The translations under genes and the position numbers were made by a program. The notes beneath the pieces are model-generated. The model ran no database searches. It was not told where the DNA came from and saw only the letters and a program-made list of their open reading frames with translations. Source: Flavobacterium limnophilum (GTDB lineage Bacteria; Bacteroidota; Bacteroidia; Flavobacteriales; Flavobacteriaceae). From it: a DNA stretch of 64,000 bases. The stretch spans positions 2,728,001 through 2,792,000 of the forward strand of contig NZ_CP114289.2 of assembly GCF_027111315.2 (NCBI RefSeq), read 5' to 3'. Of this stretch, positions 1 through 64,000 are shown one piece after another (within the stretch, counting starts at the first letter, position 1; each line of letters begins with the position of its first letter).

Positions 1-111
1 AATCGGGACGGCTGTCAATTCAATATGTCTAGGAACGTGTCTTTCTTTTTTTTAAGCGAGACGCGATAAATCGTCGTCTTTACTTGAGTGCCAGTCTTTC
101 GTTTAGCGGGT
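1..111 (-). other. Probable 5' leader of an rRNA (or other stable RNA) operon lying left of the window
   Basis: This stretch is downstream of three tandem minus-strand promoters and has no coding frame that looks real. Read on the minus strand it runs towards the left edge of the window and ends in segments such as GACATATTGAATTGACAG, which resemble leaders of flavobacterial 16S rRNA from memory. The 16S gene itself is not in the window, so the assignment is inference from promoter multiplicity and position. Confidence 0.45.
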
Positions 112-143
112 GCAAAAGTAACAAAGCCTTTCCTTTCTGGCAA
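112..143 (-). promoter_or_regulatory. Bacteroidetes-type promoter, proximal copy of three
   Basis: On the minus strand the sequence reads TTG (complement of 141-143), 20 bp spacer, then TACTTTTGC (complement of 112-120), a full match to TTG-N17..23-TAnnTTTGC. The start site is followed by ACCCGC, as at the tRNA promoters elsewhere in the window. Confidence 0.8.
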
Positions 144-234
144 GCTTTTCGTGAAGTTTTTTTGAAAAATATTTTTTCCTTTCTTCTTAATTTTCTTGTC
201 AGTTTCTCAAGGAAAATTGCTCATTTAGCGGGGT

Positions 235-266
235 GCAAATGTAACACTCTTTTTTATTTCTCGCAA
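235..266 (-). promoter_or_regulatory. Bacteroidetes-type promoter, middle copy of three
   Basis: Minus strand: TTG (264-266), 20 bp spacer, TACATTTGC (235-243), followed by ACCCCGC. It lies 123 bp from the proximal copy, and the intervening sequences of the units look homologous. Confidence 0.8.
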
Positions 267-355
267 ACTTTTTTTAAACCTTTTTTGAAAATAAATCTTC
301 TCTTGATTTCTTCTTGTTTGCCAGTGTTTATAAGAACTTGTGCGTCATTGCGGGT

Positions 356-386
356 GCAAAAGTAGTGAGTGTTTTCGATTAAACAA
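356..386 (-). promoter_or_regulatory. Bacteroidetes-type promoter, distal copy of three
   Basis: Minus strand: TTG (384-386), 19 bp spacer, TACTTTTGC (356-364), followed by ACCCGC. It lies 121 bp from the middle copy. Three strong consensus promoters in series are typical of rRNA operons. Confidence 0.8.
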
Positions 387-1348
387 CACCCTTTTCAATC
401 TTTTTTAAAACTATTTTTTAATGAACTGGTTTTTCGGTATTTACAACCACTCTTTTTTGGGGATCTGCCATTTTTAGACACGCCTTTTTGGGAATTGTAT
501 CGGTTTTAGTGCGTTTTGGGCGCGCTTGTATTGAAATGGAACGCCGATTAACACGAATTCGCTAAAGCGAAAACGCAGACAAAAACGGATTTTTATCCCG
601 AAATGACCTAAAAAACCCTTCCTCCACCCCCCCTCAAGGCAGATTCGAAGGGTATTTGGGGCAGCTCGTCCCTATTTACCATTGGCCAAGTATTGCTGCA
701 GCTAAGCTACATAATTACTATACAGTTACTATACAGTTACCATACAGTTACCATACAGTTGCTATATATATGCTTTATCCATACTTGATCCATACTTCAG
801 ACCTACACCATCTCTATCTTTATCCCTGCTTTTGCACCATCAAAGTCAGTGCTATCAACTATACTTCAGGTGTTTTTGTTTTACAACGGCAGATTTATGG
901 TCCAATTCACGAGCAGAAGAACTCATGGATTTCGACACTCCAAAATATATTTCTTACCGTATTTGAGGAGGATATCGATTGCTATCACGCTTCAAGTTGC
1001 TGAATTTCAGAACATTTACCCATATCCAATCACTGCTTTCTATTTCAAACATTACATCCAATGGGTTAATACATATAAGGATATGGCGGTTTTTAAAAAA
1101 GAAGAGGGGTGTCAAAACGAATGTTCCAGCCGACAGCAGTGGATAGATCTTGTAAAAACTAGTCTATATATAGTACACCCATTTAAAAACAGCCGTTGCC
1201 GTTTTCGACTGCGTTGGGGATAGCAGTGGAAATCCTTTTCTGCAGGCGTTCCGCACAAAAGATTAAAACAGCCAGCGGGATGAAGCTCCTGATTGCTTCG
1301 TTCCTCGCAAAGACACTATTATATAATGTATAAACTTGTACATATATA
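387..1348. other. Gene-free intergenic region between divergent stable-RNA promoters and thrS
   Basis: About 960 bp without a convincing gene. Short frames exist (for example 656-1003 and 849-1223) but their translations are rich in Tyr, His and Ile and one of them simply reads through the 11-bp tandem repeat at 721-764. The stretch around 1210-1290 contains GATAGCAGTGGAAATCC, followed by AAAAGATTAAAACAGCCAGC. I recognise this wording, from memory only, as recurring between genes of flavobacteria. No tRNA fold or transposase remnant was seen. Confidence 0.5.
721..764. repeat. 11-bp tandem repeat, four units
   Basis: Four consecutive 11-bp units TACAGTTACTA, TACAGTTACCA, TACAGTTACCA, TACAGTTGCTA, then TATATA. 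The period is close to one helical turn. Confidence 0.9.
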
Positions 1349-1380
1349 TTGTATGTATTTTAGTAATGCGCTATATTTGC
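1349..1380 (+). promoter_or_regulatory. thrS operon promoter
   Basis: TTG at 1349-1351, 20 bp spacer, TATATTTGC at 1372-1380, matching the Bacteroidetes sigma-ABfr consensus. It lies 19 bp before the thrS ATG and probably drives the translation gene block. Confidence 0.85.
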
Positions 1381-1399
1381 ATTCACAAAATTAAAAACA

Positions 1400-3346
1400 A
1401 TGATTAAGATTACTTTGCCCGACGGGTCAGTTAGAGAGTTTGATTCAGGCGTAACTCCAATGGAGGTTGCCAAAAGCATTAGTGAGGGATTTGCCAGAAA
1501 CGTGATTTCGGCTTCTTTCAATGGTACGATTGTAGAAACCACAACTCCTTTGACGACGGACGGCAATCTTATATTATATACGTGGAATGACGAAGGCGGC
1601 AAGAAAGCTTTTTGGCATTCGACTTCACACGTGATGGCACAGGTTCTTGAGGAAATGTATCCAGGAATCAAATTAACTCTTGGACCAGCAATCTCAAATG
1701 GGTTTTACTATGACGTGGATTTTGAAGACCACAAGATCACGGATGCCGATTTCAAAAAGATAGAGGATCGTGTTCTTGAAATTTCAAGAGAGAAGCACGA
1801 ATTCAAATTGCGTCCTGTTTCTAAAGCGGAAGCCTTGGAGGTTTACAAAGACAATGTTTATAAAACGGAACTGATTTCGAATCTGGAAGACGGAACGATT
1901 ACTTTTTGCGACCACTCTACTTTCACTGATTTGTGTCGTGGTGGTCATATTCCAAATACCGGAATCATCAAGGCGATGAAAATTATGAGCGTTGCCGGTG
2001 CTTACTGGCGTGGTGATGAAAAGAACAAACAGCTTACTCGTGTTTATGGAATTTCGTTCCCTAAACAGAAAGACTTGACAGAATACCTGGAATTATTGGA
2101 AGAAGCCAAACGCAGAGACCACAGAAAACTAGGAAAAGAATTGGAATTATTTGCTTTCTCGTCAAAAGTGGGTCAAGGTTTACCTTTATGGTTGCCTAAA
2201 GGAGCCGCTTTGCGCGATCGTTTGGAGCAATTTTTGAAAAAAGCACAGAAGAAAGCGGGTTACGAACAAGTGGTTACTCCTCATATTGGACAGAAAGAAC
2301 TATACGTGACTTCAGGTCATTATGCCAAATACGGAGCCGACAGTTTTCAACCGATAAATACTCCAGCGGAAGGCGAAGAGTTTTTATTGAAACCTATGAA
2401 CTGCCCTCACCACTGTGAAATCTTCAATGTAAGACCTTGGTCGTACAAAGATTTACCGAAACGTTATGCTGAATTCGGAACTGTATATAGATATGAGCAA
2501 AGTGGTGAATTACACGGTTTGACTCGTGTTCGTGGTTTTACCCAAGATGATGCCCATATTTTCTGCACACCAGACCAATTGGATCAGGAGTTCAAAAACG
2601 TGATTGATTTAGTATTATATGTTTTTGGCTCTTTAGGGTTCGAAAACTTTACAGCACAGATTTCGTTACGTGATCAAGAAAACAGGGACAAGTATATAGG
2701 TAGCGACGAAAATTGGGAAAAAGCAGAAAATGCGATCATCAATGCCGCTGCCGACAAAGGATTGAAAACAGTTGTCGCTTATGGCGAAGCCGCCTTCTAT
2801 GGTCCAAAGTTGGATTTTATGGTAAAAGACGCCCTTGGAAGACAATGGCAATTGGGAACCATTCAGGTAGATTACAACTTGCCAGAGCGTTTTGAATTGA
2901 CTTACAAAGGTTCTGACGATCAATTACATACTCCCGTGATGATTCACAGAGCACCTTTTGGATCGATGGAACGTTTCATCGCCATTTTGATAGAGCACAC
3001 AGCAGGAAAATTCCCGCTTTGGTTGATGCCAGAACAGGCTATTATATTGTCTTTGAGCGAGAAATATGAAATATATGCGAAAAAAGTTTTAAGTCTGCTA
3101 GAAAATCACGAAATTCGCGCCCTTATTGACAACCGAAACGAGACAATCGGGAAGAAAATCAGGGATGCCGAAATGCAGAAAACCCCGTTTATGCTGATTG
3201 TAGGCGAGGAAGAAGAGAAAAACGGCACCATATCCATACGTCGTCACGGACAAGAAGGAAAAGGGAACATTACCGTTACAATTGAAGAATTTGCTGCAAT
3301 TGTAAACGAAGAAATAAGCAAAACACTAAAAGTATTTACAGTTTAA
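1400..3346 (+). CDS. thrS: Threonine--tRNA ligase
   Basis: Charges tRNA-Thr with threonine in the cytoplasm. The 648 residues follow the family layout: N-terminal TGS domain (about 1-62), editing domain with HSTSHVMAQ near residue 73, class II catalytic core from about 245 with the zinc-ligand segment [10 protein letters not shown] near 333 and the motif segments [15 protein letters not shown] and [11 protein letters not shown], and a C-terminal anticodon-binding domain from about 545. The length is normal. The ATG is chosen because the frame begins with the typical [10 protein letters not shown] and follows a consensus promoter. It heads thrS-infC-rpmI-rplT, a conserved bacterial gene order. 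Confidence 0.98.
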
Positions 3347-3362
3347 CTTAAATTATAAAGTC

Positions 3363-3920
3363 ATAGCAATAAGAAGTAATAGAGGTTACCAACCTCGAGT
3401 AGAAAAAAAGGATGCCCACAGAATAAACAATCTGATTCGTGGTGTACAAGAAGTAAGGCTTGTAGGTGAAAACATAGAGCCTGGAGTTTTTAAACTTTCA
3501 GAGGCATTAAGATTAGCCGACGAATTTGAACTGGATTTAGTTGAGATTTCGCCTAATGCAGAACCGCCTGTTTGCAAAATAATGGACTATAAAAAGTTCG
3601 TTTACATGCAAAAGAAACGTGAAAAAGAGCTTAAAGCAAAATCTACTCAAATTGTAGTGAAAGAAATTCGTTTTGGTCCTCAAACGGATGAGCACGATTA
3701 TGAGTTCAAAAGAAAGAATGCAGAAAAATTCCTGAAAGAAGGTTCTAAATTGAAAGCGTTTGTTTTCTTTAAAGGACGTTCGATCATCTATAAAGATCAA
3801 GGACAAATCTTGTTACTAAGATTAGCTACGGATCTTGAAGAATTTGGAAAAGTAGAAGCAATGCCCGTTCTTGAAGGAAAGAGAATGATTATGTTTATTG
3901 CTCCGAAAAAGAAAAAATAG
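3363..3920 (+). CDS. infC: Translation initiation factor IF-3, non-canonical AUA start
   Basis: IF-3 binds the 30S subunit and checks start-codon choice. In-frame translation from ATA at 3363 gives (M)[20 protein letters not shown]..., the usual flavobacterial N-terminus, and a 185-residue protein ending in the basic KKKK tail. The first in-frame ATG (3582) would delete the whole N-terminal domain ([14 protein letters not shown] lies at the junction), so it is not the start. Upstream codons in frame are not ATG, GTG or TTG. Non-AUG initiation (AUU in E. coli) is the known basis of infC autoregulation because IF-3 rejects such starts; the same logic is inferred here. It begins 16 bp after the thrS stop. 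Confidence 0.9.
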
Positions 3921-3940
3921 TAATTAGGCAACAGGCATTA

Positions 3941-3964
3941 GCCACTAGTTTCAAAACTAATGGC
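3941..3964 (+). other. Hairpin between infC and rpmI
   Basis: An imperfect inverted repeat (GCCACTAGTTT / AAACTAATGGC with two-base loop) is followed by TTTTGGCTTTTGGCTTTT. It could be a weak terminator, an attenuator or an operator for ribosomal-protein feedback; the sequence alone does not decide. Confidence 0.4.
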
Positions 3965-4030
3965 TTTTGGCTTTTGGCTTTTCACTCAAAAATAAGTAAG
4001 TAAGAATAAATTAAAAAACACTAGGAAAAA

Positions 4031-4228
4031 ATGCCTAAAATGAAAACCAAATCTAGCGCCAAGAAACGTTTTAAAGTTACTGGTTCTGGAAAGATCAAAA
4101 GAAAACATGCTTTCAAAAGTCACATCTTGACCAAGAAATCCAAGAAACGTAAATTAGCTTTGACTCACTCAGCGCTAGTTCACAAAACAGACATGAAAAG
4201 CATCAAACAACAATTAAGAATCGTATAA
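4031..4228 (+). CDS. rpmI: 50S ribosomal protein L35
   Basis: A 65-residue, strongly basic protein beginning [20 protein letters not shown], the signature N-terminus of bacterial L35, a component of the large ribosomal subunit. It sits between infC and rplT as in most bacteria. The ATG follows an A-rich leader (AAACACTAGGAAAAA). Length is normal. Confidence 0.97.
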
Positions 4229-4230
4229 TT

Positions 4231-4275
4231 AGTATCAAGATTTGAGTATTAAGTATTAAGACTTGAATCCTAACA
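4231..4275. repeat. Simple repeat of the AGTATTAAGTATTAAGAC type
   Basis: The rpmI-rplT gap carries GAGTATTAAGTATTAAGAC inside a longer, loosely repetitive stretch. The core GTATTAAGTATTAAGAC recurs exactly near 36545-36562 after the thioredoxin gene. Confidence 0.6.
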
Positions 4276-4380
4276 CCAATTTATTCTTTAGGTTAAAACA
4301 ATTTAAAATAACCTTGGAGTATGGCCTTAAGTTCCCTTGATTAAATTCGGGACGCCTGCTACAAAAAAAACAGAAAAATT

Positions 4381-4725
4381 ATGCCAAGATCAGTAAATTC
4401 AGTTGCTAAAAGAGCAAGAAGAAAAAAGATAATGAAGCAAGCCAAAGGTTTCTTTGGTAGACGTAAAAACGTTTGGACAGTTGCCAAGAATGCGGTTGAG
4501 AAAGCAATGTGCTATGCTTACCGTGACAGAAAAGTGAACAAAAGAAATTTCCGCGCTTTGTGGATTCAACGTATCAACGCTGGAGCTAGATTGGAAGGAA
4601 TGTCTTATTCACAATTCATCGGGAAATGCAAAGCTAACAACATCGAATTGAACCGTAAAGTTCTTGCCGATTTAGCGATGAATCACCCAGTAGCTTTCAA
4701 AGCCATACTTAATAAAGTAAAATAA
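4381..4725 (+). CDS. rplT: 50S ribosomal protein L20
   Basis: A 114-residue basic protein ([30 protein letters not shown]...) with the family's normal length. It binds 23S rRNA early in 50S assembly and in other bacteria also represses its own operon. It lies 152 bp after rpmI and is followed by a strong terminator at 4766, which closes the thrS-infC-rpmI-rplT block. Confidence 0.98.
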
Positions 4726-4765
4726 ACGTTTTATCAACTCAATTTAAGATTACTTACTTATATAG

Positions 4766-4793
4766 AAACCCAGTCGAAAGATTGGGTTTTTTT
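4766..4793 (+). terminator. Rho-independent terminator after rplT
   Basis: Nine-pair stem AACCCAGTC / GATTGGGTT closed by a GAAA tetraloop and followed by seven T. The same stem-loop recurs at 7837-7858. Confidence 0.9.
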
Positions 4794-4859
4794 ATACCCC
4801 AATTTTAAAGCCCTTACTATTTTAACAATTTTTATTATGGCCTAATATACAAATTACCT

Positions 4860-4867
4860 TACTTTTG
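4860..4867 (+). promoter_or_regulatory. -7 element before the M16 protease gene
   Basis: TACTTTTG matches TAnnTTTG; no TTG is found at the expected distance upstream, so it is a partial match. Its position means the upstream TTG codon at 4865 lies in the promoter and supports the ATG at 4883 as start. Confidence 0.5.
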
Positions 4868-4882
4868 AGTAAACTAAAAAAT

Positions 4883-7801
4883 ATGAAAAAATTACTACTA
4901 CTAAGTTGTTTATTCCTTTCACTGACAAGCGTTACATCACAAACCTTTTCTACCGAAAAAAAGAAAGACTCTCAAGAATATACGTATGAAACGGTAAAGA
5001 ATGACAAAACAGGCGTTAGAGTTTATACGCTAAAAAATGGATTGAAAGTTTATTTGGCCCAAAACACCGACGAACCAAGAATACAAACCTACATCCCGGT
5101 AAGAACAGGTTCCAACAACGACCCGTCTGACAATACCGGTTTGGCACATTACCTTGAACATATGGTTTTCAAGGGAACCGGCAAGATAGGAACCCAGAAC
5201 TGGGAGACAGAAAAAAAATTGATTGCACAAATTTCTGATTTGTACGAACAGCATAAAGCAGAAACCGATCCCGAAAAGAAGAAAGCCATTTACAAACGCA
5301 TCGATGAAGTTTCCCAGGAAGCCTCCAAATATTCGGTGGCCAATGAATATGACAAACTCATTTCTTCATTAGGAGCAAAAGCGACGAATGCACATACTTC
5401 TTTAAACGAAACCGTTTACAAAAATAATATTCCGGCAAACGAGTTGGAAAAATGGATGACTATTGAAAAAGAACGTTTTTCTGAATTGGTTTTGCGACTT
5501 TTCCATACCGAACTGGAAGCAGTTTATGAAGAATACAATCGTGCCCAAGACAATGATGGACGTCTGGCATACTATGAATTGATGAGCGCTTTATTTCCAA
5601 CCACAGCTTACGGACAGCAAACCACCATTGGCAAACCGGAACATTTAAAAAACCCTTCGATGGTTGCCATTCACAACTATTTCAATACCTATTATGTTCC
5701 AAACAATATGGCGGTAGTCTTGGTTGGCGATCTAGATTTTGACAAAACCATAAAAATGGTGGATAAATACTTTGGAACATTTGCCTATAAAGAACTTCCA
5801 ATGAAGAAACAAGTTGTCGAAAAACCTATGACTTCCATAGTTGAAAGAGAAGTAAAAAGTCCAACAGCAGAAAGATTGACGATGGCTTGGAGAACTTCTG
5901 GAGTAGGAACTAAAGAAGCCTTATTGGCAGACATCACATCCAGTATATTGTCCAACTCCGGTGATGTTGGCTTAATTGACATTGACATCAATCAAAAACA
6001 ATTGGCATTGGGTGCCGGTGCCTATTCCACAACCTTCAATGATTATGGTTATCAAGGATTGGTTATATCCGTCAAGGAAGGACAGACTTTGGAAGAAGGG
6101 AAAAAACTAATGCTTTCAGAAATTGACAAAATTAAAAAAGGAGCATTTGACGAATGGATGATTCAGGCTGTAATCAACAACATGAAACTGGATCGAATGA
6201 AAAACCACGAATCGGGTGACGGATTGGCAACTTCATTATACCGATCGTTTATTGAAGGGAGAAGCTGGACTGAAACTTTATCTGAGATAAACGAATTATC
6301 GAAAATAACCAAAGCCGATGTCGTGAAATTTGCCAATGATTTTTACAAAGACAACTATGTAATTGTTTATAAAAGAAAAGGAGTCAACGACAAACTGGTT
6401 CGTGTATCCAATCCCGGCATCACCCCTGTTCAATTGAATCGAGATGCGCAATCGGAATTTTACAAAAACTTTTCCAAGTTAACCTCTACAGAATTGACAC
6501 CAGTTTATGTAGATTTCAAAAAAGAAATACAAACCAAAAAAGTAAAAAATACTACTGTCAGTTTTATAAAAAACAACACTAACGCTATTTCGAACCTGTA
6601 TTATATTTTCAATATGGGGTCGGATCACAACAAAAAACTATCCTTGGCAATGGGAATGTTGGACTATTTGGGCACCGACAAAATGAGTGCTGAAGACGTC
6701 AAGAAAGAGTTTTATAAAATTGGCGTTACGTATTCCGTCAATGCGGGAAGTGATTTGAGCTATATTTATCTTTCCGGTTTAGAAAGCAACTTGCCAAAAG
6801 GAATTACTTTATTGGAAAACTTGCTGAAAAATGTAAAACCAGACCAAGAAGTGTACAACACCACAGTGGCCACCATTTTGAACACAAGAGTCAATTCGAA
6901 AAAACGCAAAGAAAACATTATGATGGCATTGAGTACTTATGCCAAATACGGGAAAGATTCGCGTTTTAGAGACATTCTTTCTGAAAAGGAATTGAAAGAA
7001 ATGAACGTTTCCGAACTTACGGATTTGCTAAAAGGGCTTTCGGATTATGAACACCAAATTTTCTTTTACGGAAACGATTTGAATCCAATTGTTGCCGCCT
7101 TGGAAAAAAATCACAATCTTGATGCCGGAAAAGCCATTCCAAGTCCAAAAGTATATCCTGAACCAGAAACGACCAACAAAGTCTATTTTGCCAATTACGA
7201 TATGGTCCAAGCAGAAATGACCCGAATAGCAAAAGGCGAAAAATACAATTCCAATTTAACTGGAACTGTCAATGTGTTTAATTCTTATTTTGGCTCAGGA
7301 TTGTCGTCCATCGTTTTTCAGGAAATCAGGGAATCTAAATCTTTGGCTTACTCCGCTCGCGCATTATACGGCATTGCCAATGAAAAAAACTTATCAGATT
7401 ACATGCAGGTTTCCATTGGAACACAAGCCAACAAACTGCCTCAAGCCGTTGATGCCATCTCGGCATTGTTAACCGATATGCCAAAAATTGAAAAGCAATT
7501 CAACAACGCCAAAGATTCGAGCTTGAAACAAATTGCTTCCACCAGAATCATCAAGACCAACATTTTCTTCAATCAAATGAGCTTGAAAAAATTAGGCTTT
7601 GATTATGACATCAGAAAAAACATCTATGCAACCATTCAAAATCTTACTTTAGAAAGCACGAATGATTTTTTCAACAAGGAAGTTAAAACGAAGAAATACA
7701 ACACCGCCATCATTGGCAAGAAAGAAAGCTTGGACTTTGAAGCCCTTAAAAAACTAGGTACTATTGAAGAAGTTTCGCTGGAAGAAATTTTCAATTACTA
7801 A
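4883..7801 (+). CDS. M16 family zinc metallopeptidase (pitrilysin/insulinase type), exported
   Basis: A 972-residue protein with a signal peptide (MKKLLLLSCLFLSLTSVTSQ) and two tandem M16 halves. The first half carries the inverted zinc motif HYLEH at about residues 89-93 (GLAHYLEHMVFKGT) with a downstream glutamate in AVYEEYN; the second half, from about residue 520, has no HxxEH and should be the inactive half. Such enzymes degrade peptides, here probably in the periplasm. Length fits the two-domain form. A TTG six codons upstream is possible but would overlap the promoter. It stands alone, flanked by copies of the same terminator at 4766 and 7837. Confidence 0.93.
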   Translation: MKKLLLLSCLFLSLTSVTSQTFSTEKKKDSQEYTYETVKNDKTGVRVYTLKNGLKVYLAQNTDEPRIQTYIPVRTGSNNDPSDNTGLAHYLEHMVFKGTGKIGTQNWETEKKLIAQISDLYEQHKAETDPEKKKAIYKRIDEVSQEASKYSVANEYDKLISSLGAKATNAHTSLNETVYKNNIPANELEKWMTIEKERFSELVLRLFHTELEAVYEEYNRAQDNDGRLAYYELMSALFPTTAYGQQTTIGKPEHLKNPSMVAIHNYFNTYYVPNNMAVVLVGDLDFDKTIKMVDKYFGTFAYKELPMKKQVVEKPMTSIVEREVKSPTAERLTMAWRTSGVGTKEALLADITSSILSNSGDVGLIDIDINQKQLALGAGAYSTTFNDYGYQGLVISVKEGQTLEEGKKLMLSEIDKIKKGAFDEWMIQAVINNMKLDRMKNHESGDGLATSLYRSFIEGRSWTETLSEINELSKITKADVVKFANDFYKDNYVIVYKRKGVNDKLVRVSNPGITPVQLNRDAQSEFYKNFSKLTSTELTPVYVDFKKEIQTKKVKNTTVSFIKNNTNAISNLYYIFNMGSDHNKKLSLAMGMLDYLGTDKMSAEDVKKEFYKIGVTYSVNAGSDLSYIYLSGLESNLPKGITLLENLLKNVKPDQEVYNTTVATILNTRVNSKKRKENIMMALSTYAKYGKDSRFRDILSEKELKEMNVSELTDLLKGLSDYEHQIFFYGNDLNPIVAALEKNHNLDAGKAIPSPKVYPEPETTNKVYFANYDMVQAEMTRIAKGEKYNSNLTGTVNVFNSYFGSGLSSIVFQEIRESKSLAYSARALYGIANEKNLSDYMQVSIGTQANKLPQAVDAISALLTDMPKIEKQFNNAKDSSLKQIASTRIIKTNIFFNQMSLKKLGFDYDIRKNIYATIQNLTLESTNDFFNKEVKTKKYNTAIIGKKESLDFEALKKLGTIEEVSLEEIFNY

Positions 7802-7832
7802 TGATTCAGAAATAATCCAATACTTTTCCACA

Positions 7833-7863
7833 AAAAAACCCAGTCGAAAGATTGGGTTTCTTG
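7833..7863 (+). terminator. Rho-independent terminator after the M16 protease gene
   Basis: Same AACCCAGTC-GAAA-GATTGGGTT stem-loop as after rplT, followed by TTCTTGTTTT. The T-run is weaker than at 4766. Confidence 0.8.
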
Positions 7864-7878
7864 TTTTATTTGAGAGTA

Positions 7879-7983
7879 ATACCATTTAGAAATATAAAAT
7901 AGTTTTTTTTGTTTAACCTCACCCCGACCCTCTCCGAAGGAGAGGGAGCAAGAATTGGATTATTTTATATTTCTAAATGGTAT
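7879..7983. repeat. 105-bp element bounded by perfect 23-bp inverted repeats, MITE-like
   Basis: Positions 7879-7901 and 7961-7983 are perfect reverse complements (ATACCATTTAGAA... / ...TTCTAAATGGTAT). The interior includes CCTCACCCCGACCCTCTCC and a GAAGGAGAGGG palindrome arm, a relative of the CCCCTCCAAAGGAGGGG elements found at 9307, 10139 and 35897. There is no transposase, so mobility would need a factor supplied in trans. Confidence 0.8.
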
Positions 7984-7995
7984 AAAATTAGATTT

Positions 7996-8676
7996 TTAAT
8001 CTATTTTACAAACTTTAAAATTATCAAACTGTTGATGACTTTTTGAAGTCCTGAATCCAAAAAAACCTTGTGTATATGGCTTTTCGTCTTGAAAATCCCA
8101 ATATAATTCTCCATTCAAGAAATATTGAATGCGACCATTATTGACCATTATTTTTACAGAATATAATTTGTTTCCAGCCAAAAGATGCTCCTTGTCACTG
8201 TATTCCATTAAAACAGGTTTATCCTCGACACCCTTGTATTTACGGAATCGGGTGAATTTATTGTAATGTCCGCCAACACCTGCATAATACAAATTCAGGT
8301 TGTCGTAAGAAGCAAATTTTCCGTCCCTTTTTATTGCATTTGAATTTGAAGGATCAGTCGCCATCCAAAAGGCATTCAAATCAGAAACTCGATCGAAAGC
8401 ACCACCTTCATCCATCACTTTTACATCGTAAGTAATCATTATATTGCCGGACAATTGGGTTTTGAACCAAATGGTTGCTCCAATGGAAGTCGAAACATCC
8501 AATTTACCATCAATTATTTTTAGGCTTGATGTTTCCGGTTTTTCAAGATCTATATTCCAATTAGCCAAATCCGTATCGAAATTGTCGGAGTAAATCAGTT
8601 TTGTTTCAAATTTTTCTTGCGAAAAAAGGAATTTTGTGGTACAACAAAAAACAAGCAATAGCAATTTAGAATTCAT
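7996..8676 (-). CDS. Secreted DUF6250-like beta-sandwich protein
   Basis: A 226-residue protein with an N-terminal signal sequence (MNSKLLLLVFCCTTKFLFSQ) and a body typical of concanavalin A/laminin G-like folds: LIYSDNFDTDLANWNI near the start, DLNAFWMATDP in the middle and DNFKVCKID at the end. The segments DLNAFWMATDP and FTRFRKYKG remind me of DUF6250, a family found with polysaccharide-degrading enzymes; this was not checked. No catalytic residues can be named. It is a single gene between two repeat-rich intergenic stretches. Confidence 0.6.
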   Translation of the reverse strand: MNSKLLLLVFCCTTKFLFSQEKFETKLIYSDNFDTDLANWNIDLEKPETSSLKIIDGKLDVSTSIGATIWFKTQLSGNIMITYDVKVMDEGGAFDRVSDLNAFWMATDPSNSNAIKRDGKFASYDNLNLYYAGVGGHYNKFTRFRKYKGVEDKPVLMEYSDKEHLLAGNKLYSVKIMVNNGRIQYFLNGELYWDFQDEKPYTQGFFGFRTSKSHQQFDNFKVCKID

Positions 8677-8700
8677 AAATTTTATTTTAATTATAACACG

Positions 8701-8770
8701 TAGAGACGGGTTTGAAACCCGTCTGTACAGAATCCCGTCTGTACAGAATCCCGTCTATACAGAAATCCTG
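8701..8770. repeat. 16-bp tandem repeat between the DUF6250-like and radical SAM genes
   Basis: Consecutive units of CCCGTCTGTACAGAAT (two full and one diverged, CCCGTCTATACAGAAA) preceded by TAGAGACGGGTTTGAAACC, so the block can also fold as GACGGG/CCCGTC hairpins. Confidence 0.8.
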
Positions 8771-8779
8771 TGTGATTGA

Positions 8780-11038
8780 TTACAATACCAGTAGTCCAAA
8801 TTCCCGCAAAGTATTCACTGGTTTGGAATACCAAAACAATTCAAAATCCTCCAAATGAGTTTCGAAATCAGATTTTATTTCTTTAAATGAATGGGTTTTC
8901 GATTGTGAAACCGATATTTTTTCAAGCATTTGGATCAACCATTCTCCCTCATTTTTTCCTGTTTGAATGCTGAAACTTTCCTTTTTGTGGTGAAAAGTCA
9001 AGGTCGCCATTTCCCAGCTATTTCCTTTTTTGGATTTTGTGAAATATTCCACAAGTGGCTTCCCTCCTAGCCAAACAATTTTGGCAGTCGGTTTTATATT
9101 GAAATCTTCGTCTTCCTCTAAAGCATTGGCAATAAAATCGGGATGGATTTTTGTTTTCGGAATTTTGAAATCGAACCATTCTTGCAATTCGTAGTCAAAA
9201 CAAATGCCGTGCATAAAATTGAAAAGCGATTTCTTCAATCCAAAACTGAATTTATCGTGGTCGATTCCGGTTTTGTCCACATAATTAATATCGTTGTTGG
9301 CAAAAACCTCCCCTAACCCCTCCAAAGGAGGGGAAGTAGGAACAACACCAAATTTCTCTGGATACATTCCAACAGGACTGTGAGCCGTCATTGCAAACTG
9401 ATGCCAAAATCCGGATTGCAAAACGCCCACTTCAAACAATTGACGCACCATTTCCAAGCTATCCACCGTTTCTTGAACCGTTTGCGTTGGATAACCATAC
9501 ATCAAATAAGCATGTACCATAATTCCGGCTTCGGTAAAATTTCGGGTAATTTTTGCCACTTGTTCTACCGTTACGCCTTTGTCAATCAATTGCAATAATC
9601 TATCTGAAGCCACTTCGAGTCCGCCGGAAACGGCAATACAACCAGAAGCTTTCAATAACAAACACAAATCGCCCGTGAAACTTTTCTCGAAACGAATATT
9701 TGTCCACCAAGTGACTGATAATTTCCGACGAAGAATTTCGAGTGCCAAAGCGCGCATCAAGGCGGGTGGCGCAGCTTCGTCCACATAATGAAAACCATTT
9801 TGTCCCGTTTGCGCCATCATTTCCTCCATTCGATCGCACAACAAATTGGCTGCAATGGGTTCGTAGATTTTTATATAATCCAATGAAATGTCGCAAAACG
9901 TGCATTTTCCCCAATAGCAACCGTGCGCCATCGTGAGTTTATTCCAACGTCCGTCGCTCCACATTCGGTGCATTGGATTCACGATTTCGATGACCGAAAT
10001 ATATTTGTCCAAAAACAAATCGGAATAATCGGGAGTGCCGACTTCGGATTGTTTGTAGTCGTTTCGGGTGGAATTGTTTTTGTAAACCACTTCTCCGTTT
10101 TCCAACAGGAAAGTTCTTTTGAACTCACCTGAAAAAACCACCCCGTCCTTCGGACACCCCTCCAAAGGAGGGGAATTGAAAACTAAATTACAAAGTAACT
10201 CTACTGGCAATTCCCCATCATCCAAAGTAATGTAATCGAAAAACTCAAAAACACGAGCATCGGAAAGCGAACGAAGTTCTGTATTTGGGAAACCACCTCC
10301 CATTGAAATCTTGATGTTTGGATAATGCTTCTTGACCCATTGTGCGGAACGAAAAGCCGAGTATAAATTCCCTGGAAAGGGAACAGATATCAAGAATAAT
10401 TCGGGTTGGATGGTTTCGATTCTTTCTTTCAAAAGCAAAAATAAAACTTCATCTATATAAGTAGGTTCTTCCTGTAAAGCTGAATATAATTCGTCGAAAG
10501 AATTGGCAGATCGTCCCAAACGTTCCGCATAGCGACTGAAACCAAAATTGGCATCGACACATTCCACAATAAAATCGGAAATATCTTCGAGGTATAAAGT
10601 CGCCAAATGTTTGGCTTTGTCCTGAGTTCCCATTGTTCCAAAAGCCCAATCCAATTCTTCCAATTGTGCAAAACGAGAAGCTTCCGGCAAATACTCTTCC
10701 TGACAAATTTGGAGTGCCAATGTTGGGTTTTTTCCTTGGAGAAATGCAATAACCGAATCAATGGTTTTGATGTATTCGTCTTGGAGAGCGAGAATTCTTT
10801 GAGTGTTTGTGGTTTTTGGTTTATTGTTTATAGTTGCTTGACCAAAAATAGCTTCTAATCCTTCTTTCGAAAATAGTTTCAAAATCACTTCGATACCCAA
10901 ATCTGCCTGTGTTGCCGAAATGTTTTTGGTATTCAAAAACCCTTTGATATAAGCAGTTGCCGGATACGGTGTATTCAGTTGGGTAAAGGGTGGCGTGATG
11001 AGAAATACTTGGGTTTTCAAAAGAATTGTTTTGTGCAA
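8780..11038 (-). CDS. B12-binding-domain radical SAM protein
   Basis: A 752-residue cytoplasmic enzyme of unknown substrate. The N-terminal half resembles a cobalamin-binding Rossmann domain (PELFLISVPFPGNLYSAF... ISMGGGFPNTELR around 210-255). The radical SAM domain carries GCYWGKCTFCD near residue 375, a CX4CX2C cluster motif instead of the usual CX3CX2C, as in other members of this subgroup as far as I recall. GGLEVASDRLLQLIDKGVT and AYLMYGYPTQT follow. Two in-frame palindromic repeat insertions (SPPLEGCPKDGVV near 290-302 and TSPPLEGLGEV near 567-577) lengthen the protein. No neighbour suggests the pathway. Confidence 0.88.
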   Translation of the reverse strand: MHKTILLKTQVFLITPPFTQLNTPYPATAYIKGFLNTKNISATQADLGIEVILKLFSKEGLEAIFGQATINNKPKTTNTQRILALQDEYIKTIDSVIAFLQGKNPTLALQICQEEYLPEASRFAQLEELDWAFGTMGTQDKAKHLATLYLEDISDFIVECVDANFGFSRYAERLGRSANSFDELYSALQEEPTYIDEVLFLLLKERIETIQPELFLISVPFPGNLYSAFRSAQWVKKHYPNIKISMGGGFPNTELRSLSDARVFEFFDYITLDDGELPVELLCNLVFNSPPLEGCPKDGVVFSGEFKRTFLLENGEVVYKNNSTRNDYKQSEVGTPDYSDLFLDKYISVIEIVNPMHRMWSDGRWNKLTMAHGCYWGKCTFCDISLDYIKIYEPIAANLLCDRMEEMMAQTGQNGFHYVDEAAPPALMRALALEILRRKLSVTWWTNIRFEKSFTGDLCLLLKASGCIAVSGGLEVASDRLLQLIDKGVTVEQVAKITRNFTEAGIMVHAYLMYGYPTQTVQETVDSLEMVRQLFEVGVLQSGFWHQFAMTAHSPVGMYPEKFGVVPTSPPLEGLGEVFANNDINYVDKTGIDHDKFSFGLKKSLFNFMHGICFDYELQEWFDFKIPKTKIHPDFIANALEEDEDFNIKPTAKIVWLGGKPLVEYFTKSKKGNSWEMATLTFHHKKESFSIQTGKNEGEWLIQMLEKISVSQSKTHSFKEIKSDFETHLEDFELFWYSKPVNTLREFGLLVL
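9307..9336. repeat. CCCCTCCAAAGGAGGGG palindromic repeat inside a coding region
   Basis: A 17-bp palindrome preceded by CCTCCCCTAA, lying within the radical SAM gene and keeping its frame. It is the same wording as the intergenic copy at 35897-35924. It is translated as PTSPPLEGLGEV. Confidence 0.9.
10139..10175. repeat. Second CCCCTCCAAAGGAGGGG palindromic repeat inside the same gene
   Basis: The identical 17-bp palindrome flanked by CCCCGTCCTTCGGACA, also in frame, translated as NSPPLEGCPKDGVV. The flank differs from that of the first copy, so the two are separate insertions of related subtypes rather than an obvious internal duplication. Confidence 0.9.
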
Positions 11039-11109
11039 AAATAGGAGTTATTTGGGGATTTATGACAAAATGATTTCAATGTTACTATTTACTATTTGAA
11101 TCTTTATTT

Positions 11110-11142
11110 TTGCTTCAATTTGTAGATATTTAATTACATTTG
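11110..11142 (+). promoter_or_regulatory. Promoter of the T9SS surface-protein gene
   Basis: TTG at 11110-11112, 22 bp spacer, TACATTTG at 11135-11142. A TTG codon at 11140 falls within this element, which argues for the ATG at 11167 as the start. Confidence 0.7.
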
Positions 11143-11166
11143 TTACTAATAAATTATTCCCTTTAT

Positions 11167-14100
11167 ATGTCCTACAATCAGTATAAAAAAACAATTGCTT
11201 CGTTTCTTTTTTTTTTAAATATGCTATTTTCTTCTACTGGTAATGCGCAAGATTTCCAATGGGCAAGACAAATAAAAGGAATAACTTATGATTATGCTGA
11301 TTTTGCAAACGGATTGGCAGTTGATAGCAATGAGAATACTTATACTGTAGGCAGTACTGAATCTCCATTATTTGATCTTGATCCAACTGTCACAGGGACA
11401 GAAATCATTGATAATACTATCATAAACAATAGTTTTCGAGGAACTTATTTGATAAAAACAGACAAAGATGGCAACTATCTTTGGGGATTAACATTTGCAT
11501 TAAACAAAGGTAATTTCAATGGAAATGATACAGGATTTGATGTAAAAATTGGATCGGATGGTAATGTATATCTTTTATTATCACTAAGTGAATTAAATAC
11601 TTCTTTAAATGTTATGGATACATTTATAAAAATTATAAAAATATCTCCTTCTGGAAACATTTTAACTTCAACAAGTATTAAACAAAACTACGGATTCAAC
11701 AACAATATGTATGTTTATTCATTTGACTTAGATAATCAAAATAACATTTTTCTAAGCGGTTGGTTTGTGGGAAATATTTCAATAAACAACAATCCAAACT
11801 TAATTTTAAATAATGCCAATGGAATTGGCAACTATCTCCTTAAAATAAATAATAATGGCAATTTTGATTGGGCAAAACAGTTTAACATAGGCGACAATTC
11901 TTATAACAAATTAATTGTAAGACCTGATGGAAACATCAATATGCTTATACACAATTATAATAATTATAGGTTGTACAATATTGACAATGTAAATAAATCG
12001 ATAATCTGGCAAAAAGATTTTGTAAATCAAGGACATAGAACTTTTGATGTTTCAAATAATGGAATTACGATACTTGGTAATAAAAATTATTATGACACAA
12101 TTGATGTAGATCCTTCTTCTGCTGTCTTTAATGTCTCTGGATTTAATACCAGTTTTTTAATTTTTTTAAATTTAAATGGTGATTTAATAGATGTAAAACA
12201 ATTTGAAAAACCTACAAATGGTGATATTACATTTACTGCAGTTACAACTGATAATGATGGAAATTATTTCTTTGGAGGACAATTTAAAGATACTATCGAT
12301 TTAGACCCGTCTAGTAACATTTTCAATCTAACATCTAATGGCTACGATGGTGAAGCATTCTATTTAAAACTTGATTCAAATAGAAATTTTGATAGTGCAT
12401 TTAAACTTGGAGATGAAAACCCAAAATTAAGTCCTTATAATAATTGCTATTTTATTGAAATTAAAGGGATAAAAATAGTAAATAAAAACAATTATTTAAT
12501 GGGCGATTTTATGTGGACTTGTGATTTCGACCCTTCAACGACTACACAATATACGTTGAAAACCGTAAATAGTGGTACAATAAATAGAGACGGATTTATC
12601 CTAAAACTTGGACCTTGCGACGATAGTAAAGTTGTTGGAGATACAAATCAATCATTTTGTTCTGCTAAAAACCCAACAATTAGTGATATTAATCCAAACT
12701 CTAGTTCAATAAACTGGTATGATTCAAGCAATTCTAATACACCACTTGCAAAAACCACTCCTCTTCTAGATAATAAAAAATATTATGCAACTCGAAAAAA
12801 CGGAAACTGTCCAGAAAGCACTGAACGATTAGAAGTATTAATTCACATCTCATCAAGTCCGCAAGCACCAACATCTATAAATCCTGAATTTTGTAAAAGC
12901 GACAATGCTAAACTAGCAGATATCAGCATTTCTGGGCAAAATTTAAAATGGTATGCAAACGTATCAGATGTTTCAAATATACCTATTACTACTTTATTAG
13001 AAAATGGCTCAACTTATTATGTTTCACAAACCGTAAATGGTTGCGAAAGCCCAAGAACTCCAATTCTAGTTCTAATACATAATACAGCATTGCCAACAAC
13101 AACCTCACCTCAACCCTTCTGCATCCAGCAAAATGCAACTTTAAATTCCATTGCCATCTCAGGGCAAAACATAAAATGGTACGATGCTTTGACCAATGGA
13201 CATCTATTAGCAGACACAACATTATTACAAAACGGAATAACTTACTATGCTTCACAAACCATAAACGGCTGCGAAAGCGAAAGAGCTCCAGTTTTAATAA
13301 ACATTCAAAACACGGCAACTCCAACTGGAAATTCAACACAAACTTTTTGCGCCAGCCAAAACCCAACCCTAAATACTTTTGTAATTTCTGGAACTTCTAT
13401 AAAATGGTATGATAATTCAACCGCAGGGAACGTTTTGCCAATTTCAACTCTTCTACTAGATGGACAAACCTATTATGCTTCACAAACTCTAAATGGTTGT
13501 GAAAGCCCAACCAGATTAGCCATAACTGTTGCGTTAATTTCTACTTTACCTGCAAATAATTATGCTGAATTATTCTGTGATGATTTGAATGACGGTACAG
13601 AAACCGTGAATTTAAACAGTTATAATTCCAGCATCATTTCAAATACTGCCACTTACAATTTCTCTTATTACAATTCCCTTACCGGTGCGGAAAATGAAAC
13701 AGCAAGCAGTAAAATAAATAATTTTTCAAGTTACAAATTAGCTTTGGGAGAGAACAAAATCTATGTTCGCATCAATTCTAATACGCCTTGTTACGCCATT
13801 GCCGAATTGAAATTGACCCTTTTGTCCAAACCTAAAATTACCATTGAAGACATCGTGCCAATATGCGAAAGCAACAGTGTTACGATTGATGCCGGAGCTG
13901 GTTTTGATCATTATTTATGGTCAAACGGAGAAATTACGCAGACAATAACGGCATCCAATCCGGGTAATTTTTCGGTAACCGTGACGAATGATTATACAAC
14001 TATTTCTTGCTCTAGCACTAAAAATTTCACGGTAAAGGAATCCGGCAAAGCCTCCATAAAAAGTATAGAAACACTTGACTGGACAGATACCGAAAACACA

Positions 14101-14520
14101 ATAAGCGTCATTGCCACAGGGAAAGGTGTTTACGAATATTCCATTGATGGATCAAATTACCAAGACAGCAACGTTTTCCCGGGGTTGGCAAGTGGCAAAT
14201 ACATTATTCACGTAAGAGATAAAAATAATTGTGGAATAATAAAAACCGATGAAATATATCTGTTAATGTTCCCTAAATTCTTTACTTCAAACGGCGACGG
14301 ATTTAATGACGCTTGGAAAATCAAATTCGCGGATGTTGAAGAAGGTTTGACCGTAAAAATATTCGACCGTTATGGCAAACTAATCAAAATGTTAAGTAAC
14401 GTTACCGATGGCTGGAACGGAACATTCAACGGAACCGAACTTCCTGCCACCGATTATTGGTTTATAGTGACAAGAGCCAACGGCACTGAATACAAAGGGC
14501 ATTTTAGTTTGAAACGATAA
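11167..14520 (+). CDS. T9SS type B sorting-domain surface protein with beta-propeller and Ig-like repeats
   Basis: A 1117-residue secreted protein. After a signal peptide (ends near SSTGNAQ) comes a region of SBBP/beta-propeller character with recurring FDLDP, DVDPSS and DFDPST motifs to about 480. Four tandem Ig-like repeats of roughly 70 residues follow, each with FC...N..L......I.WY......YY.SQ..NGCES. A PKD-like part and a C-terminal type B domain (FPKFFTSNGDGFNDAW... IFDRYGKLIKML... GHFSLKR) complete it. The C-terminal domain directs export by the type IX system. The function is unknown; adhesion is a guess. It converges on the MHS transporter gene with a 5-bp gap. Confidence 0.9.
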   Translation: MSYNQYKKTIASFLFFLNMLFSSTGNAQDFQWARQIKGITYDYADFANGLAVDSNENTYTVGSTESPLFDLDPTVTGTEIIDNTIINNSFRGTYLIKTDKDGNYLWGLTFALNKGNFNGNDTGFDVKIGSDGNVYLLLSLSELNTSLNVMDTFIKIIKISPSGNILTSTSIKQNYGFNNNMYVYSFDLDNQNNIFLSGWFVGNISINNNPNLILNNANGIGNYLLKINNNGNFDWAKQFNIGDNSYNKLIVRPDGNINMLIHNYNNYRLYNIDNVNKSIIWQKDFVNQGHRTFDVSNNGITILGNKNYYDTIDVDPSSAVFNVSGFNTSFLIFLNLNGDLIDVKQFEKPTNGDITFTAVTTDNDGNYFFGGQFKDTIDLDPSSNIFNLTSNGYDGEAFYLKLDSNRNFDSAFKLGDENPKLSPYNNCYFIEIKGIKIVNKNNYLMGDFMWTCDFDPSTTTQYTLKTVNSGTINRDGFILKLGPCDDSKVVGDTNQSFCSAKNPTISDINPNSSSINWYDSSNSNTPLAKTTPLLDNKKYYATRKNGNCPESTERLEVLIHISSSPQAPTSINPEFCKSDNAKLADISISGQNLKWYANVSDVSNIPITTLLENGSTYYVSQTVNGCESPRTPILVLIHNTALPTTTSPQPFCIQQNATLNSIAISGQNIKWYDALTNGHLLADTTLLQNGITYYASQTINGCESERAPVLINIQNTATPTGNSTQTFCASQNPTLNTFVISGTSIKWYDNSTAGNVLPISTLLLDGQTYYASQTLNGCESPTRLAITVALISTLPANNYAELFCDDLNDGTETVNLNSYNSSIISNTATYNFSYYNSLTGAENETASSKINNFSSYKLALGENKIYVRINSNTPCYAIAELKLTLLSKPKITIEDIVPICESNSVTIDAGAGFDHYLWSNGEITQTITASNPGNFSVTVTNDYTTISCSSTKNFTVKESGKASIKSIETLDWTDTENTISVIATGKGVYEYSIDGSNYQDSNVFPGLASGKYIIHVRDKNNCGIIKTDEIYLLMFPKFFTSNGDGFNDAWKIKFADVEEGLTVKIFDRYGKLIKMLSNVTDGWNGTFNGTELPATDYWFIVTRANGTEYKGHFSLKR

Positions 14521-14525
14521 CGGCT

Positions 14526-15809
14526 TTAAAACTTTTCCTCTTTTTTTCGAATGGCCAAAAGTGCCAAAACCGAAATCAAGGCAGCAACCGACAAATACAA
14601 GCCAACGTAGGCAATTCCATAATTTTTGGCCAACCAAATGGCGATAAGTGGCGCAAAAGAAGCTCCCAAAATTCCCGCCAAATTAAAGGTCAAAGAAGCA
14701 CCGGAATACCGAACTTCCGTAGGGAACAACTCCGACAAGAATGTTCCCACCGGCCCGTAAGTCAGTCCCATCAATCCCATTCCGATACAAACAAAAGTGG
14801 TTATCATCGGCGTGCTTTCCGATTCCATAAAGAATGAAAAAGTGAATCCAAAAAGGGCTATCAAAGTAGATATAAAAACCAATATTTTTTTTCGTCCCAA
14901 TTTATCCGCCAAAACTGCCGAAACAGGAATTCCAGCCACAAAAAACAAGATCGAAAACAACTGGATGATTAAAAAATCACGACGGCTAAATCCTAAATCA
15001 GTGGTTGCCCAACTCAAACTGAAAACGGTCATTAAATAGAAGGTCACAAAAGTCGCCACCGCAGCCAAAGTTCCGAAAATCAATTCCCATTTATAGGATT
15101 TCAAAATCGTCATCAACGGAATTTCTACTTGTTTCTTGGTCTCCAAAGCATTCTCGAAAGAAGGCGTTTCGGTGATTTTCAATCGAATGTAAAACCCAAC
15201 CACAACCAATAATGAACTGGCGATGAATGGAATTCTCCAACCATAATCAAAAAATTGTTCTTCGGTCAACAAATCACTTAAAAGCAAAAAAGTTCCACCC
15301 GAAAGCAACAACCCAATTGGCGCACCCAATTGCGGAAACATTCCATACCAAGCACGTTTTCCCGGAGGCGCATTTTCGATGGCCAACAAAACCGCACCAC
15401 CCCATTCGCCTCCCAAACCCAAACCTTGTCCAAAACGACAAAGCATCAATAACAACGGCGCAACGATTCCGATACTTTGATAGGTTGGCAACAATCCGAT
15501 GCTAACTGTAGAAATCCCCATCGTCAACAAAGCCGCAACCAAGGTGGCTTTACGCCCAATTTTGTCTCCAAAATGCCCAAAAACTGCCGAACCAATGGGT
15601 CTGGCAAAAAAGGCAATCGAAAAAGTAGCCAAGGATTCGATCGTGGAAGTCGTAGGATCTGAACCCGGAAAAAACAATTGTGGGAATACCAAAACCGCCG
15701 CATTGGCATAAATATAAAAATCAAAAAACTCGATGGTGGTGCCTATTAAACTTCCAAAAAGTACGTGTGTTAGCGAATTTACTTTGGTGGGATTGGAATT
15801 GTTCTTCAT
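14526..15809 (-). CDS. MFS transporter, metabolite:H+ symporter (MHS) family
   Basis: A 427-residue inner-membrane protein of about 12 transmembrane helices. The N-terminal SLIGTTIEFFDFYIYANAA, the loop motif GHFGDKIGRKATL and RFGQGLGLGGEWGGAVLLAIENAP are hallmarks of the MHS branch (ProP, ShiA, KgtP). These import organic acids, osmolytes or similar solutes with protons; the substrate cannot be read from the sequence. It is transcribed alone, divergent from bshC. Confidence 0.88.
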   Translation of the reverse strand: MKNNSNPTKVNSLTHVLFGSLIGTTIEFFDFYIYANAAVLVFPQLFFPGSDPTTSTIESLATFSIAFFARPIGSAVFGHFGDKIGRKATLVAALLTMGISTVSIGLLPTYQSIGIVAPLLLMLCRFGQGLGLGGEWGGAVLLAIENAPPGKRAWYGMFPQLGAPIGLLLSGGTFLLLSDLLTEEQFFDYGWRIPFIASSLLVVVGFYIRLKITETPSFENALETKKQVEIPLMTILKSYKWELIFGTLAAVATFVTFYLMTVFSLSWATTDLGFSRRDFLIIQLFSILFFVAGIPVSAVLADKLGRKKILVFISTLIALFGFTFSFFMESESTPMITTFVCIGMGLMGLTYGPVGTFLSELFPTEVRYSGASLTFNLAGILGASFAPLIAIWLAKNYGIAYVGLYLSVAALISVLALLAIRKKEEKF

Positions 15810-15909
15810 AATGAATTATATTCTATTTCTATAAATTGATGTTAATTTTCGAAAACAACAAAGATTCAGTTCCAATATTTTGGTAATTTAGCATCAAATA
15901 AACTTTACT

Positions 15910-17499
15910 ATGCCAACCGACTGTATCAGCTACCAAAACTCTGGATATTTTTCTCCTTTAATGAACGATTATTTAGACCAAAACCCTAATTTACAGTCAC
16001 TTTACAACCGTTTTCCAAATCTTGAAAATTTCGAATCGCAAATAAAAGAAAAGAAAACCAACTACACTAATGAAAATCGAGCTGTTTTGGTTTCGGTTTT
16101 AAAAAATCAATATTCCAAAATTGCTACTTCTGCCTTGACCCAACAAAATATTGAAGCCCTGGCAAGTCCAGAAACTTTTACCATTACGACTGGACATCAG
16201 CTCAATTTATTTTCCGGCCCATTGTATTTTTTGTACAAAATTATTTCGACCATCAATCTGACAAAGGAATTAAAGGCAAAATATCCATCAGAAAATTTTG
16301 TACCCATTTATTGGATGGCAACCGAAGACCACGATTTTGACGAAATCAATTATTTTAATTTCAAAGGTCGAAAATTTCGCTGGAACAAGGAAAGCACCGG
16401 TCCCGTTGGACGATTATCTACCGAAGGATTGGAAGATTTCCTTGAAGTTTACACTCTTGAATTGGGTGCCGGCAAAAATGCCGAAGCCATCAAGAAACTT
16501 TTTCAGGAATCTTATTTGGACCATTCCAATTTAGCCGATGCCACTCGTTTCTTGGCAAACCAACTTTTTGGTGAATATGGCTTGGTAATTTTGGATGCGG
16601 ACGATAAAGATTTAAAACGAACTTTTATACCGTATATAAAGGAAGAATTAACGTTGCAGACTTCCCATAAAAAAGTTCTCGAAACTACCGAGAAACTAAA
16701 AAACTACACCATTCAAGTCAATCCACGGGAGATTAATTTGTTTTATATGGAAGATGATTTGCGGGAACGCATCATTTTCGAAAACGGAAAATACAGCGTA
16801 AACAATACCAAAATGGAATTTTCGGAAACCGAGATTCTTACTTTATTGGAAAATTATCCCGAAAAATTCAGTCCCAACGTGATTATGCGTCCGTTGTACC
16901 AAGAAGTTATTTTGCCCAATTTATGCTACATTGGCGGAGGCGGAGAAATTGCCTATTGGCTGGAACTAAAATCATTTTTCGATGCAGTGAATGTTACTTT
17001 CCCTATACTTTTACTTCGAAATTCAGCCTTGTTGGCCTACGAAAAACAAGCCAAAAAAGCGGATAAATTAGAACTGTCTTGGAGCGATTTATTTTCGAAA
17101 CAAACCGATTTGGTTAACCAAAAAACAAAATTGTTGGATGATTTCTCAATTGACTTGTCCATTCAAAAAGATTTTTTAAAAAACCAGTTTCATTACCTCC
17201 ATAGTTTGGCGCAAAAAACCGATAAATCATTTCTTGGCGCCGTAAAAGCACAGGAAGCCAAACAAATTAAAGGCTTGGAAAATCTGGAAAAACGTTTGTT
17301 AAAAGCCCAAAAAAAGAAACATTCCGACGAATTGGAACGAATCACGGACTTGCAAAACGAATTGTTTCCCAACAAAAGTTTACAGGAACGCCAAACCAAT
17401 TTCTCTGAATTTTATTTAGAAAACGGAAAGGAGTTGATTCAAAAATTAATTACCCAATTGAAACCTTTGGATACTAAATTTGAAGTTATAGTATTCTAG
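15910..17499 (+). CDS. bshC: Bacillithiol biosynthesis cysteine-adding enzyme
   Basis: BshC performs the last step of bacillithiol synthesis, joining cysteine to glucosaminyl malate. The 529 residues have the family's landmarks: MPTDCISYQNSGYFSPL at the N-terminus, TITTGHQLNLFSGPLYFLYK near 97-115, PIYWMATEDHDFDEINYF near 135, NVIMRPLYQEVILPNLCYIGGGGE near 335 and a C-terminal coiled-coil from about 440. The length is typical. The ATG follows AAACTTTACT. Other bacillithiol genes are not in the window. It is followed 86 bp later by ndk with its own promoter element. Confidence 0.93.
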   Translation: MPTDCISYQNSGYFSPLMNDYLDQNPNLQSLYNRFPNLENFESQIKEKKTNYTNENRAVLVSVLKNQYSKIATSALTQQNIEALASPETFTITTGHQLNLFSGPLYFLYKIISTINLTKELKAKYPSENFVPIYWMATEDHDFDEINYFNFKGRKFRWNKESTGPVGRLSTEGLEDFLEVYTLELGAGKNAEAIKKLFQESYLDHSNLADATRFLANQLFGEYGLVILDADDKDLKRTFIPYIKEELTLQTSHKKVLETTEKLKNYTIQVNPREINLFYMEDDLRERIIFENGKYSVNNTKMEFSETEILTLLENYPEKFSPNVIMRPLYQEVILPNLCYIGGGGEIAYWLELKSFFDAVNVTFPILLLRNSALLAYEKQAKKADKLELSWSDLFSKQTDLVNQKTKLLDDFSIDLSIQKDFLKNQFHYLHSLAQKTDKSFLGAVKAQEAKQIKGLENLEKRLLKAQKKKHSDELERITDLQNELFPNKSLQERQTNFSEFYLENGKELIQKLITQLKPLDTKFEVIVF

Positions 17500-17549
17500 A
17501 TTCACCTTTTTAATTGTTGATTTATTAAAATCAATTCACAAAAAAGTTA

Positions 17550-17558
17550 TATTTTTGC
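17550..17558 (+). promoter_or_regulatory. -7 element before ndk
   Basis: TATTTTTGC matches TAnnTTTGC; the closest upstream TTG is too far (30 bp), so only the -7 part is supported. Confidence 0.55.
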
Positions 17559-17585
17559 ATCCAATTTAAAAAAACCAAAAACAAA

Positions 17586-18005
17586 ATGGCTACAAATAGA
17601 ACTTTTACAATGATCAAACCGGATGCGGTTGCAAACGGACACATCGGAAATATATTGGCGATGATTACCAACGCTGGTTTCAAAATCGTTTCCTTAAAAT
17701 TAACACAATTGACAGTGGCTGACGCACAAGCTTTTTATGCCGTTCACGCTGCAAGACCTTTCTACGGAGAATTGGTGGAATTTATGTCAAGAGGGCCAAT
17801 AGTTGCCGCCATCTTGGAAAAAGAAAACGCCGTGGAAGATTTCAGGACTTTGATTGGAGCCACAAATCCAGCCGAAGCTGCCGAAGGAACAATACGTAAA
17901 ACATACGCCACTTCTATTGGAGAAAATGCAGTTCACGGTTCTGACAGTGATGAAAATGCAGCCATCGAAGGTACTTTCCACTTTGCAGGAAGAGAGCAGT
18001 TCTAA
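17586..18005 (+). CDS. ndk: Nucleoside diphosphate kinase
   Basis: Transfers the gamma phosphate between nucleoside triphosphates and diphosphates through a phosphohistidine. The 139 residues are family-typical: [19 protein letters not shown] at the start, [23 protein letters not shown] in the middle and the active-site loop [16 protein letters not shown] with the catalytic histidine near residue 120. It has its own promoter element and a bidirectional terminator at 18053 shared with the converging DUF721 gene. Confidence 0.98.
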
Positions 18006-18008
18006 TAT

Positions 18009-18137
18009 GCAGTGATCAGTTTTTAGTGATCAGTCGCTTTAACGACCATAGAAAAAATCCCATTTCGAAAAAATTATTCGAAATGGGATTTTTTTATTTA
18101 GAATTACAACTGAACACTAAAAACTGAACACTGACCA
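18009..18137. repeat. Nested inverted repeat of the CAGTTTTTAGTGATCAGT type around a terminator
   Basis: Left arm near 18009-18034 (AGTGATCAGTTTTTAGTGAT) and right arm near 18108-18138 (AACACTAAAAACTGAACAC) are imperfect reverse complements. They enclose the ndk terminator, so the whole intergenic stretch can fold as one long hairpin. Confidence 0.65.
18053..18097. terminator. Bidirectional terminator between ndk and the DUF721 gene
   Basis: Perfect stem AATCCCATTTCGAA / TTCGAAATGGGATT with an A-run before and a T-run after, serving converging genes. Confidence 0.9.
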
Positions 18138-18434
18138 CTATCTAAGAACAACGTCCTTCACCACATCACGACGCAATTCTTCGTTGATCATAGCCACAAT
18201 TTTAGATTTCCCGTGGCTCAGTTCTTCCCGCAAAACTGCCGAAGAAAGTTCCACATACAAGGTACTTCCTTTCAAAACCACATTTTTTGTATAATGATTC
18301 ACGCCGTTGCCCATCAAATTTTTCCAGGCCTCTCTCACGTCAATTTGATCCATACCGCCTTGCAACTTATTTACTTGGATAATTTGTTGCAGAATATCGC
18401 CAACCGTACTTTGATTATTTAGTCTTTTCGCCAT
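18138..18434 (-). CDS. DUF721 (DciA-like) protein
   Basis: A 98-residue basic protein. The central segment VREAWKNLMGNGVNHYTKNVVLKGSTLYVELSSAVLREELSHGKSKIV is characteristic of DUF721, the KH-like domain that in DciA helps load the replicative helicase in bacteria lacking DnaC. The link to helicase loading is family knowledge; here only the domain is visible. Its start overlaps the end of the upstream lipoprotein gene by 20 bp, indicating co-transcription. Confidence 0.8.
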   Translation of the reverse strand: MAKRLNNQSTVGDILQQIIQVNKLQGGMDQIDVREAWKNLMGNGVNHYTKNVVLKGSTLYVELSSAVLREELSHGKSKIVAMINEELRRDVVKDVVLR

Positions 18435-18858
18435 CGCCCAAAATATTTAGTGGTTCTGCTTTCTTGTAATGGTATTCTTTTTTCTCGGCATTTTTAAAAA
18501 CCAATTTTTTATCAGAAATGGTAATTAATTCCTCACTCCATTTGGCATAAGGCGTGACATAATCAAAAAAGACCTTGTCCTCTTGGAATCGTATTTTTAC
18601 ATCTTCTTGCGAATCATTCACTATAAAAGTTCCGTCCAACTGCGGCATCACTTTCTTTCGGAAACCTTTGTTGTTCTTGTCAATCTGGAAATAATCATAA
18701 CTTTCGTTGATGCCGTATTCCTTGTCTTTTCCTTGGTCAAAAACCACTTTTTCAATTTCCCAATAGCCGTTAATTTTGGCGATATCTTCGGGTTTTATTT
18801 TTTGCTGGCAAGCAACAAAAAGAAACGACAAGAATAGAATTTTAAAAATGTTTTTCAT
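18415..18858 (-). CDS. Small lipocalin-like lipoprotein
   Basis: A 147-residue protein with a lipoprotein signal (FLSFLFVACQQK, lipobox cysteine at 17). The mature part begins INGYWEIEKVVFDQGKD and has alternating beta-strand character as in lipocalin-like DUFs of Bacteroidetes. No ligand or function can be assigned. It is translationally coupled to the DUF721 gene by a 20-bp overlap, a pairing that may be conserved in the family. Confidence 0.7.
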   Translation of the reverse strand: MKNIFKILFLSFLFVACQQKIKPEDIAKINGYWEIEKVVFDQGKDKEYGINESYDYFQIDKNNKGFRKKVMPQLDGTFIVNDSQEDVKIRFQEDKVFFDYVTPYAKWSEELITISDKKLVFKNAEKKEYHYKKAEPLNILGDGEKTK

Positions 18859-19054
18859 AAATAATTATGTTTTATTAGAAGCCAATCCTACAGTTGACAA
18901 TTCAGCCATCAGGGCTTGGAATTCAAGGATAAAATGGCATTTATTTTCCTAGACAAAGTTAACCTTATTAAATTCAAAGAAAACAAAAATAAAAAAAACT
19001 CGTTAAACTATTTTCTATATTTTTGGTCTTAACTCCAAATAAATAGTTTTAAGT

Positions 19055-20125
19055 ATGTCAAAAATAATCTATAGTTTACTGACCCTATTGTTGTTTTCCA
19101 GTTGTAGCTCTGATTCAACAACTCCAACACCTAGTCCAACGGATACAGCCTATTTTCCACCGCTGACAGGCGATGTTTGGGAAACAAAATCCATAGCCAA
19201 TTTAGGCTGGAAGCAAACTGCCGTTCAACCATTACTGGATTATTTGGCACTCAAAAACTCCAAAGGGTTTATCATACTCGTAAATGGTAGAATTGTAATG
19301 GAAAATTATTTCAACGGACATTCCGCAACAACGCCTTGGTATTGGGCAAGTGCCGGAAAAACATTAACATCAACCGTAACCGGAATTGCCCAACAGGAAG
19401 GTTTACTGAATATCAACAACAAAGTTTCAGATTATATTGGAACAGGCTGGACGAGTTTACCTTTGGCAAAAGAAAACTTGATTACCAATAAGCATTTACT
19501 TACCATGACTTCTGGCCTGGAAGACATTACCAATGGTGATGCCGTTGATCCAGCACATCTCACCTACAAAGCCGATGCAGGAACACGCTGGGCATACCAC
19601 AACGTGTATGTGAAATTGCAAGATGTTGTTGCTTCGGCTTCTGGACAAAATTGGCCTAACTATTTTAATACAAAATTGAGGGACAAAATAGGAATGACGG
19701 GAACTTGGCTACAAGTGGACAACAATAGTGTATATTATAGTACCACCAGAAGTATGGCGCGTTTTGGTTTGCTGATGCTCAACAAAGGAAAATGGGAAAA
19801 CACAACCATTCTAAACGAAACTTATTTTAATGAAGCCACGAATACTTCACAAAACATCAATTTGGGCTACGGCTATTTATGGTGGTTAAACGGAAAATCG
19901 AGTTATCATTTACCACAATCCCAACTGCAATTATCTGGAAGTATCATTCCTTCTGGGCCAAATGACATGTATATGGCTTTGGGCAAGAACGACCAAAAAA
20001 TCTACGTGATTCCAAGCAAAAAAATGGTGGTCATTCGAATGGGTGATGCGGCCGATAGCGTGAATCTGGCTTTATCCGATTTTGATGATGTTTTGTGGCA
20101 AAAAATTAATGCTTTGTATCAATAA
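19055..20125 (+). CDS. Class C beta-lactamase-family serine hydrolase, lipoprotein
   Basis: A 356-residue lipoprotein (LLLFSSCSSDS) with a Ser/Thr/Pro linker and a beta-lactamase-like domain. The SxxK motif is SAGK at residues 99-102 (WASAGKTLTSTV), followed by the YxN-type motif YHN near 179. Relatives are esterases, peptidases or amidases acting on cell-wall or small-molecule substrates; antibiotic resistance is not implied. A clear KTG-type third motif was not identified. It is a single gene preceded by about 190 bp of AT-rich sequence. Confidence 0.85.
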   Translation: MSKIIYSLLTLLLFSSCSSDSTTPTPSPTDTAYFPPLTGDVWETKSIANLGWKQTAVQPLLDYLALKNSKGFIILVNGRIVMENYFNGHSATTPWYWASAGKTLTSTVTGIAQQEGLLNINNKVSDYIGTGWTSLPLAKENLITNKHLLTMTSGLEDITNGDAVDPAHLTYKADAGTRWAYHNVYVKLQDVVASASGQNWPNYFNTKLRDKIGMTGTWLQVDNNSVYYSTTRSMARFGLLMLNKGKWENTTILNETYFNEATNTSQNINLGYGYLWWLNGKSSYHLPQSQLQLSGSIIPSGPNDMYMALGKNDQKIYVIPSKKMVVIRMGDAADSVNLALSDFDDVLWQKINALYQ

Positions 20126-20138
20126 TTTTCACTTGTTT

Positions 20139-20402
20139 TTAATGCCTCGCAAAAAGACGGACAAGTTTAAATATCAACACTAAAATCCCAATTATATACC
20201 ACACGCTTTTGGAGCTGCTTTCTTCTTCTTCAACAACATATTGATTATTATTGACTCTAACAGCTTCTTTATCCTCAATATAATTCTCGCAATTATTTTC
20301 AAATGCGGGCTTTTCTTTAGTCAAAGAACATATAATCTCGAAGTTATAATATTTTTTGTTTTGGCATATTTTACAAATGTCAAATCTTTGTTCTGGTTCC
20401 AT
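20139..20402 (-). CDS. Small zinc-ribbon-like protein with C-terminal membrane anchor
   Basis: An 87-residue protein. The N-terminal part has four cysteines (CKICQNK, then IICSLTKEKPAFENNCENY), a spacing suited to a metal-binding ribbon, and the C-terminus has one hydrophobic segment (VWYIIGILVLIFKLV) after a stretch of Glu and Ser. The C-x2-C...C-LT-x-KPxFE-x2-C wording is one I associate with Bacteroidetes membrane proteins of unknown role. It is the last of three uncharacterised minus-strand genes. Confidence 0.6.
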   Translation of the reverse strand: MEPEQRFDICKICQNKKYYNFEIICSLTKEKPAFENNCENYIEDKEAVRVNNNQYVVEEEESSSKSVWYIIGILVLIFKLVRLFARH

Positions 20403-20482
20403 TTTACTTATATATATAATTTTTCAGTTAAACTAGCCTCATTTCAGTTTTTCCAATCACGGCATTTTTATTCTTTGCAAAA

Positions 20483-21175
20483 TCAATTTGCCCGTTTCAA
20501 ATTTTGGCTCAAAAAATCGACAGCTTTCATTTTTAAAATATCTTTTGACATTTTCTCACTTTCAAATTCAAAAAAAAGTTGATATCCCTTGCTTTTAAAG
20601 CATAAGGCAAATCCATTAAATTTAGCCTTGTCTGTTACAATTTTATATGACAGAAACTCTGTGTTTTCATTAATTTTCTCAACAAGCACCTTGTCTAACC
20701 TTCCATTTTTTTTTAAACTTTTAAAGTTTTCTTTTGCAGAATGTTCAGTATCCAAATCATGTATGAAAACATTGAAATTCTTCGGTGATTTAAATGCTAA
20801 TCGCAAGGTATCATCATGATTGTTTTGAAAATAGAAATCCTTTTCGATTTTTAATTTTGTCTTGAAATCGATATATACAAGAGTGTCCTTTTTCAGTTTT
20901 ATGACATCATACATTTCCTTATTAGCAATTGGCAAGGAATCCAATGCCTCATAATCAGTGTATAAAAAATTATTCGATGCTCTTTCTGTTATAATTCTGT
21001 TTATTTCCCTATTTTCTCTTGTTGCTTCTTCAAAATCCAACACTGGATTCGACGAATCATTGTTATAATTGTAAGAAGGTGATTTTCTGTCGCTTGAACA
21101 CATGAATATCAACCTAACAATCAAAGTAAAAATACTGATTACAACAAAGATAGTTCTCCAATTTGAGGTACTCAT
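20483..21175 (-). CDS. Uncharacterised membrane-anchored protein
   Basis: A 230-residue protein with one N-terminal transmembrane segment (IFVVISIFTLIVRLIFMC) and a soluble domain rich in Lys and Asp. No family recognised. Its start lies one base after the end of the upstream lipoprotein gene, so the two are almost certainly co-translated, and the zinc-ribbon gene follows 80 bp later. An N-terminal signal anchor suggests a periplasmic domain. Confidence 0.6.
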   Translation of the reverse strand: MSTSNWRTIFVVISIFTLIVRLIFMCSSDRKSPSYNYNNDSSNPVLDFEEATRENREINRIITERASNNFLYTDYEALDSLPIANKEMYDVIKLKKDTLVYIDFKTKLKIEKDFYFQNNHDDTLRLAFKSPKNFNVFIHDLDTEHSAKENFKSLKKNGRLDKVLVEKINENTEFLSYKIVTDKAKFNGFALCFKSKGYQLFFEFESEKMSKDILKMKAVDFLSQNLKRAN

Positions 21176-21176
21176 A

Positions 21177-21983
21177 TTATCTCAAGTCTTTTTGATTCAA
21201 GACAACGCTCTCCAATACTTTTCCTTTAGCATCGATGTAGTCGTATTTAATGGAAGTAATATTATAACGACGAACAATGTTCGAAATTCTTTTAAAATTA
21301 TTGGCCCTCAAAATACTTTCTTTCAATAAATCATTGGCTCCTTCTGCTTTCAAAATTTCACCAAACTCTTTAGGTACTTCAACCTTGTAGACCAATTCAT
21401 TGTTTTCTGTCAAATCAACTCTAACTAATTTGCTACCGTCATCATTTTTTATCGGCATATTCTCGTTTAACAGTTCCAACATACTCTTTACGGAAGAATC
21501 TATATTGGAGTTTGAAGACACGAATTCTTTTTCAGAATTTACTGTTTTTTGTTTTGACTGTTCATTGATTGTATTTTTGTCAACTACCAAGTCTGAAATC
21601 ACGACATAATCATTGGCCAGAAAAAACATTTTGAAACTAACTCCTTCTTCCAACAATTCTCTTGAAGAAGCTTCTTTCTGAAGCATCTCTAAAAATATTT
21701 TTTCAAATGTTTTTGCATATATGCCATTGTTTTTTCCATTGGAATCCAAATTGGTTAGATAAGTTATCTCAATCTTGTTTTCTTCAAAAAAGGCTTCGGC
21801 TTTTGTGTATGTAATAATCTCGTTTCTAAAAAGACTCGACGAACTATTATATGAATTTACAAATTCCTGGACTTTTTGCGGTGTAGATTTACAACCTATC
21901 AACAGAAATTGAAAGGCAATCACCAACAGAATCACAACACTCTTTTTTTGCATTCTTTTATTAAGTTTTATATTAATAAACAC
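21177..21983 (-). CDS. Uncharacterised lipoprotein
   Basis: A 268-residue protein with a lipobox (FQFLLIGCKSTP). A start at the second methionine (residue 11, MQKKSVVILL) would give a more ordinary signal peptide. The remainder is mixed alpha/beta with no recognised family. It is the first gene of a tight minus-strand cluster with the 230-residue membrane protein and the zinc-ribbon protein. Confidence 0.6.
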   Translation of the reverse strand: MFINIKLNKRMQKKSVVILLVIAFQFLLIGCKSTPQKVQEFVNSYNSSSSLFRNEIITYTKAEAFFEENKIEITYLTNLDSNGKNNGIYAKTFEKIFLEMLQKEASSRELLEEGVSFKMFFLANDYVVISDLVVDKNTINEQSKQKTVNSEKEFVSSNSNIDSSVKSMLELLNENMPIKNDDGSKLVRVDLTENNELVYKVEVPKEFGEILKAEGANDLLKESILRANNFKRISNIVRRYNITSIKYDYIDAKGKVLESVVLNQKDLR

Positions 21984-22272
21984 TTGTTAAAGTGTTCAAA
22001 TATAAACAAATTAAAAAGCAAAAAATCATTTATCAGGTAAAAACTTTGCTTTCTTTAAAAGAAAATTAAGATTCTTAGATATTTTATAACTGGAGTATTT
22101 ACAAGAGCGCTCTTTACAACAACAGCTAAAAACAGGCTAAATTAACGCGCCATAAATCAACAAACATTTGATTTACACACTCTCTCGTATTCTCGTATAG
22201 CAACATAATTTAAAGAACCAATATAGCTTTAATAAAAATAACGAATTAAAAAGCGTCTTGTAAGAACAAATA

Positions 22273-22449
22273 TTACCTGTTTTTCATCCTTTTAAAAAAA
22301 CCAAGAATAAAGAAAATAGTCCCTAAAAAAAGAGAACTATAATACAACGGTATATTCTTTTCCCTAACAATATTGGACAAAACAAAGCAAACAACACTCA
22401 CTAAATAGAAATAAATTGGAGAGATGTTTTTGAAGGAAGAAAAATTCAT
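22273..22449 (-). CDS. 58-residue membrane protein downstream of ftsY
   Basis: Reading the minus strand from ATG at 22449 gives a 58-residue protein beginning MNFSSFKNISPIYFYL with two hydrophobic segments (about 11-27 and 37-52) separated by a short charged loop (REKN) and a basic C-terminus (KRMKNR). It starts only 7 bp after the ftsY stop, consistent with one operon with this membrane-targeting GTPase. No function can be assigned. Small membrane proteins of this size are easily missed by annotation cut-offs. Confidence 0.75.
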   Translation of the reverse strand: MNFSSFKNISPIYFYLVSVVCFVLSNIVREKNIPLYYSSLFLGTIFFILGFFKRMKNR

Positions 22450-22455
22450 TATTTA

Positions 22456-23409
22456 TTATTTAAAAAAACTATCAACAAACTCATATTTATTGAAAACCTG
22501 TAAATCCTCGATTCCTTCACCCACTCCAATGTATTTCACCGGAATCTGGAATTGATCAGAAATCCCGATAACGACACCACCTTTGGCAGTTCCGTCCAAT
22601 TTGGTAACTGCAAGCGAGGTTACTTCGGTAGCCGCGGTAAATTGCTTGGCTTGTTCAAAAGCATTTTGACCTGTTGAGCCATCAATAACCAACATGACGT
22701 CGTGTGGCGCATCGGCAACGACTTTTTGCATCACGCGTTTTACTTTGGTCAACTCGTTCATCAGATTGATTTTGTTGTGCAAACGACCTGCTGTATCAAT
22801 AATGACAATATCGGCATTTTGAGCAACTGCGGATTGCAAAGTGTCAAAAGCTACGGAAGCTGGATCGCTTCCCATATTTTGTCTCACGATGGGAACACCA
22901 ACTCGGTCTGCCCAAATTTGTAATTGGTCGATAGCTGCTGCACGAAAAGTATCAGCTGCACCAAGAACCACTTTATACCCAGCTTTTTTGAATTGGTAAG
23001 CCAATTTTCCGATAGTGGTAGTTTTCCCAACTCCATTCACTCCCACAACCATCAAAACATAAGGTTTGGTATTGATTGGAATGACAAATTCGGTGGCTTC
23101 ACCAGAATCAATTTCTGAAAGCAGCCCTGCAATTTCTTCTCGAAGGATTTGGTTTAATTCATCGGTTCCAAGAAATTTGTCTTCGGCAACACGTTTTTCA
23201 ATTCTAGTGATGATTTTAAGAGTTGTATTAACTCCAACATCTGAAGAAACAAGAATTTCTTCCAGATTATCCAGAACCTCATCGTCCACCTTTGATTTAC
23301 CGGCAACGGCTTTGGTCAACTTGGAAAAGAAAGACGTTTTCGATTTCTCTAGACCTTTGTCTAAAGTTTCCTTTTTTTCTGAAGAAAATATTTTTTTAAA
23401 AAAACTCAT
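22456..23409 (-). CDS. ftsY: Signal recognition particle receptor FtsY
   Basis: The SRP receptor GTPase docks ribosome-nascent-chain complexes at the inner membrane. The 317 residues contain a short charged N-terminus, the N domain (four-helix) and the G domain with GVNGVGKTTTIGKLA (P-loop, about 116-130), DTFRAAAIDQL, DTAGRLHNKINLM and TKLDGTAKGG. The acidic A domain is nearly absent, as usual in Bacteroidetes. It follows DUF4295 on the same strand beyond a terminator at 23496. Confidence 0.97.
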   Translation of the reverse strand: MSFFKKIFSSEKKETLDKGLEKSKTSFFSKLTKAVAGKSKVDDEVLDNLEEILVSSDVGVNTTLKIITRIEKRVAEDKFLGTDELNQILREEIAGLLSEIDSGEATEFVIPINTKPYVLMVVGVNGVGKTTTIGKLAYQFKKAGYKVVLGAADTFRAAAIDQLQIWADRVGVPIVRQNMGSDPASVAFDTLQSAVAQNADIVIIDTAGRLHNKINLMNELTKVKRVMQKVVADAPHDVMLVIDGSTGQNAFEQAKQFTAATEVTSLAVTKLDGTAKGGVVIGISDQFQIPVKYIGVGEGIEDLQVFNKYEFVDSFFK

Positions 23410-23495
23410 TTTAATTTATGGTTTGATTTTCCTGCTTTGGACTGTTTAAAAATACCAAATATTCAGCCCTTAAAATTTGATAGACAAATATATAA

Positions 23496-23530
23496 ATAAA
23501 AAAGCTACTTCCGATTGAAAGTAGCTTTTC
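23496..23530 (-). terminator. Terminator of the rpmB-rpmG-DUF4295 block
   Basis: On the minus strand GCTACTTTC / GGAAGTAGC (with a T-C bulge) is followed by TTTTTTATT. Confidence 0.8.
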
Positions 23531-23548
23531 TATATAGTGCTATTTGGA

Positions 23549-23701
23549 TTATTTCTTTTTCAAGAATTCATCAACTGCTTCAGGAGCCATAATAGATTCT
23601 ACGAATGTATATGCACCTGTTTTAGGAGATTTTACCATTTTGATGGCTTTTGATAATCTCTTGGAAGATGTTTGTAACGATGCTACGGTTTTCTTTGCCA
23701 T
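23549..23701 (-). CDS. DUF4295 family small protein
   Basis: A 50-residue basic protein, MAKKTVASLQTSSKRLSKAI... ending in DEFLKKK. It is the small protein always seen behind rpmB and rpmG in Bacteroidetes and named DUF4295; a ribosome-associated role is plausible from context but not shown. It begins 70 bp after rpmG and ends before a strong terminator. Confidence 0.85.
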   Translation of the reverse strand: MAKKTVASLQTSSKRLSKAIKMVKSPKTGAYTFVESIMAPEAVDEFLKKK

Positions 23702-23771
23702 GATTCAAATGTTTTTTTATATTTTAATCAATCTCTAATGCAAGCATTTGAAATTTTATTAAAATCTCTAA

Positions 23772-23960
23772 TTATTTAATTTCTTTGTGAACAGTTACTT
23801 TCTTCAAGATTGGATTAAATTTTTTAATCTCTAATCTGTCTGGAGTATTTTTTTTGTTCTTTGTTGTTATGTATCTTGAAGTTCCCGCAACACCTGATGT
23901 TTTGTGTTCAGTACATTCTAAAATTACCTGGATTCTATTTCCTTTTGCTTTCTTTGCCAT
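23772..23960 (-). CDS. rpmG: 50S ribosomal protein L33
   Basis: A 62-residue basic protein ([20 protein letters not shown]...[20 protein letters not shown]) with the family core. The zinc-binding CxxC pairs of one L33 type are not present, only a single cysteine, so it is the cysteine-free form. It lies between rpmB and the DUF4295 gene. Confidence 0.96.
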
Positions 23961-23983
23961 CTTGATATATATTTAGGAGTGGA

Positions 23984-24220
23984 TTATTTAATAAATCCTT
24001 CTGCTTGTGCTTTTTTCAAAACTGCAGCAATTCCATTTTTGTTAATTGTTTTTACCGTCGATGCAGCTACTCTTAGAGTAATCCATCTATCTTCTTCTGG
24101 AAGATAAAAACGCTTTTTAACTAAGTTTACAGAAAACTTTCTCTTAGTTTTATTCATAGCGTGAGAAACGTTATTTCCTACCATCGCTCTTTTACCTGTA
24201 AGGTCACAAACTCTAGACAT
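23984..24220 (-). CDS. rpmB: 50S ribosomal protein L28
   Basis: A 78-residue basic protein starting [24 protein letters not shown], the L28 signature, with [19 protein letters not shown] in the middle. It heads rpmB-rpmG-DUF4295 and lies 70 bp after cinA on the same strand. Confidence 0.97.
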
Positions 24221-24290
24221 TATTCTTATTTTTATCGTTATTCAAAATCAGGGTGCAAAGAAAAGGAAAATAAACGGATGAAGCAAAAAA

Positions 24291-25544
24291 TTACGAGACA
24301 TTTTTTAAAATTTCTTTTCGCAAAATTTCCAAGCTCTTGTTCACGGCTCTATCTATCACTTTTTCACGGGGTTGACCAAAATTAAATTCTTCAACAATTA
24401 CTTCATTTGGTGTTGCCAATGCTATAAAAACAGAACCAACCTCTGCATCTGAATCGCCTTTCGTCGGTCCTGCATTCCCGGTCGTGGCAATGGCGTAGTC
24501 AGTTTTCATTATGTTTTTGACGTTGACAGCCATTTGTTTGGCCACTTCGGCACTTACAACCGAATATTTATTGATTAATTCTTCCGAAAGCCCCAAAACC
24601 GAAATTTTGGTTTCCGTTGCATACGATACCACGCTGCCTTTAAAATATTTAGACGCTCCGGAAACCGATGTCAACAACTGCGCAATATTGCCTCCTGTGC
24701 AACTTTCGGCGGTGGAAATGGTTTTATTTTGCTGTTTCAAAAGCCTTCCCACGACCGTTTCCAAGGTTTCATCATCATCAAAACCAACAATGATGTCACC
24801 AATTATTTTAGTTAAAGAAATCACGTTTTCTTCGATGGATTTTTCCAAAAACTGCTTGTCGGTTCCTCTTGCGGAAAGTCGCAATCGCACTCTTCCAGGA
24901 GCTGGCAAATAGGCCAATTTTATAAATTCCGGCAAATTATTCTCCCAGTCTTCAATTTGTTCCGCCACCGCACTTTCTCCTCGACCGTATGTCATGATGG
25001 TTTTATGAAGAATGTAAGGACGTTCATACTCTAGAACTACCTTGGGAATGATTTCGTTTTCGACCAAATATTTCATTTCAAAAGGAACTCCCGGAAGCGA
25101 AATAAAGACGGTGTTTTCTTTTTTCATCCACATTCCCGGTGCAGTACCCACTTCGTTGTGAAGCACGGTACATTTTGAAGGAACAAGAGCTTGATCTTTG
25201 TTGATTTGGGTAATGGTTCTTTTGTAAAAACCTTCTATCAGCTTGGTAACGTGGGCAAGAACGACTTCATCGACAATCAATTCATCGTCAAAATAATCGC
25301 AAAACGTTTTTTTGGTCACATCGTCTTTGGTTGGCCCAAGTCCACCCGTAATGAGGACTAAATCAACTTTGTTTTGGAATTTTAAAAAGGTATCGAGAAT
25401 GTGCTGTTTGTCGTCACTGATGGAAATCATTTCGTGAACCTCGACTCCTATTCTATCTAACGACTTGGCTATAAAAGCGGAATTTGTATCGACAATTTGT
25501 CCTATTAGAATTTCGTCGCCTATAGTAACTATGGCTGCTTTCAT
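24291..25544 (-). CDS. cinA: CinA family protein (nicotinamide-nucleotide amidohydrolase type)
   Basis: A 417-residue protein with an N-terminal molybdopterin-binding-like domain ([35 protein letters not shown]) and a C-terminal amidase domain ([20 protein letters not shown] near 275, GNAGPTKGD near 355). The C-terminal domain of characterised relatives deamidates NMN in pyridine-nucleotide recycling; the N-terminal domain can act on ADP-ribose. Length is that of the full two-domain form. It precedes rpmB. Confidence 0.93.
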
Positions 25545-25622
25545 TATTAATCTAGGATTTTAGAAATTATTGGAAATTCAAAAAAAAATGAATTTGAAGA
25601 AATAAAAAAATCGAGTAATTAT

Positions 25623-25967
25623 CTACAAATCAAAGTCTTTTTTCAGTTCTTTAACAGCGTCTTCCACTTGATGTTTGACGCTCTTGAACGTTTCTTTGAT
25701 TTCTTTTTTTTCACCCTCAACTTTTGTCCAAGCCTCGACTTGAAGAATTTCTTCAAAAGCCACTTTTAAACCGAGCAAATCAAGCGTTGGTTTAATTTTA
25801 TGGGCATAAGCATAAGCATGCTTATGATCTTTCTTCTTGATTCCTTCTTTTATTTCGGCCAAATCCTCGGGAACTTCCGTAACAAACAAGGTCACGATTT
25901 GCAAGACAAATTCTGGATCGTTATCTGAAAGTGCGTACACTTTTGCTAAGTTGTAATGTAGTGCCAT
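25623..25967 (-). CDS. HPt-domain phosphotransfer protein
   Basis: A 114-residue helical protein. YAYAHKIKPTLDLLGL is an HPt motif with the phosphoacceptor histidine near residue 55. Stand-alone HPt proteins relay phosphate between hybrid sensor kinases and response regulators. No kinase lies nearby, so partners are unknown. Its start overlaps the stop of the FAH-family gene by one base (TAATG), which indicates coupling. Confidence 0.75.
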   Translation of the reverse strand: MALHYNLAKVYALSDNDPEFVLQIVTLFVTEVPEDLAEIKEGIKKKDHKHAYAYAHKIKPTLDLLGLKVAFEEILQVEAWTKVEGEKKEIKETFKSVKHQVEDAVKELKKDFDL

Positions 25968-26578
25968 TATTTTATTTGTATACTAAATAGTTTATTTCCT
26001 TCTAAAAACCCTTCCAAAACGTCTTCCGATTTTACAGCCGCAACGCCCGCAGGAGTTCCGGTAAAAATAATGTCGCCTATTTTTAAAGTAAAATACTGGG
26101 AAACGAAAGAAATTAGTTCATCAATTTTCCACAACATGTGACTGGCATTCCCTTTTTGTACCGTTTTATTATTATTGGTCAATTCAAATGTAACATTTTC
26201 TAATGAATTAAATTGACTTTTTGGCAAAAAATCACCGATAACTGCCGAACCGTCAAACGCTTTCGCTTTTTCCCACGGCAATCCTTTTGCTTTTAATTCC
26301 TTTTGCAAATCACGAGCCGTAAAGTCTATCCCCACAGTAATCTCGTCATAATATTTATGGGCAAACTTGGTGTCGATATATTTCCCCACCTTGTTTATTT
26401 TGACAATCAACTCAATTTCGTGGTGAATGTCATTTGAAAATTCAGGTATCACGAAAGGATGTTGCTTCAACAAAATAGCCGAATCGGGCTTCATAAAAAC
26501 AACAGGCTCCGACGGTCTTTCGTTTTGTAATTCCGCAATATGATCGACGTAATTTCTACCGATGCAGATTATCTTCAT
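25967..26578 (-). CDS. Fumarylacetoacetate hydrolase family protein
   Basis: A 203-residue single-domain member: MKIICIGRNYVDHIAELQN at the start, EPVVFMKPDSAI, the metal-ligand segment IHHEIELIVKI near 50-60, and GDIIFTGTPAGVAAV near the C-terminus. Relatives cleave acylpyruvates or decarboxylate oxaloacetate; which reaction applies cannot be decided. It is coupled to the HPt gene. Confidence 0.88.
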   Translation of the reverse strand: MKIICIGRNYVDHIAELQNERPSEPVVFMKPDSAILLKQHPFVIPEFSNDIHHEIELIVKINKVGKYIDTKFAHKYYDEITVGIDFTARDLQKELKAKGLPWEKAKAFDGSAVIGDFLPKSQFNSLENVTFELTNNNKTVQKGNASHMLWKIDELISFVSQYFTLKIGDIIFTGTPAGVAAVKSEDVLEGFLEGNKLFSIQIK

Positions 26579-26588
26579 TCTTTATTTT

Positions 26589-26655
26589 AGTTGGGAGTTG
26601 GAAGCTGGGAGATGGAAGTTGTCTTCAAGCTTCCAACATCCATCTTCTAACTTAT
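26589..26655. repeat. Imperfect hairpin of the GTTGGAAG/CTTCCAAC repeat class
   Basis: TTGGGAGTTGGAAGCT on one side and AAGCTTCCAACATCC on the other fold back; the wording resembles elements at 48990-49081 and 63594-63667. It fills the gap between the FAH and exonuclease genes. Confidence 0.7.
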
Positions 26656-27422
26656 TTCGTATTCAATTTTCTCAATTTAATTGCTGTCAAAACTTTCTTC
26701 GTATACAATGGAAAATCAGCATTTTGAATCCAACTAAAATAGCCTGGCTCACTTTCTAGAACAACATCAACTTTAACTCCTTTGTGTTTTCCAAAAGTAA
26801 AAATTTCATTATCATCTTTGTCAAAAGCAATCATTCCAGCAAAATCAGCAATTTTTTTTCTGGTTGTAAATTCTGAAAGCAATTTTATGTCGTTTTCCAA
26901 TTCCGGATAACGGTCCAATTGGGCTTTCATGATTTCGTAAGTCGCCATAGTATCGGCTTCGGCCGAATGTGCGTTATCGAGACTTTGTCCGCAATAGAAT
27001 TTTAATGCCGCGCTCAATGTTCTTTCTTCCATTTTATGAAAAATAGTTTGAACATCGACTGAAACCCTGTTTTTCATGTCAAAATCCACTCCGGCACGAA
27101 GCATTTCTTCAGCCAATAACGGAATATCAAAACGATCCGAATTGTATCCAGCCAAATCCGAATCCTTAATCATGTTGTACACCTGGGAAGACAATTCCTT
27201 AAAAGTGGGCTCATTGGCCACTTTTTCGTCGCTGATTCCATGAATGGCAGTGGATTGTGGAGGAATTGGAATGGTTGGATTAACCAACCACGTTTTGGTT
27301 TCTTTATTTCCGTTGGGAAAAACTTTGAAGATTGATATTTCAACAATTCGATCTTTGGCGACATCAATTCCGGTAGTTTCTAAGTCGAAAAAACAAATTG
27401 GTTTGTTAAGCTTGAGCTCCAT
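26652..27422 (-). CDS. DnaQ-like 3'-5' exonuclease
   Basis: A 256-residue protein with an N-terminal DEDDh exonuclease domain: FFDLETTGID with Asp13 and Glu15, GYNSDRFDIPLLAEEM near 93-108, and AHSAEADTMATYEI near 150-165. The C-terminal part ends in FTFGKHKGVKVDVVLESEPGYFSWI, a small extra domain that follows DnaQ-like nucleases in many Bacteroidetes. It may act in repair or RNA turnover rather than as polymerase III epsilon. Confidence 0.9.
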   Translation of the reverse strand: MELKLNKPICFFDLETTGIDVAKDRIVEISIFKVFPNGNKETKTWLVNPTIPIPPQSTAIHGISDEKVANEPTFKELSSQVYNMIKDSDLAGYNSDRFDIPLLAEEMLRAGVDFDMKNRVSVDVQTIFHKMEERTLSAALKFYCGQSLDNAHSAEADTMATYEIMKAQLDRYPELENDIKLLSEFTTRKKIADFAGMIAFDKDDNEIFTFGKHKGVKVDVVLESEPGYFSWIQNADFPLYTKKVLTAIKLRKLNTK

Positions 27423-27501
27423 TTTTTATTTTTAGAATGACAAATATATCTTTTTGAACTTACAGTTCGTCGATTATTTAAAAAAATTTTGGACAAAAAA
27501 C

Positions 27502-27533
27502 AAAAAACCCGACCAATTAAAAAAACGGTCGGG
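27502..27533 (-). terminator. Terminator after the E2 gene
   Basis: Minus strand CCCGACC / GGTCGGG stem followed by TTTTTTG. Confidence 0.85.
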
Positions 27534-27555
27534 CATATGTATTAAAAATTCCGCA

Positions 27556-28869
27556 TTAAACGTAAAAATCGCTGTCTAAATCAAATGCTTCAAGATATTC
27601 GGCAACACGTTTTACAAAACTTCCTCCCAATGCGCCATCCACAACTCGATGGTCGTAACTGTGCGAAAGGAACATTTTTTGGCGAATGCCAATAAAATCG
27701 CCTTCTGGCGTTTCGATAACGGCCGGCACTTTTCTTATCGCTCCAAGAGCCAAAATCCCCACTTGTGGTTGGTTGATGATTGGAGTTCCAAAAACACTGC
27801 CAAAAGTTCCCACATTCGTCACGGTATAAGTTCCGCCTTGGGTGTCGTCTGGCTTTAATTTTCCGGCTTTGGCACGGCTTCCAAGGTCGTTCACGGCTTT
27901 AGCCATTCCTACCAAGTTCAATTGATCCGCATTTTTTATTACAGGAACAATCAAGTTTCCATTTGGCAATGAAGCAGCCATTCCCAGATTTATATTTTTC
28001 TTTTTGATGATAAAATCACCATCTACGGCGATGTTCATCATTGGATAATCTTTCAAGGCTTTGGCTACAGCCTCCATAAAAATGGGCGTATAAGTCAACT
28101 TCTCGCCTTCTCTTTTTTCGAAAGTAAATTTTACTTTTTCCCTCCATTTTACAATATTGGTCACATCCACTTCGATAAACGATTGCACATGTGCCGAAGT
28201 TTGCACCGAAGCCACCATATATCCAGCAATCAACTTGCGCATTCGATCCATTTCGATGATTTCGTCACCTCCGTTTACAGAAACTGGCGCAGTCTGTGGT
28301 TTATTGATTATAGCTTGTGGTTGAGCAACTGTTTTTGGCACCTCAACTACATTAGGCGCAACAACACCTCTGGTTTTTATATAATTTAAAATATCCTCTT
28401 TGGTAACTCTTCCGTCTTTTCCTGAACCCGCAATATTTTCCAATTCAGCAAGAGAAATACCTTCTTCCTTGGCAATATTCTTGACCAATGGCGAGAAGAA
28501 TTTATCGGAATCAGAGAAATTTGTTGGCACAGAAACAGTTTCTTTGGCCGCTTCAATACTTTTTTCTATGGCTGCCACTTCAACCGGAGCAACAACTTCT
28601 TGTTTTGCACTTCCTGAATCTGAATCAGCTTCAGTTTCGATAATGGCAATCGTCTGGCCTACTTGAACCACATCGTCTTTAGCAAACAATTGTTGCACCA
28701 ACACACCCGAAACCTCGCTTGGCACTTCGCTATCGACTTTGTCAGTTGCAATTTCGAGTACGACTTCGTCGACTTCAATTTTGTCGCCCACTTGTTTCAA
28801 CCAATTGGTAATGGTTGCTTCCGCCACGCTTTCTCCCATTTTGGGAAGTTTCAATTCAAATCTTGCCAT
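27556..28869 (-). CDS. 2-oxoacid dehydrogenase complex E2 (dihydrolipoamide acyltransferase)
   Basis: A 437-residue acyltransferase. Lipoyl domain at 1-78 with the lipoylated lysine at 44 (ATDKVDSE), an acidic/alanine linker, E3/E1-binding domain about 130-168 (SPLVKNIAKEEGI... GKDGRVTKEDIL) and catalytic domain from about 210 with HSYDHRVVDGA near the end (catalytic His). By sequence it fits the branched-chain/2-oxoacid type rather than the AceF form. E1 and E3 are not in the window. It is a stand-alone transcription unit with its own terminator. Confidence 0.92.
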   Translation of the reverse strand: MARFELKLPKMGESVAEATITNWLKQVGDKIEVDEVVLEIATDKVDSEVPSEVSGVLVQQLFAKDDVVQVGQTIAIIETEADSDSGSAKQEVVAPVEVAAIEKSIEAAKETVSVPTNFSDSDKFFSPLVKNIAKEEGISLAELENIAGSGKDGRVTKEDILNYIKTRGVVAPNVVEVPKTVAQPQAIINKPQTAPVSVNGGDEIIEMDRMRKLIAGYMVASVQTSAHVQSFIEVDVTNIVKWREKVKFTFEKREGEKLTYTPIFMEAVAKALKDYPMMNIAVDGDFIIKKKNINLGMAASLPNGNLIVPVIKNADQLNLVGMAKAVNDLGSRAKAGKLKPDDTQGGTYTVTNVGTFGSVFGTPIINQPQVGILALGAIRKVPAVIETPEGDFIGIRQKMFLSHSYDHRVVDGALGGSFVKRVAEYLEAFDLDSDFYV

Positions 28870-28987
28870 ATTATTACCTATGAAGGTGATTTTGATTTTG
28901 TGTCAGCAAAATTAATAAAATAAACACGAATTTTACGAATTTAACCAACTTTAGTTTCAATCTAAATTTAATGAATTTGTAAAATTT

Positions 28988-30142
28988 TTAATTCAAAAAA
29001 TTTGAAATCTTGACAATTTCGCCTCTATCAAAACTACTGTTGCTGCCAATCAAAAAATTAGACGATTCAGGAAGAATTTTAAAAGTAAAGCTCTTGTTTT
29101 TATTGGCTTCAAAATCATTAATTATCGCTTTAAAATCGAGATGATTCTGGTCGAAAATAATTTCTGTCCTAGTACTTTTAGAAAATGATTCCTGTTTTTT
29201 TTGAAGTTCAACTGCTTGATTGAATTGTTTTTCTAATTTCTCTTTCAGAATTTGATTGCCTGAAACCAGGATATAGTTTTCTGGAGAAAACTTTGGTTTT
29301 GGTTTTCCTTGAAACATTTTCACGAAAGAAAAAAACACGATTCCCATTTCCATAAAAACAGAAAACAAAAACGATACTCGAAAATGTTTTTTGTAAAAAA
29401 AGTTCATCGCTTCGCGGAATCGCTTCATGTACGTTCCATCTTTCACGGTGCTTTCTCCTTTATAATGTATCACGGAAGTTTCGTGAAAATAATAATTGGA
29501 TTTCCCTTTTTTCAACGCCATATACGACAAATCAATATCGTCCGAATACATGAAACAATTTTCGTCGAAACCCCCAATTTCATTATAAAATTCTCGCTTC
29601 ATCAGCATAAAAGCGCCAACGAGAATCTCTACTTTTCCAGTTTCGTTTTCCGATAAATGTTGGGCATAATACTTTCCGAATGTCTTTGGAAAAATTTTAT
29701 ACAAACCGACAATTTTGGTAAAAGCCACAAACGGAGTTGGAGTTCCACGCTTGCATTCCGGAAGGAAATTTCCAGTTCCGTCGATGAGTTTCACGCCAAC
29801 GATTCCCAAGTCTTTTTGTTTTTTGGCGAAAGCCAATACTTTCGCAAAAGTATCTTCGGCAACAACCGTATCGGGATTGAGGATGCAAATATATTCGCCT
29901 TTGGCCTGACTTACGCCAATGTTGTTTCCTTTCGGAAAACCTGAATTTTCTTTGTTTTCGATGAGTTTCACGTTCGGAAAACGTTTTTTCATCATTGCAC
30001 AACTATCGTCAAGAGAATTGTTGTCGATGACAATAATCTCGGCATCGATATTTTGTATCGCATTCTGGACACTTAGAACACAAAGTTCCAAGAAATAGCG
30101 CACGTTGTAATTAAGGATGATGATGGATAGTTGCATTTTCAA
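28988..30142 (-). CDS. Family 2 glycosyltransferase
   Basis: A 384-residue inverting glycosyltransferase with a GT-A fold. MQLSIIILNYNVRYFLELC starts the nucleotide-sugar domain, IVIDNNSLDDS and LNPDTVV (metal-binding DxD-like position) follow, then the GGFDENCFMYSDDIDLSY acceptor motif near 190-208. A hydrophobic segment (VSFLFSVFMEMGIVFFSFVKMF) suggests membrane association. It resembles rhamnosyl/GT2 enzymes of surface polysaccharide assembly. It starts 3 bp after the toxin gene on the same strand, so it may be read through from it. Confidence 0.9.
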   Translation of the reverse strand: MKMQLSIIILNYNVRYFLELCVLSVQNAIQNIDAEIIVIDNNSLDDSCAMMKKRFPNVKLIENKENSGFPKGNNIGVSQAKGEYICILNPDTVVAEDTFAKVLAFAKKQKDLGIVGVKLIDGTGNFLPECKRGTPTPFVAFTKIVGLYKIFPKTFGKYYAQHLSENETGKVEILVGAFMLMKREFYNEIGGFDENCFMYSDDIDLSYMALKKGKSNYYFHETSVIHYKGESTVKDGTYMKRFREAMNFFYKKHFRVSFLFSVFMEMGIVFFSFVKMFQGKPKPKFSPENYILVSGNQILKEKLEKQFNQAVELQKKQESFSKSTRTEIIFDQNHLDFKAIINDFEANKNKSFTFKILPESSNFLIGSNSSFDRGEIVKISNFLN

Positions 30143-30145
30143 GAA

Positions 30146-30454
30146 TTAATAAAGCAACTTGGTTAAGTCGTCTGGATTTTGCTTGTTATTCCAAAATAAA
30201 ATCAAGTCGATTTGAGATTTATCTTCAATGATTTTATAATACAAAGTAGTCTGTTTTGAAATTACCAATGAATAAAAATTATTTTTGGAGTTGTAAATTC
30301 CTATTTCAGGAGTTTTGAATAATGTTGCCAGAAAATCATAAACTAAATCTTCAAATTTCTGAACTTCAACTTCATTCCATTTTGACAAAATAAAATCTAT
30401 TTCGTTGAAATAACTAAGCGTTGCAACTTCTTTCCATTCAATTTTATAAATCAT
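30146..30454 (-). CDS. RelE/ParE-family toxin
   Basis: A 102-residue protein beginning MIYKIEWKEVATLSYFNEIDFI, the ParE/RelE-like alpha-helical start, with C-terminal beta strands (NNFYSLVISKQTTLYYKI... IDLILFWNNKQNPDDL) common to this superfamily. Targets (mRNA on the ribosome or gyrase) cannot be told apart. It overlaps the upstream antitoxin gene by 4 bp, the usual arrangement of a type II pair. Confidence 0.85.
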   Translation of the reverse strand: MIYKIEWKEVATLSYFNEIDFILSKWNEVEVQKFEDLVYDFLATLFKTPEIGIYNSKNNFYSLVISKQTTLYYKIIEDKSQIDLILFWNNKQNPDDLTKLLY

Positions 30455-30684
30455 TTCAAAAAAGGATATCTTAGCTTGGTTCTCCTTTTCATTTCTTCGT
30501 TAGATATTCCCAAACCCATTTTGCTTTGCTCCAAACCTATGGCCAACAATTTCCGCAACAAGATTTCTTGTTCATCTGTATTGCTTGGATCTAGCTTTTC
30601 TGCAAAAGTTGTTTTATAATCCGTTGCATGTTCCTGAACAGCATCCTGTTTTTTATCAATCGAACGTTTCTTTGGATTTTCCAT
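30451..30684 (-). CDS. Antitoxin of the RelE/ParE pair
   Basis: A 77-residue protein, MENPKKRSIDKKQDAVQEHATDY..., with no recognised DNA-binding fold visible, and a C-terminal part (EEMKRRTKLRYPFLK) likely to bind the toxin. The assignment rests on size, order (antitoxin first) and the 4-bp ATGA overlap with the toxin gene. Confidence 0.75.
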   Translation of the reverse strand: MENPKKRSIDKKQDAVQEHATDYKTTFAEKLDPSNTDEQEILLRKLLAIGLEQSKMGLGISNEEMKRRTKLRYPFLK

Positions 30685-30728
30685 CGTGAGAGAATTTAAA
30701 ACTCAAATGTACGCAATAATTCCAAAAC

Positions 30729-30762
30729 AAAAAAAAGCTGCTTCGATTTGAAACAGCTTTCT
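30729..30762 (-). terminator. Terminator after the OmpA lipoprotein gene
   Basis: Minus strand AAAGCTG / CAGCTTT stem with a 13-nt loop, followed by TTTTTG. Confidence 0.8.
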
Positions 30763-30783
30763 AAGTATTTAAAAATAAAGTTT

Positions 30784-31476
30784 TTATTGACCCGCTTCTT
30801 TTTTGGCATCTTCTACCATTTTTTCATTGGCCAAAATCGCAAATTCAACACGGCGGTTTTGAGTTCTTCCTTCGGCAGTGTCGTTGGTTGCAATTGGATC
30901 GGCAATTCCCAACCCGGTTGTTTTAAAACGAGAACTAACCAATCCGTTTGACGTCAAATAATTCTTCACCGATTCTGCTCTTTTTTGAGAAAGAGTTAGA
31001 TTGAATTCTGGACTTCCCGTACTGTCAGTGTAACCATAAATCTCGATATTGGTATCGGCATATTCCTTAAATACTGGAACCAATTTATCTAAATTGGCTT
31101 TCGCATTTGCAGTCAAGGTTGCTTTCCCAGTGTCAAAACGCACCGCATTTTCGTTTAAAACCAAACGAATTCCTTCACCTACTCTCTCTACGTCGGCTCC
31201 AGGTAATGCTTGATCGATTTGTCTGGCTTGTTTGTCCATTTTATTTCCAATCAATGCTCCTGTTCCTCCACCAACTGCAGCTCCAATAAGAGCGCCTCCA
31301 GCTGTTCCAATTTTTGAATTATTTCCTATTATTGCACCAATCAAAGCTCCAGTTGTAGCACCAATCCCTGCTCCTTTTTGAGTATTGTTTGCGTTTTGCA
31401 TTGAGCTGCAACTTGCAAAAAGTGTTGCCAATACAAACAAGCTGCTTATTCCTAAAATTGATATTTTTTTCATCAT
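30784..31476 (-). CDS. OmpA-family lipoprotein with glycine zipper
   Basis: A 230-residue outer-membrane lipoprotein (lipobox ATLFASCSS). A glycine-zipper region lies at about 36-85 (GAGIGATTGALIGAIIG... GGGTGALIGNKMDKQ), then an OmpA C-terminal peptidoglycan-binding domain (IEIYGYTDSTGSPEFNLTLSQKRA, NRRVEFAI). It links the envelope layers. The lipocalin gene precedes it by 7 bp, so both are probably one operon. Confidence 0.93.
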   Translation of the reverse strand: MMKKISILGISSLFVLATLFASCSSMQNANNTQKGAGIGATTGALIGAIIGNNSKIGTAGGALIGAAVGGGTGALIGNKMDKQARQIDQALPGADVERVGEGIRLVLNENAVRFDTGKATLTANAKANLDKLVPVFKEYADTNIEIYGYTDSTGSPEFNLTLSQKRAESVKNYLTSNGLVSSRFKTTGLGIADPIATNDTAEGRTQNRRVEFAILANEKMVEDAKKEAGQ

Positions 31477-31483
31477 TATTTAT

Positions 31484-31996
31484 TTATTGGTTTATTTTTT
31501 CAAATTGATAGGTAATATTCTTTTTTTGTCCCCCAACATCTATCTTGTCAATTAACTGAAAAGATGTTTCGGTTTGATTAGCTACTGTTAACAAATAACC
31601 TTGGGTAACAGTTTTAGATTTTACGCCGGCTTCCACAATTTTAAGCACAAAAACGCCTTCTTTGTTGATGCTCCAAACAATTGGCGAGCTGAAGGCTGGA
31701 CAACCTGCCTTTGTCAAACTCATGTTTCCCTTGTTGTTGTTCGAAATGAAATGCCAAGTGCTTCCAACGAAACATTTAGAATCGGCAATTTGAAATGAAT
31801 TTACCGCAATATAATCTGACCCAGGATAAGAAACGCTTGTTATTTGCCAATCTCCCTTGATGGCCACTTGGGAACTTTTGTCCAATTTCGTGCCGGCAAC
31901 GGGTTCGCTTTTTACAGGTTCACTTGTTGTACTGGATGCACTTTTGCAGGCAAAAAGCAAAACGCCAACTATCATCAATGCAATAATTTTCTTCAT
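31484..31996 (-). CDS. Lipocalin-like lipoprotein
   Basis: A 170-residue lipoprotein (MKKIIALMIVGVLLFACKS) with a lipocalin-type beforehand motif GDWQITSV and a beta-rich body ending ITYQFEKINQ. A longer reading from 32101 would cross the promoter element at 32028-32035, so the methionine at 31996 is chosen. Its ligand is unknown. It is followed by the OmpA gene 7 bp later. Confidence 0.85.
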   Translation of the reverse strand: MKKIIALMIVGVLLFACKSASSTTSEPVKSEPVAGTKLDKSSQVAIKGDWQITSVSYPGSDYIAVNSFQIADSKCFVGSTWHFISNNNKGNMSLTKAGCPAFSSPIVWSINKEGVFVLKIVEAGVKSKTVTQGYLLTVANQTETSFQLIDKIDVGGQKKNITYQFEKINQ

Positions 31997-32027
31997 TTTT
32001 ATAGGCTTTTTAAGATTAAACTTAAAA

Positions 32028-32035
32028 CAAAGGTA
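32028..32035 (-). promoter_or_regulatory. -7 element before the lipocalin-OmpA operon
   Basis: Minus strand TACCTTTG, a full match to TAnnTTTG, 32 bp before the start; the -33 TTG is not at a usual distance. Confidence 0.55.
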
Positions 32036-32176
32036 CAATGAAGCTTCCAAAAATTGTTTCAAAATAAAAATTTTTTGTATCAAAATTAACAGTTCCGACA
32101 TTTTGTCACTTTGACCTTAATTGGTATCTTATTTGAGTAAACAGTAAACAATTATAAAACTATAAAAACTTAAAAT

Positions 32177-34075
32177 ATGGCAACTGGACAAATTAACGTT
32201 TCGGTAGAGAACATCTTCCCTTTGATCAAGAAATTCTTGTACAGCGATCACGAAATATTTTTGCGTGAATTGATTTCCAATGGAACAGATGCTACTCTAA
32301 AATTAAAACATTTAACAAGCATTGGCGAAGCCAAAGTGGAATATGGCAACCCAATTCTGGAAGTAAAAATCGACAAAGAAGGCAAAAAACTGCACATTAT
32401 CGACCAAGGTTTGGGGATGACTGCCGACGAAGTGGAGAAATACATCAACCAAATCGCTTTTTCAGGGGCCGAAGAATTCTTGGAAAAATACAAGGATTCC
32501 GCCAAAGATTCAGGAATTATCGGTCATTTTGGTCTTGGATTTTATTCTGCTTTTATGGTGGCTTCCAAAGTGGAAATTATTACAAAATCATATAAAGACG
32601 AACCGGCTGCACACTGGATTTGCGACGGAAGTCCAGAATTTACTTTGGAACCAGCCGACAAAACCACTCGTGGAACCGAAATTATTTTACACATTGCCGA
32701 AGATTCATTGGAATTTCTGGAAGAATACAAAATCAAGGAATTGTTGAATCGTTACAACAAGTTTATGCCTGTTCCAATTAAATTTGGAACCAGAAAAGAA
32801 AAAATAGAACAAAAGAAAGGCGAATTTGTAGAATCAGAAAACAAAGACGAAATTTTCACCGAAGTGGAAGTTGATAACATCATCAATAACCCAAATCCGG
32901 CTTGGACCAAACAACCAACGGAATTAACGGATGCAGATTACAAAGATTTCTACCGTGAAGTCTATCCAATGCAATTTGAAGAACCGTTGTTTCACATCCA
33001 TTTGAACGTGGATTATCCATTCAACTTGACTGGTATTCTGTATTTCCCAAAATTGGGTTCCGATTTGCAAATCCAGAAAGACAAAATCCAATTGTACCAA
33101 AACCAAGTTTACGTTACCGACAACGTGGAAGGAATCGTGCCTGAATTCTTGACAATGCTGAAAGGTGTTATCGATTCTCCGGACATTCCATTGAACGTTT
33201 CTCGTTCTGGCTTACAAGCTGATGGTGCAGTGAAGAAAATCTCGAACTACATCACTCGCAAAGTAGCCGATAAATTGAAATCTTTGTTCACGGAAAACCG
33301 CGAAGATTTTGAACAAAAATGGAACGATATCAAAATTGTTTTGGAATACGGAATGCTTTCGGAAGATAAATTCTACGAAAAAGCCGGTGCATTCGTTTTG
33401 TATCCAACAGTTGATAACAAATACTTCACTTTGGAAGAATTGAAAGAAAACTTGAAGGAAAACCAAACCGACAAAGACGGAAAATTGGTGGTTCTTTACG
33501 CTGGAAACAAAGAAGCACAACACTCTTACATCGAAATTGCCAAAGAAAAAGGATACGAGGTATTGCTTTTGGATTCGCCAATTATCTCGCATTTGATCCA
33601 AAAAATTGAAGGCGACAACAAAGATTTGACTTTCGTTCGTGTCGATTCAGACCACATCGATAATTTAATCAAGAAAGAGGAAACGACTATTTCTAAATTG
33701 TCCGACACCGAAAAAGAAAGTTTGAAAGCTTCATTGGAAACTTATATTCCAAAAGCTTACACGGTACAATTGGAAGCTTTGGACAGCAATGCCGCTCCGT
33801 TCATCATCACGCAACCCGAATTTATGCGTCGTATGAAAGAAATGAGCCAGTCTGGTGGTGGCGGAATGTTTGGAATGGGAAATATGCCGGAAATGTACAA
33901 TTTGGTGGTAAATACCAACTCCGATTTGGCTTCCAATATCTTGAACACCGAAGACAAAACAACCCAAGAAGGTTTGGTAAAACAAGCTTTGGACTTGGCC
34001 AAATTATCTCAAAACCTGTTGAAAGGCGAAGAACTTACGGCTTTCGTGAAGAGAAGTTTTGATTTGATTAAATAA
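32177..34075 (+). CDS. htpG: Molecular chaperone HtpG (Hsp90)
   Basis: The bacterial Hsp90 ATPase remodels client proteins with DnaK. The 632 residues show the GHKL ATP site: ELISNGTDATLKLK near 32, DQGLGMTADE near 76, GHFGLGFYSAFMVA near 115 and GTEIILH near 168, then middle-domain SRSGLQAD near 341 and a C-terminal dimerisation domain with a GGGGMFGMGNMPEM stretch. Length is normal for Bacteroidetes. Its last 18 codons (LKGEELTAFVKRSFDLIK) occur again 1.8 kb downstream at 35841. Confidence 0.98.
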   Translation: MATGQINVSVENIFPLIKKFLYSDHEIFLRELISNGTDATLKLKHLTSIGEAKVEYGNPILEVKIDKEGKKLHIIDQGLGMTADEVEKYINQIAFSGAEEFLEKYKDSAKDSGIIGHFGLGFYSAFMVASKVEIITKSYKDEPAAHWICDGSPEFTLEPADKTTRGTEIILHIAEDSLEFLEEYKIKELLNRYNKFMPVPIKFGTRKEKIEQKKGEFVESENKDEIFTEVEVDNIINNPNPAWTKQPTELTDADYKDFYREVYPMQFEEPLFHIHLNVDYPFNLTGILYFPKLGSDLQIQKDKIQLYQNQVYVTDNVEGIVPEFLTMLKGVIDSPDIPLNVSRSGLQADGAVKKISNYITRKVADKLKSLFTENREDFEQKWNDIKIVLEYGMLSEDKFYEKAGAFVLYPTVDNKYFTLEELKENLKENQTDKDGKLVVLYAGNKEAQHSYIEIAKEKGYEVLLLDSPIISHLIQKIEGDNKDLTFVRVDSDHIDNLIKKEETTISKLSDTEKESLKASLETYIPKAYTVQLEALDSNAAPFIITQPEFMRRMKEMSQSGGGGMFGMGNMPEMYNLVVNTNSDLASNILNTEDKTTQEGLVKQALDLAKLSQNLLKGEELTAFVKRSFDLIK

Positions 34076-34084
34076 GCAGAGAAC

Positions 34085-34105
34085 CCGTTTTATGCAATAA
34101 AACGG
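34085..34105 (+). terminator. Hairpin downstream of htpG
   Basis: CCGTTTTAT / ATAAAACGG stem with a short loop, the first of three hairpins in series after htpG; it lacks a T-run of its own. Confidence 0.5.
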
Positions 34106-34118
34106 AGTGAATCGCTTA

Positions 34119-34143
34119 TTCCGAACTTCGTTCGGAATTTTTT
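34119..34143 (+). terminator. Terminator downstream of htpG
   Basis: TTCCGAA / TTCGGAA stem with a CTTCG-type loop and six T. Confidence 0.8.
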
Positions 34144-34161
34144 CGAAAATAGAAAATTCAA

Positions 34162-34194
34162 AACCTGCAAGTGAAAATTTGCAGGTTTTTTTTT
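34162..34194 (+). terminator. Second terminator downstream of htpG
   Basis: AACCTGCAA / TTGCAGGTT stem with loop GTGAAAAT and nine T. Related hairpins occur at 35931 and 36559. Confidence 0.85.
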
Positions 34195-34461
34195 GTTTTG
34201 GAGCAGAATGAATGTTTTCTAAAAGACCATAATTACCTATCAAATAGATTTTTTCAAAATACAATTTCTTTTTAAGTTAAACACTCATTTGATGGTTTGT
34301 AAATAAATATTTATATATTTGACAATGAATACTACGCATAAATGCAACCAAAAACATTCGCATAACATAACAATTTAGAACAAAAAAACTGGCAATTTTA
34401 TGCGTATATAAAATAGTTAGCAGAAATTCAACAACAAAATCTCGAATTAAACGAGTTAAAA
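34195..34461. other. AT-rich gap before the DUF2971 gene
   Basis: It holds a promoter match (34289-34321) and otherwise AT-rich, feature-poor sequence with two ATGCGTAT / ATACGCAT-like words (near 34333 and 34401); nothing else is supported. Together with the three htpG hairpins the gene-free stretch is 386 bp. Confidence 0.5.
34289..34321 (+). promoter_or_regulatory. Promoter of the DUF2971 gene
   Basis: TTG at 34289-34291, 22 bp spacer, TATATTTG at 34314-34321. The ATG lies about 140 bp downstream, so a long leader would result. Confidence 0.6.
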
Positions 34462-35289
34462 ATGGATATTAGCAAAAAAACAATTACCGGAGATTTATCT
34501 ATCAACAAACCTGAAACTAACTCTCCATATTTATGGAAATACCTTGATTTACATAGATTCATTTATCTTCTAACGGAACAAAAATTATTCTTCACAAGAT
34601 TAGACAAATTAGAAGATCCATTTGAAGGTGTAGCTATTAAGATTCTTCGTGATGACGCTAAATACTCCAAATTCTTTTCTACTCCTGATTATTTTCCAAA
34701 ATCCTTTTCACCAGAGGAAAAAATTCAATTGGAAAATGAGAGAAAATCACACCAAAAAATTCGTGAGAAGGAAATTGCAAAATATCAAACCCAACAATAT
34801 GTAAATTGCTGGTTTGCTTGTGATAGAGAATCAATGGCTATGTGGAATCTTTATTCTAATAGAGATTCAGTGGCAATTAGAATTGAATTTGAGAAATCGA
34901 AAGACTTGCTTGAAGAATCATTTAAAAAAGTAATTTCAGAGAATGATAAAAAAATGTCAATTCTTGGGCAAGAAATAAAATATTTGAGACTAAATCCATT
35001 TGATGAAAATCTTCCGAAGCAAAATTTTAGATTTAGCGGATTGAAAAAAGATGTGTCATTCGAATATGAAAAAGAATATAGATTTTTAATTGCAACAACT
35101 CCTTTAAAAACTCAACCTCCTTTTTTTGCAGTTCCAATAGAAATTAAAAAATTGGAGATGTCAATCATTGCTCATCCTAATATGGAATCTTGGAAATTAA
35201 ATAATTTGCGAAAATTATTAAATATGACAAATTTGAAAATAGATATCGAAAAATCTTCAACATTATTGAGGTCAATGAACTTCAGCTAA
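34462..35289 (+). CDS. DUF2971 domain protein, accessory
   Basis: A 275-residue soluble protein. LWKYLDLHRFIYLLTEQKLFF followed by TRLDKLEDPFEG and later QYVNCWFACDRESMAMWNLYS are the marks of DUF2971, a family scattered among bacteria in variable genomic positions and without established biochemistry. The codon use is more AT-rich than in htpG. It sits within the insert between htpG and the duplicated htpG 3' end, which marks it as cargo acquired by recombination. Confidence 0.82.
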   Translation: MDISKKTITGDLSINKPETNSPYLWKYLDLHRFIYLLTEQKLFFTRLDKLEDPFEGVAIKILRDDAKYSKFFSTPDYFPKSFSPEEKIQLENERKSHQKIREKEIAKYQTQQYVNCWFACDRESMAMWNLYSNRDSVAIRIEFEKSKDLLEESFKKVISENDKKMSILGQEIKYLRLNPFDENLPKQNFRFSGLKKDVSFEYEKEYRFLIATTPLKTQPPFFAVPIEIKKLEMSIIAHPNMESWKLNNLRKLLNMTNLKIDIEKSSTLLRSMNFS

Positions 35290-35350
35290 CCGCCGTTTCA
35301 AGACATTGCCGGGTTTTCGGTAGCCGGAACTAGCGGTTTCCCCTGCTGGC

Positions 35351-35428
35351 GCGAGCGTCCCGCTCGTGCATATAATCAAAATAAAAAATAAAGAAATTAC
35401 AAGAAATGGGTACGAGCGGGACGCTCGC
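35351..35428. repeat. Inverted pair of GCGAGCGTCCCGCTCGT elements
   Basis: Perfect 17-bp inverted repeats at 35351-35367 and 35412-35428; each arm is itself a small hairpin (GAGCG-TCC-CGCTC). The spacer is AT-rich. The GC-rich wording contrasts with the surroundings. Confidence 0.85.
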
Positions 35429-35464
35429 ACTAGCTGTGAGACAACTATAAATAAAAACTAATAA

Positions 35465-35842
35465 ATGCACGTAATTTTAATTATTCTACCGCTATTATTT
35501 CAAATTATTTTTGGCAGAAAAGCTATTGGAGGAGATATTAAATTGAGCTTTGGAACCATTTGTTTAATTAGTTTTTTTGGCCAAATCCTGTTCACCATTT
35601 TAGCATTTAATCTAATTGTATATTATCTTGAAAAGAACAATAATGCTTGTGGAATGCCATTAGTTGGACTTGTAATGTTTTCTTTATTATTTACTTTAAT
35701 CTTATCGATAACAATATTTATTCAATACCGTATTAAAAAGTCATATGGAGATGATGATGAAATTGAAGACGAAGACGAAGATGAAAATGACAAAATTGAA
35801 GATGAACAAGATGATGAAGATGAAGAATACGAAATTAATTGA
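35465..35842 (+). CDS. Small membrane protein with acidic C-terminal tail
   Basis: A 125-residue protein with three hydrophobic segments (about 2-15, 30-55 and 70-90) and a C-terminus in which 22 of the last 30 residues are Asp or Glu. No family recognised. The acid tract is coded by GAT/GAA-rich runs that could expand or contract by slippage. Its stop lies inside the copy of the htpG 3' end that begins at 35841. It is the second cargo gene of the insert. Confidence 0.6.
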   Translation: MHVILIILPLLFQIIFGRKAIGGDIKLSFGTICLISFFGQILFTILAFNLIVYYLEKNNNACGMPLVGLVMFSLLFTLILSITIFIQYRIKKSYGDDDEIEDEDEDENDKIEDEQDDEDEEYEIN

Positions 35843-35895
35843 AAGGAGAAGAATTGACGGCTTTCGTGAAGAGAAGTTTTGATTTGATAAAATAA
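35841..35895 (+). pseudogene. Duplicated 3' end of htpG
   Basis: 55 bp aligning to the last 55 bp of htpG (34021-34075) with four differences, all synonymous: in frame the copy still encodes LKGEELTAFVKRSFDLIK-stop. No start or upstream part is present, so it is a non-functional remnant. Synonymous divergence shows that it is not a fresh duplication but a second allele brought in or left over by recombination. Confidence 0.9.
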
Positions 35896-35896
35896 T

Positions 35897-35924
35897 CCTC
35901 CCCTAACCCCTCCAAAGGAGGGGA
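35897..35924. repeat. CCCCTCCAAAGGAGGGG palindromic repeat, intergenic copy
   Basis: CCTCCCCTAA followed by the 17-bp palindrome, identical in core to the copies inside the radical SAM gene. It lies directly after the duplicated htpG stop codon. Confidence 0.9.
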
Positions 35925-35930
35925 ACCGAA

Positions 35931-35961
35931 ACCTACAAGTGAAAATTTGCAGGTTTTTTTT
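35931..35961 (+). terminator. Terminator after the htpG remnant
   Basis: ACCTACAA / TTTGCAGGT stem with loop GTGAAAA and eight T; one A-C mismatch relative to the copy at 34162. Confidence 0.75.
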
Positions 35962-36005
35962 GAGAAAAAATTCCTATATTTGAATTTCAATCTAAAACTC
36001 TCCAA

Positions 36006-36530
36006 ATGAAAAAAACAGTTCTGTTTATTCTTGCCTTATCATTCAATTACAGCTTTAGCCAAGATTCAAGTAACGATTACATGAAAACTAGTGTAGTGCA
36101 ACTAAAGCAAACCGCACCCGAATTTTCGTTTACCACCAGCGATGGAAAAAAAGCAAACTTGTCAGACTACAAAGGAAAAGTTATCCTGATCAATTTCTTC
36201 GCCACCTGGTGTGGACCTTGTATGGTCGAAATGCCACTTCTACAAAATGAAATATGGAACAAACTCAAAGACAATCCTGATTTTGTTCTCCTTAGTCTTG
36301 GCAGGGATCATTCACAGGCAGAAATAGACAAATTCATCGAACAAAAGAAATTTACCTTTCCAATTTATGCCGACAAAGGCAAAATAGTTTACTCTCTTTT
36401 TGCCAAACAATATATCCCAAGAAATTATTTGATAGACAAAAAAGGCGAAGTGATTTATGCCTCGACAGGATTTTCAATGGAGGAATTTGAAGATTTAAAA
36501 ATAACCATCGACAAACTTTTGAAGAAATAA
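36006..36530 (+). CDS. TlpA-like thiol-disulfide oxidoreductase, exported
   Basis: A 174-residue protein with a signal peptide (MKKTVLFILALSFNYSFSQ) and an AhpC/TSA-Redoxin thioredoxin fold: APEFSFTTSDGKKANLSDYKGKV, then the active-site FFATWCGPCMVEMP (C-G-P-C near residue 69) and YIPRNYLIDKKGEV with the cis-proline. It acts in the periplasm on disulfides. It stands alone and ends before the terminator at 36559. Confidence 0.9.
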   Translation: MKKTVLFILALSFNYSFSQDSSNDYMKTSVVQLKQTAPEFSFTTSDGKKANLSDYKGKVILINFFATWCGPCMVEMPLLQNEIWNKLKDNPDFVLLSLGRDHSQAEIDKFIEQKKFTFPIYADKGKIVYSLFAKQYIPRNYLIDKKGEVIYASTGFSMEEFEDLKITIDKLLKK

Positions 36531-36558
36531 GTATTAAGAGAAAAGTATTAAGTATTAA

Positions 36559-36593
36559 GACCTGCAAGTGAAAATTTGCGGGTCTTTTTTTGT
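36559..36593 (+). terminator. Terminator after the thioredoxin gene
   Basis: AGACCTGCAA / TTTGCGGGTCT stem with GTGAAAA loop and seven T, related to those at 34162 and 35931. Confidence 0.85.
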
Positions 36594-36655
36594 TTAAAAA
36601 ACTGCTACTTGAAAAAAGAATCACGAACTTTGAAAGCAAATTAAATATCTAAAAA

Positions 36656-37063
36656 ATGACTTTACAAATTGAAACTCCTGCCTTACTTTTCTCCGCCACC
36701 TCACTAATTTTATTGGCTTACACCAATCGTTTTCTTACAATCGCCACCATCATTCGAGGACTAAAAAAAGCCTACAAGGAGAAAGAAAGCACTATGGTAT
36801 TATTGGAAATTAAAAACCTGAACTTGCGATTGACACTCATTCGCTTTATGCAAATGGCTGGCGTTTTGAGTTTATTCCTGTCGGTATTCACGATGTTGCT
36901 TTTGTTTTTAGACGAACAAGAATTTGGGGTTAAACTTTTTGGATTAAGCCTGCTTAGTTTGCTTATTTCATTGGGTTTGTCGTTTTGGGAAATCAACATT
37001 TCTGTTGGTGCACTTCGCGTGCATTTGAGCGATTTGATCGAAAAAAAAGAGGTGAAAGAATAA
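36656..37063 (+). CDS. DUF2721 membrane protein
   Basis: A 135-residue protein with three transmembrane segments. PALLFSATSLILLAYTNRFLTIATIIR at the N-terminus and LIRFMQMAGVLSLFLSVFTMLLLF in the middle are typical of DUF2721, an inner-membrane family of unknown role. It is 9 bp from the CDF-like transporter gene downstream, so the pair is likely co-transcribed. Confidence 0.8.
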   Translation: MTLQIETPALLFSATSLILLAYTNRFLTIATIIRGLKKAYKEKESTMVLLEIKNLNLRLTLIRFMQMAGVLSLFLSVFTMLLLFLDEQEFGVKLFGLSLLSLLISLGLSFWEINISVGALRVHLSDLIEKKEVKE

Positions 37064-37072
37064 AGCAAAGTT

Positions 37073-37720
37073 ATGGAAACGAAACATTCCACCGAAAGAC
37101 AACGCCTTTACAAATCAGCTTTTGGGCTGGCTCTTTTTACGATTGTCTATAACATCGTTGAAGGAATTGTTTCCACATATTTTGGTTATGAAAACGAAAG
37201 TTTGGCGTTGTTCGGTTTTGGAATAGACAGTTTTATCGAAGTAATTTCTGGACTTGGCATTGCCCACATGGTATTGCGCATCCAGTTTAATCCCAACAGC
37301 AACAGGGACAAATTTGAAAAAACCGCTTTGCTAATAACCGGTTTTTCTTTTTATGGGTTGGTCATCGGGTTGGTGACGACGAGTATTTACAACATTGGAA
37401 CGGGACACAAACCCGAGACCACTTTTTGGGGCGTCATCATTTCCATCTTTTCAATTGTGATTATGTGGGCATTAATTGTCGGGAAGAAAAAAGTGGGCAA
37501 ACAATTGGATTCTGACGCCATTCTTGCCGATGCAGAATGTACCAAGGTTTGTATTTATATGTCCATAATCTTGCTGACAAGCAGTGGTCTTTACGAACTG
37601 GCCAATTTGGCTTACATTGACAGTATTGGAACACTTGGGTTGGCTTATTTTTCGTTTAAAGAAGGAAAAGAATGTTTCGAAAAAGCAAGGCACAATAAAT
37701 ATTGCTCTTGCGAAAAATAA
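37073..37720 (+). CDS. Cation-efflux (CDF)-like membrane protein
   Basis: A 215-residue inner-membrane protein with about six hydrophobic segments. FGIDSFIEVISG and LDSDAILADAECTKVCIYMS contain the paired Asp residues of the CDF metal site, and it ends in NKYCSCEK. The C-terminal cytoplasmic domain of full CDF transporters is missing, so it belongs to the short Bacteroidetes subgroup. The metal is unknown. It follows the DUF2721 gene. Confidence 0.8.
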   Translation: METKHSTERQRLYKSAFGLALFTIVYNIVEGIVSTYFGYENESLALFGFGIDSFIEVISGLGIAHMVLRIQFNPNSNRDKFEKTALLITGFSFYGLVIGLVTTSIYNIGTGHKPETTFWGVIISIFSIVIMWALIVGKKKVGKQLDSDAILADAECTKVCIYMSIILLTSSGLYELANLAYIDSIGTLGLAYFSFKEGKECFEKARHNKYCSCEK

Positions 37721-37788
37721 AAAGAATTCACAACTAAATTAAACCCTTTTACAAAATCTAAGTCCAATTTTTATAGCACTTTAAGATT

Positions 37789-39180
37789 ATGGACAAAAAC
37801 ACCCTTTGGTCATTGCGACTCGGATATTCGGCAAAACAAGCAAAAGCTATCGAAAAAACAGGCTTGAAAAAGTTCTTGGAACAATCTTTTGCTACAAAAA
37901 TTGATTCGAAAATTCCAGATTTTTTGGAATACAGTCCCAAATCATTCGACGAATACAAGGAAATTCGAAAAAAACTAAAAGCTGCAAGTCCTGAAGAAGC
38001 AAAAGAAATGCTTAAAAAAGAAGTACAGACTTCCGCTGCAATGAAAGTGTGGTGGATTGATAAAATGATGGTGGACGAATTTCCACTTCGCGAAAAAATG
38101 ACGTGTTTTTGGCACAATCATTATGTTTCAACCTTCCAAAAAGTGAAAGTGAATTATTGGGTTTTTCAACACAATCAAATCCTGAGGGAGAATGCTTTTG
38201 GCAATTTCAAAACCTTGACCAAAAAAATCATTCAAAGCAACGCAATGGTGCGTTATCTCGACAATACTGATAATCGAAAGGACAAACTCAACGAAAATTT
38301 GAGTCGGGAATTGCTCGAACTTTTCACGCTTGGCATCGGAAATTATACCGAACAAGACATCAAAAACGGGGCGAAAGGTTTAGCAGGATTGGGTCTTGGC
38401 GAAGAAAATGCCGTTTACAGAAAAATATTCGAAGACAACGAACCCTTTACTTATCTCGGAAAAAAAGGCACTTTCAAAGTGGACGAAATGGTGGACATCA
38501 TTTTCGAACAACCCAACATTCCGTATCTTATAACCCGAAAAATATTGAAATGGTTCATTTACGACAATCCAAAGGAAGAATTGGTGCGCTATTATGGTGA
38601 TTATTTCAAGAAAATGGATTTTGAAATCAAACCGCTTCTTACCAAAATTTTTACCGAAGAATTTGACAAAAACAATGCGGGTTCCAAAATTAAAAACCCC
38701 TTGGAATACAGTTTACAATTAATGAATGAACTGAATGTTGCCAATCCCAATACTAAATTAATCGCTTTTTTTATCAAGGAACAAGGAATGGATTTGTTCA
38801 ACCAGCCCAATGTGAAAGGTTGGGACGGCGGAAATTCTTGGCTCACATCACAAATTTTTCTGCAACGAAACAATGCCGCCGATTTGCTTTGCAACGGCAA
38901 GAATTTAAGCCGAGGCAATGCTGCTAACGAAAATATGATGATGAAGCAAAACCCAAATCGGATATTGAGCGTAAAACTGGATTGGGACAAAGAAGGAAAC
39001 AACAAAGAAATCATTGCCCAACTTTCGGATCGATTATTATTTCAAACCGACAAAGACAATCAACAAGATTTTGAGCAAATTTTAAAATACGATTTCGACA
39101 GCAAAACCGAAGGCTCCGAAAATGCCGTGATGCGATTGTTCAATTTTATGGTAAAAACTCCCGAATTTCAACTCATTTAA
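37789..39180 (+). CDS. DUF1800 family protein
   Basis: A 463-residue protein, family-length. It contains SLRLGYSAKQAKAI near the start, AAMKVWWIDKMMVDEFPLREKMTCFWHNHYVS near 85-115, LSRELLELFTLGIGNYTEQDI near 165-185 and FTYLGKKGTFKVDEMVD near 223. DUF1800 genes lie next to DUF1501 genes across Gram-negative bacteria; the function is not established, though an envelope role is usual to assume. No signal peptide is visible. The DUF1501 gene begins 10 bp downstream. Confidence 0.92.
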   Translation: MDKNTLWSLRLGYSAKQAKAIEKTGLKKFLEQSFATKIDSKIPDFLEYSPKSFDEYKEIRKKLKAASPEEAKEMLKKEVQTSAAMKVWWIDKMMVDEFPLREKMTCFWHNHYVSTFQKVKVNYWVFQHNQILRENAFGNFKTLTKKIIQSNAMVRYLDNTDNRKDKLNENLSRELLELFTLGIGNYTEQDIKNGAKGLAGLGLGEENAVYRKIFEDNEPFTYLGKKGTFKVDEMVDIIFEQPNIPYLITRKILKWFIYDNPKEELVRYYGDYFKKMDFEIKPLLTKIFTEEFDKNNAGSKIKNPLEYSLQLMNELNVANPNTKLIAFFIKEQGMDLFNQPNVKGWDGGNSWLTSQIFLQRNNAADLLCNGKNLSRGNAANENMMMKQNPNRILSVKLDWDKEGNNKEIIAQLSDRLLFQTDKDNQQDFEQILKYDFDSKTEGSENAVMRLFNFMVKTPEFQLI

Positions 39181-39190
39181 GCATACTATT

Positions 39191-40366
39191 ATGAAAATGG
39201 ACAGAAGAAAATTTTTAACCCTGACAGGAACTTTCACAGGCGGTTCACTCCTATTGCCTGATTTTTTATACTCTTTTGGCTCCCAAAATAATTTAGTTGT
39301 AGGCGAACAATGCGTGGTTTTCGTTCAATTGAATGGTGGAAACGATGGACTGAACACCTTTATTCCTTTTGAAGACGCGCTTTATTATAATTCACGCCCC
39401 ACAATTTCCCTTTCTAAAACCGAAGTTTTAAATTCATACAAAGGAATGGCTTTTCATCCAGCCCTGAAAGGATTTGCAGCAATCCAACAAAGTGGCGATT
39501 TGTCGGTGATACAAAATGCGGGCTACCCAAATCCGGTTCGTTCCCATTTTCGAAGTCAAGAAATTTGGCAAACCGCACCAACCAATCAGGAATATTTAAG
39601 TGATGGTTGGCTGGGGCGTTATCTGGATTTGCAATGCAAGGAACACCAACCCACGGCGGGAATTAACTTGGATTCTATTGACAACTTGGCCTTGAAAGGC
39701 GAAGAACCCAATTCGATTACCGTAAAAGACCCGAACCGATTCAAAACCAAAAACAAGGCAGAAAATGACGATCAATTATCCAATAATCCACAGCTGGATT
39801 TTGTTCGAAAAGTGGCCAATTCCGTTGTGGAAGGATCGGATGATATTCAGAAAGCATTGGCCAAATCAACCGCTTCGGACGTGGTTTATCCAAAAACAGG
39901 TTTGGCAAAAAATCTGGAATGGATTTCTAAATTGATCAAAGGAAACCTGAATTCGAAAGTATATTATACTTCGCTGGGCGGTTTTGACACCCACGACAAT
40001 CAATTGGCCATTCACAAAAACAAATTGACGGAACTCAACGATGCCGTTTATAGTTTCTATGAAGATTTGAAAAAATCGCAACAATTGCAAAACGTGACCA
40101 TCGTGGTTTTCTCCGAGTTTGGTCGCCGCGTAAAAGACAACGGACGAGGAACCGACCACGGAACAGCCGCCCCGATGTTTGTCATTGGCGGAAATAATCG
40201 CGGTAAAATCATTGGCAACAACCCCAATCTTTCGGATTTGGACAATGGCGATTTGAAACACGAGATTGATTTCAGGAGTGTTTATGCATCGATTTTGAAA
40301 AACAAATTGGATTTTGATTTCACCAAAATTGGAATAAAAAACAAGGCTTTGGAAGGACTGTTCTAA
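39191..40366 (+). CDS. DUF1501 family protein with Tat-type signal
   Basis: A 391-residue sulfatase-like protein. The N-terminus MKMDRRKFLTLTGTFTGG carries the twin-arginine motif RRKFL. The body has VFVQLNGGNDGLNTFIPFED, SLGGFDTHDNQ near 257 and VFSEFGRRVKDNGRGTDHGTAAPMFVIGG near 303, all diagnostic of DUF1501. It should be exported folded to the periplasm and pairs with DUF1800 upstream. Confidence 0.93.
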   Translation: MKMDRRKFLTLTGTFTGGSLLLPDFLYSFGSQNNLVVGEQCVVFVQLNGGNDGLNTFIPFEDALYYNSRPTISLSKTEVLNSYKGMAFHPALKGFAAIQQSGDLSVIQNAGYPNPVRSHFRSQEIWQTAPTNQEYLSDGWLGRYLDLQCKEHQPTAGINLDSIDNLALKGEEPNSITVKDPNRFKTKNKAENDDQLSNNPQLDFVRKVANSVVEGSDDIQKALAKSTASDVVYPKTGLAKNLEWISKLIKGNLNSKVYYTSLGGFDTHDNQLAIHKNKLTELNDAVYSFYEDLKKSQQLQNVTIVVFSEFGRRVKDNGRGTDHGTAAPMFVIGGNNRGKIIGNNPNLSDLDNGDLKHEIDFRSVYASILKNKLDFDFTKIGIKNKALEGLF

Positions 40367-40439
40367 AAAATACGAAATTTCTATCCTTCAAACCATAACT
40401 ATATCTTATTTTTATGCCTCATTTTAAAAATAAAACAAA

Positions 40440-40670
40440 ATGTTTGATATTTCATTGACAGAAGGAGTAGGTTATTTGGCATCATTGGTATTGATGGTTT
40501 CATTTCTAATGAAAAACATTAACACGTTGCGAATAATAAATTCAACGGGATGCTTGTTGTTTGTGGTTTATGGGTTTATGTTGGCGACGTCTTGGCCGAT
40601 AATTATTTCCAATGCCTTCATATTGGGAGTCAATATTTTTTATTTAACCAAGCACTTCCGAAGCAACTAA
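40440..40670 (+). CDS. Small YgjV-like membrane protein
   Basis: A 76-residue protein with three hydrophobic segments: GVGYLASLVLMVSFLM, IINSTGCLLFVVYGFML and PIIISNAFILGVNIFYL. The wording SFLMKNINTLRIINSTGCLLFVVYG resembles YgjV/Imp-type small membrane proteins. The role is unknown. It stands between DUF1501 and aqpZ without a visible terminator. Confidence 0.65.
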   Translation: MFDISLTEGVGYLASLVLMVSFLMKNINTLRIINSTGCLLFVVYGFMLATSWPIIISNAFILGVNIFYLTKHFRSN

Positions 40671-40820
40671 TTCTTTCATTTCAGTGTGTAAATGAGAACT
40701 TTCTTTAGTTAACTCTAATGGAAGTAACTGGTTATTACGCAGATAATTCAATAAATAATTTTGACTTTAAGATTTATTTAACTTAACTTCGTAATGTATT
40801 AACAATCTAAATTTTACATT

Positions 40821-41528
40821 ATGAGAAAATTATTGGCTGAATTTTTTGGTACGTATTGGTTGGTTTTTGGTGGTTGCGGTAGCGCTCTTTTTGCTGCCGG
40901 GATTCCGGATTTAGGAATTGGATTCGTGGGAGTTTCTCTTGCTTTTGGTTTAACTGTTTTGACAATGGCTTATGCCGTGGGTCATATTTCTGGCGGACAT
41001 TTTAATCCCGCAGTTTCTTTCGGATTATGGGCTGGAGGTCGTTTTTCCGCCAAGGAATTAGTGCCTTACATCGTCGCCCAATGTGTTGGAGCCATTGCTG
41101 CCGCTGGAACATTATTCACGATTGCTTCCGGAAAAGCAGGATTTGCCATCGATGCTTCCAAAGCAGGTGCTTTTGCTTCCAATGGTTTTGGCGCTTTTTC
41201 TCCTGATGGTTATTCTATGCAATCTGCCTTCATCGCCGAGTTTGTTTTGACACTATTTTTCTTGTTGGTAATCCTTGGTGCAACAGACAAATTTGCCAAC
41301 GGAAAGTTCGCTGGAGTTGCCATTGGATTGGCATTGACCTTAATTCACTTAATTAGTATTCCTATTACCAATACTTCCGTAAACCCAGCCCGTTCTTTGT
41401 CTCAGGCTATTTTTGTGGGTGGCGAACCGTTGTCTCAAGTTTGGTTGTTTTGGGCTGCACCAATATTGGGTGCGATTGTGGCTGGATTAATTTATAAAAA
41501 CTTGCTACAGGACAATTCAGAAGCATAA
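40821..41528 (+). CDS. aqpZ: Aquaporin Z
   Basis: A 235-residue water channel of the inner membrane with six transmembrane helices and two half-helices. The pore motifs are [16 protein letters not shown] near 63 and [18 protein letters not shown] near 188. The Arg after the second NPA and a His in helix 5 ([18 protein letters not shown]) fit the water-selective AqpZ subtype. A terminator follows at 41550. Confidence 0.95.
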
Positions 41529-41549
41529 TTCCTTTTTTAAATTATATTT

Positions 41550-41590
41550 CAAAGAGAAAAACAAAGATGAAAATCTTCGTTTTTCTCTTT
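41550..41590 (+). terminator. Terminator after aqpZ, overlapping the alkB promoter
   Basis: AAAGAGAAAAACAAAGAT and ATCTTCGTTTTTCTCTTT are nearly perfect reverse complements (one GTTTTT offset); the T-rich 3' part runs into TATTTTTGC, the -7 element of the next gene. Confidence 0.75.
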
Positions 41591-41601
41591 ATTTTTGCAT
41601 T

Positions 41602-42204
41602 ATGAATTCACTTTTTCAATCGGAACCGATAATTCTAAATTTGCCGGATGCAGAAATCATTTATTATCCCCACTTTTTCGACAAAAAAGAGGCCGATACC
41701 ATTTTTGCCGAATTGAAAAATGATATTCCTTGGCAACAGGACGACATTCGCGTTTATGGAAAAATCCATCAACAACCGCGCTTGACGGCATTATTTGGAA
41801 ACGAAGGAAAATCCTATTCCTATTCGAACATCAAGATGAAACCGCATCCTTGGACAATGCTTCTGCAAAAAATAAAATTAAAAGTCGAAAGTGTTTGCGA
41901 CTCGAATTTCACCACGGTTTTACTCAACCAGTATCGTGATGGAAAAGACAGCAACGGTTGGCACGCCGACAACGAAAAAGAATTGGGCGTAAACCCAATA
42001 ATTGCCTCGGTGAGCTTTGGAGCGGAAAGAGTTTTTCAACTGAAACACAATTCGATTCCGGGTCTAAAGCAAAACATTTTGCTCGAACACGGAAGCTTGC
42101 TGCTAATGAAGAGAACCACCCAAAATTTCTGGAAACATCAAATTCCGAAAACTTTAAAACCCATTGGCTCCAGAATAAATCTAACATTTCGGGTCATCCA
42201 ATAA
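41602..42204 (+). CDS. alkB: AlkB-family 2-oxoglutarate-dependent dioxygenase
   Basis: A 200-residue protein of the AlkB fold, which repairs alkylated bases with Fe(II) and 2-oxoglutarate. The iron ligands are visible: GWHADNEKELG (HxD near 118-120) and FWKHQIPKT (distal His near 175), with SRINLTFR near the end binding 2-oxoglutarate through its arginines. The -7 element TATTTTTGC (41590-41598) lies only 4 bp before the ATG, so the transcript may be leaderless. Confidence 0.9.
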   Translation: MNSLFQSEPIILNLPDAEIIYYPHFFDKKEADTIFAELKNDIPWQQDDIRVYGKIHQQPRLTALFGNEGKSYSYSNIKMKPHPWTMLLQKIKLKVESVCDSNFTTVLLNQYRDGKDSNGWHADNEKELGVNPIIASVSFGAERVFQLKHNSIPGLKQNILLEHGSLLLMKRTTQNFWKHQIPKTLKPIGSRINLTFRVIQ

Positions 42205-42248
42205 TCAGATTATTTAAAAATCATTAGATTTGGAATAAAATACTGATT

Positions 42249-43076
42249 ATGAACGAGATTATCACTTACTTTTCAACCATTCCGTCTTCGCACAGAAGTT
42301 TGATACTTGTGGGTGGAATTACCCTTTTTTGGTTAATCGAAAATGCTTTTCCGCTTTTTAAGTTCAATTATAAAAAGTGGCAACATGCCGGAATAAATTT
42401 TTTCCTGACGCTGACCACCATCATTGTCAACTTTAGCTTGGCCTTTATTTTATTGAAAACATCCGATTGGACTATCGCCAATAATTTTGGAGTGTTGCAA
42501 TGGTTGCCACAGATGCCTCTTTGGCTTTATGCTTTGGTTGGATTGCTGCTATTGGATTTGATTGGCGCTTATTTGGTGCATTTAATTGAGCATAAAGTCA
42601 AGTTTCTGTGGCGATTTCACTTGATTCATCACACCGATACTTGGGTTGACACCACCTCGGGGAATCGTCATCATCCGGGCGAGAGTGTCATTCGATTCGT
42701 TTTTACCACTCTGGGAATCCTAATCGTTGGATGTCCGATGTGGCTGGTTTTTATGTATCAAACCCTTTCGGTGATTTCGACACAGTTTACGCATGCTAAT
42801 ATTTCCCTGCCCAAAAAACTGGACGTTTTCTTGAGTTATTTTTTAGTTTCCCCAAACATGCACAAGGTTCACCATCATTATATATTGCCGTACACAGACA
42901 GTAATTACGGTAATATTTTTTCGGTTTGGGATCGAATATTCGGCACATTTATGTATCTGCCTAAAGAAGAAATCATTTATGGAATAGACACTTATATGGA
43001 ACCCGAAAACAATAACCAATTGAAGAATTTATTAAAAATACCGTTCCAAAAACACCGTTCTTTCAAAAACAATTAA
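42249..43076 (+). CDS. Sterol desaturase/fatty acid hydroxylase family protein
   Basis: A 275-residue membrane di-iron enzyme. Histidine clusters: HLIEHKVKFLWRFHLIHHTD near 112-131, NRHHPGE near 140 and NMHKVHHHY near 207-216. About four transmembrane helices surround them. Substrate could be a fatty acid, sterol-like lipid or carotenoid; none is suggested by neighbours. It follows alkB by 44 bp. Confidence 0.88.
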   Translation: MNEIITYFSTIPSSHRSLILVGGITLFWLIENAFPLFKFNYKKWQHAGINFFLTLTTIIVNFSLAFILLKTSDWTIANNFGVLQWLPQMPLWLYALVGLLLLDLIGAYLVHLIEHKVKFLWRFHLIHHTDTWVDTTSGNRHHPGESVIRFVFTTLGILIVGCPMWLVFMYQTLSVISTQFTHANISLPKKLDVFLSYFLVSPNMHKVHHHYILPYTDSNYGNIFSVWDRIFGTFMYLPKEEIIYGIDTYMEPENNNQLKNLLKIPFQKHRSFKNN

Positions 43077-43197
43077 AAACAGTAAAAAAAAATCCCTTTT
43101 GGTAAGAAGTAATTATTTTTTTTATTAATATTGGGAATATATTTGAAAACAAAGTCTATCATCATCAATCTATAATACCTGAATTAATTTTCAACTA

Positions 43198-43476
43198 ATG
43201 AAGAAGAGTAATCGCAAAGAATTGACTTGGGAACAAACAGAAAAACTTGTTACGTTTGCCTTGGAGGAAAAAAATCCTTTTGAAATCATAAAGAAAGAAT
43301 TTGGTCTAGCCGAAAAAGAGGTTCTTGAAATTATGAAAAAAAAGATGCCCGCAGAAAAATTTGAAATGTGGAAAAAGAAGGCTATTGCCAATAAACCAAA
43401 ACCAAAACCTCTTAAAATTGACGATTTTGACGAAGATTTAGACGGCAAATATTACATTAAAAACAAACTCGATTAA
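43198..43476 (+). CDS. TIGR03643/DUF2805 family protein
   Basis: A 92-residue basic protein: LTWEQTEKLVTFALEEKNPFEIIKKEFGLAEKEVLEIMKKKMPAEKFEMWKKK is the TIGR03643 core, a helix-turn-helix-like helical bundle. The function is unknown; a nucleic-acid-binding role is a guess from charge. It ends in DGKYYIKNKLD and is followed by a terminator. Confidence 0.85.
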   Translation: MKKSNRKELTWEQTEKLVTFALEEKNPFEIIKKEFGLAEKEVLEIMKKKMPAEKFEMWKKKAIANKPKPKPLKIDDFDEDLDGKYYIKNKLD

Positions 43477-43490
43477 ATTATAGTATTATT

Positions 43491-43513
43491 AAACTCCTTT
43501 AGGGAGTTTTTTT
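43491..43513 (+). terminator. Terminator after the TIGR03643 gene
   Basis: AAACTCC-TTTA-GGGAGTT stem-loop followed by seven T. Confidence 0.85.
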
Positions 43514-43603
43514 ATTCCTTTTTCTTACTCCTTAAAACACTCTAGACTGTAACAATTACGGGCTATAGAGTCTAATGCCTGAATAAAAAAACATTTAATA
43601 TCC

Positions 43604-45469
43604 ATGAAAAAAATATTCTTGGCATTAGTATTTGCCACGATTCTTTGGAGTTGCAAAACTATCAACGCCCCAACATCTGTTTTGTCAAAATCAAAAGAAA
43701 AGGTAGAAGTCAACATCAATCTAAACGACGTCAAAAACGACAAAGTTTTTGTTAGCATTAATCCTCCATCCATAGTAACCGACACCATTACGTTTCGCCT
43801 CCCAAAAATGGTTCCCGGAACTTATTCAAACGACAATTATGGCAGATACATTGACGACTTAAAAGCGTATGACAAAAAAGGAAATTCTTTGGAAGTCAAA
43901 AGAACAGACACCAATTCTTGGTTTATTGCCAAAGCAAAAACTTTGGACAAAATCACCTATTGGGTAAACGACACCTTTGACACTGAAACCGGAAAAGATT
44001 TTGGCGATGAAGACATCTTTTCGCCTGCGGGTTCAAACATTGATGCCGATAAAAATGTAATGCTCAACACCCATTGCTTTGTGGGTTATTTCACAAATTT
44101 CATGTCCATTCCTTATCAATTAACGGTTTCGCATCCAGCCCAATTTTGGGGAGCAACCTCAATGATTGACCAAGATTCGAGCGTAACCAATGATGTGTTT
44201 ATTAGCTCGCGTTATGCAGAATTGGTCGAAAACCCGATTATGTACGCCAAACCGGATTATACCACATTCACTGTCGATGACATGGAAATTCTAATTGCGG
44301 TCTATTCTCCCACCGGGAAATTTACCGCAGAAAGCATAACGCCAGAAATGAAAACGATGATGACAGCCCAAAAACGTTTCTTGGGCAACATCAACAGCAC
44401 AAAAAAATACAGTGTATTGTTGTATTTATCGACTTCGGAAAATGACGCCCTTGGTTCAGGAGCACTGGAACATCCCATGGCAACAACGGTCGTGTTTCCC
44501 GAAAGAATGTCGAAAGAACAACTCATCACACTAATGAAAGACGTAGTTTCACACGAATTTTTTCATACGCTGACTCCTTTGACCATTCATTCCCAAGAAA
44601 TTCAAAATTTTGATTACAATGCCCCAAAAATGTCCAAGCATTTATGGATGTACGAAGGCATTACCGAATATTTTTCGAATCTTTTCCAAATCAACCAAGG
44701 ATTAATTGACGAAACGGAATTTTACAGCCGCATTGCCGAAAAAATCGAAAACTCAAAAACAATGGACGACATGATACCATTTACAATAATGAGCGCCAAT
44801 GTATTGACAAAACCCTACAAAGACCAGTATTTAAACGTGTATGAAAAAGGAGCGCTTATAGGAATGTGCCTCGATATTATCATAAGAGAAAAAAGTAATG
44901 GTAAAAAAGGTGTTCTTGATTTAATGCGAAAATTATCCAATGAATATGGCGTTACAAAAGCATTTAACGACGAGGATCTTTTTGCAAAAATCACCGAATT
45001 GACCTATCCGGAAGTTGGCGATTTTTTGAAAACTTATGTTGCGGGATCAACGCCTATTCCTTATGAAACTTATCTGGAAAAAGTGGGCGTTGCCAAAGTT
45101 TCCCTAAAAATTCCTGCTTCTATTTTTGAAAAAGACGGCAAACAATACATAGCCAAAACCGACAAAAAAAGTGAAATCATAATTAATTCGGACATGCCGT
45201 TAAACGACTTTTTTACAAATTTAGGACTTGTGGCCGGCGACATTATAATGGCCGTAAATGACAAAACCTATACTTCGGATAATGTAGATGAAATACTTTA
45301 TGATTGCGACAATTGGAAAGAAAACGCCCCCATAACCTTAAAAATAAGACGCAACGAAGTGGAGCAAATCATCAAAGGAACCGTCAAATTGCCTTACGAG
45401 GAAATCGAAGGCTTGAAAGCTTCGGACTCTTCAAAATCGGCATTGAAAGAAGCTTGGTTAAAAGACTAA
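43604..45469 (+). CDS. M61 family metallopeptidase, lipoprotein
   Basis: A 621-residue protein with a lipobox (LWSCKT). The M61 core includes FRLPKMVPGTYSNDNYGRYIDD near 52-72, a HEFFHTLTPLTIHS zinc-binding motif near 317 and HLWMYEGITEYFSNLF near 347 with the third ligand Glu. A PDZ-like region is around 520-590 (GLVAGDIIMAVNDKTY). M61 enzymes are glycyl aminopeptidases of the periplasm. It is followed by the DUF4369 lipoprotein gene. Confidence 0.9.
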   Translation: MKKIFLALVFATILWSCKTINAPTSVLSKSKEKVEVNINLNDVKNDKVFVSINPPSIVTDTITFRLPKMVPGTYSNDNYGRYIDDLKAYDKKGNSLEVKRTDTNSWFIAKAKTLDKITYWVNDTFDTETGKDFGDEDIFSPAGSNIDADKNVMLNTHCFVGYFTNFMSIPYQLTVSHPAQFWGATSMIDQDSSVTNDVFISSRYAELVENPIMYAKPDYTTFTVDDMEILIAVYSPTGKFTAESITPEMKTMMTAQKRFLGNINSTKKYSVLLYLSTSENDALGSGALEHPMATTVVFPERMSKEQLITLMKDVVSHEFFHTLTPLTIHSQEIQNFDYNAPKMSKHLWMYEGITEYFSNLFQINQGLIDETEFYSRIAEKIENSKTMDDMIPFTIMSANVLTKPYKDQYLNVYEKGALIGMCLDIIIREKSNGKKGVLDLMRKLSNEYGVTKAFNDEDLFAKITELTYPEVGDFLKTYVAGSTPIPYETYLEKVGVAKVSLKIPASIFEKDGKQYIAKTDKKSEIIINSDMPLNDFFTNLGLVAGDIIMAVNDKTYTSDNVDEILYDCDNWKENAPITLKIRRNEVEQIIKGTVKLPYEEIEGLKASDSSKSALKEAWLKD

Positions 45470-45595
45470 CAACAAATTAATTAATCCTAAAAAATTCAAT
45501 TCTACAATAGATTGGATTTTTTTTAAAATCCTTTAATCAATATTCCCACTTTCCAAACAATTTTCTTTATTTTGCAAAAAAAAAAACAAACACTA

Positions 45596-46306
45596 ATGAA
45601 AAAAGCTATTATTGCATTCGTTACACTTTTAATTTTGTCGTCTTGTGGCAAAAACGAATCAAAAACTAATTTACATCTTACGGGAACCATAAAAGGATTG
45701 AAAAAAGGCACTTTATATATTCAAAAAATCAAAGACAACAAACTTCTGGCATTAGACACCATAATTATGGATGGCGATTCAAAGTTTGAAAGCGAATTGA
45801 ATATAGCCTCCCCAGAAATGCTTTATTTATTCTTGGACAGAGGCGTAACCAATTCTTTAGACAACAACATTTCATTTTTTGCCGAACCTGGAAACATAAA
45901 CATCGAAACCAACCTGGATTCCTATATTGTAGGCGCTAAAATAACAGGTTCCAAAAATCAGGATAAATATGAAGAATATAAAAAAATAAATATCCGTTTT
46001 AGAGACGAGAATCTTGACCTGATTGAAGCAAAATTTAAAGCGCTAAAAAACAATGACCAAGAAGCTTTGGCCAGCTTAAATGCAAAACAGGACAACAATA
46101 CCAAGCGCAAATATTTATTCGCCACCAATTTTGCCATCAACAACAAAGACTACGAGGTATCGCCTTACATCGCCTTATCCGACATCTATGACATCAATGT
46201 CAAATATTTGGACACCATCCAAAAGTCGATGACCCCAAAAGTGGCCAAATCCCTTTATGGAAAAAAATTGACGGAATACGTGGCAAAAATTAAAGCACAG
46301 AAGTAA
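45596..46306 (+). CDS. DUF4369 domain lipoprotein
   Basis: A 236-residue lipoprotein (MKKAIIAFVTLLILSSCGKNES) with the DUF4369-type N-terminal domain (LHLTGTIKGLKKGTLYIQKIKD... LDTIIMDGDSKFE...). Such domains usually precede a thioredoxin domain; here the protein ends after a helical part, so the redoxin module is lacking. Earlier in-frame methionines lack the signal peptide. No partner gene is evident. Confidence 0.8.
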   Translation: MKKAIIAFVTLLILSSCGKNESKTNLHLTGTIKGLKKGTLYIQKIKDNKLLALDTIIMDGDSKFESELNIASPEMLYLFLDRGVTNSLDNNISFFAEPGNINIETNLDSYIVGAKITGSKNQDKYEEYKKINIRFRDENLDLIEAKFKALKNNDQEALASLNAKQDNNTKRKYLFATNFAINNKDYEVSPYIALSDIYDINVKYLDTIQKSMTPKVAKSLYGKKLTEYVAKIKAQK

Positions 46307-46332
46307 ACTTGATTTAACCCATTTTACCATAG

Positions 46333-46359
46333 AAACCGTCTAGTTTAGACGGTTTTTTT
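46333..46359 (+). terminator. Terminator after the DUF4369 gene
   Basis: AAACCGTCTA / TAGACGGTTT stem with short loop and seven T. Confidence 0.85.
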
Positions 46360-46530
46360 ATTGAATACATCTTTCCATCCTGATTTAGGATCGATCCAAA
46401 ATAAAAGCTTTGAGACCACAATTCAGGGGTGTGGAAAATATAGAATACTTTCTTTTAAAACAAACCAATAGTTATGCTTAATTATTGTCGCTCCACAAGT
46501 TTTAGGATTGATCAAAAATGTTCCTAAACG

Positions 46531-46562
46531 AAAAAACCACCTAACTTTCGTTAGATGGTTTT
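46531..46562 (-). terminator. Terminator after tRNA-Thr
   Basis: Minus strand AACCATCTAAC-GAAA-GTTAGGTGGTT stem-loop with one wobble pair followed by TTTTCG, just beyond the tRNA 3' end. Confidence 0.8.
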
Positions 46563-46569
46563 CTTAAAG

Positions 46570-46643
46570 AGCCGGCGGAGGGACTCGAACCCACGACCTG
46601 CTGATTACAAATCAGCTGCTCTAGCCAACTGAGCTACGCTGGC
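46570..46643 (-). tRNA. tRNA-Thr (anticodon TGT)
   Basis: A 74-nt cloverleaf with GCCAGCG acceptor 5' strand, AGTTGGC D-loop, anticodon stem-loop GCTGA-TTTGTAA-TCAGC with anticodon TGT, and TTCGAGT T-loop; CCA is not encoded. The acceptor stem shows one A-C mismatch (GCCAGCG/CGCCGGC) and the T-stem one T-T pair (GTGGG/CCCTC) by my pairing. Its promoter is at 46658-46688. Confidence 0.95.
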
Positions 46644-46657
46644 GACTCATTACGGGT

Positions 46658-46688
46658 GCAAATATAAGTTTGAATTTTGTTTTTCCAA
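46658..46688 (-). promoter_or_regulatory. Promoter of tRNA-Thr
   Basis: Minus strand TTG (46686-46688), 19 bp spacer, TATATTTGC (46658-46666), followed by ACCCG as in the other stable-RNA promoters. Confidence 0.85.
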
Positions 46689-46718
46689 AATAAATTCAAA
46701 CTTTTTTACTGCTTTTTT

Positions 46719-46988
46719 TTACTGTAATTCGTTGATTTTGGCAATCAATTGATTTGCAGTTTGTTCCAATTCAACATTGATTTGTTTGAAATGTGCTTTT
46801 TTATTTTCAACGTTTTTGGCGTTTACTTTTGTAATCAAAGCATCAAAAGCAGCGATAGCTTCGTCAATCAAAGCATTAGTTTCTGTAGTTGGTTGTCCAG
46901 AAGTTGCGATTTCGAACAAGTAAACTGCTTCAATAATATCTCCTAAAACGTAGTTGATGTCTTTTTTTAAATTCTTAACGTTTGCCAT
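46719..46988 (-). CDS. Uncharacterised small helical protein
   Basis: An 89-residue protein, MANVKNLKKDINYVLGDIIEAVYLFEIAT..., all-helical in character and lacking cysteines or membrane segments; no family recognised. The start at 46988 is chosen because a promoter -7 element lies at 47015-47023, so the earlier methionine (47018) would be untranscribed. It lies between the divergent tRNA-Thr promoter region and manA. Confidence 0.65.
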   Translation of the reverse strand: MANVKNLKKDINYVLGDIIEAVYLFEIATSGQPTTETNALIDEAIAAFDALITKVNAKNVENKKAHFKQINVELEQTANQLIAKINELQ

Positions 46989-47014
46989 TTTATTTTTAAT
47001 TTTAATTTGCGATT

Positions 47015-47023
47015 GCAAAAGTA
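47015..47023 (-). promoter_or_regulatory. -7 element before the 89-residue protein gene
   Basis: Minus strand TACTTTTGC matches TAnnTTTGC; no TTG at the right spacing was seen. Confidence 0.6.
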
Positions 47024-47045
47024 CACATAATCTTTCTATTACCGA

Positions 47046-48008
47046 CTATGAAATGTAAATTTCTAAAATTGAAGCTTTTCCGCTGAGAATGAAAGTCTTC
47101 AAGGCGGCAGGAATCAAAACCGTGTCTCCTTTAATATATTCGAATTTTGTACCCTCGCATTCTAATTCAAAACTGCCATCAACACACATATATGCCGTGA
47201 AGGTGTTTCCTGTTTTGTCAACTGAAATTTCTCCGTCCAATGGAAGAAAATTGGTCGTGAAATAAGGACAGTCCACGACAGTATTCGATTGATTTGGTTT
47301 TCTGTCGTATTTTTGGTGGGTATCCACTTTATTGTAATTGATGGCATCCAAAGCCAAATCCACGTGTAATTCTCTTTGGTTTCCTGCCGCATCCACACGA
47401 TCAAAATCATACAATCGATAGGTAATGTCCGATGTTTGCTGGATTTCTGCAATGACCAGTCCTGCCCCGATGGCATGCACGGTTCCAGTTTCCAGAAAGA
47501 AAACATCGCCTTCCTCCACTTTTACGGAATCAAGAATGGAAAGCAGGGTTTTGTTTTTTAGGTTTTCGAGATAGTCGTTGGCATTGGAATTTTCCTTGAA
47601 CCCAACAATTATCCTTGCCTCTTTATCGGCTTGCATTACGTACCACATTTCGGTTTTTCCGAAAGAATTATGGCGTTCCTTTGCCAATTCGTCATTGGGA
47701 TGAACCTGGATCGACAAGTCTTCGCGGGCATCCAAATATTTAAAAAGCAACGGAAATTGTTTTCCGAAACGTTCATACACCTTGGTTCCGAGAATTTCAT
47801 TCGGATTGTCATCAATTAATTCGGTCAATGATTTTCCTTTATATTCTCCGTTTGCAACAATGCTCACATCGCCTTCAACGGTCGACAATTCCCAACTTTC
47901 TCCTGTAATATCAGAAATAATTGGTTTGTTTAAAATAGTTTTTAATTTTTGTCCTCCCCAAATTCTTTCTTTTAAAATGGGCTCAAATTGTAATGGATAT
48001 AATTTCAT
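47046..48008 (-). CDS. manA: Mannose-6-phosphate isomerase, type I
   Basis: Interconverts mannose 6-phosphate and fructose 6-phosphate with zinc. The 320 residues contain YPLQFEPILKERIWGGQKL at the start, LSIQVHPNDELAKERH near 90 and FGKTEMWYVM just after (zinc ligands Gln, His, Glu), and FLETGTVHAIGAGLVIAEIQQTSDITYRLYD near 170-200. The length is that of the short family. An upstream methionine (48038) is possible, but the conserved N-terminus begins at 48008. No sugar-nucleotide genes adjoin. Confidence 0.94.
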   Translation of the reverse strand: MKLYPLQFEPILKERIWGGQKLKTILNKPIISDITGESWELSTVEGDVSIVANGEYKGKSLTELIDDNPNEILGTKVYERFGKQFPLLFKYLDAREDLSIQVHPNDELAKERHNSFGKTEMWYVMQADKEARIIVGFKENSNANDYLENLKNKTLLSILDSVKVEEGDVFFLETGTVHAIGAGLVIAEIQQTSDITYRLYDFDRVDAAGNQRELHVDLALDAINYNKVDTHQKYDRKPNQSNTVVDCPYFTTNFLPLDGEISVDKTGNTFTAYMCVDGSFELECEGTKFEYIKGDTVLIPAALKTFILSGKASILEIYIS

Positions 48009-48096
48009 TTTTAGTTTTTTTTTAAGTGAGTTTACCAACTTTAGTTTAAAATGACATTAAATTGGAATGGCAAAATAAAGTAAAAAATCGGATGAT

Positions 48097-48576
48097 TTAT
48101 AATACTATTTTTGGTTTTTCTGATACCATTTTTTTAATGGTTTCCAAAGCTTTTGGAATATGGTTCGTGGCAACTAAACTATCAAAAATTAATTGGATGA
48201 TTCCATTTTTGTCCACCACATAAGTTACCCTGCCCGGAATTAAACCGAATAGATTTGGCTTTACGCCAAAAAGTTTCCTGATTTTTTTGTCGTTGTCCGA
48301 AAGTAAAATAAACGGCAGTTTGTATTGATGGGCAAATTTTTCGTGCGATGCTATGCTGTCGCTGCTGATGCCCACCACTTCGGCTCCCAAATCCTTGAAA
48401 TCTTCGTATTGATCCCGAAAACTGCAGGCTTGGGCGGTACAACCAGGCGTGTTGTCTTTGGGATAAAAATAAAAGACCACAGGTTTTTTGCCTATGATTG
48501 ACGCACTGTAAAAATCATTTCCTTTGCTGTCTTTTGCCGAGAAATTGGGAATTTCATCTCCTTCTTGCAGTGCCAT
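48097..48576 (-). CDS. bcp: Thiol peroxidase, Bcp type
   Basis: A 159-residue peroxiredoxin that reduces hydroperoxides. YFYPKDNTPGCTAQACSFRDQYEDF holds the peroxidatic cysteine near 45 and the second cysteine five residues later, the bacterioferritin-comigratory-protein arrangement. The ATG overlaps the queD stop by one base (TAATG), so translation of the two is coupled. Confidence 0.93.
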   Translation of the reverse strand: MALQEGDEIPNFSAKDSKGNDFYSASIIGKKPVVFYFYPKDNTPGCTAQACSFRDQYEDFKDLGAEVVGISSDSIASHEKFAHQYKLPFILLSDNDKKIRKLFGVKPNLFGLIPGRVTYVVDKNGIIQLIFDSLVATNHIPKALETIKKMVSEKPKIVL

Positions 48577-48986
48577 TATTCTCCTTTATAGGTTACAAAA
48601 TTGCGCGGTGTTTCATAAAGAGTTATCTCCAAATCCAATTCTGGTTTGATTCTTTTCCTGAGTTTATTCCAAATCACGACCACTATGTTTTCGGCAGTTG
48701 GATTCAGGTTTTCAAATTCGTGCACATCAAGATTCAGGTTTTTATGGTCAAATGGTTTTTCGACCTCTTCCAGAATCAAGTCGCTCAAATCCTTGACATC
48801 CATCACGTAACCCGTTTCTGGATTGATTTTTCCCGTTACGCTGACGATTAACTCGTAGTTGTGTCCGTGGAAATTTGGATTGTTGCATTTGCCAAAAACA
48901 GCATCGTTTTGTTCTAAAGTCCAATCTTTTCGATGCAATCGATGGGCTGCGTTGAAATGTGCTTTTCTGGATAGGGTGACTCTCAT
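48576..48986 (-). CDS. queD: 6-carboxytetrahydropterin synthase
   Basis: A 136-residue T-fold enzyme of the queuosine (7-deazaguanine) pathway. FNAAHRLHRKDW and the zinc-ligand NPNFHGHNYELIVSVTG are conserved; the family cysteine near 24-30 is not obvious, so the member could also be a related pterin synthase. It is followed directly by bcp. Confidence 0.88.
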   Translation of the reverse strand: MRVTLSRKAHFNAAHRLHRKDWTLEQNDAVFGKCNNPNFHGHNYELIVSVTGKINPETGYVMDVKDLSDLILEEVEKPFDHKNLNLDVHEFENLNPTAENIVVVIWNKLRKRIKPELDLEITLYETPRNFVTYKGE

Positions 48987-48989
48987 GGT

Positions 48990-49081
48990 AAAGTTAGAAG
49001 TTGGAGATTAGAAATACGAAGTTAAAAAAAGAGTTTATAAGATGAATGTATCATCTCGTCACTTCTAATCTCTAACTTCTT
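48990..49081. repeat. Imperfect hairpin of the AAGTTAGAAGTTGGAGATTAG class
   Basis: Arms near 48990-49012 (AAGTTAGAAGTTGGAGATTA) and 49061-49080 (ACTTCTAATCTCTAACTT) are near reverse complements; the family recurs at 26589 and 63594. Confidence 0.7.
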
Positions 49082-49098
49082 GCCTCTGATGTATAAAG

Positions 49099-49626
49099 TT
49101 ATATTTTGTGTTCTTCCAAGAAATGATAAAATTCGTCAAAAATAATTTTGAACCAAACCGTGTAAACTTCTGGATGCAATTGCATGTCTTTTTGCACATC
49201 TTCAATGCCCATCCATTTCCAATTTTCCACTTCTTCGAGATTTATTTTTGGTTCGTCATTATAATACCCAATCATGACGTGATCCAGTTCGTGTTCCGTC
49301 AACCCATTGTCGAACGGTGCCTTGTAAATGAAATGGAATAATTCCTTCAATTCGGTTCCGAAACCCATTTCTTCATGTAATCTGCGGTTTCCTGCCTGAA
49401 GATTGGTCTCGCCGTCACGCTGGTGGCTGCAACAGGTGTTCGTCCACAATAATGGGGAATGGTATTTGTGTTGCGCTCTTTGCTGGAGCATAATTTCATT
49501 TTTGCCATTCAATATAAAAACCGAAAACGCCCGGTGCAAAACCGCTTTTTCATGGGCTTCTAATTTGGGCATCAGGCCAATTTGCTCGTCATTTGGGTTT
49601 ACCAATATTACATTCTCTTCTTTCAT
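49099..49626 (-). CDS. idi: Isopentenyl-diphosphate isomerase, type I
   Basis: Interconverts IPP and DMAPP. The 175 residues hold the Nudix-type fold with NTCCSHQRDGETN near 65 (catalytic Cys), RRLHEEMGFGTELKELFHFIYKA near 85 and NGLTEHELDHVMIGYY near 110 with metal-binding residues. The length is standard. It is transcribed alone from a region with a hairpin repeat between it and queD. Confidence 0.95.
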   Translation of the reverse strand: MKEENVILVNPNDEQIGLMPKLEAHEKAVLHRAFSVFILNGKNEIMLQQRAQHKYHSPLLWTNTCCSHQRDGETNLQAGNRRLHEEMGFGTELKELFHFIYKAPFDNGLTEHELDHVMIGYYNDEPKINLEEVENWKWMGIEDVQKDMQLHPEVYTVWFKIIFDEFYHFLEEHKI

Positions 49627-49705
49627 AATCTATTTTAGCTTGTCAAAAATACGAAAAAAGAAAATGATTATTGGAATGATTTAGAATTTAGGAAAAGATT
49701 AGGTT

Positions 49706-49738
49706 TTGTTTAGTATAAGAAAATTATTATTATATTTG
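49706..49738 (+). promoter_or_regulatory. Promoter of the 49762 secreted protein gene
   Basis: TTG at 49706-49708, 22 bp spacer, TATATTTG at 49731-49738. Confidence 0.65.
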
Positions 49739-49761
49739 ATGGTGTTTCAAAAATGTATCTA

Positions 49762-50697
49762 ATGAAAAAGACCTTTCTAATTATATTTATTCTTTTTTTC
49801 TTTCAAAAAAACTATAGTCTTCCAATTTCTGAAAAAACTTTAAAATCCCTAATAGAAGAAACTCCTTATATTATTGAAGGAGAAGTTTTTAAAATCGATT
49901 CCGTCAAGGCAAAAAACAATGAATTTCTGTCGATTGCAAAAATTAAAATTCTAAAAATACTTAAGGGTCAAGTCATAAATGACACAATCAATATTTACTT
50001 TCGCCCGAATCTGATTTGTCCAGCTCCTGACACATATCAAATAAACGAAAAAGTATTATGTTTTATTGATGACAATTTTTACAATGAATTAGGAGGATAT
50101 TATGTTCCAAATTTATATAACGGAAAGAAACCTATAATAGATGATACTATAAAAAACATCTATGAAAGTAGAATTAATGAATATTTAGACATTTTGAAAC
50201 TTGAAAATCAAAATGAAAAAGACATCGAAACAACTGAATGGCTAGTTAAATGCGCAGAAACTGATATAACTAGAAAAGATGCGGTATCTGATTTAATAAA
50301 AACATTTGATTATGAAAAAAATATAGAAACAATAAATTACGCAAATTTATTGACAACAAATCATAAAGAAAGATTGTATAATACATTTATAAATTTGAGT
50401 GGTGAATTAGATGCCTATGATTTGAGCTTGTTAAACTTTATTAGAGGAATTAATGACAAAAATATTTTAAAAATCTTAAAATTTAAAGCTAAAAACTCAT
50501 ACGAAGATTTATGTGTAATATGTAATCAGTATTTTTACTATGTGGGAATGTATTTGAATGAAGATTTTGATGTTATTTCAAAAGAATATCTAAAAAATAT
50601 GGGCTCAATGAAATTTAATTCAAACGAAAATAAAATTCATATGCAGTCAGTGTATGATAAATTCCTGAATGATATTGATAAAAAGATAATCGATTGA
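49762..50697 (+). CDS. Uncharacterised secreted protein with NTR/TIMP-like N-terminal domain
   Basis: A 311-residue protein with a signal peptide (MKKTFLIIFILFFFQKNYSLP). The N-terminal mature part (TPYIIEGEVFKIDSV... ILKILKGQVINDTINIYF... NEKVLCFIDDN) has the beta-barrel pattern of NTR/TIMP-like domains; the rest is helical. No catalytic motif. The start at 49762 is favoured over 49753 because the signal peptide begins there. A consensus promoter lies at 49706-49738. Confidence 0.6.
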   Translation: MKKTFLIIFILFFFQKNYSLPISEKTLKSLIEETPYIIEGEVFKIDSVKAKNNEFLSIAKIKILKILKGQVINDTINIYFRPNLICPAPDTYQINEKVLCFIDDNFYNELGGYYVPNLYNGKKPIIDDTIKNIYESRINEYLDILKLENQNEKDIETTEWLVKCAETDITRKDAVSDLIKTFDYEKNIETINYANLLTTNHKERLYNTFINLSGELDAYDLSLLNFIRGINDKNILKILKFKAKNSYEDLCVICNQYFYYVGMYLNEDFDVISKEYLKNMGSMKFNSNENKIHMQSVYDKFLNDIDKKIID

Positions 50698-50842
50698 ATG
50701 GATTAGCCTGAATTAGTTTTTCAAGTTTTTAGGAACTGCAACAATCGTTAAACTTTCCTTAAATGGAATTCTTTTGCAAATCCTATTCTGTTTTTTTGTG
50801 CATTTGTATCGTAAATTTACACAGAATCCAAACGAGATTACC

Positions 50843-51937
50843 ATGAAAACCATTTTTAATTATTTGATGATACTGTCGTTATTCACATTGAATGCCTGCG
50901 GACAATCAACTAAAAAACCAAAAACAACAGCCATGGAGAACACCATCAACAAACCCGAAAATCCTTATTATTCCAATACCGACACAACAAAACTGAATGT
51001 ACCTGATGTGGAATGGAAAAAAGTATTGTCGCCCGACTTGTATGCCGTTTCCAGAAATGCCGATACCGAAAGGGCTTTCACGGGAAAACTTTGGGATTTG
51101 GATGCCAAAGGCACTTATTATTGTGCAGCTTGCGGGAACAAATTGTTTCGATCCGACCAGAAATTTGCCAGCAGTTGCGGTTGGCCCAGTTTTTTTGAAC
51201 AAGAAAACAAAAACAGCGTGGTGTACAAAGAAGACAACTCATACGGAATGAGAAGAATTGAAGCCCTTTGCGGCAGATGCGACGGACATTTGGGGCATCT
51301 TTTTGATGATGGACCAAAGCCAACGGGCAAGAGGTATTGCATGAATTCCATAGCCTTGGATTTTGTTCCGGACGGCGCCATAACTGAAAACGGAAACAAG
51401 AACAACTTGGAAACCATCACGCTTGGAGGCGGTTGTTACTGGTGTGTCGAAGCGGTTTACGAAAATCTGGACGGCGTGAAGTCGGTGGTTTCTGGATTCA
51501 CTGGAGGAGATGTTGCCAATCCCACTTACGATGAGGTTTGTTCCGGAACCACGGGTCATGCCGAAGTGGTGCAAATTGCCTATGACAAGACCAAGACCAA
51601 TCTCGACGAAATATTCCAGGTATTTTTCACCGTTCACGACCCAACAACGCTAAATCGTCAAGGTGCCGATGTGGGAACCCAATATCGTTCGGCGATTTTT
51701 TATAAAGATGAAAAACAAAAGCAGGCTGCCAAGTCCATCATCGACCAATTGAATGCCGAAAAAGTGTATAAAAATCCAATTGTGACAACCTTGGAGCCAC
51801 TTGCCGAATTTTATGAAGCCGAAGATTATCATCAAAACTACTACGAAAACAACAAAAGCGAACCTTATTGCCAAATGGTCATCCAGCCCAAAATAGAAAA
51901 GTTCGAAAAGATTTTCAAGGCTAGATTGAAAAAATAA
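50843..51937 (+). CDS. msrBA: Bifunctional methionine sulfoxide reductase B/A, lipoprotein
   Basis: A 364-residue fusion that repairs both methionine sulfoxide epimers. A lipobox (LFTLNACGQS) anchors it outside the inner membrane. MsrB occupies about 50-170 with zinc-binding CAACG near 94, CGRC, and the catalytic segment RYCMNSIALDF near 165; MsrA follows with GGGCYWCVEAVYENLDGV near 197 and ends in EDYHQNYYENNKSE. The order B-A is opposite to the more familiar A-B fusion. The ATG lies after an AT-rich leader; a terminator follows at 51957. Confidence 0.95.
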   Translation: MKTIFNYLMILSLFTLNACGQSTKKPKTTAMENTINKPENPYYSNTDTTKLNVPDVEWKKVLSPDLYAVSRNADTERAFTGKLWDLDAKGTYYCAACGNKLFRSDQKFASSCGWPSFFEQENKNSVVYKEDNSYGMRRIEALCGRCDGHLGHLFDDGPKPTGKRYCMNSIALDFVPDGAITENGNKNNLETITLGGGCYWCVEAVYENLDGVKSVVSGFTGGDVANPTYDEVCSGTTGHAEVVQIAYDKTKTNLDEIFQVFFTVHDPTTLNRQGADVGTQYRSAIFYKDEKQKQAAKSIIDQLNAEKVYKNPIVTTLEPLAEFYEAEDYHQNYYENNKSEPYCQMVIQPKIEKFEKIFKARLKK

Positions 51938-51956
51938 AATTGGAATGGAAGAAGAA

Positions 51957-51983
51957 GCCGGAAAGTGATTTCCGGTTTTTTTT
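51957..51983 (+). terminator. Terminator after msrBA
   Basis: AGCCGGAAA / TTTCCGGTT stem with GTGA loop and eight T. Confidence 0.85.
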
Positions 51984-52178
51984 GTGACTTTTCCATGGCA
52001 AATGGATAGCCTGTACAAGCTTGAAAATAGTGATAAATAAATATTTTCTATATCAGGCAAATCACATATATTTACTTAAATTATTTTTTTTTGAATAGAT
52101 TGGGTCTTTCTTCCATTTTTAGCAAAGCTTCTCAATAAATGATTTTAAAACATCTTCGTCATCTTAAAAAACATGTAA

Positions 52179-54437
52179 ATGAAAAAAAAACTACTCTCCA
52201 AAAAAAGATTTCTGATTTGTTTCTTTTTAGTGCTGTTTTCCGCAACTTCTGTCTGGGCACAACGCCCAAAAGTGGGATTGGTTTTGAGTGGAGGTGGAGC
52301 CAAAGGCATTGCCCACATTGGAGTATTGAAGGCCATTGACAGTGCCGGACTCAAGATAGATTATGTAACGGGAACCAGTATGGGGAGCATCATCGGAGGT
52401 TTGTATTCTGTTGGATATACCGGAAAACAAATCGAAGACATAACCAAAAAACTAAATTGGGACGAATTATTGAGCGGCAAGCCGGTCTATAAACACGTCA
52501 GCATTGACGAAAAAGACGAATACGGCCAGTATTCCGCCGAAATAGGGGTAAAAAAAATGAAACCCCAATTTTCAACGGGATTGATAGATTCGCAGGAACT
52601 TTGGTTGGTCTTGAACAGGATGTTTCTGCCGGTTTACAACGTCAAGGATTTTTCAAAGTTCAATATTCCCTTCAAATGTATCGCCGTCGATTTGTCCAAC
52701 GGCAAGCCCGTGGTGCTTTCTAAAGGGGACATTGTTACCGCCGTTCGTTCGAGTATGGCCATACCAAGCGTGTTTACCGCCGTTGATTATGAAAAGACCA
52801 AGCTTGTAGATGGTGGCATCGTTCGAAATTTTCCCGTGAAAGACATCAAGGAAATGGGAGCCGATGTCGTGATTGGCGTGAACCTGTTTACGGGACTTCC
52901 CGATATTTCTAAACTAAACAACGTGTTGGATGTTTTTTACCAAATTACCCAATACCGCGATGCCGACGACTTGGTGGAGGAAAAAAAGCTTTGCGACCTC
53001 GTGATTGAGCCACCATTGGAGAAGTACAGTGCCGGCAGTTTTGATTCCACGGATTCCATCATGGATATCGGGGACAAAATCGGGAAATTGTATTATCCTT
53101 ATTTCAAGAAACTGGCCGATTCCTTGAATGCCAAACATCCTGTTGCTTATGACCCCAATAATCGTTTGCCGAAAGTCGAAAACATCGTGGTTGACGAGAT
53201 CATTTTTGAAGGAATAGAAAAAACAAGCCAAAGTTTATTGACGGAAAAACTCCAGATAAAAGCCGGAAATACCTATACCGCCAAACAGATAAACGATGGT
53301 TTCCGGAAAGCTTTTTCAAGCCGTTATTATGACAATATCTACTATTCATTGGAACCCACCACCGAGGGACACACCAAATTAATTTGCAAGGTGTATGAAA
53401 AGTTGCTGACCCAAATGAAATTTGGATTGTCGTTTCATTCCTATACCGGGGCGGCATTATTGCTCAATTTGACCTCCAGGGATTTGTTGCTGGACAAATC
53501 GCGTACCATGGCCAAATTTGCCGTGGGCGAAAACTTCAGGACCTTGCTCGAACACCGACAAATATTCGGACCCAAGGCCAATAACTATTTTAACCTCAGT
53601 TGGGAGCGACAAAATCTCCCTTTGAACAGATACGACGGCACGCAAAAACTCTTTGTTTACGGTGTCAAATATTCTCAATTGGATTTAAGCTACACCCGAG
53701 TCTTGAACAACGATTGGAGTTTGTCAGGGGGGGTTAGCTACCAGAAGAATAAATTTTCGCCAGATGTCATCAGCGTTGATTCTTTTGAGGGTCATGCCAG
53801 CAATTACTACGGATACTTGTCCTCGGAAGCCACGACAATCAATCGTCCCCATTTTCCAACTAGCGGCTACACTTTTTTTGCTCAAGCAGGTGTCGTTTTC
53901 CACAGAAGAGCAGATATTCTATATTCTCCTGCCAATGGTGGCCCAAGCCAAGATGTTTCGGGTTTTCTCGACAAAGCCGATGATTTTTACAAGTTCCTGG
54001 TTAATTTCTCCCAATACCATCCTTTGGATGACAAATGGACGTTTTTTTATACCTTGCAATCGGGAGTATGCCTTCGTTCCCAAGGATTTATAGTGGATAA
54101 TTTTTATATGGGCGGTATCCAGCAATTGTTCAGGCAACAAGTGGTGTTTGCGGGATTGAACGAACAACAAATCAATTCCAGTTCCACCGCCTCGGGAATG
54201 CTGGGGATGCAGTATAATTTTGCCGGCGATTTGTTCTTGATGGGAAGAGCCAACACGGGAGTGTACAATTTCAGTACCTTGACCAAAGCCTGGAATTCGG
54301 ATACGGTAAAATCTGTCAATGGTTTTTCGTTGGGATTGGGTTATAATTTAGGCTTTTTGCCAATGGAACTAACGGCCATGTATTCACCAGAAATTGGCAA
54401 GGTATATTCACACATCAAGATTGGGTTCGTATTTTAA
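52179..54437 (+). CDS. Patatin-like phospholipase with BamA-type beta-barrel
   Basis: A 752-residue outer-membrane protein. After a signal peptide (ends near SATSVWAQ), a patatin domain carries RPKVGLVLSGGGAKGIAHIGVL (oxyanion loop) and GTSMG (nucleophile Ser near 67) with the catalytic Asp in VDGGIVRNFP near 211. A POTRA-like region (about 330-410) and a C-terminal beta-barrel (SYTRVLNNDWSLSGGVSY... HIKIGFVF) follow, as in type V-d secreted lipases (PlpD-like). It may pass its own phospholipase domain to the outside. It ends 53 bp before the glycogen synthase gene. Confidence 0.92.
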   Translation: MKKKLLSKKRFLICFFLVLFSATSVWAQRPKVGLVLSGGGAKGIAHIGVLKAIDSAGLKIDYVTGTSMGSIIGGLYSVGYTGKQIEDITKKLNWDELLSGKPVYKHVSIDEKDEYGQYSAEIGVKKMKPQFSTGLIDSQELWLVLNRMFLPVYNVKDFSKFNIPFKCIAVDLSNGKPVVLSKGDIVTAVRSSMAIPSVFTAVDYEKTKLVDGGIVRNFPVKDIKEMGADVVIGVNLFTGLPDISKLNNVLDVFYQITQYRDADDLVEEKKLCDLVIEPPLEKYSAGSFDSTDSIMDIGDKIGKLYYPYFKKLADSLNAKHPVAYDPNNRLPKVENIVVDEIIFEGIEKTSQSLLTEKLQIKAGNTYTAKQINDGFRKAFSSRYYDNIYYSLEPTTEGHTKLICKVYEKLLTQMKFGLSFHSYTGAALLLNLTSRDLLLDKSRTMAKFAVGENFRTLLEHRQIFGPKANNYFNLSWERQNLPLNRYDGTQKLFVYGVKYSQLDLSYTRVLNNDWSLSGGVSYQKNKFSPDVISVDSFEGHASNYYGYLSSEATTINRPHFPTSGYTFFAQAGVVFHRRADILYSPANGGPSQDVSGFLDKADDFYKFLVNFSQYHPLDDKWTFFYTLQSGVCLRSQGFIVDNFYMGGIQQLFRQQVVFAGLNEQQINSSSTASGMLGMQYNFAGDLFLMGRANTGVYNFSTLTKAWNSDTVKSVNGFSLGLGYNLGFLPMELTAMYSPEIGKVYSHIKIGFVF

Positions 54438-54490
54438 AAACACCCTTTTGGACTTCAAAACATGTTACTAAACAATTAAAAAACATAAAG

Positions 54491-55717
54491 ATGAAAATAG
54501 CACTTTTTACCAACGAATTCCCGCCAAATATTTACGGTGGCGCAGGCGTACACATTGATTTTTTAAGCCAAGAATTGGCCAAGTTGGCTCAAGTGGAAGT
54601 GCGATGTTTTGGTGACCAATCCGTCAATACCGAAAGTATGCACATCGAAGGAATCAATTCTTCGCTGACCAAAATGGTGGACGACAGCAATCCACACATC
54701 AAGATGTTTCACAATATGAGTCGAAATGTCGAAATGTCGCAAGCCACGCCACAAGCCGACGTCATTCATTGCCATACTTGGTACACGCATCTAGCGGGAA
54801 TTATGACCCGTGAATTGCTTCAATCGCCTTTGATCCTGACCACGCACAGTCTCGAAACACATCGTCCGTGGAAAGTGGAACAACTGGGCAACGGTTATTT
54901 CCTGTCGCGTTGGATAGAAAACAGTGCCTACAACACAGCCGACGGAATTATCGCCGTGAGCCAACAAATGAAGAACGACGTAATCGAAGCCTATGGTGTC
55001 AATCCCGAAAAAGTAACCGTAATCCACAACGGAATCGATCCGGAATTCTACAAACCTACTTTTGACGAAAAATTGCTTTTGGAATACGGCATCGATCCCA
55101 AAATTCCTTTCGTGCTCTTCGTGGGCCGCATCACGCGCCAAAAAGGAATTTCCCAACTGATTGCCGCTGCCAAACATTTCAACAAAAATTGCCAAATCGT
55201 GCTTTGTGCAGGAGCGCCCGATACCAAAGAAATTGCCGAAGAAACCGAAGCCTTGATTGCCGATTTGTGCAAAGAACGGGAAGGCGTGATTCTAATCTCG
55301 GAAATGTTGCCACGCGAAAAAGTGAAAGTGCTGTACAGCCACGCCCGAGTGTTTGCCTGTCCATCATTATACGAACCTTTTGGCATCATCAATCTCGAAG
55401 CGATGTCTTGCGAAACACCGGTTGTGGGAAGTCATGTGGGCGGAATACCGGAAATCATCGTCGAAGGCGAATCGGGTTATTTGGTTCCTTTGGAAAGCGT
55501 TTCCAGAACCGATTTCAATCCAGCCAATCCCGAAGCATTCCAGAAAGCGTTTGCCGCCCAAGTAAATATATTGTTGGAAGACGAAGCCTTGGCCACCCAA
55601 ATGGGGAAAGCCGGAAGAGAACGTGTCTTGAAAATTTTCAGTTGGGAATCCATTGCCAAAACTACTTTTGAGTATTATCAAAAAGTGATTGATGGCTTTG
55701 TGAAGGAGAAGGCTTGA
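54491..55717 (+). CDS. glgA: Glycogen synthase, GT4-type
   Basis: A 408-residue glycosyltransferase of the GT-B fold. MKIALFTNEFPPNIYGGAGVHIDFLSQEL starts the N-terminal domain; the donor-site motif FGIINLEAMSCETPVVGSHVGGIPEI near 297-322 is that of the actinobacterial-type glycogen synthase group (GT4) rather than the GT5 GlgA. It forms alpha-1,4-glucan from a nucleotide glucose. The substrate (ADP-glucose assumed) is inferred. A terminator follows. Confidence 0.85.
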   Translation: MKIALFTNEFPPNIYGGAGVHIDFLSQELAKLAQVEVRCFGDQSVNTESMHIEGINSSLTKMVDDSNPHIKMFHNMSRNVEMSQATPQADVIHCHTWYTHLAGIMTRELLQSPLILTTHSLETHRPWKVEQLGNGYFLSRWIENSAYNTADGIIAVSQQMKNDVIEAYGVNPEKVTVIHNGIDPEFYKPTFDEKLLLEYGIDPKIPFVLFVGRITRQKGISQLIAAAKHFNKNCQIVLCAGAPDTKEIAEETEALIADLCKEREGVILISEMLPREKVKVLYSHARVFACPSLYEPFGIINLEAMSCETPVVGSHVGGIPEIIVEGESGYLVPLESVSRTDFNPANPEAFQKAFAAQVNILLEDEALATQMGKAGRERVLKIFSWESIAKTTFEYYQKVIDGFVKEKA

Positions 55718-55746
55718 TAGAAATACTATTCGATTATAAATCATTC

Positions 55747-55777
55747 ATCCGAAGCCTTTCGACTTCGGATTTTTTTA
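55747..55777 (+). terminator. Terminator after glgA
   Basis: ATCCGAAG / CTTCGGAT stem with eight-base loop and seven T. Confidence 0.85.
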
Positions 55778-55813
55778 TGCCATTTTCCTAAAACAAAACA
55801 AAATTCTCATTTG

Positions 55814-55829
55814 TGTAACTAAAGTTACT
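55814..55829. promoter_or_regulatory. Palindromic operator, Crp/Fnr-like, before the rhodanese operon
   Basis: TGTAAC-TAAA-GTTACT is a near-perfect 16-bp inverted repeat. Its centre lies about 40 bp before the expected start site, the usual place for a class II activator, and there is no -33 TTG at this promoter. A Crp/Fnr-family regulator is inferred, not shown. Confidence 0.6.
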
Positions 55830-55850
55830 GTACGCTCAATATCACCGCCT

Positions 55851-55859
55851 TACTTTTGC
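55851..55859 (+). promoter_or_regulatory. -7 element of the rhodanese operon
   Basis: TACTTTTGC matches TAnnTTTGC; the missing -33 TTG suggests dependence on the activator site at 55814. Confidence 0.7.
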
Positions 55860-55919
55860 GTCATAATAAACCAAATACTCATTCTTGCATAAATCAGGAT
55901 GGGTTTACAAGCAAAAAAA

Positions 55920-56204
55920 ATGGAGATAGAAAAAATCATTGCAGAAAATCAGGGTACCATCGTGGATGTGCGCTCTTACGGCGAATTTTTGGGCGGCAAC
56001 GTGGCTGGTTCCATCAATATTCCCTTGAATGAAATTCCGGAAAGAATAGAAGAATTAAAAAAACTCAAAGCACCATTAATACTCTGTTGCGCTTCGGGAA
56101 TGCGAAGCGGACAGGCTCAAGGTTACCTGTCGCAACAAGGAATCGAATGTTACAATGGAGGTTCTTGGCTAACAGTAAATTATTATAAATCAATCAGCAA
56201 TTAA
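55920..56204 (+). CDS. Rhodanese-like sulfurtransferase, first copy
   Basis: A 94-residue single-domain rhodanese, MEIEKIIAENQGTIVDVRSYGEFLGGNVAGSINIPLNEI..., with the active-site loop CCASGMRSG containing the catalytic cysteine. It transfers sulfane sulfur between thiols or acts in redox signalling. A start seven codons earlier is possible; 55920 is preferred because the A-rich context precedes it. First gene of a three-gene operon behind the palindromic operator; the next gene starts 6 bp on. Confidence 0.88.
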   Translation: MEIEKIIAENQGTIVDVRSYGEFLGGNVAGSINIPLNEIPERIEELKKLKAPLILCCASGMRSGQAQGYLSQQGIECYNGGSWLTVNYYKSISN

Positions 56205-56210
56205 ATAAAA

Positions 56211-56525
56211 ATGATAAATACACTCAAAAAAATATTTGGTTTCGGACCGGGAGTAAACTATAGTGAATTGGTAAAAGAGGGTGCGTTAATTTTAGACGTT
56301 CGTTCCAAAGGGGAATTTGCCGGGGGTCACATCAAGGGAGCGGTCAATATTCCGGTGGATGCTTTAAGGAACAACTTATCTAAATTGAAAGACAAAAATC
56401 ACCCCATTATTACTTGTTGTGCCTCGGGAATGAGAAGTGCCTCGGCAAAAAATATCTTGAAATCAAATGGTTACACCCAAGTTTACAATGGTGGCGGATG
56501 GAGCAGTTTGCAAAACAAAATATAA
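56211..56525 (+). CDS. Rhodanese-like sulfurtransferase, second copy
   Basis: A 104-residue rhodanese paralogous to the preceding gene: LVKEGALILDVRSKGEFAGGHIKGAVNIPVDAL and CCASGMRSAS, sharing the loop wording. An N-terminal segment (MINTLKKIFGFGPGVNYS) is extra. The stop overlaps the next ATG (TAATG), indicating coupling. The tandem pair suggests sulfide or redox handling. Confidence 0.88.
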   Translation: MINTLKKIFGFGPGVNYSELVKEGALILDVRSKGEFAGGHIKGAVNIPVDALRNNLSKLKDKNHPIITCCASGMRSASAKNILKSNGYTQVYNGGGWSSLQNKI

Positions 56526-56767
56526 TGAACAAAGAAACTCTTTTCAATAATTGGAATTTTATGCGTTGGCTTCGTTTGGGGTTGGGTATTTATATCGCCT
56601 TTCAAGCCATTGAAACCCTAAGCTTGTTTTCTGGAGCTGTGGCTACATTTTTTATATTCCAGGCAATTACAAATACGGGCTGTTGTGGCACAAATGGCTG
56701 TGCCGTTCCGATAAAGAAAAACAGTTCCAACGGAAGCGAACAGGTAGAATCGGAAGAAATTAAATAA
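56525..56767 (+). CDS. YgaP-like small membrane protein (DUF2892 type)
   Basis: An 80-residue protein with two transmembrane segments (LGLGIYIAFQAIET and FSGAVATFFIFQAI), a pair of cysteines (GCCGTNGCAV) and a polar C-terminal tail. It resembles the membrane domain of YgaP, in which rhodanese and membrane parts are fused; here they are separate genes. The ATG overlaps the upstream rhodanese stop by one base. Confidence 0.78.
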   Translation: MNKETLFNNWNFMRWLRLGLGIYIAFQAIETLSLFSGAVATFFIFQAITNTGCCGTNGCAVPIKKNSSNGSEQVESEEIK

Positions 56768-56963
56768 AATCAAAAGTGATCTTGTTTAAAAACATCAAAT
56801 TCTAAAAACAACATATTTTTGTTTATAAATTGTTAATTAACAGATAGTTAAGTATTTTTTGTTTAATTTTGACCTACTCAAAAAATGAGCAAAGAGACTC
56901 TTGAAAACAGTGACTCATTTTTCAGTGTTTAAATAAATTATTAATCTTTAAAGTTAAACTATC

Positions 56964-57515
56964 ATGGAAACGGTTATTAGAAGACAGGGTGTTGTGAAAG
57001 CAAAATCGCATGCAGCACAAGGTTTAAGAGATTTATTTGAAGTGGAATTGAAGGATATTTATTGGTCTGAAAAAGCATTGGTGGGCGCCATTCAAAAAAT
57101 GGTCAAAAATGCTTCTTCTCCAGAATTAGTTCGTTCTTTAAAAAAACATTTGGCTGAAACCGAAGAACACGTTAAACGTATCGAAAGGATTTATGACGCC
57201 ATTGGTGCTAAAGTTGTGGAAAGAAAATGCAGTGCCATGGAGGGATTGATAAAAGAGTCCGAGATTATCATGAAAGACACCGAGTTAGGCGTGGTTCGTG
57301 ATGCCGGAATCATTGCCGTTATGCAAAAAATGGAACATTATGAAATCGCCACTTATGGAACTTTGCATTCCTATGCCGTGACCTTGGGAGAAGAAAGAGC
57401 CGAAGAATTGTTGGCCATGACTCTTGAAGAAGAAAAAAAAATAGATGTTGCCTTGACAAAAATTGCCACCTCCGACATTAATGTTGATGCGGCTGATGTG
57501 GATGACAATTGGTAA
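56964..57515 (+). CDS. DUF892 ferritin-like protein (YciE/YciF family)
   Basis: A 183-residue four-helix-bundle protein: GLRDLFEVELKDIYWSEKALVGAIQKMVKN, then KHLAETEEHVKRIERI and QKMEHYEIATYGTLHSYA. Glu and His ligands at these positions form the ferritin-like di-metal centre. DUF892 proteins are associated with stress responses. It has a 196-bp leader region and a bidirectional terminator downstream. Confidence 0.92.
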   Translation: METVIRRQGVVKAKSHAAQGLRDLFEVELKDIYWSEKALVGAIQKMVKNASSPELVRSLKKHLAETEEHVKRIERIYDAIGAKVVERKCSAMEGLIKESEIIMKDTELGVVRDAGIIAVMQKMEHYEIATYGTLHSYAVTLGEERAEELLAMTLEEEKKIDVALTKIATSDINVDAADVDDNW

Positions 57516-57545
57516 TTTCGTAATGTAAATTATACATTCACCGAT

Positions 57546-57588
57546 AAAAAAATCCCATTCCTAAAATGAAAAGGAATGGGATTTTTAT
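57546..57588. terminator. Bidirectional terminator between the DUF892 gene and the FKBP gene
   Basis: AAAAAATCCCATTCCT / AGGAATGGGATTTTT stem with A-run and T-run on the two sides, serving converging genes. Confidence 0.9.
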
Positions 57589-57601
57589 TTGTCTTTTTTT
57601 A

Positions 57602-58609
57602 TTAGTGGCAGGTTTTATCTAAATGTTTTTTGACTCTGGCCGGGTCAGTAGTGTTGCCACTACAGTCTGGAATCAATGCAAATGGATAAACTAATCCCGT
57701 CGCTGCATTAGTGATTTCCAGTTTCGTGGTATAATTATCGCCATCATCGTCAACATCGTAGAAGTCAGGAATGCCGTCGTGATCCGTATCATCAGCATAT
57801 GGATTCTCGTCAGTTGCCAGTAAAAATTGCATATAGCCATCGCCATTCAGGTCTTCTTGATAAGATGGAATGCCGTCGTTATCTATATCTGATCTTTGAA
57901 TTTCATATAATTTAAAACTAAATACTAAGGGAGAATAGGCTGGAATTGAGCTATAGCCCGTATAATATCCTAATCCTGAAGGAATAAACATCACGCCCGC
58001 TCCAAAATCGTTATAAGAAATCGTTCCGTCTGCTTTTGAAAAATAGCTTCCAGTCTTAAATTGCGGAAAAATTTCTCCCCATCCTTTGATGGTGGTAAAT
58101 AAACTTAGAAAATCACCTGGTAGCACAGCATCTTCAAATTGAGTAACGGTAATCGTTGAAGGAGTTGTTGCTGTTGCGGTCGATTCTGATAAATAAGTCC
58201 CTCTGTATGATGTTAAAACACCGTCAACATTGCATGGAGACACGCCTCCAAGACCTGTAACGACATCTTTTTTTCCTTGTCTTAGCTCTAAATAATATAA
58301 TGTATATTTAATGTTGTGAAATAATACAATTCTCGATTTTAATGGATATTTAGTTTGATCCCAAATTGACACTGTATGATTTGCATCTAATTTTTGTATA
58401 ATCACATCTTGATCACTTGTTTCTCCAGGATTATCAACAACAGTAATGTAATTTGTTTTTAAATAATCTTCAATAATTTTAATATCAGCGTCGTATTGTG
58501 TCTGATAATCTCTTGGTGGCTCAACTGTTATAGAATCTTCATTCTTTGAACACGAAAATATAGTGATGGATGTAATTAATAGAATAAAATAAAACTTAAA
58601 TTTGTTCAT
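57602..58609 (-). CDS. FKBP-type peptidyl-prolyl isomerase lipoprotein with calcium-binding repeats
   Basis: A 335-residue lipoprotein (ITIFSCSKNED). The central part has the C-terminal half of an FKBP domain (GDFLSLFTTIKGWGEIFPQFKTGS... MFIPSGLGYY... IPAYSPLVFSFKLYEIQ). C-terminal Asp-rich repeats (DIDNDGIPSYQEDLNGDG; DDTDHDGIPDFYDVDDDGDN) are thrombospondin type 3-like calcium sites. Related lipoproteins act in envelope protein folding (GldI-like). Confidence 0.85.
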   Translation of the reverse strand: MNKFKFYFILLITSITIFSCSKNEDSITVEPPRDYQTQYDADIKIIEDYLKTNYITVVDNPGETSDQDVIIQKLDANHTVSIWDQTKYPLKSRIVLFHNIKYTLYYLELRQGKKDVVTGLGGVSPCNVDGVLTSYRGTYLSESTATATTPSTITVTQFEDAVLPGDFLSLFTTIKGWGEIFPQFKTGSYFSKADGTISYNDFGAGVMFIPSGLGYYTGYSSIPAYSPLVFSFKLYEIQRSDIDNDGIPSYQEDLNGDGYMQFLLATDENPYADDTDHDGIPDFYDVDDDGDNYTTKLEITNAATGLVYPFALIPDCSGNTTDPARVKKHLDKTCH

Positions 58610-58648
58610 TATAGCTGATTTTTAAGCCCGCAAGATACAATTTTGATT

Positions 58649-58657
58649 TATTTTTGC
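58649..58657 (+). promoter_or_regulatory. -7 element before the S4 protein gene
   Basis: TATTTTTGC matches TAnnTTTGC. It lies downstream of an upstream TTG codon (58643), so translation should begin at 58688. Confidence 0.6.
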
Positions 58658-58687
58658 GTACAATTTAACTTCGATTTTGCAAAATTT

Positions 58688-59080
58688 ATGAGAATAGACA
58701 AATATTTATGGTGCGTGCGATATTACAAAACGCGCAATATGGTAACGGAAGCCTGCAAAAAAAATCATGTCACCGTAAATGGACAAGTAGCCAAACCATC
58801 GAAGGAAGTTTTTCCTACCGACAAAATCACTTTCAGGAAAGATCAAATCACGCAAATCATAACCGTTTTGGACATTCCGGAGAATCGGGTTGGCGCCAAA
58901 TTGGTCGATATGTACAGGAAAAACGAAACGCCGGCAGAAGCCTATGAGCATCTAGAATTGTTGAAATTATCGAAGGAACATTATCGAAAAAACGGAACGG
59001 GAAGACCAACCAAAAAAGACCGGCGCGACATTGACGATTTTGGCAATGAAACAAAAACAGATGCTGAAGAAACAGAATAA
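58688..59080 (+). CDS. S4-domain RNA-binding protein (Hsp15-like)
   Basis: A 130-residue protein with an S4 domain (MRIDKYLWCVRYYKTRNMVTEACKKNHVTVNGQVAKPSKEVFPTDKI) and a charged C-terminal tail. Hsp15/HslR binds stalled 50S subunits carrying nascent chains; this is family knowledge and not shown here. The ATG is preferred over TTG 45 bp upstream because a promoter element lies between. Confidence 0.85.
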   Translation: MRIDKYLWCVRYYKTRNMVTEACKKNHVTVNGQVAKPSKEVFPTDKITFRKDQITQIITVLDIPENRVGAKLVDMYRKNETPAEAYEHLELLKLSKEHYRKNGTGRPTKKDRRDIDDFGNETKTDAEETE

Positions 59081-59185
59081 AATACGGCTTGAATTTATAC
59101 AACTTTCAAAAATAAAGTAAAATATTTAATTCGTCTAAACCAAGAAAACAGAAAGAACTCTTTTTATCTTTGAAAAAAAATCCCT

Positions 59186-59686
59186 ATGAACAAAAACATC
59201 ATCCTGTCCAATCAAGAAATAGAGCATAAAATAAAAAGAATTGCTTACCAAATCTATGAAACATTTGTAGATGAAGAAGAAATTGTCATTGCAGGAATCG
59301 CTTCCAATGGGTTTATTTTTGCCAAAAAAATTGCCGAAGCCTTGAATGCCATCTCGACACTCAAAGTTTCGTTGTGCGAAGTCCGAATCAACAAGCAAAA
59401 ACCAGAATCGGCCGTAACCACCTCTTTGCCCAAAGAAGAATATACCAACAAAGGCTTGGTACTTGTTGACGACGTGTTGAATTCGGGAACCACCCTGATT
59501 TATGCCGTAAGACACTTCTTGGACGTTCCCCTGACCAAATTCAAGACGGCTGTCTTAGTGGATCGAAATCATAAAAAATACCCGGTAAAGGCAGATTTTA
59601 AAGGAATTTCGCTCTCTACCTCCTCCCTGGAGCATGTTCAAGTGGTTTTTGATGAAAACGGTGGCAGCTGCGCTTATTTAAGCTAG
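59186..59686 (+). CDS. Phosphoribosyltransferase (PyrR-like)
   Basis: A 166-residue type I phosphoribosyltransferase: VIAGIASNGFIFAKKIAE near 35-52, the PRPP-binding LVDDVLNSGTTLIYAV near 94-109 and FKTAVLVDRNHKKYPVKADF near 120-140. The NSGTT wording and the C-terminal hood resemble PyrR and purine enzymes; the base is uncertain. It converges with aroK with a 9-bp overlap of the two 3' ends. A weak -7 element (TATCTTTG) lies at 59165-59172. Confidence 0.88.
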   Translation: MNKNIILSNQEIEHKIKRIAYQIYETFVDEEEIVIAGIASNGFIFAKKIAEALNAISTLKVSLCEVRINKQKPESAVTTSLPKEEYTNKGLVLVDDVLNSGTTLIYAVRHFLDVPLTKFKTAVLVDRNHKKYPVKADFKGISLSTSSLEHVQVVFDENGGSCAYLS

Positions 59687-60196
59687 GATTTCCAGAATAT
59701 CGGCAACTGTTTCCTCCACTGTTTTATCGTCGACCACCACTTTATGTTGTGCGTGGTTGTAATAGAAGCTTCGGTCAAAAAGGTGCTTGGCTATAAACTC
59801 CCTCATTTCGGCTTCGTTTTTGTCAGCTATAAGAGGACGTTTGCTTTTGTTGGCAACCAATCTGTCAAACAAAGTTTCTATCGAAGCTTTCAAATAAATG
59901 GACAAAACATTGTCCCCCTTCAACAATTCGTGATTATTGGCATAACAAGGTGTTCCACCTCCCAAACCAATTATTAAATTCTCGGGAGAATTCAACAAAT
60001 CGACAAAAGTTTCGTGTTCCAACTTTCTAAAATAGATTTCTCCGTGCTGTTCAAAAATCTGGTTTATGGACAAATTGGTTCTTTCTTCGATGATTTTGTC
60101 CAAATCCACGAATGGAATATGGGCAGTTTTTGACAATCTATTGGCGATTGTGGACTTCCCACAACCCATATAACCTAATAAAACTATTTTTCTCAT
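59678..60196 (-). CDS. aroK: Shikimate kinase
   Basis: Phosphorylates shikimate in aromatic amino-acid synthesis. The 172 residues contain the P-loop GYMGCGKSTIANRL near 8-21, FVDLDKIIEERTNLSINQIFEQHGEIYFRKLE near 30-60 (substrate site), LGGGTPCY near 79 and the lid region SKRPLIADK. The length is normal. Its 3' end overlaps the phosphoribosyltransferase gene by 9 bp. Confidence 0.95.
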   Translation of the reverse strand: MRKIVLLGYMGCGKSTIANRLSKTAHIPFVDLDKIIEERTNLSINQIFEQHGEIYFRKLEHETFVDLLNSPENLIIGLGGGTPCYANNHELLKGDNVLSIYLKASIETLFDRLVANKSKRPLIADKNEAEMREFIAKHLFDRSFYYNHAQHKVVVDDKTVEETVADILEILA

Positions 60197-60268
60197 TTGA
60201 ATAAAACCTTAAATACTAAGGCGTTAAAGGATTTTGTTAAAAAAAGACAAATTTATAACAAAATACCT

Positions 60269-60300
60269 TTGAAAAATCAAAAATAACATCTTATATTTGC
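60269..60300 (+). promoter_or_regulatory. Promoter of the tRNA cluster
   Basis: TTG at 60269-60271, 20 bp spacer, TATATTTGC at 60292-60300 followed by ACCCGC, the stable-RNA promoter pattern. Confidence 0.88.
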
Positions 60301-60323
60301 ACCCGCATTCAAGAAAAGAATAT

Positions 60324-60396
60324 GACTCGATAGCTCAGTTGGTAGAGCACATCACTTTTAATGATGGGGTCCTGGGTTCGAGCCCCAGTCGGGTCA
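60324..60396 (+). tRNA. tRNA-Lys (anticodon TTT), copy 1
   Basis: A 73-nt cloverleaf, GACTCGA acceptor start, CATCA-CTTTTAA-TGATG anticodon stem-loop with anticodon TTT, TTCGAGC T-loop, discriminator A, no encoded CCA. First of three in series. Confidence 0.97.
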
Positions 60397-60433
60397 CAAA
60401 ATTGTGATCAACACATAATTTTCTTGAAGCATT

Positions 60434-60506
60434 GACTCGATAGCTCAGTTGGTAGAGCACATCACTTTTAATGATGGGGTCCTGGGTTCGAGCCCCAGTC
60501 GGGTCA
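60434..60506 (+). tRNA. tRNA-Lys (anticodon TTT), copy 2
   Basis: Identical to copy 1 over the full 73 nt by eye; spacer of 37 bp. The two sequences could recombine. Confidence 0.97.
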
Positions 60507-60547
60507 CAATATAATGCGCATACGTTAAAGAATCTTGATAGTCTGTA

Positions 60548-60620
60548 GACTTGATAGCTCAGTTGGTAGAGCACATCACTCTTAATGTTGGGGTCCTGGG
60601 TTCGAGACCCAGTCAGGTCA
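60548..60620 (+). tRNA. tRNA-Lys-like (anticodon CTT)
   Basis: A diverged third copy: anticodon loop CTCTTAA gives anticodon CTT, still Lys. Differences elsewhere (GACTTGA acceptor, AATGTTG in the anticodon stem, GAGACCC T-arm) preserve pairing except for one T-T mismatch in the anticodon stem (CATCA/TGTTG). The anticodon change allows it to read AAG only. Confidence 0.93.
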
Positions 60621-60630
60621 CACAAAGAAA

Positions 60631-60670
60631 AACATAGAGACGTTGCATTGCAGCGTCTCTATGTTTTTTT
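60631..60670 (+). terminator. Terminator-like hairpin between tRNA-Lys and tRNA-Leu
   Basis: ACATAGAGACG / CGTCTCTATGT 11-bp stem with 10-nt loop and eight T. It ends two bases before tRNA-Leu. Confidence 0.85.
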
Positions 60671-60672
60671 TA

Positions 60673-60755
60673 GGCCACGTGGAGAAACGGTAGACTTGCC
60701 AGCTTGAGGGGCTGGTGCTCGCAAGGGCGTGCGGGTTCAAATCCCGCCGTGGTCA
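60673..60755 (+). tRNA. tRNA-Leu (anticodon GAG)
   Basis: An 83-nt class II cloverleaf: GGCCACG acceptor start, CCAGC-TTGAGGG-GCTGG anticodon stem-loop with GAG, long variable arm (TGCTCGCAAGGGCGT), TTCAAAT T-loop, discriminator A. No CCA. Its own promoter is not evident; it follows a terminator-like hairpin. Confidence 0.96.
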
Positions 60756-61095
60756 CTTTAAAAGCCTGTTTACAGGGCTTAACAAAGGTTTTAGTCAACA
60801 TTAGTCAACCGACTTTAGAAATGTGGATTAAAACCTTTTTTTTGTTTAATCAAAAGAATCCAGATCAATCCTAAAAACCTGTGGAATGATAAAATTCAAA
60901 AAAAGTCCAAAATGTTGACCACATTTAATTTCTAAAAAATATAGGACAAATCAATAAAAGACTCCAAAATTAGCAACAACACACACAACAAACTAACGCT
61001 AAAGTAGTTATGCGATTACAAAAACAATAAATTATTTGCAACTTAATTAAAAATGTGTAAATTAGCCTAACTTTTTTACCATAAACAGCATAAAT
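60756..61095. other. Gene-free stretch between tRNA-Leu and the 61096 gene
   Basis: 340 bp. It contains the direct repeat TTAGTCAAC twice (60791-60799 and 60801-60809) and a hairpin AACAAAGGTTTTAGTC / GATTAAAACCTTTTTTTTG (about 60781-60845) that may terminate the tRNA-Leu transcript. TTTAGAAATGTGG (60815) and CCACATTTAATTTC (60919) form a loose inverted repeat. No gene seen. Confidence 0.55.
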
Positions 61096-61431
61096 GTGAA
61101 AAACAATACGGGGAAATCAAAAAGGAATTTATTAGGGTTTTTCATCCTTTCCTTTTTTTTATTGGGCATAATCAATGCCAATTCCCAAACTATTTTTTAC
61201 GATTCCATCAGCAAGAAAAAATACGCCAAGATTGATGTTCGCCAAACCTATGAAAGAGTCATCGAAAAAGGATATGAATCCATCGAAATGCTGGAATATT
61301 TGGGAAATTATTATTACAAGGACAAAGATTTTCAAAAATCAAAATTATACTTCGACATGCTCTTCAGAAAATACAAATTGGCTCAAATTTCACCTAAAAG
61401 CATCGAGCTATATAATAAATTGCCGAATTAA
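61096..61431 (+). CDS. Short exported protein with TPR-like motif, GTG start
   Basis: A 111-residue protein starting at GTG (MKNNTGKSKRNLLGFFILSFF) with a signal peptide ending near NANSQ. The mature part (AKIDVRQTYERVIEKGYESIEMLEYLGNYYYKDKDFQKSKLYFDMLF) is one TPR-type helix pair closely resembling the N-terminal TPR of the larger OmpA/TPR (PorE-like) proteins of Flavobacteria. Alone it is probably a fragment or a stand-alone module. Followed by a strong terminator. Confidence 0.6.
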   Translation: MKNNTGKSKRNLLGFFILSFFLLGIINANSQTIFYDSISKKKYAKIDVRQTYERVIEKGYESIEMLEYLGNYYYKDKDFQKSKLYFDMLFRKYKLAQISPKSIELYNKLPN

Positions 61432-61450
61432 CATTATCGAAATCACAAAC

Positions 61451-61499
61451 AAAAAAAAACCGTCTCAAATTAAATTATAATTTGAGACGGTTTTTTTTG
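61451..61499. terminator. Bidirectional terminator between the 61096 gene and the TonB receptor gene
   Basis: Stem AACCGTCTCAAATT / AATTTGAGACGGTT with a short loop, an A-run before and a T-run after. Confidence 0.9.
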
Positions 61500-61515
61500 T
61501 TTGGAATTCTTGAAA

Positions 61516-63456
61516 TTACAACTTGATGTTCAACCCCAGTTTGAAGTTTCGACCCAAAGTGTTGTAACCCACATTTTCAACGAATTCTTCATTCAAAATA
61601 TTGGTTACTGCACCAAATATAGTCAACCTGCTTTTCACCAATTCATAGTTCAGGGAAGCGTTTACCAATTGGTAAGAACCCAAAACAATCTTCTTTGTCC
61701 CATAAGTATTTCCGTCAAAGAAAGCATCATTTCTACCGTCAACATATTGGTAATTCACGTTAAAAGTAGTTCTTGGGCAAATTTGATAATCCAAAGAAGA
61801 ATTCACTTTATGTTTCGGAATCAATCGATCCAGAGCTTCATCTACTTGCGTAAAAGTATAATTGGAAATCCATTTTATTTTTTCGTTCAAGGTAAAAGTG
61901 ATTTCTGTCTCAACTCCTTTGGCCTTATTCGTCCCCTCAATATTAATGTATTTATAAGTTGGCGAAAACCCAATAAAATTATTCTGCTCCCGGTAAAACC
62001 CTACTGCTGAAAATCGTAGTTTTTCATCTAAAATCTGTGTTTCAAAACCAGCTTCGACTGTGGTATTTTTTTCCGGTGTCAAATCCGTATTTCCATAGGG
62101 AGAATACAATTGGTACAAACTTGGCGTCACGAAAGCGGTGCTGTAAGAAGCCAAAACTTTCAACGGAAATGCTTTAAAATCATAAGACGGATTGACGTTA
62201 TAAACCAATTGGTTTCCGTATTCGCTGTGAATGTTCAATCGAGCTCCCGCATTTAAATTCAACCCAAAATCCGAAGTAAAGACTCCCGTAACATAAGGAT
62301 CAATCATGTTGAATTTGGCATTTTCTTTCACAACACCTCCATAAGGCGTTTCACTGTTCATGTCGTGAAACTGATATTGGGCACCAGTCACAAGAAATAA
62401 AGACTTGGAAAACTCATATTTATTGTAGCCATCCACATTTACGCTTCTGGAATCGTATTGTGACAAACCAACCGTTCCAGAATAACTATCCAATTCGTTG
62501 TAAGTGCGCCCAATTTTGTTAAAACTCGAATTCAGGATGAATTCCCCTTTATCATATTTGTATTTTGGCATAAACCCAAAACGGGATTGTTCTGTTTTTG
62601 AATGATTCTGGCTCACGTCATTGGTTCCCGTATTGTCAAAACCGCCGTCATAATCATTATTGATTTTGTCGAAATTTCCAAAGAAATCCAAGGTCAATTT
62701 ATCACAAACTTTATAACCCAACTTGGCCAAATAATTGATTCTCGAAAAACGGTCAACTTCATAGGCAACATTTTCGTTTGGCGGCGCAATTTGTGACATT
62801 CCCGTGGTTTCCGTACTGTTCAAAGAGGCAAAATAATTGACCTTGTCCACGTTCCCATTCACCGAAAATCCTTGATTGTAATCCTGGGGACTTGTCTTGG
62901 AAGTAAATGCCGTATTGTACGTTCCAGCATTCAAATATACATTTCCTTGAATGGCTTTCTTGCCTGATTTTTTCAAACTGATATTGATTACCCCTGTGGC
63001 AGCACCGGTTCCGTACAAAGTACTCGAAGCCCCTTTCATGATTTCGATGCTTTCCACCTGTTCGGCAGGAAGCAAACGCAAATCATATTCAAGACTGATT
63101 CCCGAGGCATCGGTAACCGGAATCCCGTCAATTAAAATAAGTACTTGACTGCTTTTTCCCCCACGAATGTAGTAGCCCAAATTTTTTCCGGCAACACTTT
63201 GGCTTCCGTTAATTTCAACACCTGCAACCGAATTAAGAATGGTAGCCACACTCTGCCCTTCCTTCATTTTTAAATCTTGGGAAGTAATTTTTGTAATTAC
63301 TTTTCCCGACTTTTCTTTGGGCAAAGCAAATTTGGAATCAGAGATCACCACTTCATCCAGTTGATTTTTAGACACGATGGCGTCTTTTTGCTGCGCAAAA
63401 ACGCAGCTTGTCATTAATGCGAATAACGCACTAACACAAACGATTTTGTTGTTCAT
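61516..63456 (-). CDS. btuB: TonB-dependent outer-membrane receptor, vitamin B12 transporter-like
   Basis: A 646-residue barrel protein with a signal peptide (ends CVFAQ), TonB-box-like LDEVVISDS near 35, plug domain to about 165 (ILNSVAGVEINGSQ, YYIRGGKSSQVLILIDGIPVTD, EQVESIEIMKGASSTLYGTGAATGVINI) and a 22-strand barrel ending in NFKLGLNIKL. The cobalamin riboswitch upstream (63545-63860) supports corrinoid uptake, so B12 or a relative is the likely substrate. TonB is not in the window. Confidence 0.93.
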   Translation of the reverse strand: MNNKIVCVSALFALMTSCVFAQQKDAIVSKNQLDEVVISDSKFALPKEKSGKVITKITSQDLKMKEGQSVATILNSVAGVEINGSQSVAGKNLGYYIRGGKSSQVLILIDGIPVTDASGISLEYDLRLLPAEQVESIEIMKGASSTLYGTGAATGVINISLKKSGKKAIQGNVYLNAGTYNTAFTSKTSPQDYNQGFSVNGNVDKVNYFASLNSTETTGMSQIAPPNENVAYEVDRFSRINYLAKLGYKVCDKLTLDFFGNFDKINNDYDGGFDNTGTNDVSQNHSKTEQSRFGFMPKYKYDKGEFILNSSFNKIGRTYNELDSYSGTVGLSQYDSRSVNVDGYNKYEFSKSLFLVTGAQYQFHDMNSETPYGGVVKENAKFNMIDPYVTGVFTSDFGLNLNAGARLNIHSEYGNQLVYNVNPSYDFKAFPLKVLASYSTAFVTPSLYQLYSPYGNTDLTPEKNTTVEAGFETQILDEKLRFSAVGFYREQNNFIGFSPTYKYINIEGTNKAKGVETEITFTLNEKIKWISNYTFTQVDEALDRLIPKHKVNSSLDYQICPRTTFNVNYQYVDGRNDAFFDGNTYGTKKIVLGSYQLVNASLNYELVKSRLTIFGAVTNILNEEFVENVGYNTLGRNFKLGLNIKL

Positions 63457-63593
63457 TTAATAAACATTTTTAATGATAAAAATGGGAGAAAAGCATAGAA
63501 TGACCCATACCCAAACCTTTTTTCCCGAAAGTTTGATACTCGATGTACTAGGCAGGTCTCCTGGCTTGCGTCTTGTTGTTGACCTTCCCATTT

Positions 63594-63667
63594 GAAGTTA
63601 GAAGTCAAAAGTTAGAGGTCAGAAGTATTTAACTTCCAACTCCCCTCTTCCTACTTCCCACTTCCAA
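63594..63667. repeat. AAGTTAGAAGT / CTTCC simple-repeat hairpin inside the riboswitch
   Basis: Minus strand GGAAGTGGGAAGTAGGAAG ... CTTCTAACTTC folds back on itself; same class as the hairpins at 26589 and 48990. It fills the variable arm between CCACTG and ATGGGAAGG of the B12 riboswitch. Confidence 0.75.
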
Positions 63668-63723
63668 ACAGTGGTTTTGTAGATAACAACAAGCTTGATA
63701 GCTTACAGTTGCGGGTACAGCTT

Positions 63724-63805
63724 AAGATTTAGAATTTAAGATTGCAGATTCAAGATTGCAGATTTTTAAAAAACCTGAAACCAAAAAAACCTGAAACCAA
63801 AAAAA
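63724..63805. repeat. Tandem repeats inside the riboswitch
   Basis: AAGATTGCAGATT at 63738-63750 and 63752-63764 (period 14, with a diverged third unit before) and CCTGAAACCAAAAAAA exactly twice at 63774-63789 and 63790-63805 (period 16). They separate GTGAAG from CTTAAGCTG in the riboswitch. Confidence 0.9.
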
Positions 63806-63865
63806 CTTCACTCAATTCCCTTTTAATGCGGTTTTAAAATTTAAAACAGCAACCTCAATACGGCG

Positions 63866-63874
63866 GCAAAGGTA
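63866..63874 (-). promoter_or_regulatory. -7 element of the riboswitch-btuB transcript
   Basis: Minus strand TACCTTTGC matches TAnnTTTGC; no -33 TTG at the usual distance. It is just upstream of the riboswitch. Confidence 0.65.
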
Positions 63875-63902
63875 GTTCTAACATTCGAATAAAAAAATAA
63901 AA

Positions 63903-63935
63903 TTGATTTTTAAAAAGGAATACCTATACCTTTGC
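63903..63935 (+). promoter_or_regulatory. Promoter of the gene at the right edge
   Basis: TTG at 63903-63905, 21 bp spacer, TACCTTTGC at 63927-63935, divergent from the btuB promoter. Confidence 0.75.
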
Positions 63936-63957
63936 ACTTCTTTCAAAAGTGTTTTTT

Positions 63958-64000
63958 ATGAAATTTATTTCCTTACGAATCATCCTGTTTTTATCACTGA
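63958..64000 (+). CDS. Truncated start of an exported protein
   Basis: Only the first 14 codons are in the window (MKFISLRIILFLSL), which look like the start of a signal peptide. It has its own consensus promoter and faces away from btuB. Nothing more can be said of its function. Confidence 0.6.
   Translation, partial: MKFISLRIILFLSL

Follow-up and report, generated by a model that had tools for sequence, protein, structure and literature searches.

Heptad-repeat hairpins in two peripheral loops of a Flavobacterium cobalamin riboswitch

Introduction

The arms of riboswitches tend to be regarded as a scaffold that drifts slowly. In the cobalamin riboswitch family, the ligand binds the four-way junction, stabilizes the contact between L5 and L13, and lowers btuB expression. 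How, then, does a member of this family come to carry two long arms built from 7-nt units, and what do these arms mean for the switch? The riboswitch that raises the question lies on the minus strand of the window, by which we mean the whole stretch of Flavobacterium limnophilum DNA analyzed here (64,000 nt). A first-pass annotation of the sequence had described it as a cobalamin riboswitch enlarged by simple repeats at two peripheral sites, which tolerates, or is shaped by, growing repeat hairpins. As detailed below, the riboswitch itself is an ordinary member of RF00174; the two heptad arms are what is new.

A complete cobalamin riboswitch upstream of a btuB-like gene

The minus strand matched RF00174 from position 63873 to 63534 (E = 5.9e-18), with all model positions (1 to 189) covered and a score well above the gathering score of 31.5 bits; a whole-genome search showed this to be the sole RF00174 match in the 4.5-Mb host genome. 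In the alignment, the B12 box and the blocks of the four-way junction were present in the correct order, bearing out the earlier statement that all conserved blocks are found in order on the minus strand, and a long insert was placed in L4, with 70 positions omitted from the display between CCACUGUUUGG and AAAUGGGAAGG. TTGAG and CTTAA had been noted as still able to pair, and the P4 pairing is indeed kept beside the insert, the helix showing covariation among relatives. The B12 box was present in all 15 aligned rows (up to two substitutions allowed), and the CCCG of L5 is complementary to the CGGG of L13, which makes these loops a candidate kissing-loop pair, read from the letters alone. All conserved blocks, P4, the candidate L5/L13 partner loops, the B12 box, and a btuB-like gene downstream (Table 1) are what the element has in common with RF00174. 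The closest named relatives of the receptor encoded downstream are Flavobacterium proteins, and the divergent strand encodes a Peripla_BP_2 periplasmic binding protein, a short-chain dehydrogenase, and then a FecCD permease; the btuB-like gene, together with the divergent binding protein and permease, would fit a B12 uptake locus.

Table 1. Positions in the window of the riboswitch, its parts and arms, the gene downstream, and two further heptad palindromes
Feature	Position	Strand	Basis or remark
GAAG/CTTC heptad palindrome, other copy	26589..26653		repeat scan, fold
GAAG/CTTC heptad palindrome, other copy	48991..49079		fold; exact AAGTTAGAAGT at genome position 2776991
btuB-like TonB-dependent receptor gene	61516..63456	-	646 aa; Pfam TonB_dep_Rec_b-barrel and Plug; riboswitch upstream of it
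P13/L13 hairpin CAAACUUUCGGGAAAAAAGGUUUG	63512..63535	-	CGGG at 63524-63527; identical in 15/15 rows
Cobalamin riboswitch aptamer, RF00174	63534..63873	-	Rfam, 75.4 bits; 340 nt long
B12 box AGCCAGGAGACCUGCC	63551..63566	-	Rfam alignment
Second arm (P10/P11 region), GAAG/CTTC heptad hairpin, 79 nt	63590..63668	-	between CCACUG and GGGAAGG; Rfam, fold, lag-7
L5 CCCG, candidate kissing-loop strand	63712..63715	-	read from sequence; complementary to CGGG of L13
P4 3' strand CUUAA	63722..63726	-	Rfam structure line
L4 insert, single composite heptad hairpin inside L4 loop	63727..63810	-	fold, lag-7 test
L4 hairpin 3' side, CTGCAATCTTGAAT unit, 2.2 copies (AATCTGC/AATCTTG heptads)	63734..63764	-	
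L4 hairpin 5' side GGTTTCAGGTTTTTTT, 2.4 tandem copies	63768..63806	-	tandem-repeat scan
P4 5' strand UUGAG	63811..63815	-	Rfam structure line; partner CUUAA 63722-63726

At 340 nt, the riboswitch of the window exceeds most listed copies of the genus (approximately 180 to 210 nt), and its 75.4 bits compare with approximately 93 to 119.5 bits for the best-scoring genus copies listed. Such a score might be taken to indicate a decaying, nonworking riboswitch, with the repeats as debris in a dead element. However, the inserts alone may account for the lower score, as genus copies of 320 nt or longer score 53 to 84 bits. Moreover, most of the core is 96 to 98% identical over 14 rows of close relatives, the L13 hairpin is identical over 15 rows, all blocks are present, and a study of F. 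psychrophilum reports expression of a cobalamin riboswitch upstream of a TonB-dependent transporter (PMC9723704). A dead element, then, seems a very improbable explanation.

The two arms are hairpins of 7-nt units

In the window, P4 and L4 together measure 94 nt, against the usual 17 nt in relatives, and the L4 loop holds 84 nt of insert. The seven-letter L4 loop of short relatives is, we presume, what is commonly called a T-loop. The insert had been placed in an arm that can vary in length; more exactly, it lies inside a loop that measures 7 nt both in most short relatives and in the crystallized adenosylcobalamin riboswitch. The latter has UGCAAGU in L4 and, as read from the sequence, a second arm of approximately 11 nt (PMC4436661); the corresponding lengths in the window are 84 nt (L4 insert) and 79 nt.

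The two tandem repeats described earlier for L4 were recovered with their copies: AAAAAACCTGAAACCA forms an exact tandem pair at 63768 to 63799 (extended to 63768 to 63806, 2.4 copies with 100% matches), and the 14-nt unit ATTCAAGATTGCAG occurs 2.2 times at 63734 to 63764. They are not separate repeats, however; in the predicted fold, the CCTGAAACC repeats and the GATTGCAGATT repeats are the two opposite sides of one hairpin, and the basic unit is 7 nt. The arm thus joins GGTTTCAG-type heptads to AATCTGC-type heptads, the 5' repeats pairing with the AATCTGC repeats (GGUU with AAUC and CAGGUUUU with AAAAUCUG, as read from the fold), partly through G-U pairs. Its self-match at lag 7 was 0.52, compared with 0.32 in dinucleotide shuffles (0 of 1,000 shuffles as high), and the minimum free energy of the whole arm was -21.4 (z = -3.3 versus shuffles). 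On the opposite strand the arm folds much more weakly (-6.9); the strand differences of 53 other long L4 arms run from -9.6 to +9.3, and that of the window falls beyond them.

The letters around the insert indicate where the hairpin entered. By reading, both halves of the loop are kept in the window and split by the insert, with UGA on the 5' side (after G63811) and AAAU on the 3' side (before C63726). Short L4 loops mostly read GU-NN-AA-NN-C, and among L4 arms of 30 nt or more, all 65 begin with GU after four P4 letters and 63 end with AAUC or AAUUC before the remaining P4 letters, so that both loop halves were left in place. The apparent point of entry of the hairpin is between the third and fourth of the seven loop letters, with some uncertainty as to the exact position because the neighboring letters are A.

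As for the second arm, which we take to be what is usually labeled the P10 arm, an insert of approximately 75 nt, a hairpin of the CTTCC kind, had been placed after CCACTG, and we found it as a GAAG/CTTC hairpin of 79 nt; short relatives usually have 8 to 23 nt here. The tandem-repeat scan found 2.3 copies of AAGTTAGAAGTCAA at 63595 to 63626, the lag-7 self-match was 0.62 (0.26 in dinucleotide shuffles, with 0 of 1,000 as high), and the minimum free energy was -30.5 (z = -5.5). The other strand gave -18.0, a difference within the range of 37 other second arms (-15.0 to +12.2). The heptads are of the GAAGTTR type, which is dispersed in the host genome. At the base of this arm, CCACTG is replaced by CCATTG and GGGAAGG by GAGAAGG in the same four rows (L088, L089, L091, and L095), possibly a paired change from C-G to U-A.

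Long heptad arms are common in the genus

The riboswitch was found in 194 of 199 Flavobacterium genomes, and 127 distinct copies were parsed, the aim being to cover all listed matches of 215 nt or longer and only part of the short ones. Five rows (L008, L025, L054, L122, and L126), unparsed or duplicating another row, lie outside this set; L136 belongs to it, but its run of N in L4 kept it out of the statistics, and second-arm counts do not cover the 11 rows in which this arm was not parsed. The window's own copy lay outside the parsed set, an identical locus having been skipped, and was added separately for the hairpin folds, the lag-7 test, the comparison of arm family with genomic family, and the count of carriers. 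With a cutoff of 45 nt, at least 61 of the 194 genomes (about a third) carry a long arm at one or both sites, excluding G164 (a run of N in L4) and without counting G007, whose row duplicates that of F. caseinilyticum. At least 47 genomes (46 plus the window's own; about a quarter) carry an arm with an individually significant 7-nt period at the 1% level. Both counts are lower bounds, since weaker riboswitch matches lie outside those listed. Among the 115 copies with both arms measured, a set enriched for long copies, neither arm is long in 45, L4 alone in 33, the second arm alone in 19, and both in 18. In short relatives, P4 plus L4 mostly measures 17 nt and the second arm mostly 8 to 23 nt, reaching 40 nt under the 45-nt cutoff; L4 arms of intermediate length (31 to 64 nt, P4 included) also exist.

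Taken as a group, the long arms have a 7-nt period. Self-match at lag 7 was 0.526 over 53 L4 arms (0.298 in shuffles) and 0.576 over 37 second arms (0.318 in shuffles); the period was individually significant at the 1% level or better in 41 of the 53 and 33 of the 37, respectively, and not significant at the 5% level in 8 long L4 arms and 2 second arms. Hairpin energies, here with the window included, had a mean z of -2.87 for 54 L4 arms (below -2 in 41) and of -2.45 for 38 second arms (below -2 in 19). The first-pass annotation had reasoned that long arms of unrelated sequence in relatives would speak for mere drift of a variable arm; what we found is mixed, with most long arms in the genus showing an individually significant 7-nt period and some not, and with L4 in distant Bacteroidota at times extended without heptads. 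Arm classes are common to several clades. Fixed ends to align, as in MITE-like elements, were not apparent among the arms, because their heptad content differs from arm to arm.

Most of the core is kept while arms differ between close relatives

Close relatives were compared over 14 rows, namely, the window and 13 others (a fifteenth row, L084, is cut by a contig end). Mean pairwise identity was 0.964 and 0.985 for the core segments flanking the second arm, 0.584 for L4, and 0.307 for the second arm; the 5' stretch of 70 nt, up to GGGAA, was less conserved than the other core segments (0.816). In the sister species F. omnivorum and F. sandaracinum, whose btuB genes are 95.8% identical, the P4/L4 arms belong to different classes, P4 stem included, between flanks that are identical over the 27 nt preceding the arm and the 56 nt following it; both species have the same second arm, with some changes. 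Conversely, F. psychrolimnae has the L4 class of F. omnivorum but a second arm of 15 rather than 83 nt. On the btuB tree, with states set by eye and some branches weakly supported, the L4 state changed at least 7 times over 14 rows, while L4 classes A and B, also set by eye, required at least 4 changes over 11 rows and the second-arm state, likewise set by eye, at least 5 over 14 rows.

These comparisons bear on the three verbs of the earlier description. "Tolerates" stands to the extent that most of the core, the L5 and L13 loops, and P4 are kept and that relatives differ in the filling of their arms. "Growing" finds no support as stated, whole-arm exchange being as visible as growth, and neither does "shaped by," which would imply a functional effect.

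Similar heptads are dispersed in the host genome and the genus

The host genome contains 47 copies of AAGTTAGAAGT, compared with 4 for a reversed-pattern control, and the first 20 loci (L032 to L051) represent 11 distinct sites, mostly between frames and often near stop or start codons. The hairpin family had been assigned two other members in the window, at 26589 and 48990, and both proved to be real hairpins. With flanks included, the former folds to -45.3 on the plus strand and -36.5 on the minus strand, and the latter to -50.9 and -39.4. At the 11 host sites, irrespective of how the genes are oriented, the GAAG strand tends to lie at the left edge of the intergenic region and the CTTC strand at the right edge. 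Similarly, GGTTTCAGGTTT occurs nine times in the host genome (control, two), with two of these occurrences within this riboswitch; of four other sites read, two are heptad arrays directly before an ATG. A strict self-match scan of the window for heptad arrays returned just two lag-7 runs, and one of these falls within a coding frame; a survey of such arrays would need more sequence than the window offers.

Across the genus, three consecutive GAAGTTN heptads were present in 64 of 199 genomes (reversed control, 12 of 199). The family occurred in six of the eight genomes with a GAAG-type second arm, compared with the 64 of 199 overall (Fisher P = 0.014, with close kin counted apart), and in 10 of the 22 genomes whose long second arm is of another type, the difference between these two groups giving a P value of 0.23. 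The pattern that defined the GAAG type missed L071, from the genome with the highest number of copies (G005, 58 copies); a looser pattern picked out six rows, and the family is present in the genomes of five. Within Flavobacterium, there is thus a modest link between the arm family and the genomic family. Counts of GATT heptads carry little weight, since in the window's own genome the reversed control was itself frequent (66 against 51). L4 length was weakly associated with GATT-heptad density (P = 0.047), and for second-arm length no association with this density was found (P = 0.16). A simple rule by which repeat-rich genomes have long arms was rejected, the link being only weak; in the genome densest in GATT heptads (G056), the listed riboswitch has a normal span of 201 nt.

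Could the arms have grown where they are, without any incoming element, through 7-nt slippage in length-variable loops combined with copying between hairpin sides? The 16-nt tandem of the window does resemble a local duplication, L4 arms of intermediate length occur, and three copies from distant Bacteroidota (L185, L197, and L201) have P4/L4 arms of 36 to 61 nt (P4 included) without heptads, which makes L4 also a generally tolerant site. Slippage alone, however, leaves unexplained the matching inverted sides, the fact that a sister species has another class of arm, complete with a P4 stem of its own, the arm classes common to separate clades, and the like heptads scattered over the same genomes. 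On balance, growth in place strikes us as somewhat unlikely.

We consider it probable, instead, that this is a working btuB riboswitch in which heptad palindromes occupy two permissive loops as modules that can be exchanged. Most of the aptamer core and the expression platform would be under strong purifying selection, and two places, namely, the L4 loop and the hairpin between CCACUG and GGGAAGG, would be permissive. Bacteroidota genomes carry dispersed palindromes of 7-nt units, mostly intergenic where examined; these palindromes, or their units, may lodge in both loops and fold there as hairpins that leave the core free. Pointing away from the core, the arms would be tolerated, and they would then be inherited, decay, get lost, or swap whole between strains, in the last case probably by recombination across the conserved flanks. 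The arms would derive from the dispersed heptad pool rather than the reverse. The riboswitch of the window has presumably retained ligand binding and is expected to work, by analogy, in the usual manner, with cobalamin at the four-way junction, the L5-L13 contact stabilized, and btuB lowered.

Arms in other genera and in distant Bacteroidota

Beyond Flavobacterium, other genera of its family also have L4 arms made of heptads, for which no more than 1 of 500 shuffles scored as high; two long L4 arms from these genera (L171 and L173) lacked a significant heptad period. Outside the window's class, in family f14, two second arms (L192 and L193) are hairpins of GARTNNN heptads (lag-7 self-match reached by 0 of 500 shuffles), and a third long second arm (L196) is not clearly heptad, with lag 6 equal to lag 7. 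The genomes of L192 and L193 (G296 and G322) each contain 28 matches of four GARTNNN heptads in a row (control, 0), two of the places listed for G296 being inside its riboswitch, and one or more such matches turned up in 11 of 14 genomes searched. Since like heptads are found both in the arms and dispersed over these two genomes, it looks as though this distant lineage filled its second arm independently, with repeats from its own genomes. In a sample from across the phylum, 10 of the 18 long riboswitch copies that were parsed (from 20 loci) have a short L4.

A broader reading is that heptad palindromes found genome-wide dock in the peripheral loops of a riboswitch: two far-apart Bacteroidota lineages would each have filled the second arm independently, with a heptad family of its own, L4 would have been filled in several genera belonging to one family, and species would trade the filled arms as modules that are kept pairing on the RNA strand. 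We put this forward tentatively, as a possibility with the odds somewhat against it. If it is true, the repeat, in spreading itself, furnishes a regulatory aptamer with new RNA architecture.

Pairing on the RNA strand

Pairing was followed in an alignment (A1) of the class A L4 arm from 17 related rows, with the tested structure taken from one row. Cells changed on both sides numbered 19, compared with 6.9 in shuffles (0 of 500 as high), and the covariation score of 0.156 dropped to 0.053 or less when the structure was slid. Two further measures stayed near the shuffles, namely, pairs changed on both sides (8 versus 5.3; 38 of 500 shuffles as high) and further pair types (17 versus 15.2; 110 of 500). 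Three of the eight co-changing pairs are in P4 and the rest in the repeat hairpin. This supports, and falls short of proving, selection on the RNA strand, given that the structure came from one row and that the rows are related. Strand asymmetry was rejected as proof of such selection over all arms, as no overall strand bias was found among 53 L4 arms (P = 0.18) or 37 second arms (P = 0.91). The covariation and the G-U excess of the window's L4 arm are a hint that the RNA strand may matter for the arms; pure tolerance predicts neither.

It might be argued from this that the arms are functional, tuning cotranscriptional folding or the response to temperature, or binding a protein, with selection keeping the pairing on the RNA strand. 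The two stronger class A measures (19 versus 6.9 cells; 0.156 versus at most 0.053) would fit, as would the strand difference of the window's L4 arm (-21.4 versus -6.9), which lies outside the range of the 53 others, and the names of several named carriers, which we take to suggest cold habitats. However, neither set of arms has an overall strand bias, the strand difference of the window's second arm is within the range of the others, and 45 of 115 copies have neither arm long; as to the covariation, its two weaker measures hardly exceed the shuffles, P4 itself accounts for three of the eight pairs, and the structure is that of a single row. We regard a function of the arms as unlikely.

Comparison with known repeats in structured RNAs

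Short tandem repeats lodged in a structured RNA have a parallel in cyanobacteria: in 1997, Vioque reportedly described STRR repeats, said to be heptamers, in the RNase P RNA of heterocyst-forming species. In contrast to these, the repeats described here are found in a riboswitch, in Bacteroidota, and at two sites, as inverted (hairpin) arrays, with arms that differ between sister species. Comparable enlargement of other structured RNAs was not seen in the 61 genomes sampled, either in TPP riboswitches (59 genomes, spans of 88 to 127 nt) or in RNase P RNAs (60 genomes, spans of 284 to 360 nt). In seven RNase P loci that were read (the six longest and the window's own), the best 42-nt windows had 15 to 21 matches out of 35 at lag 7, the four highest (19 to 21) lying wholly or mostly in the flanks.

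TAACTGA heptamer repeats have been described in Beggiatoaceae, Cyanobacteria, and five Bacteroidetes (MacGregor 2015, PMC4679880). They too form intergenic heptamer arrays, often just 5' of start codons, and occur in some Bacteroidetes; unlike the window's arms, they are direct repeats of one unit, and the word riboswitch is absent from the main text. A pneumococcal BOX element (PMC3049150) lies between two T-box riboswitches of the trp operon, with regulation apparently kept. Here, too, a dispersed repeat sits inside a riboswitch-controlled leader, but BOX is found between two aptamers, whereas the repeats of the window are inside one. The first-pass annotation had called riboswitches as hosts of such repeats undescribed. 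For repeats inside a cobalamin riboswitch, the titles and abstracts of the open-licence literature contain no report that we could find, subscription journals being mostly beyond the scope of this search, and to that extent the claim is uncontradicted; repeats in structured RNA as such are known, namely, from the cyanobacterial RNase P RNA.

What makes the arms of interest is that a loop of just seven letters in the crystallized riboswitch here takes up hairpins of approximately 30 to 90 nt, while the core otherwise hardly changes. Natural insertion variants of this kind offer a way to test how much a tertiary contact tolerates, and long-armed riboswitches provide an entry to the question of how 7-nt palindromes spread in Bacteroidota.

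Other features near the riboswitch

Immediately after the L13 hairpin, at 63475 to 63511 of the minus strand, the window reads GGTATGGGT(C/A)ATTCTATGCTTTTCTCCC, a sequence that is near-invariant across 15 rows and is followed by a T-run. ATGGG and CCCAT in this region could form a terminator stem; a short frame from its first ATG is not conserved, L088 having an extra base. A strong palindrome at 61438 to 61511, adjoining the 3' end of the btuB-like gene, is probably a terminator, and matches to microRNA families that Rfam gave at approximately 61440 to 61515 on both strands, all below the gathering scores, were taken as chance matches to this palindrome. Finally, four tRNA genes are clustered on the plus strand at 60324 to 60755, the first two being identical in their aligned sequence.
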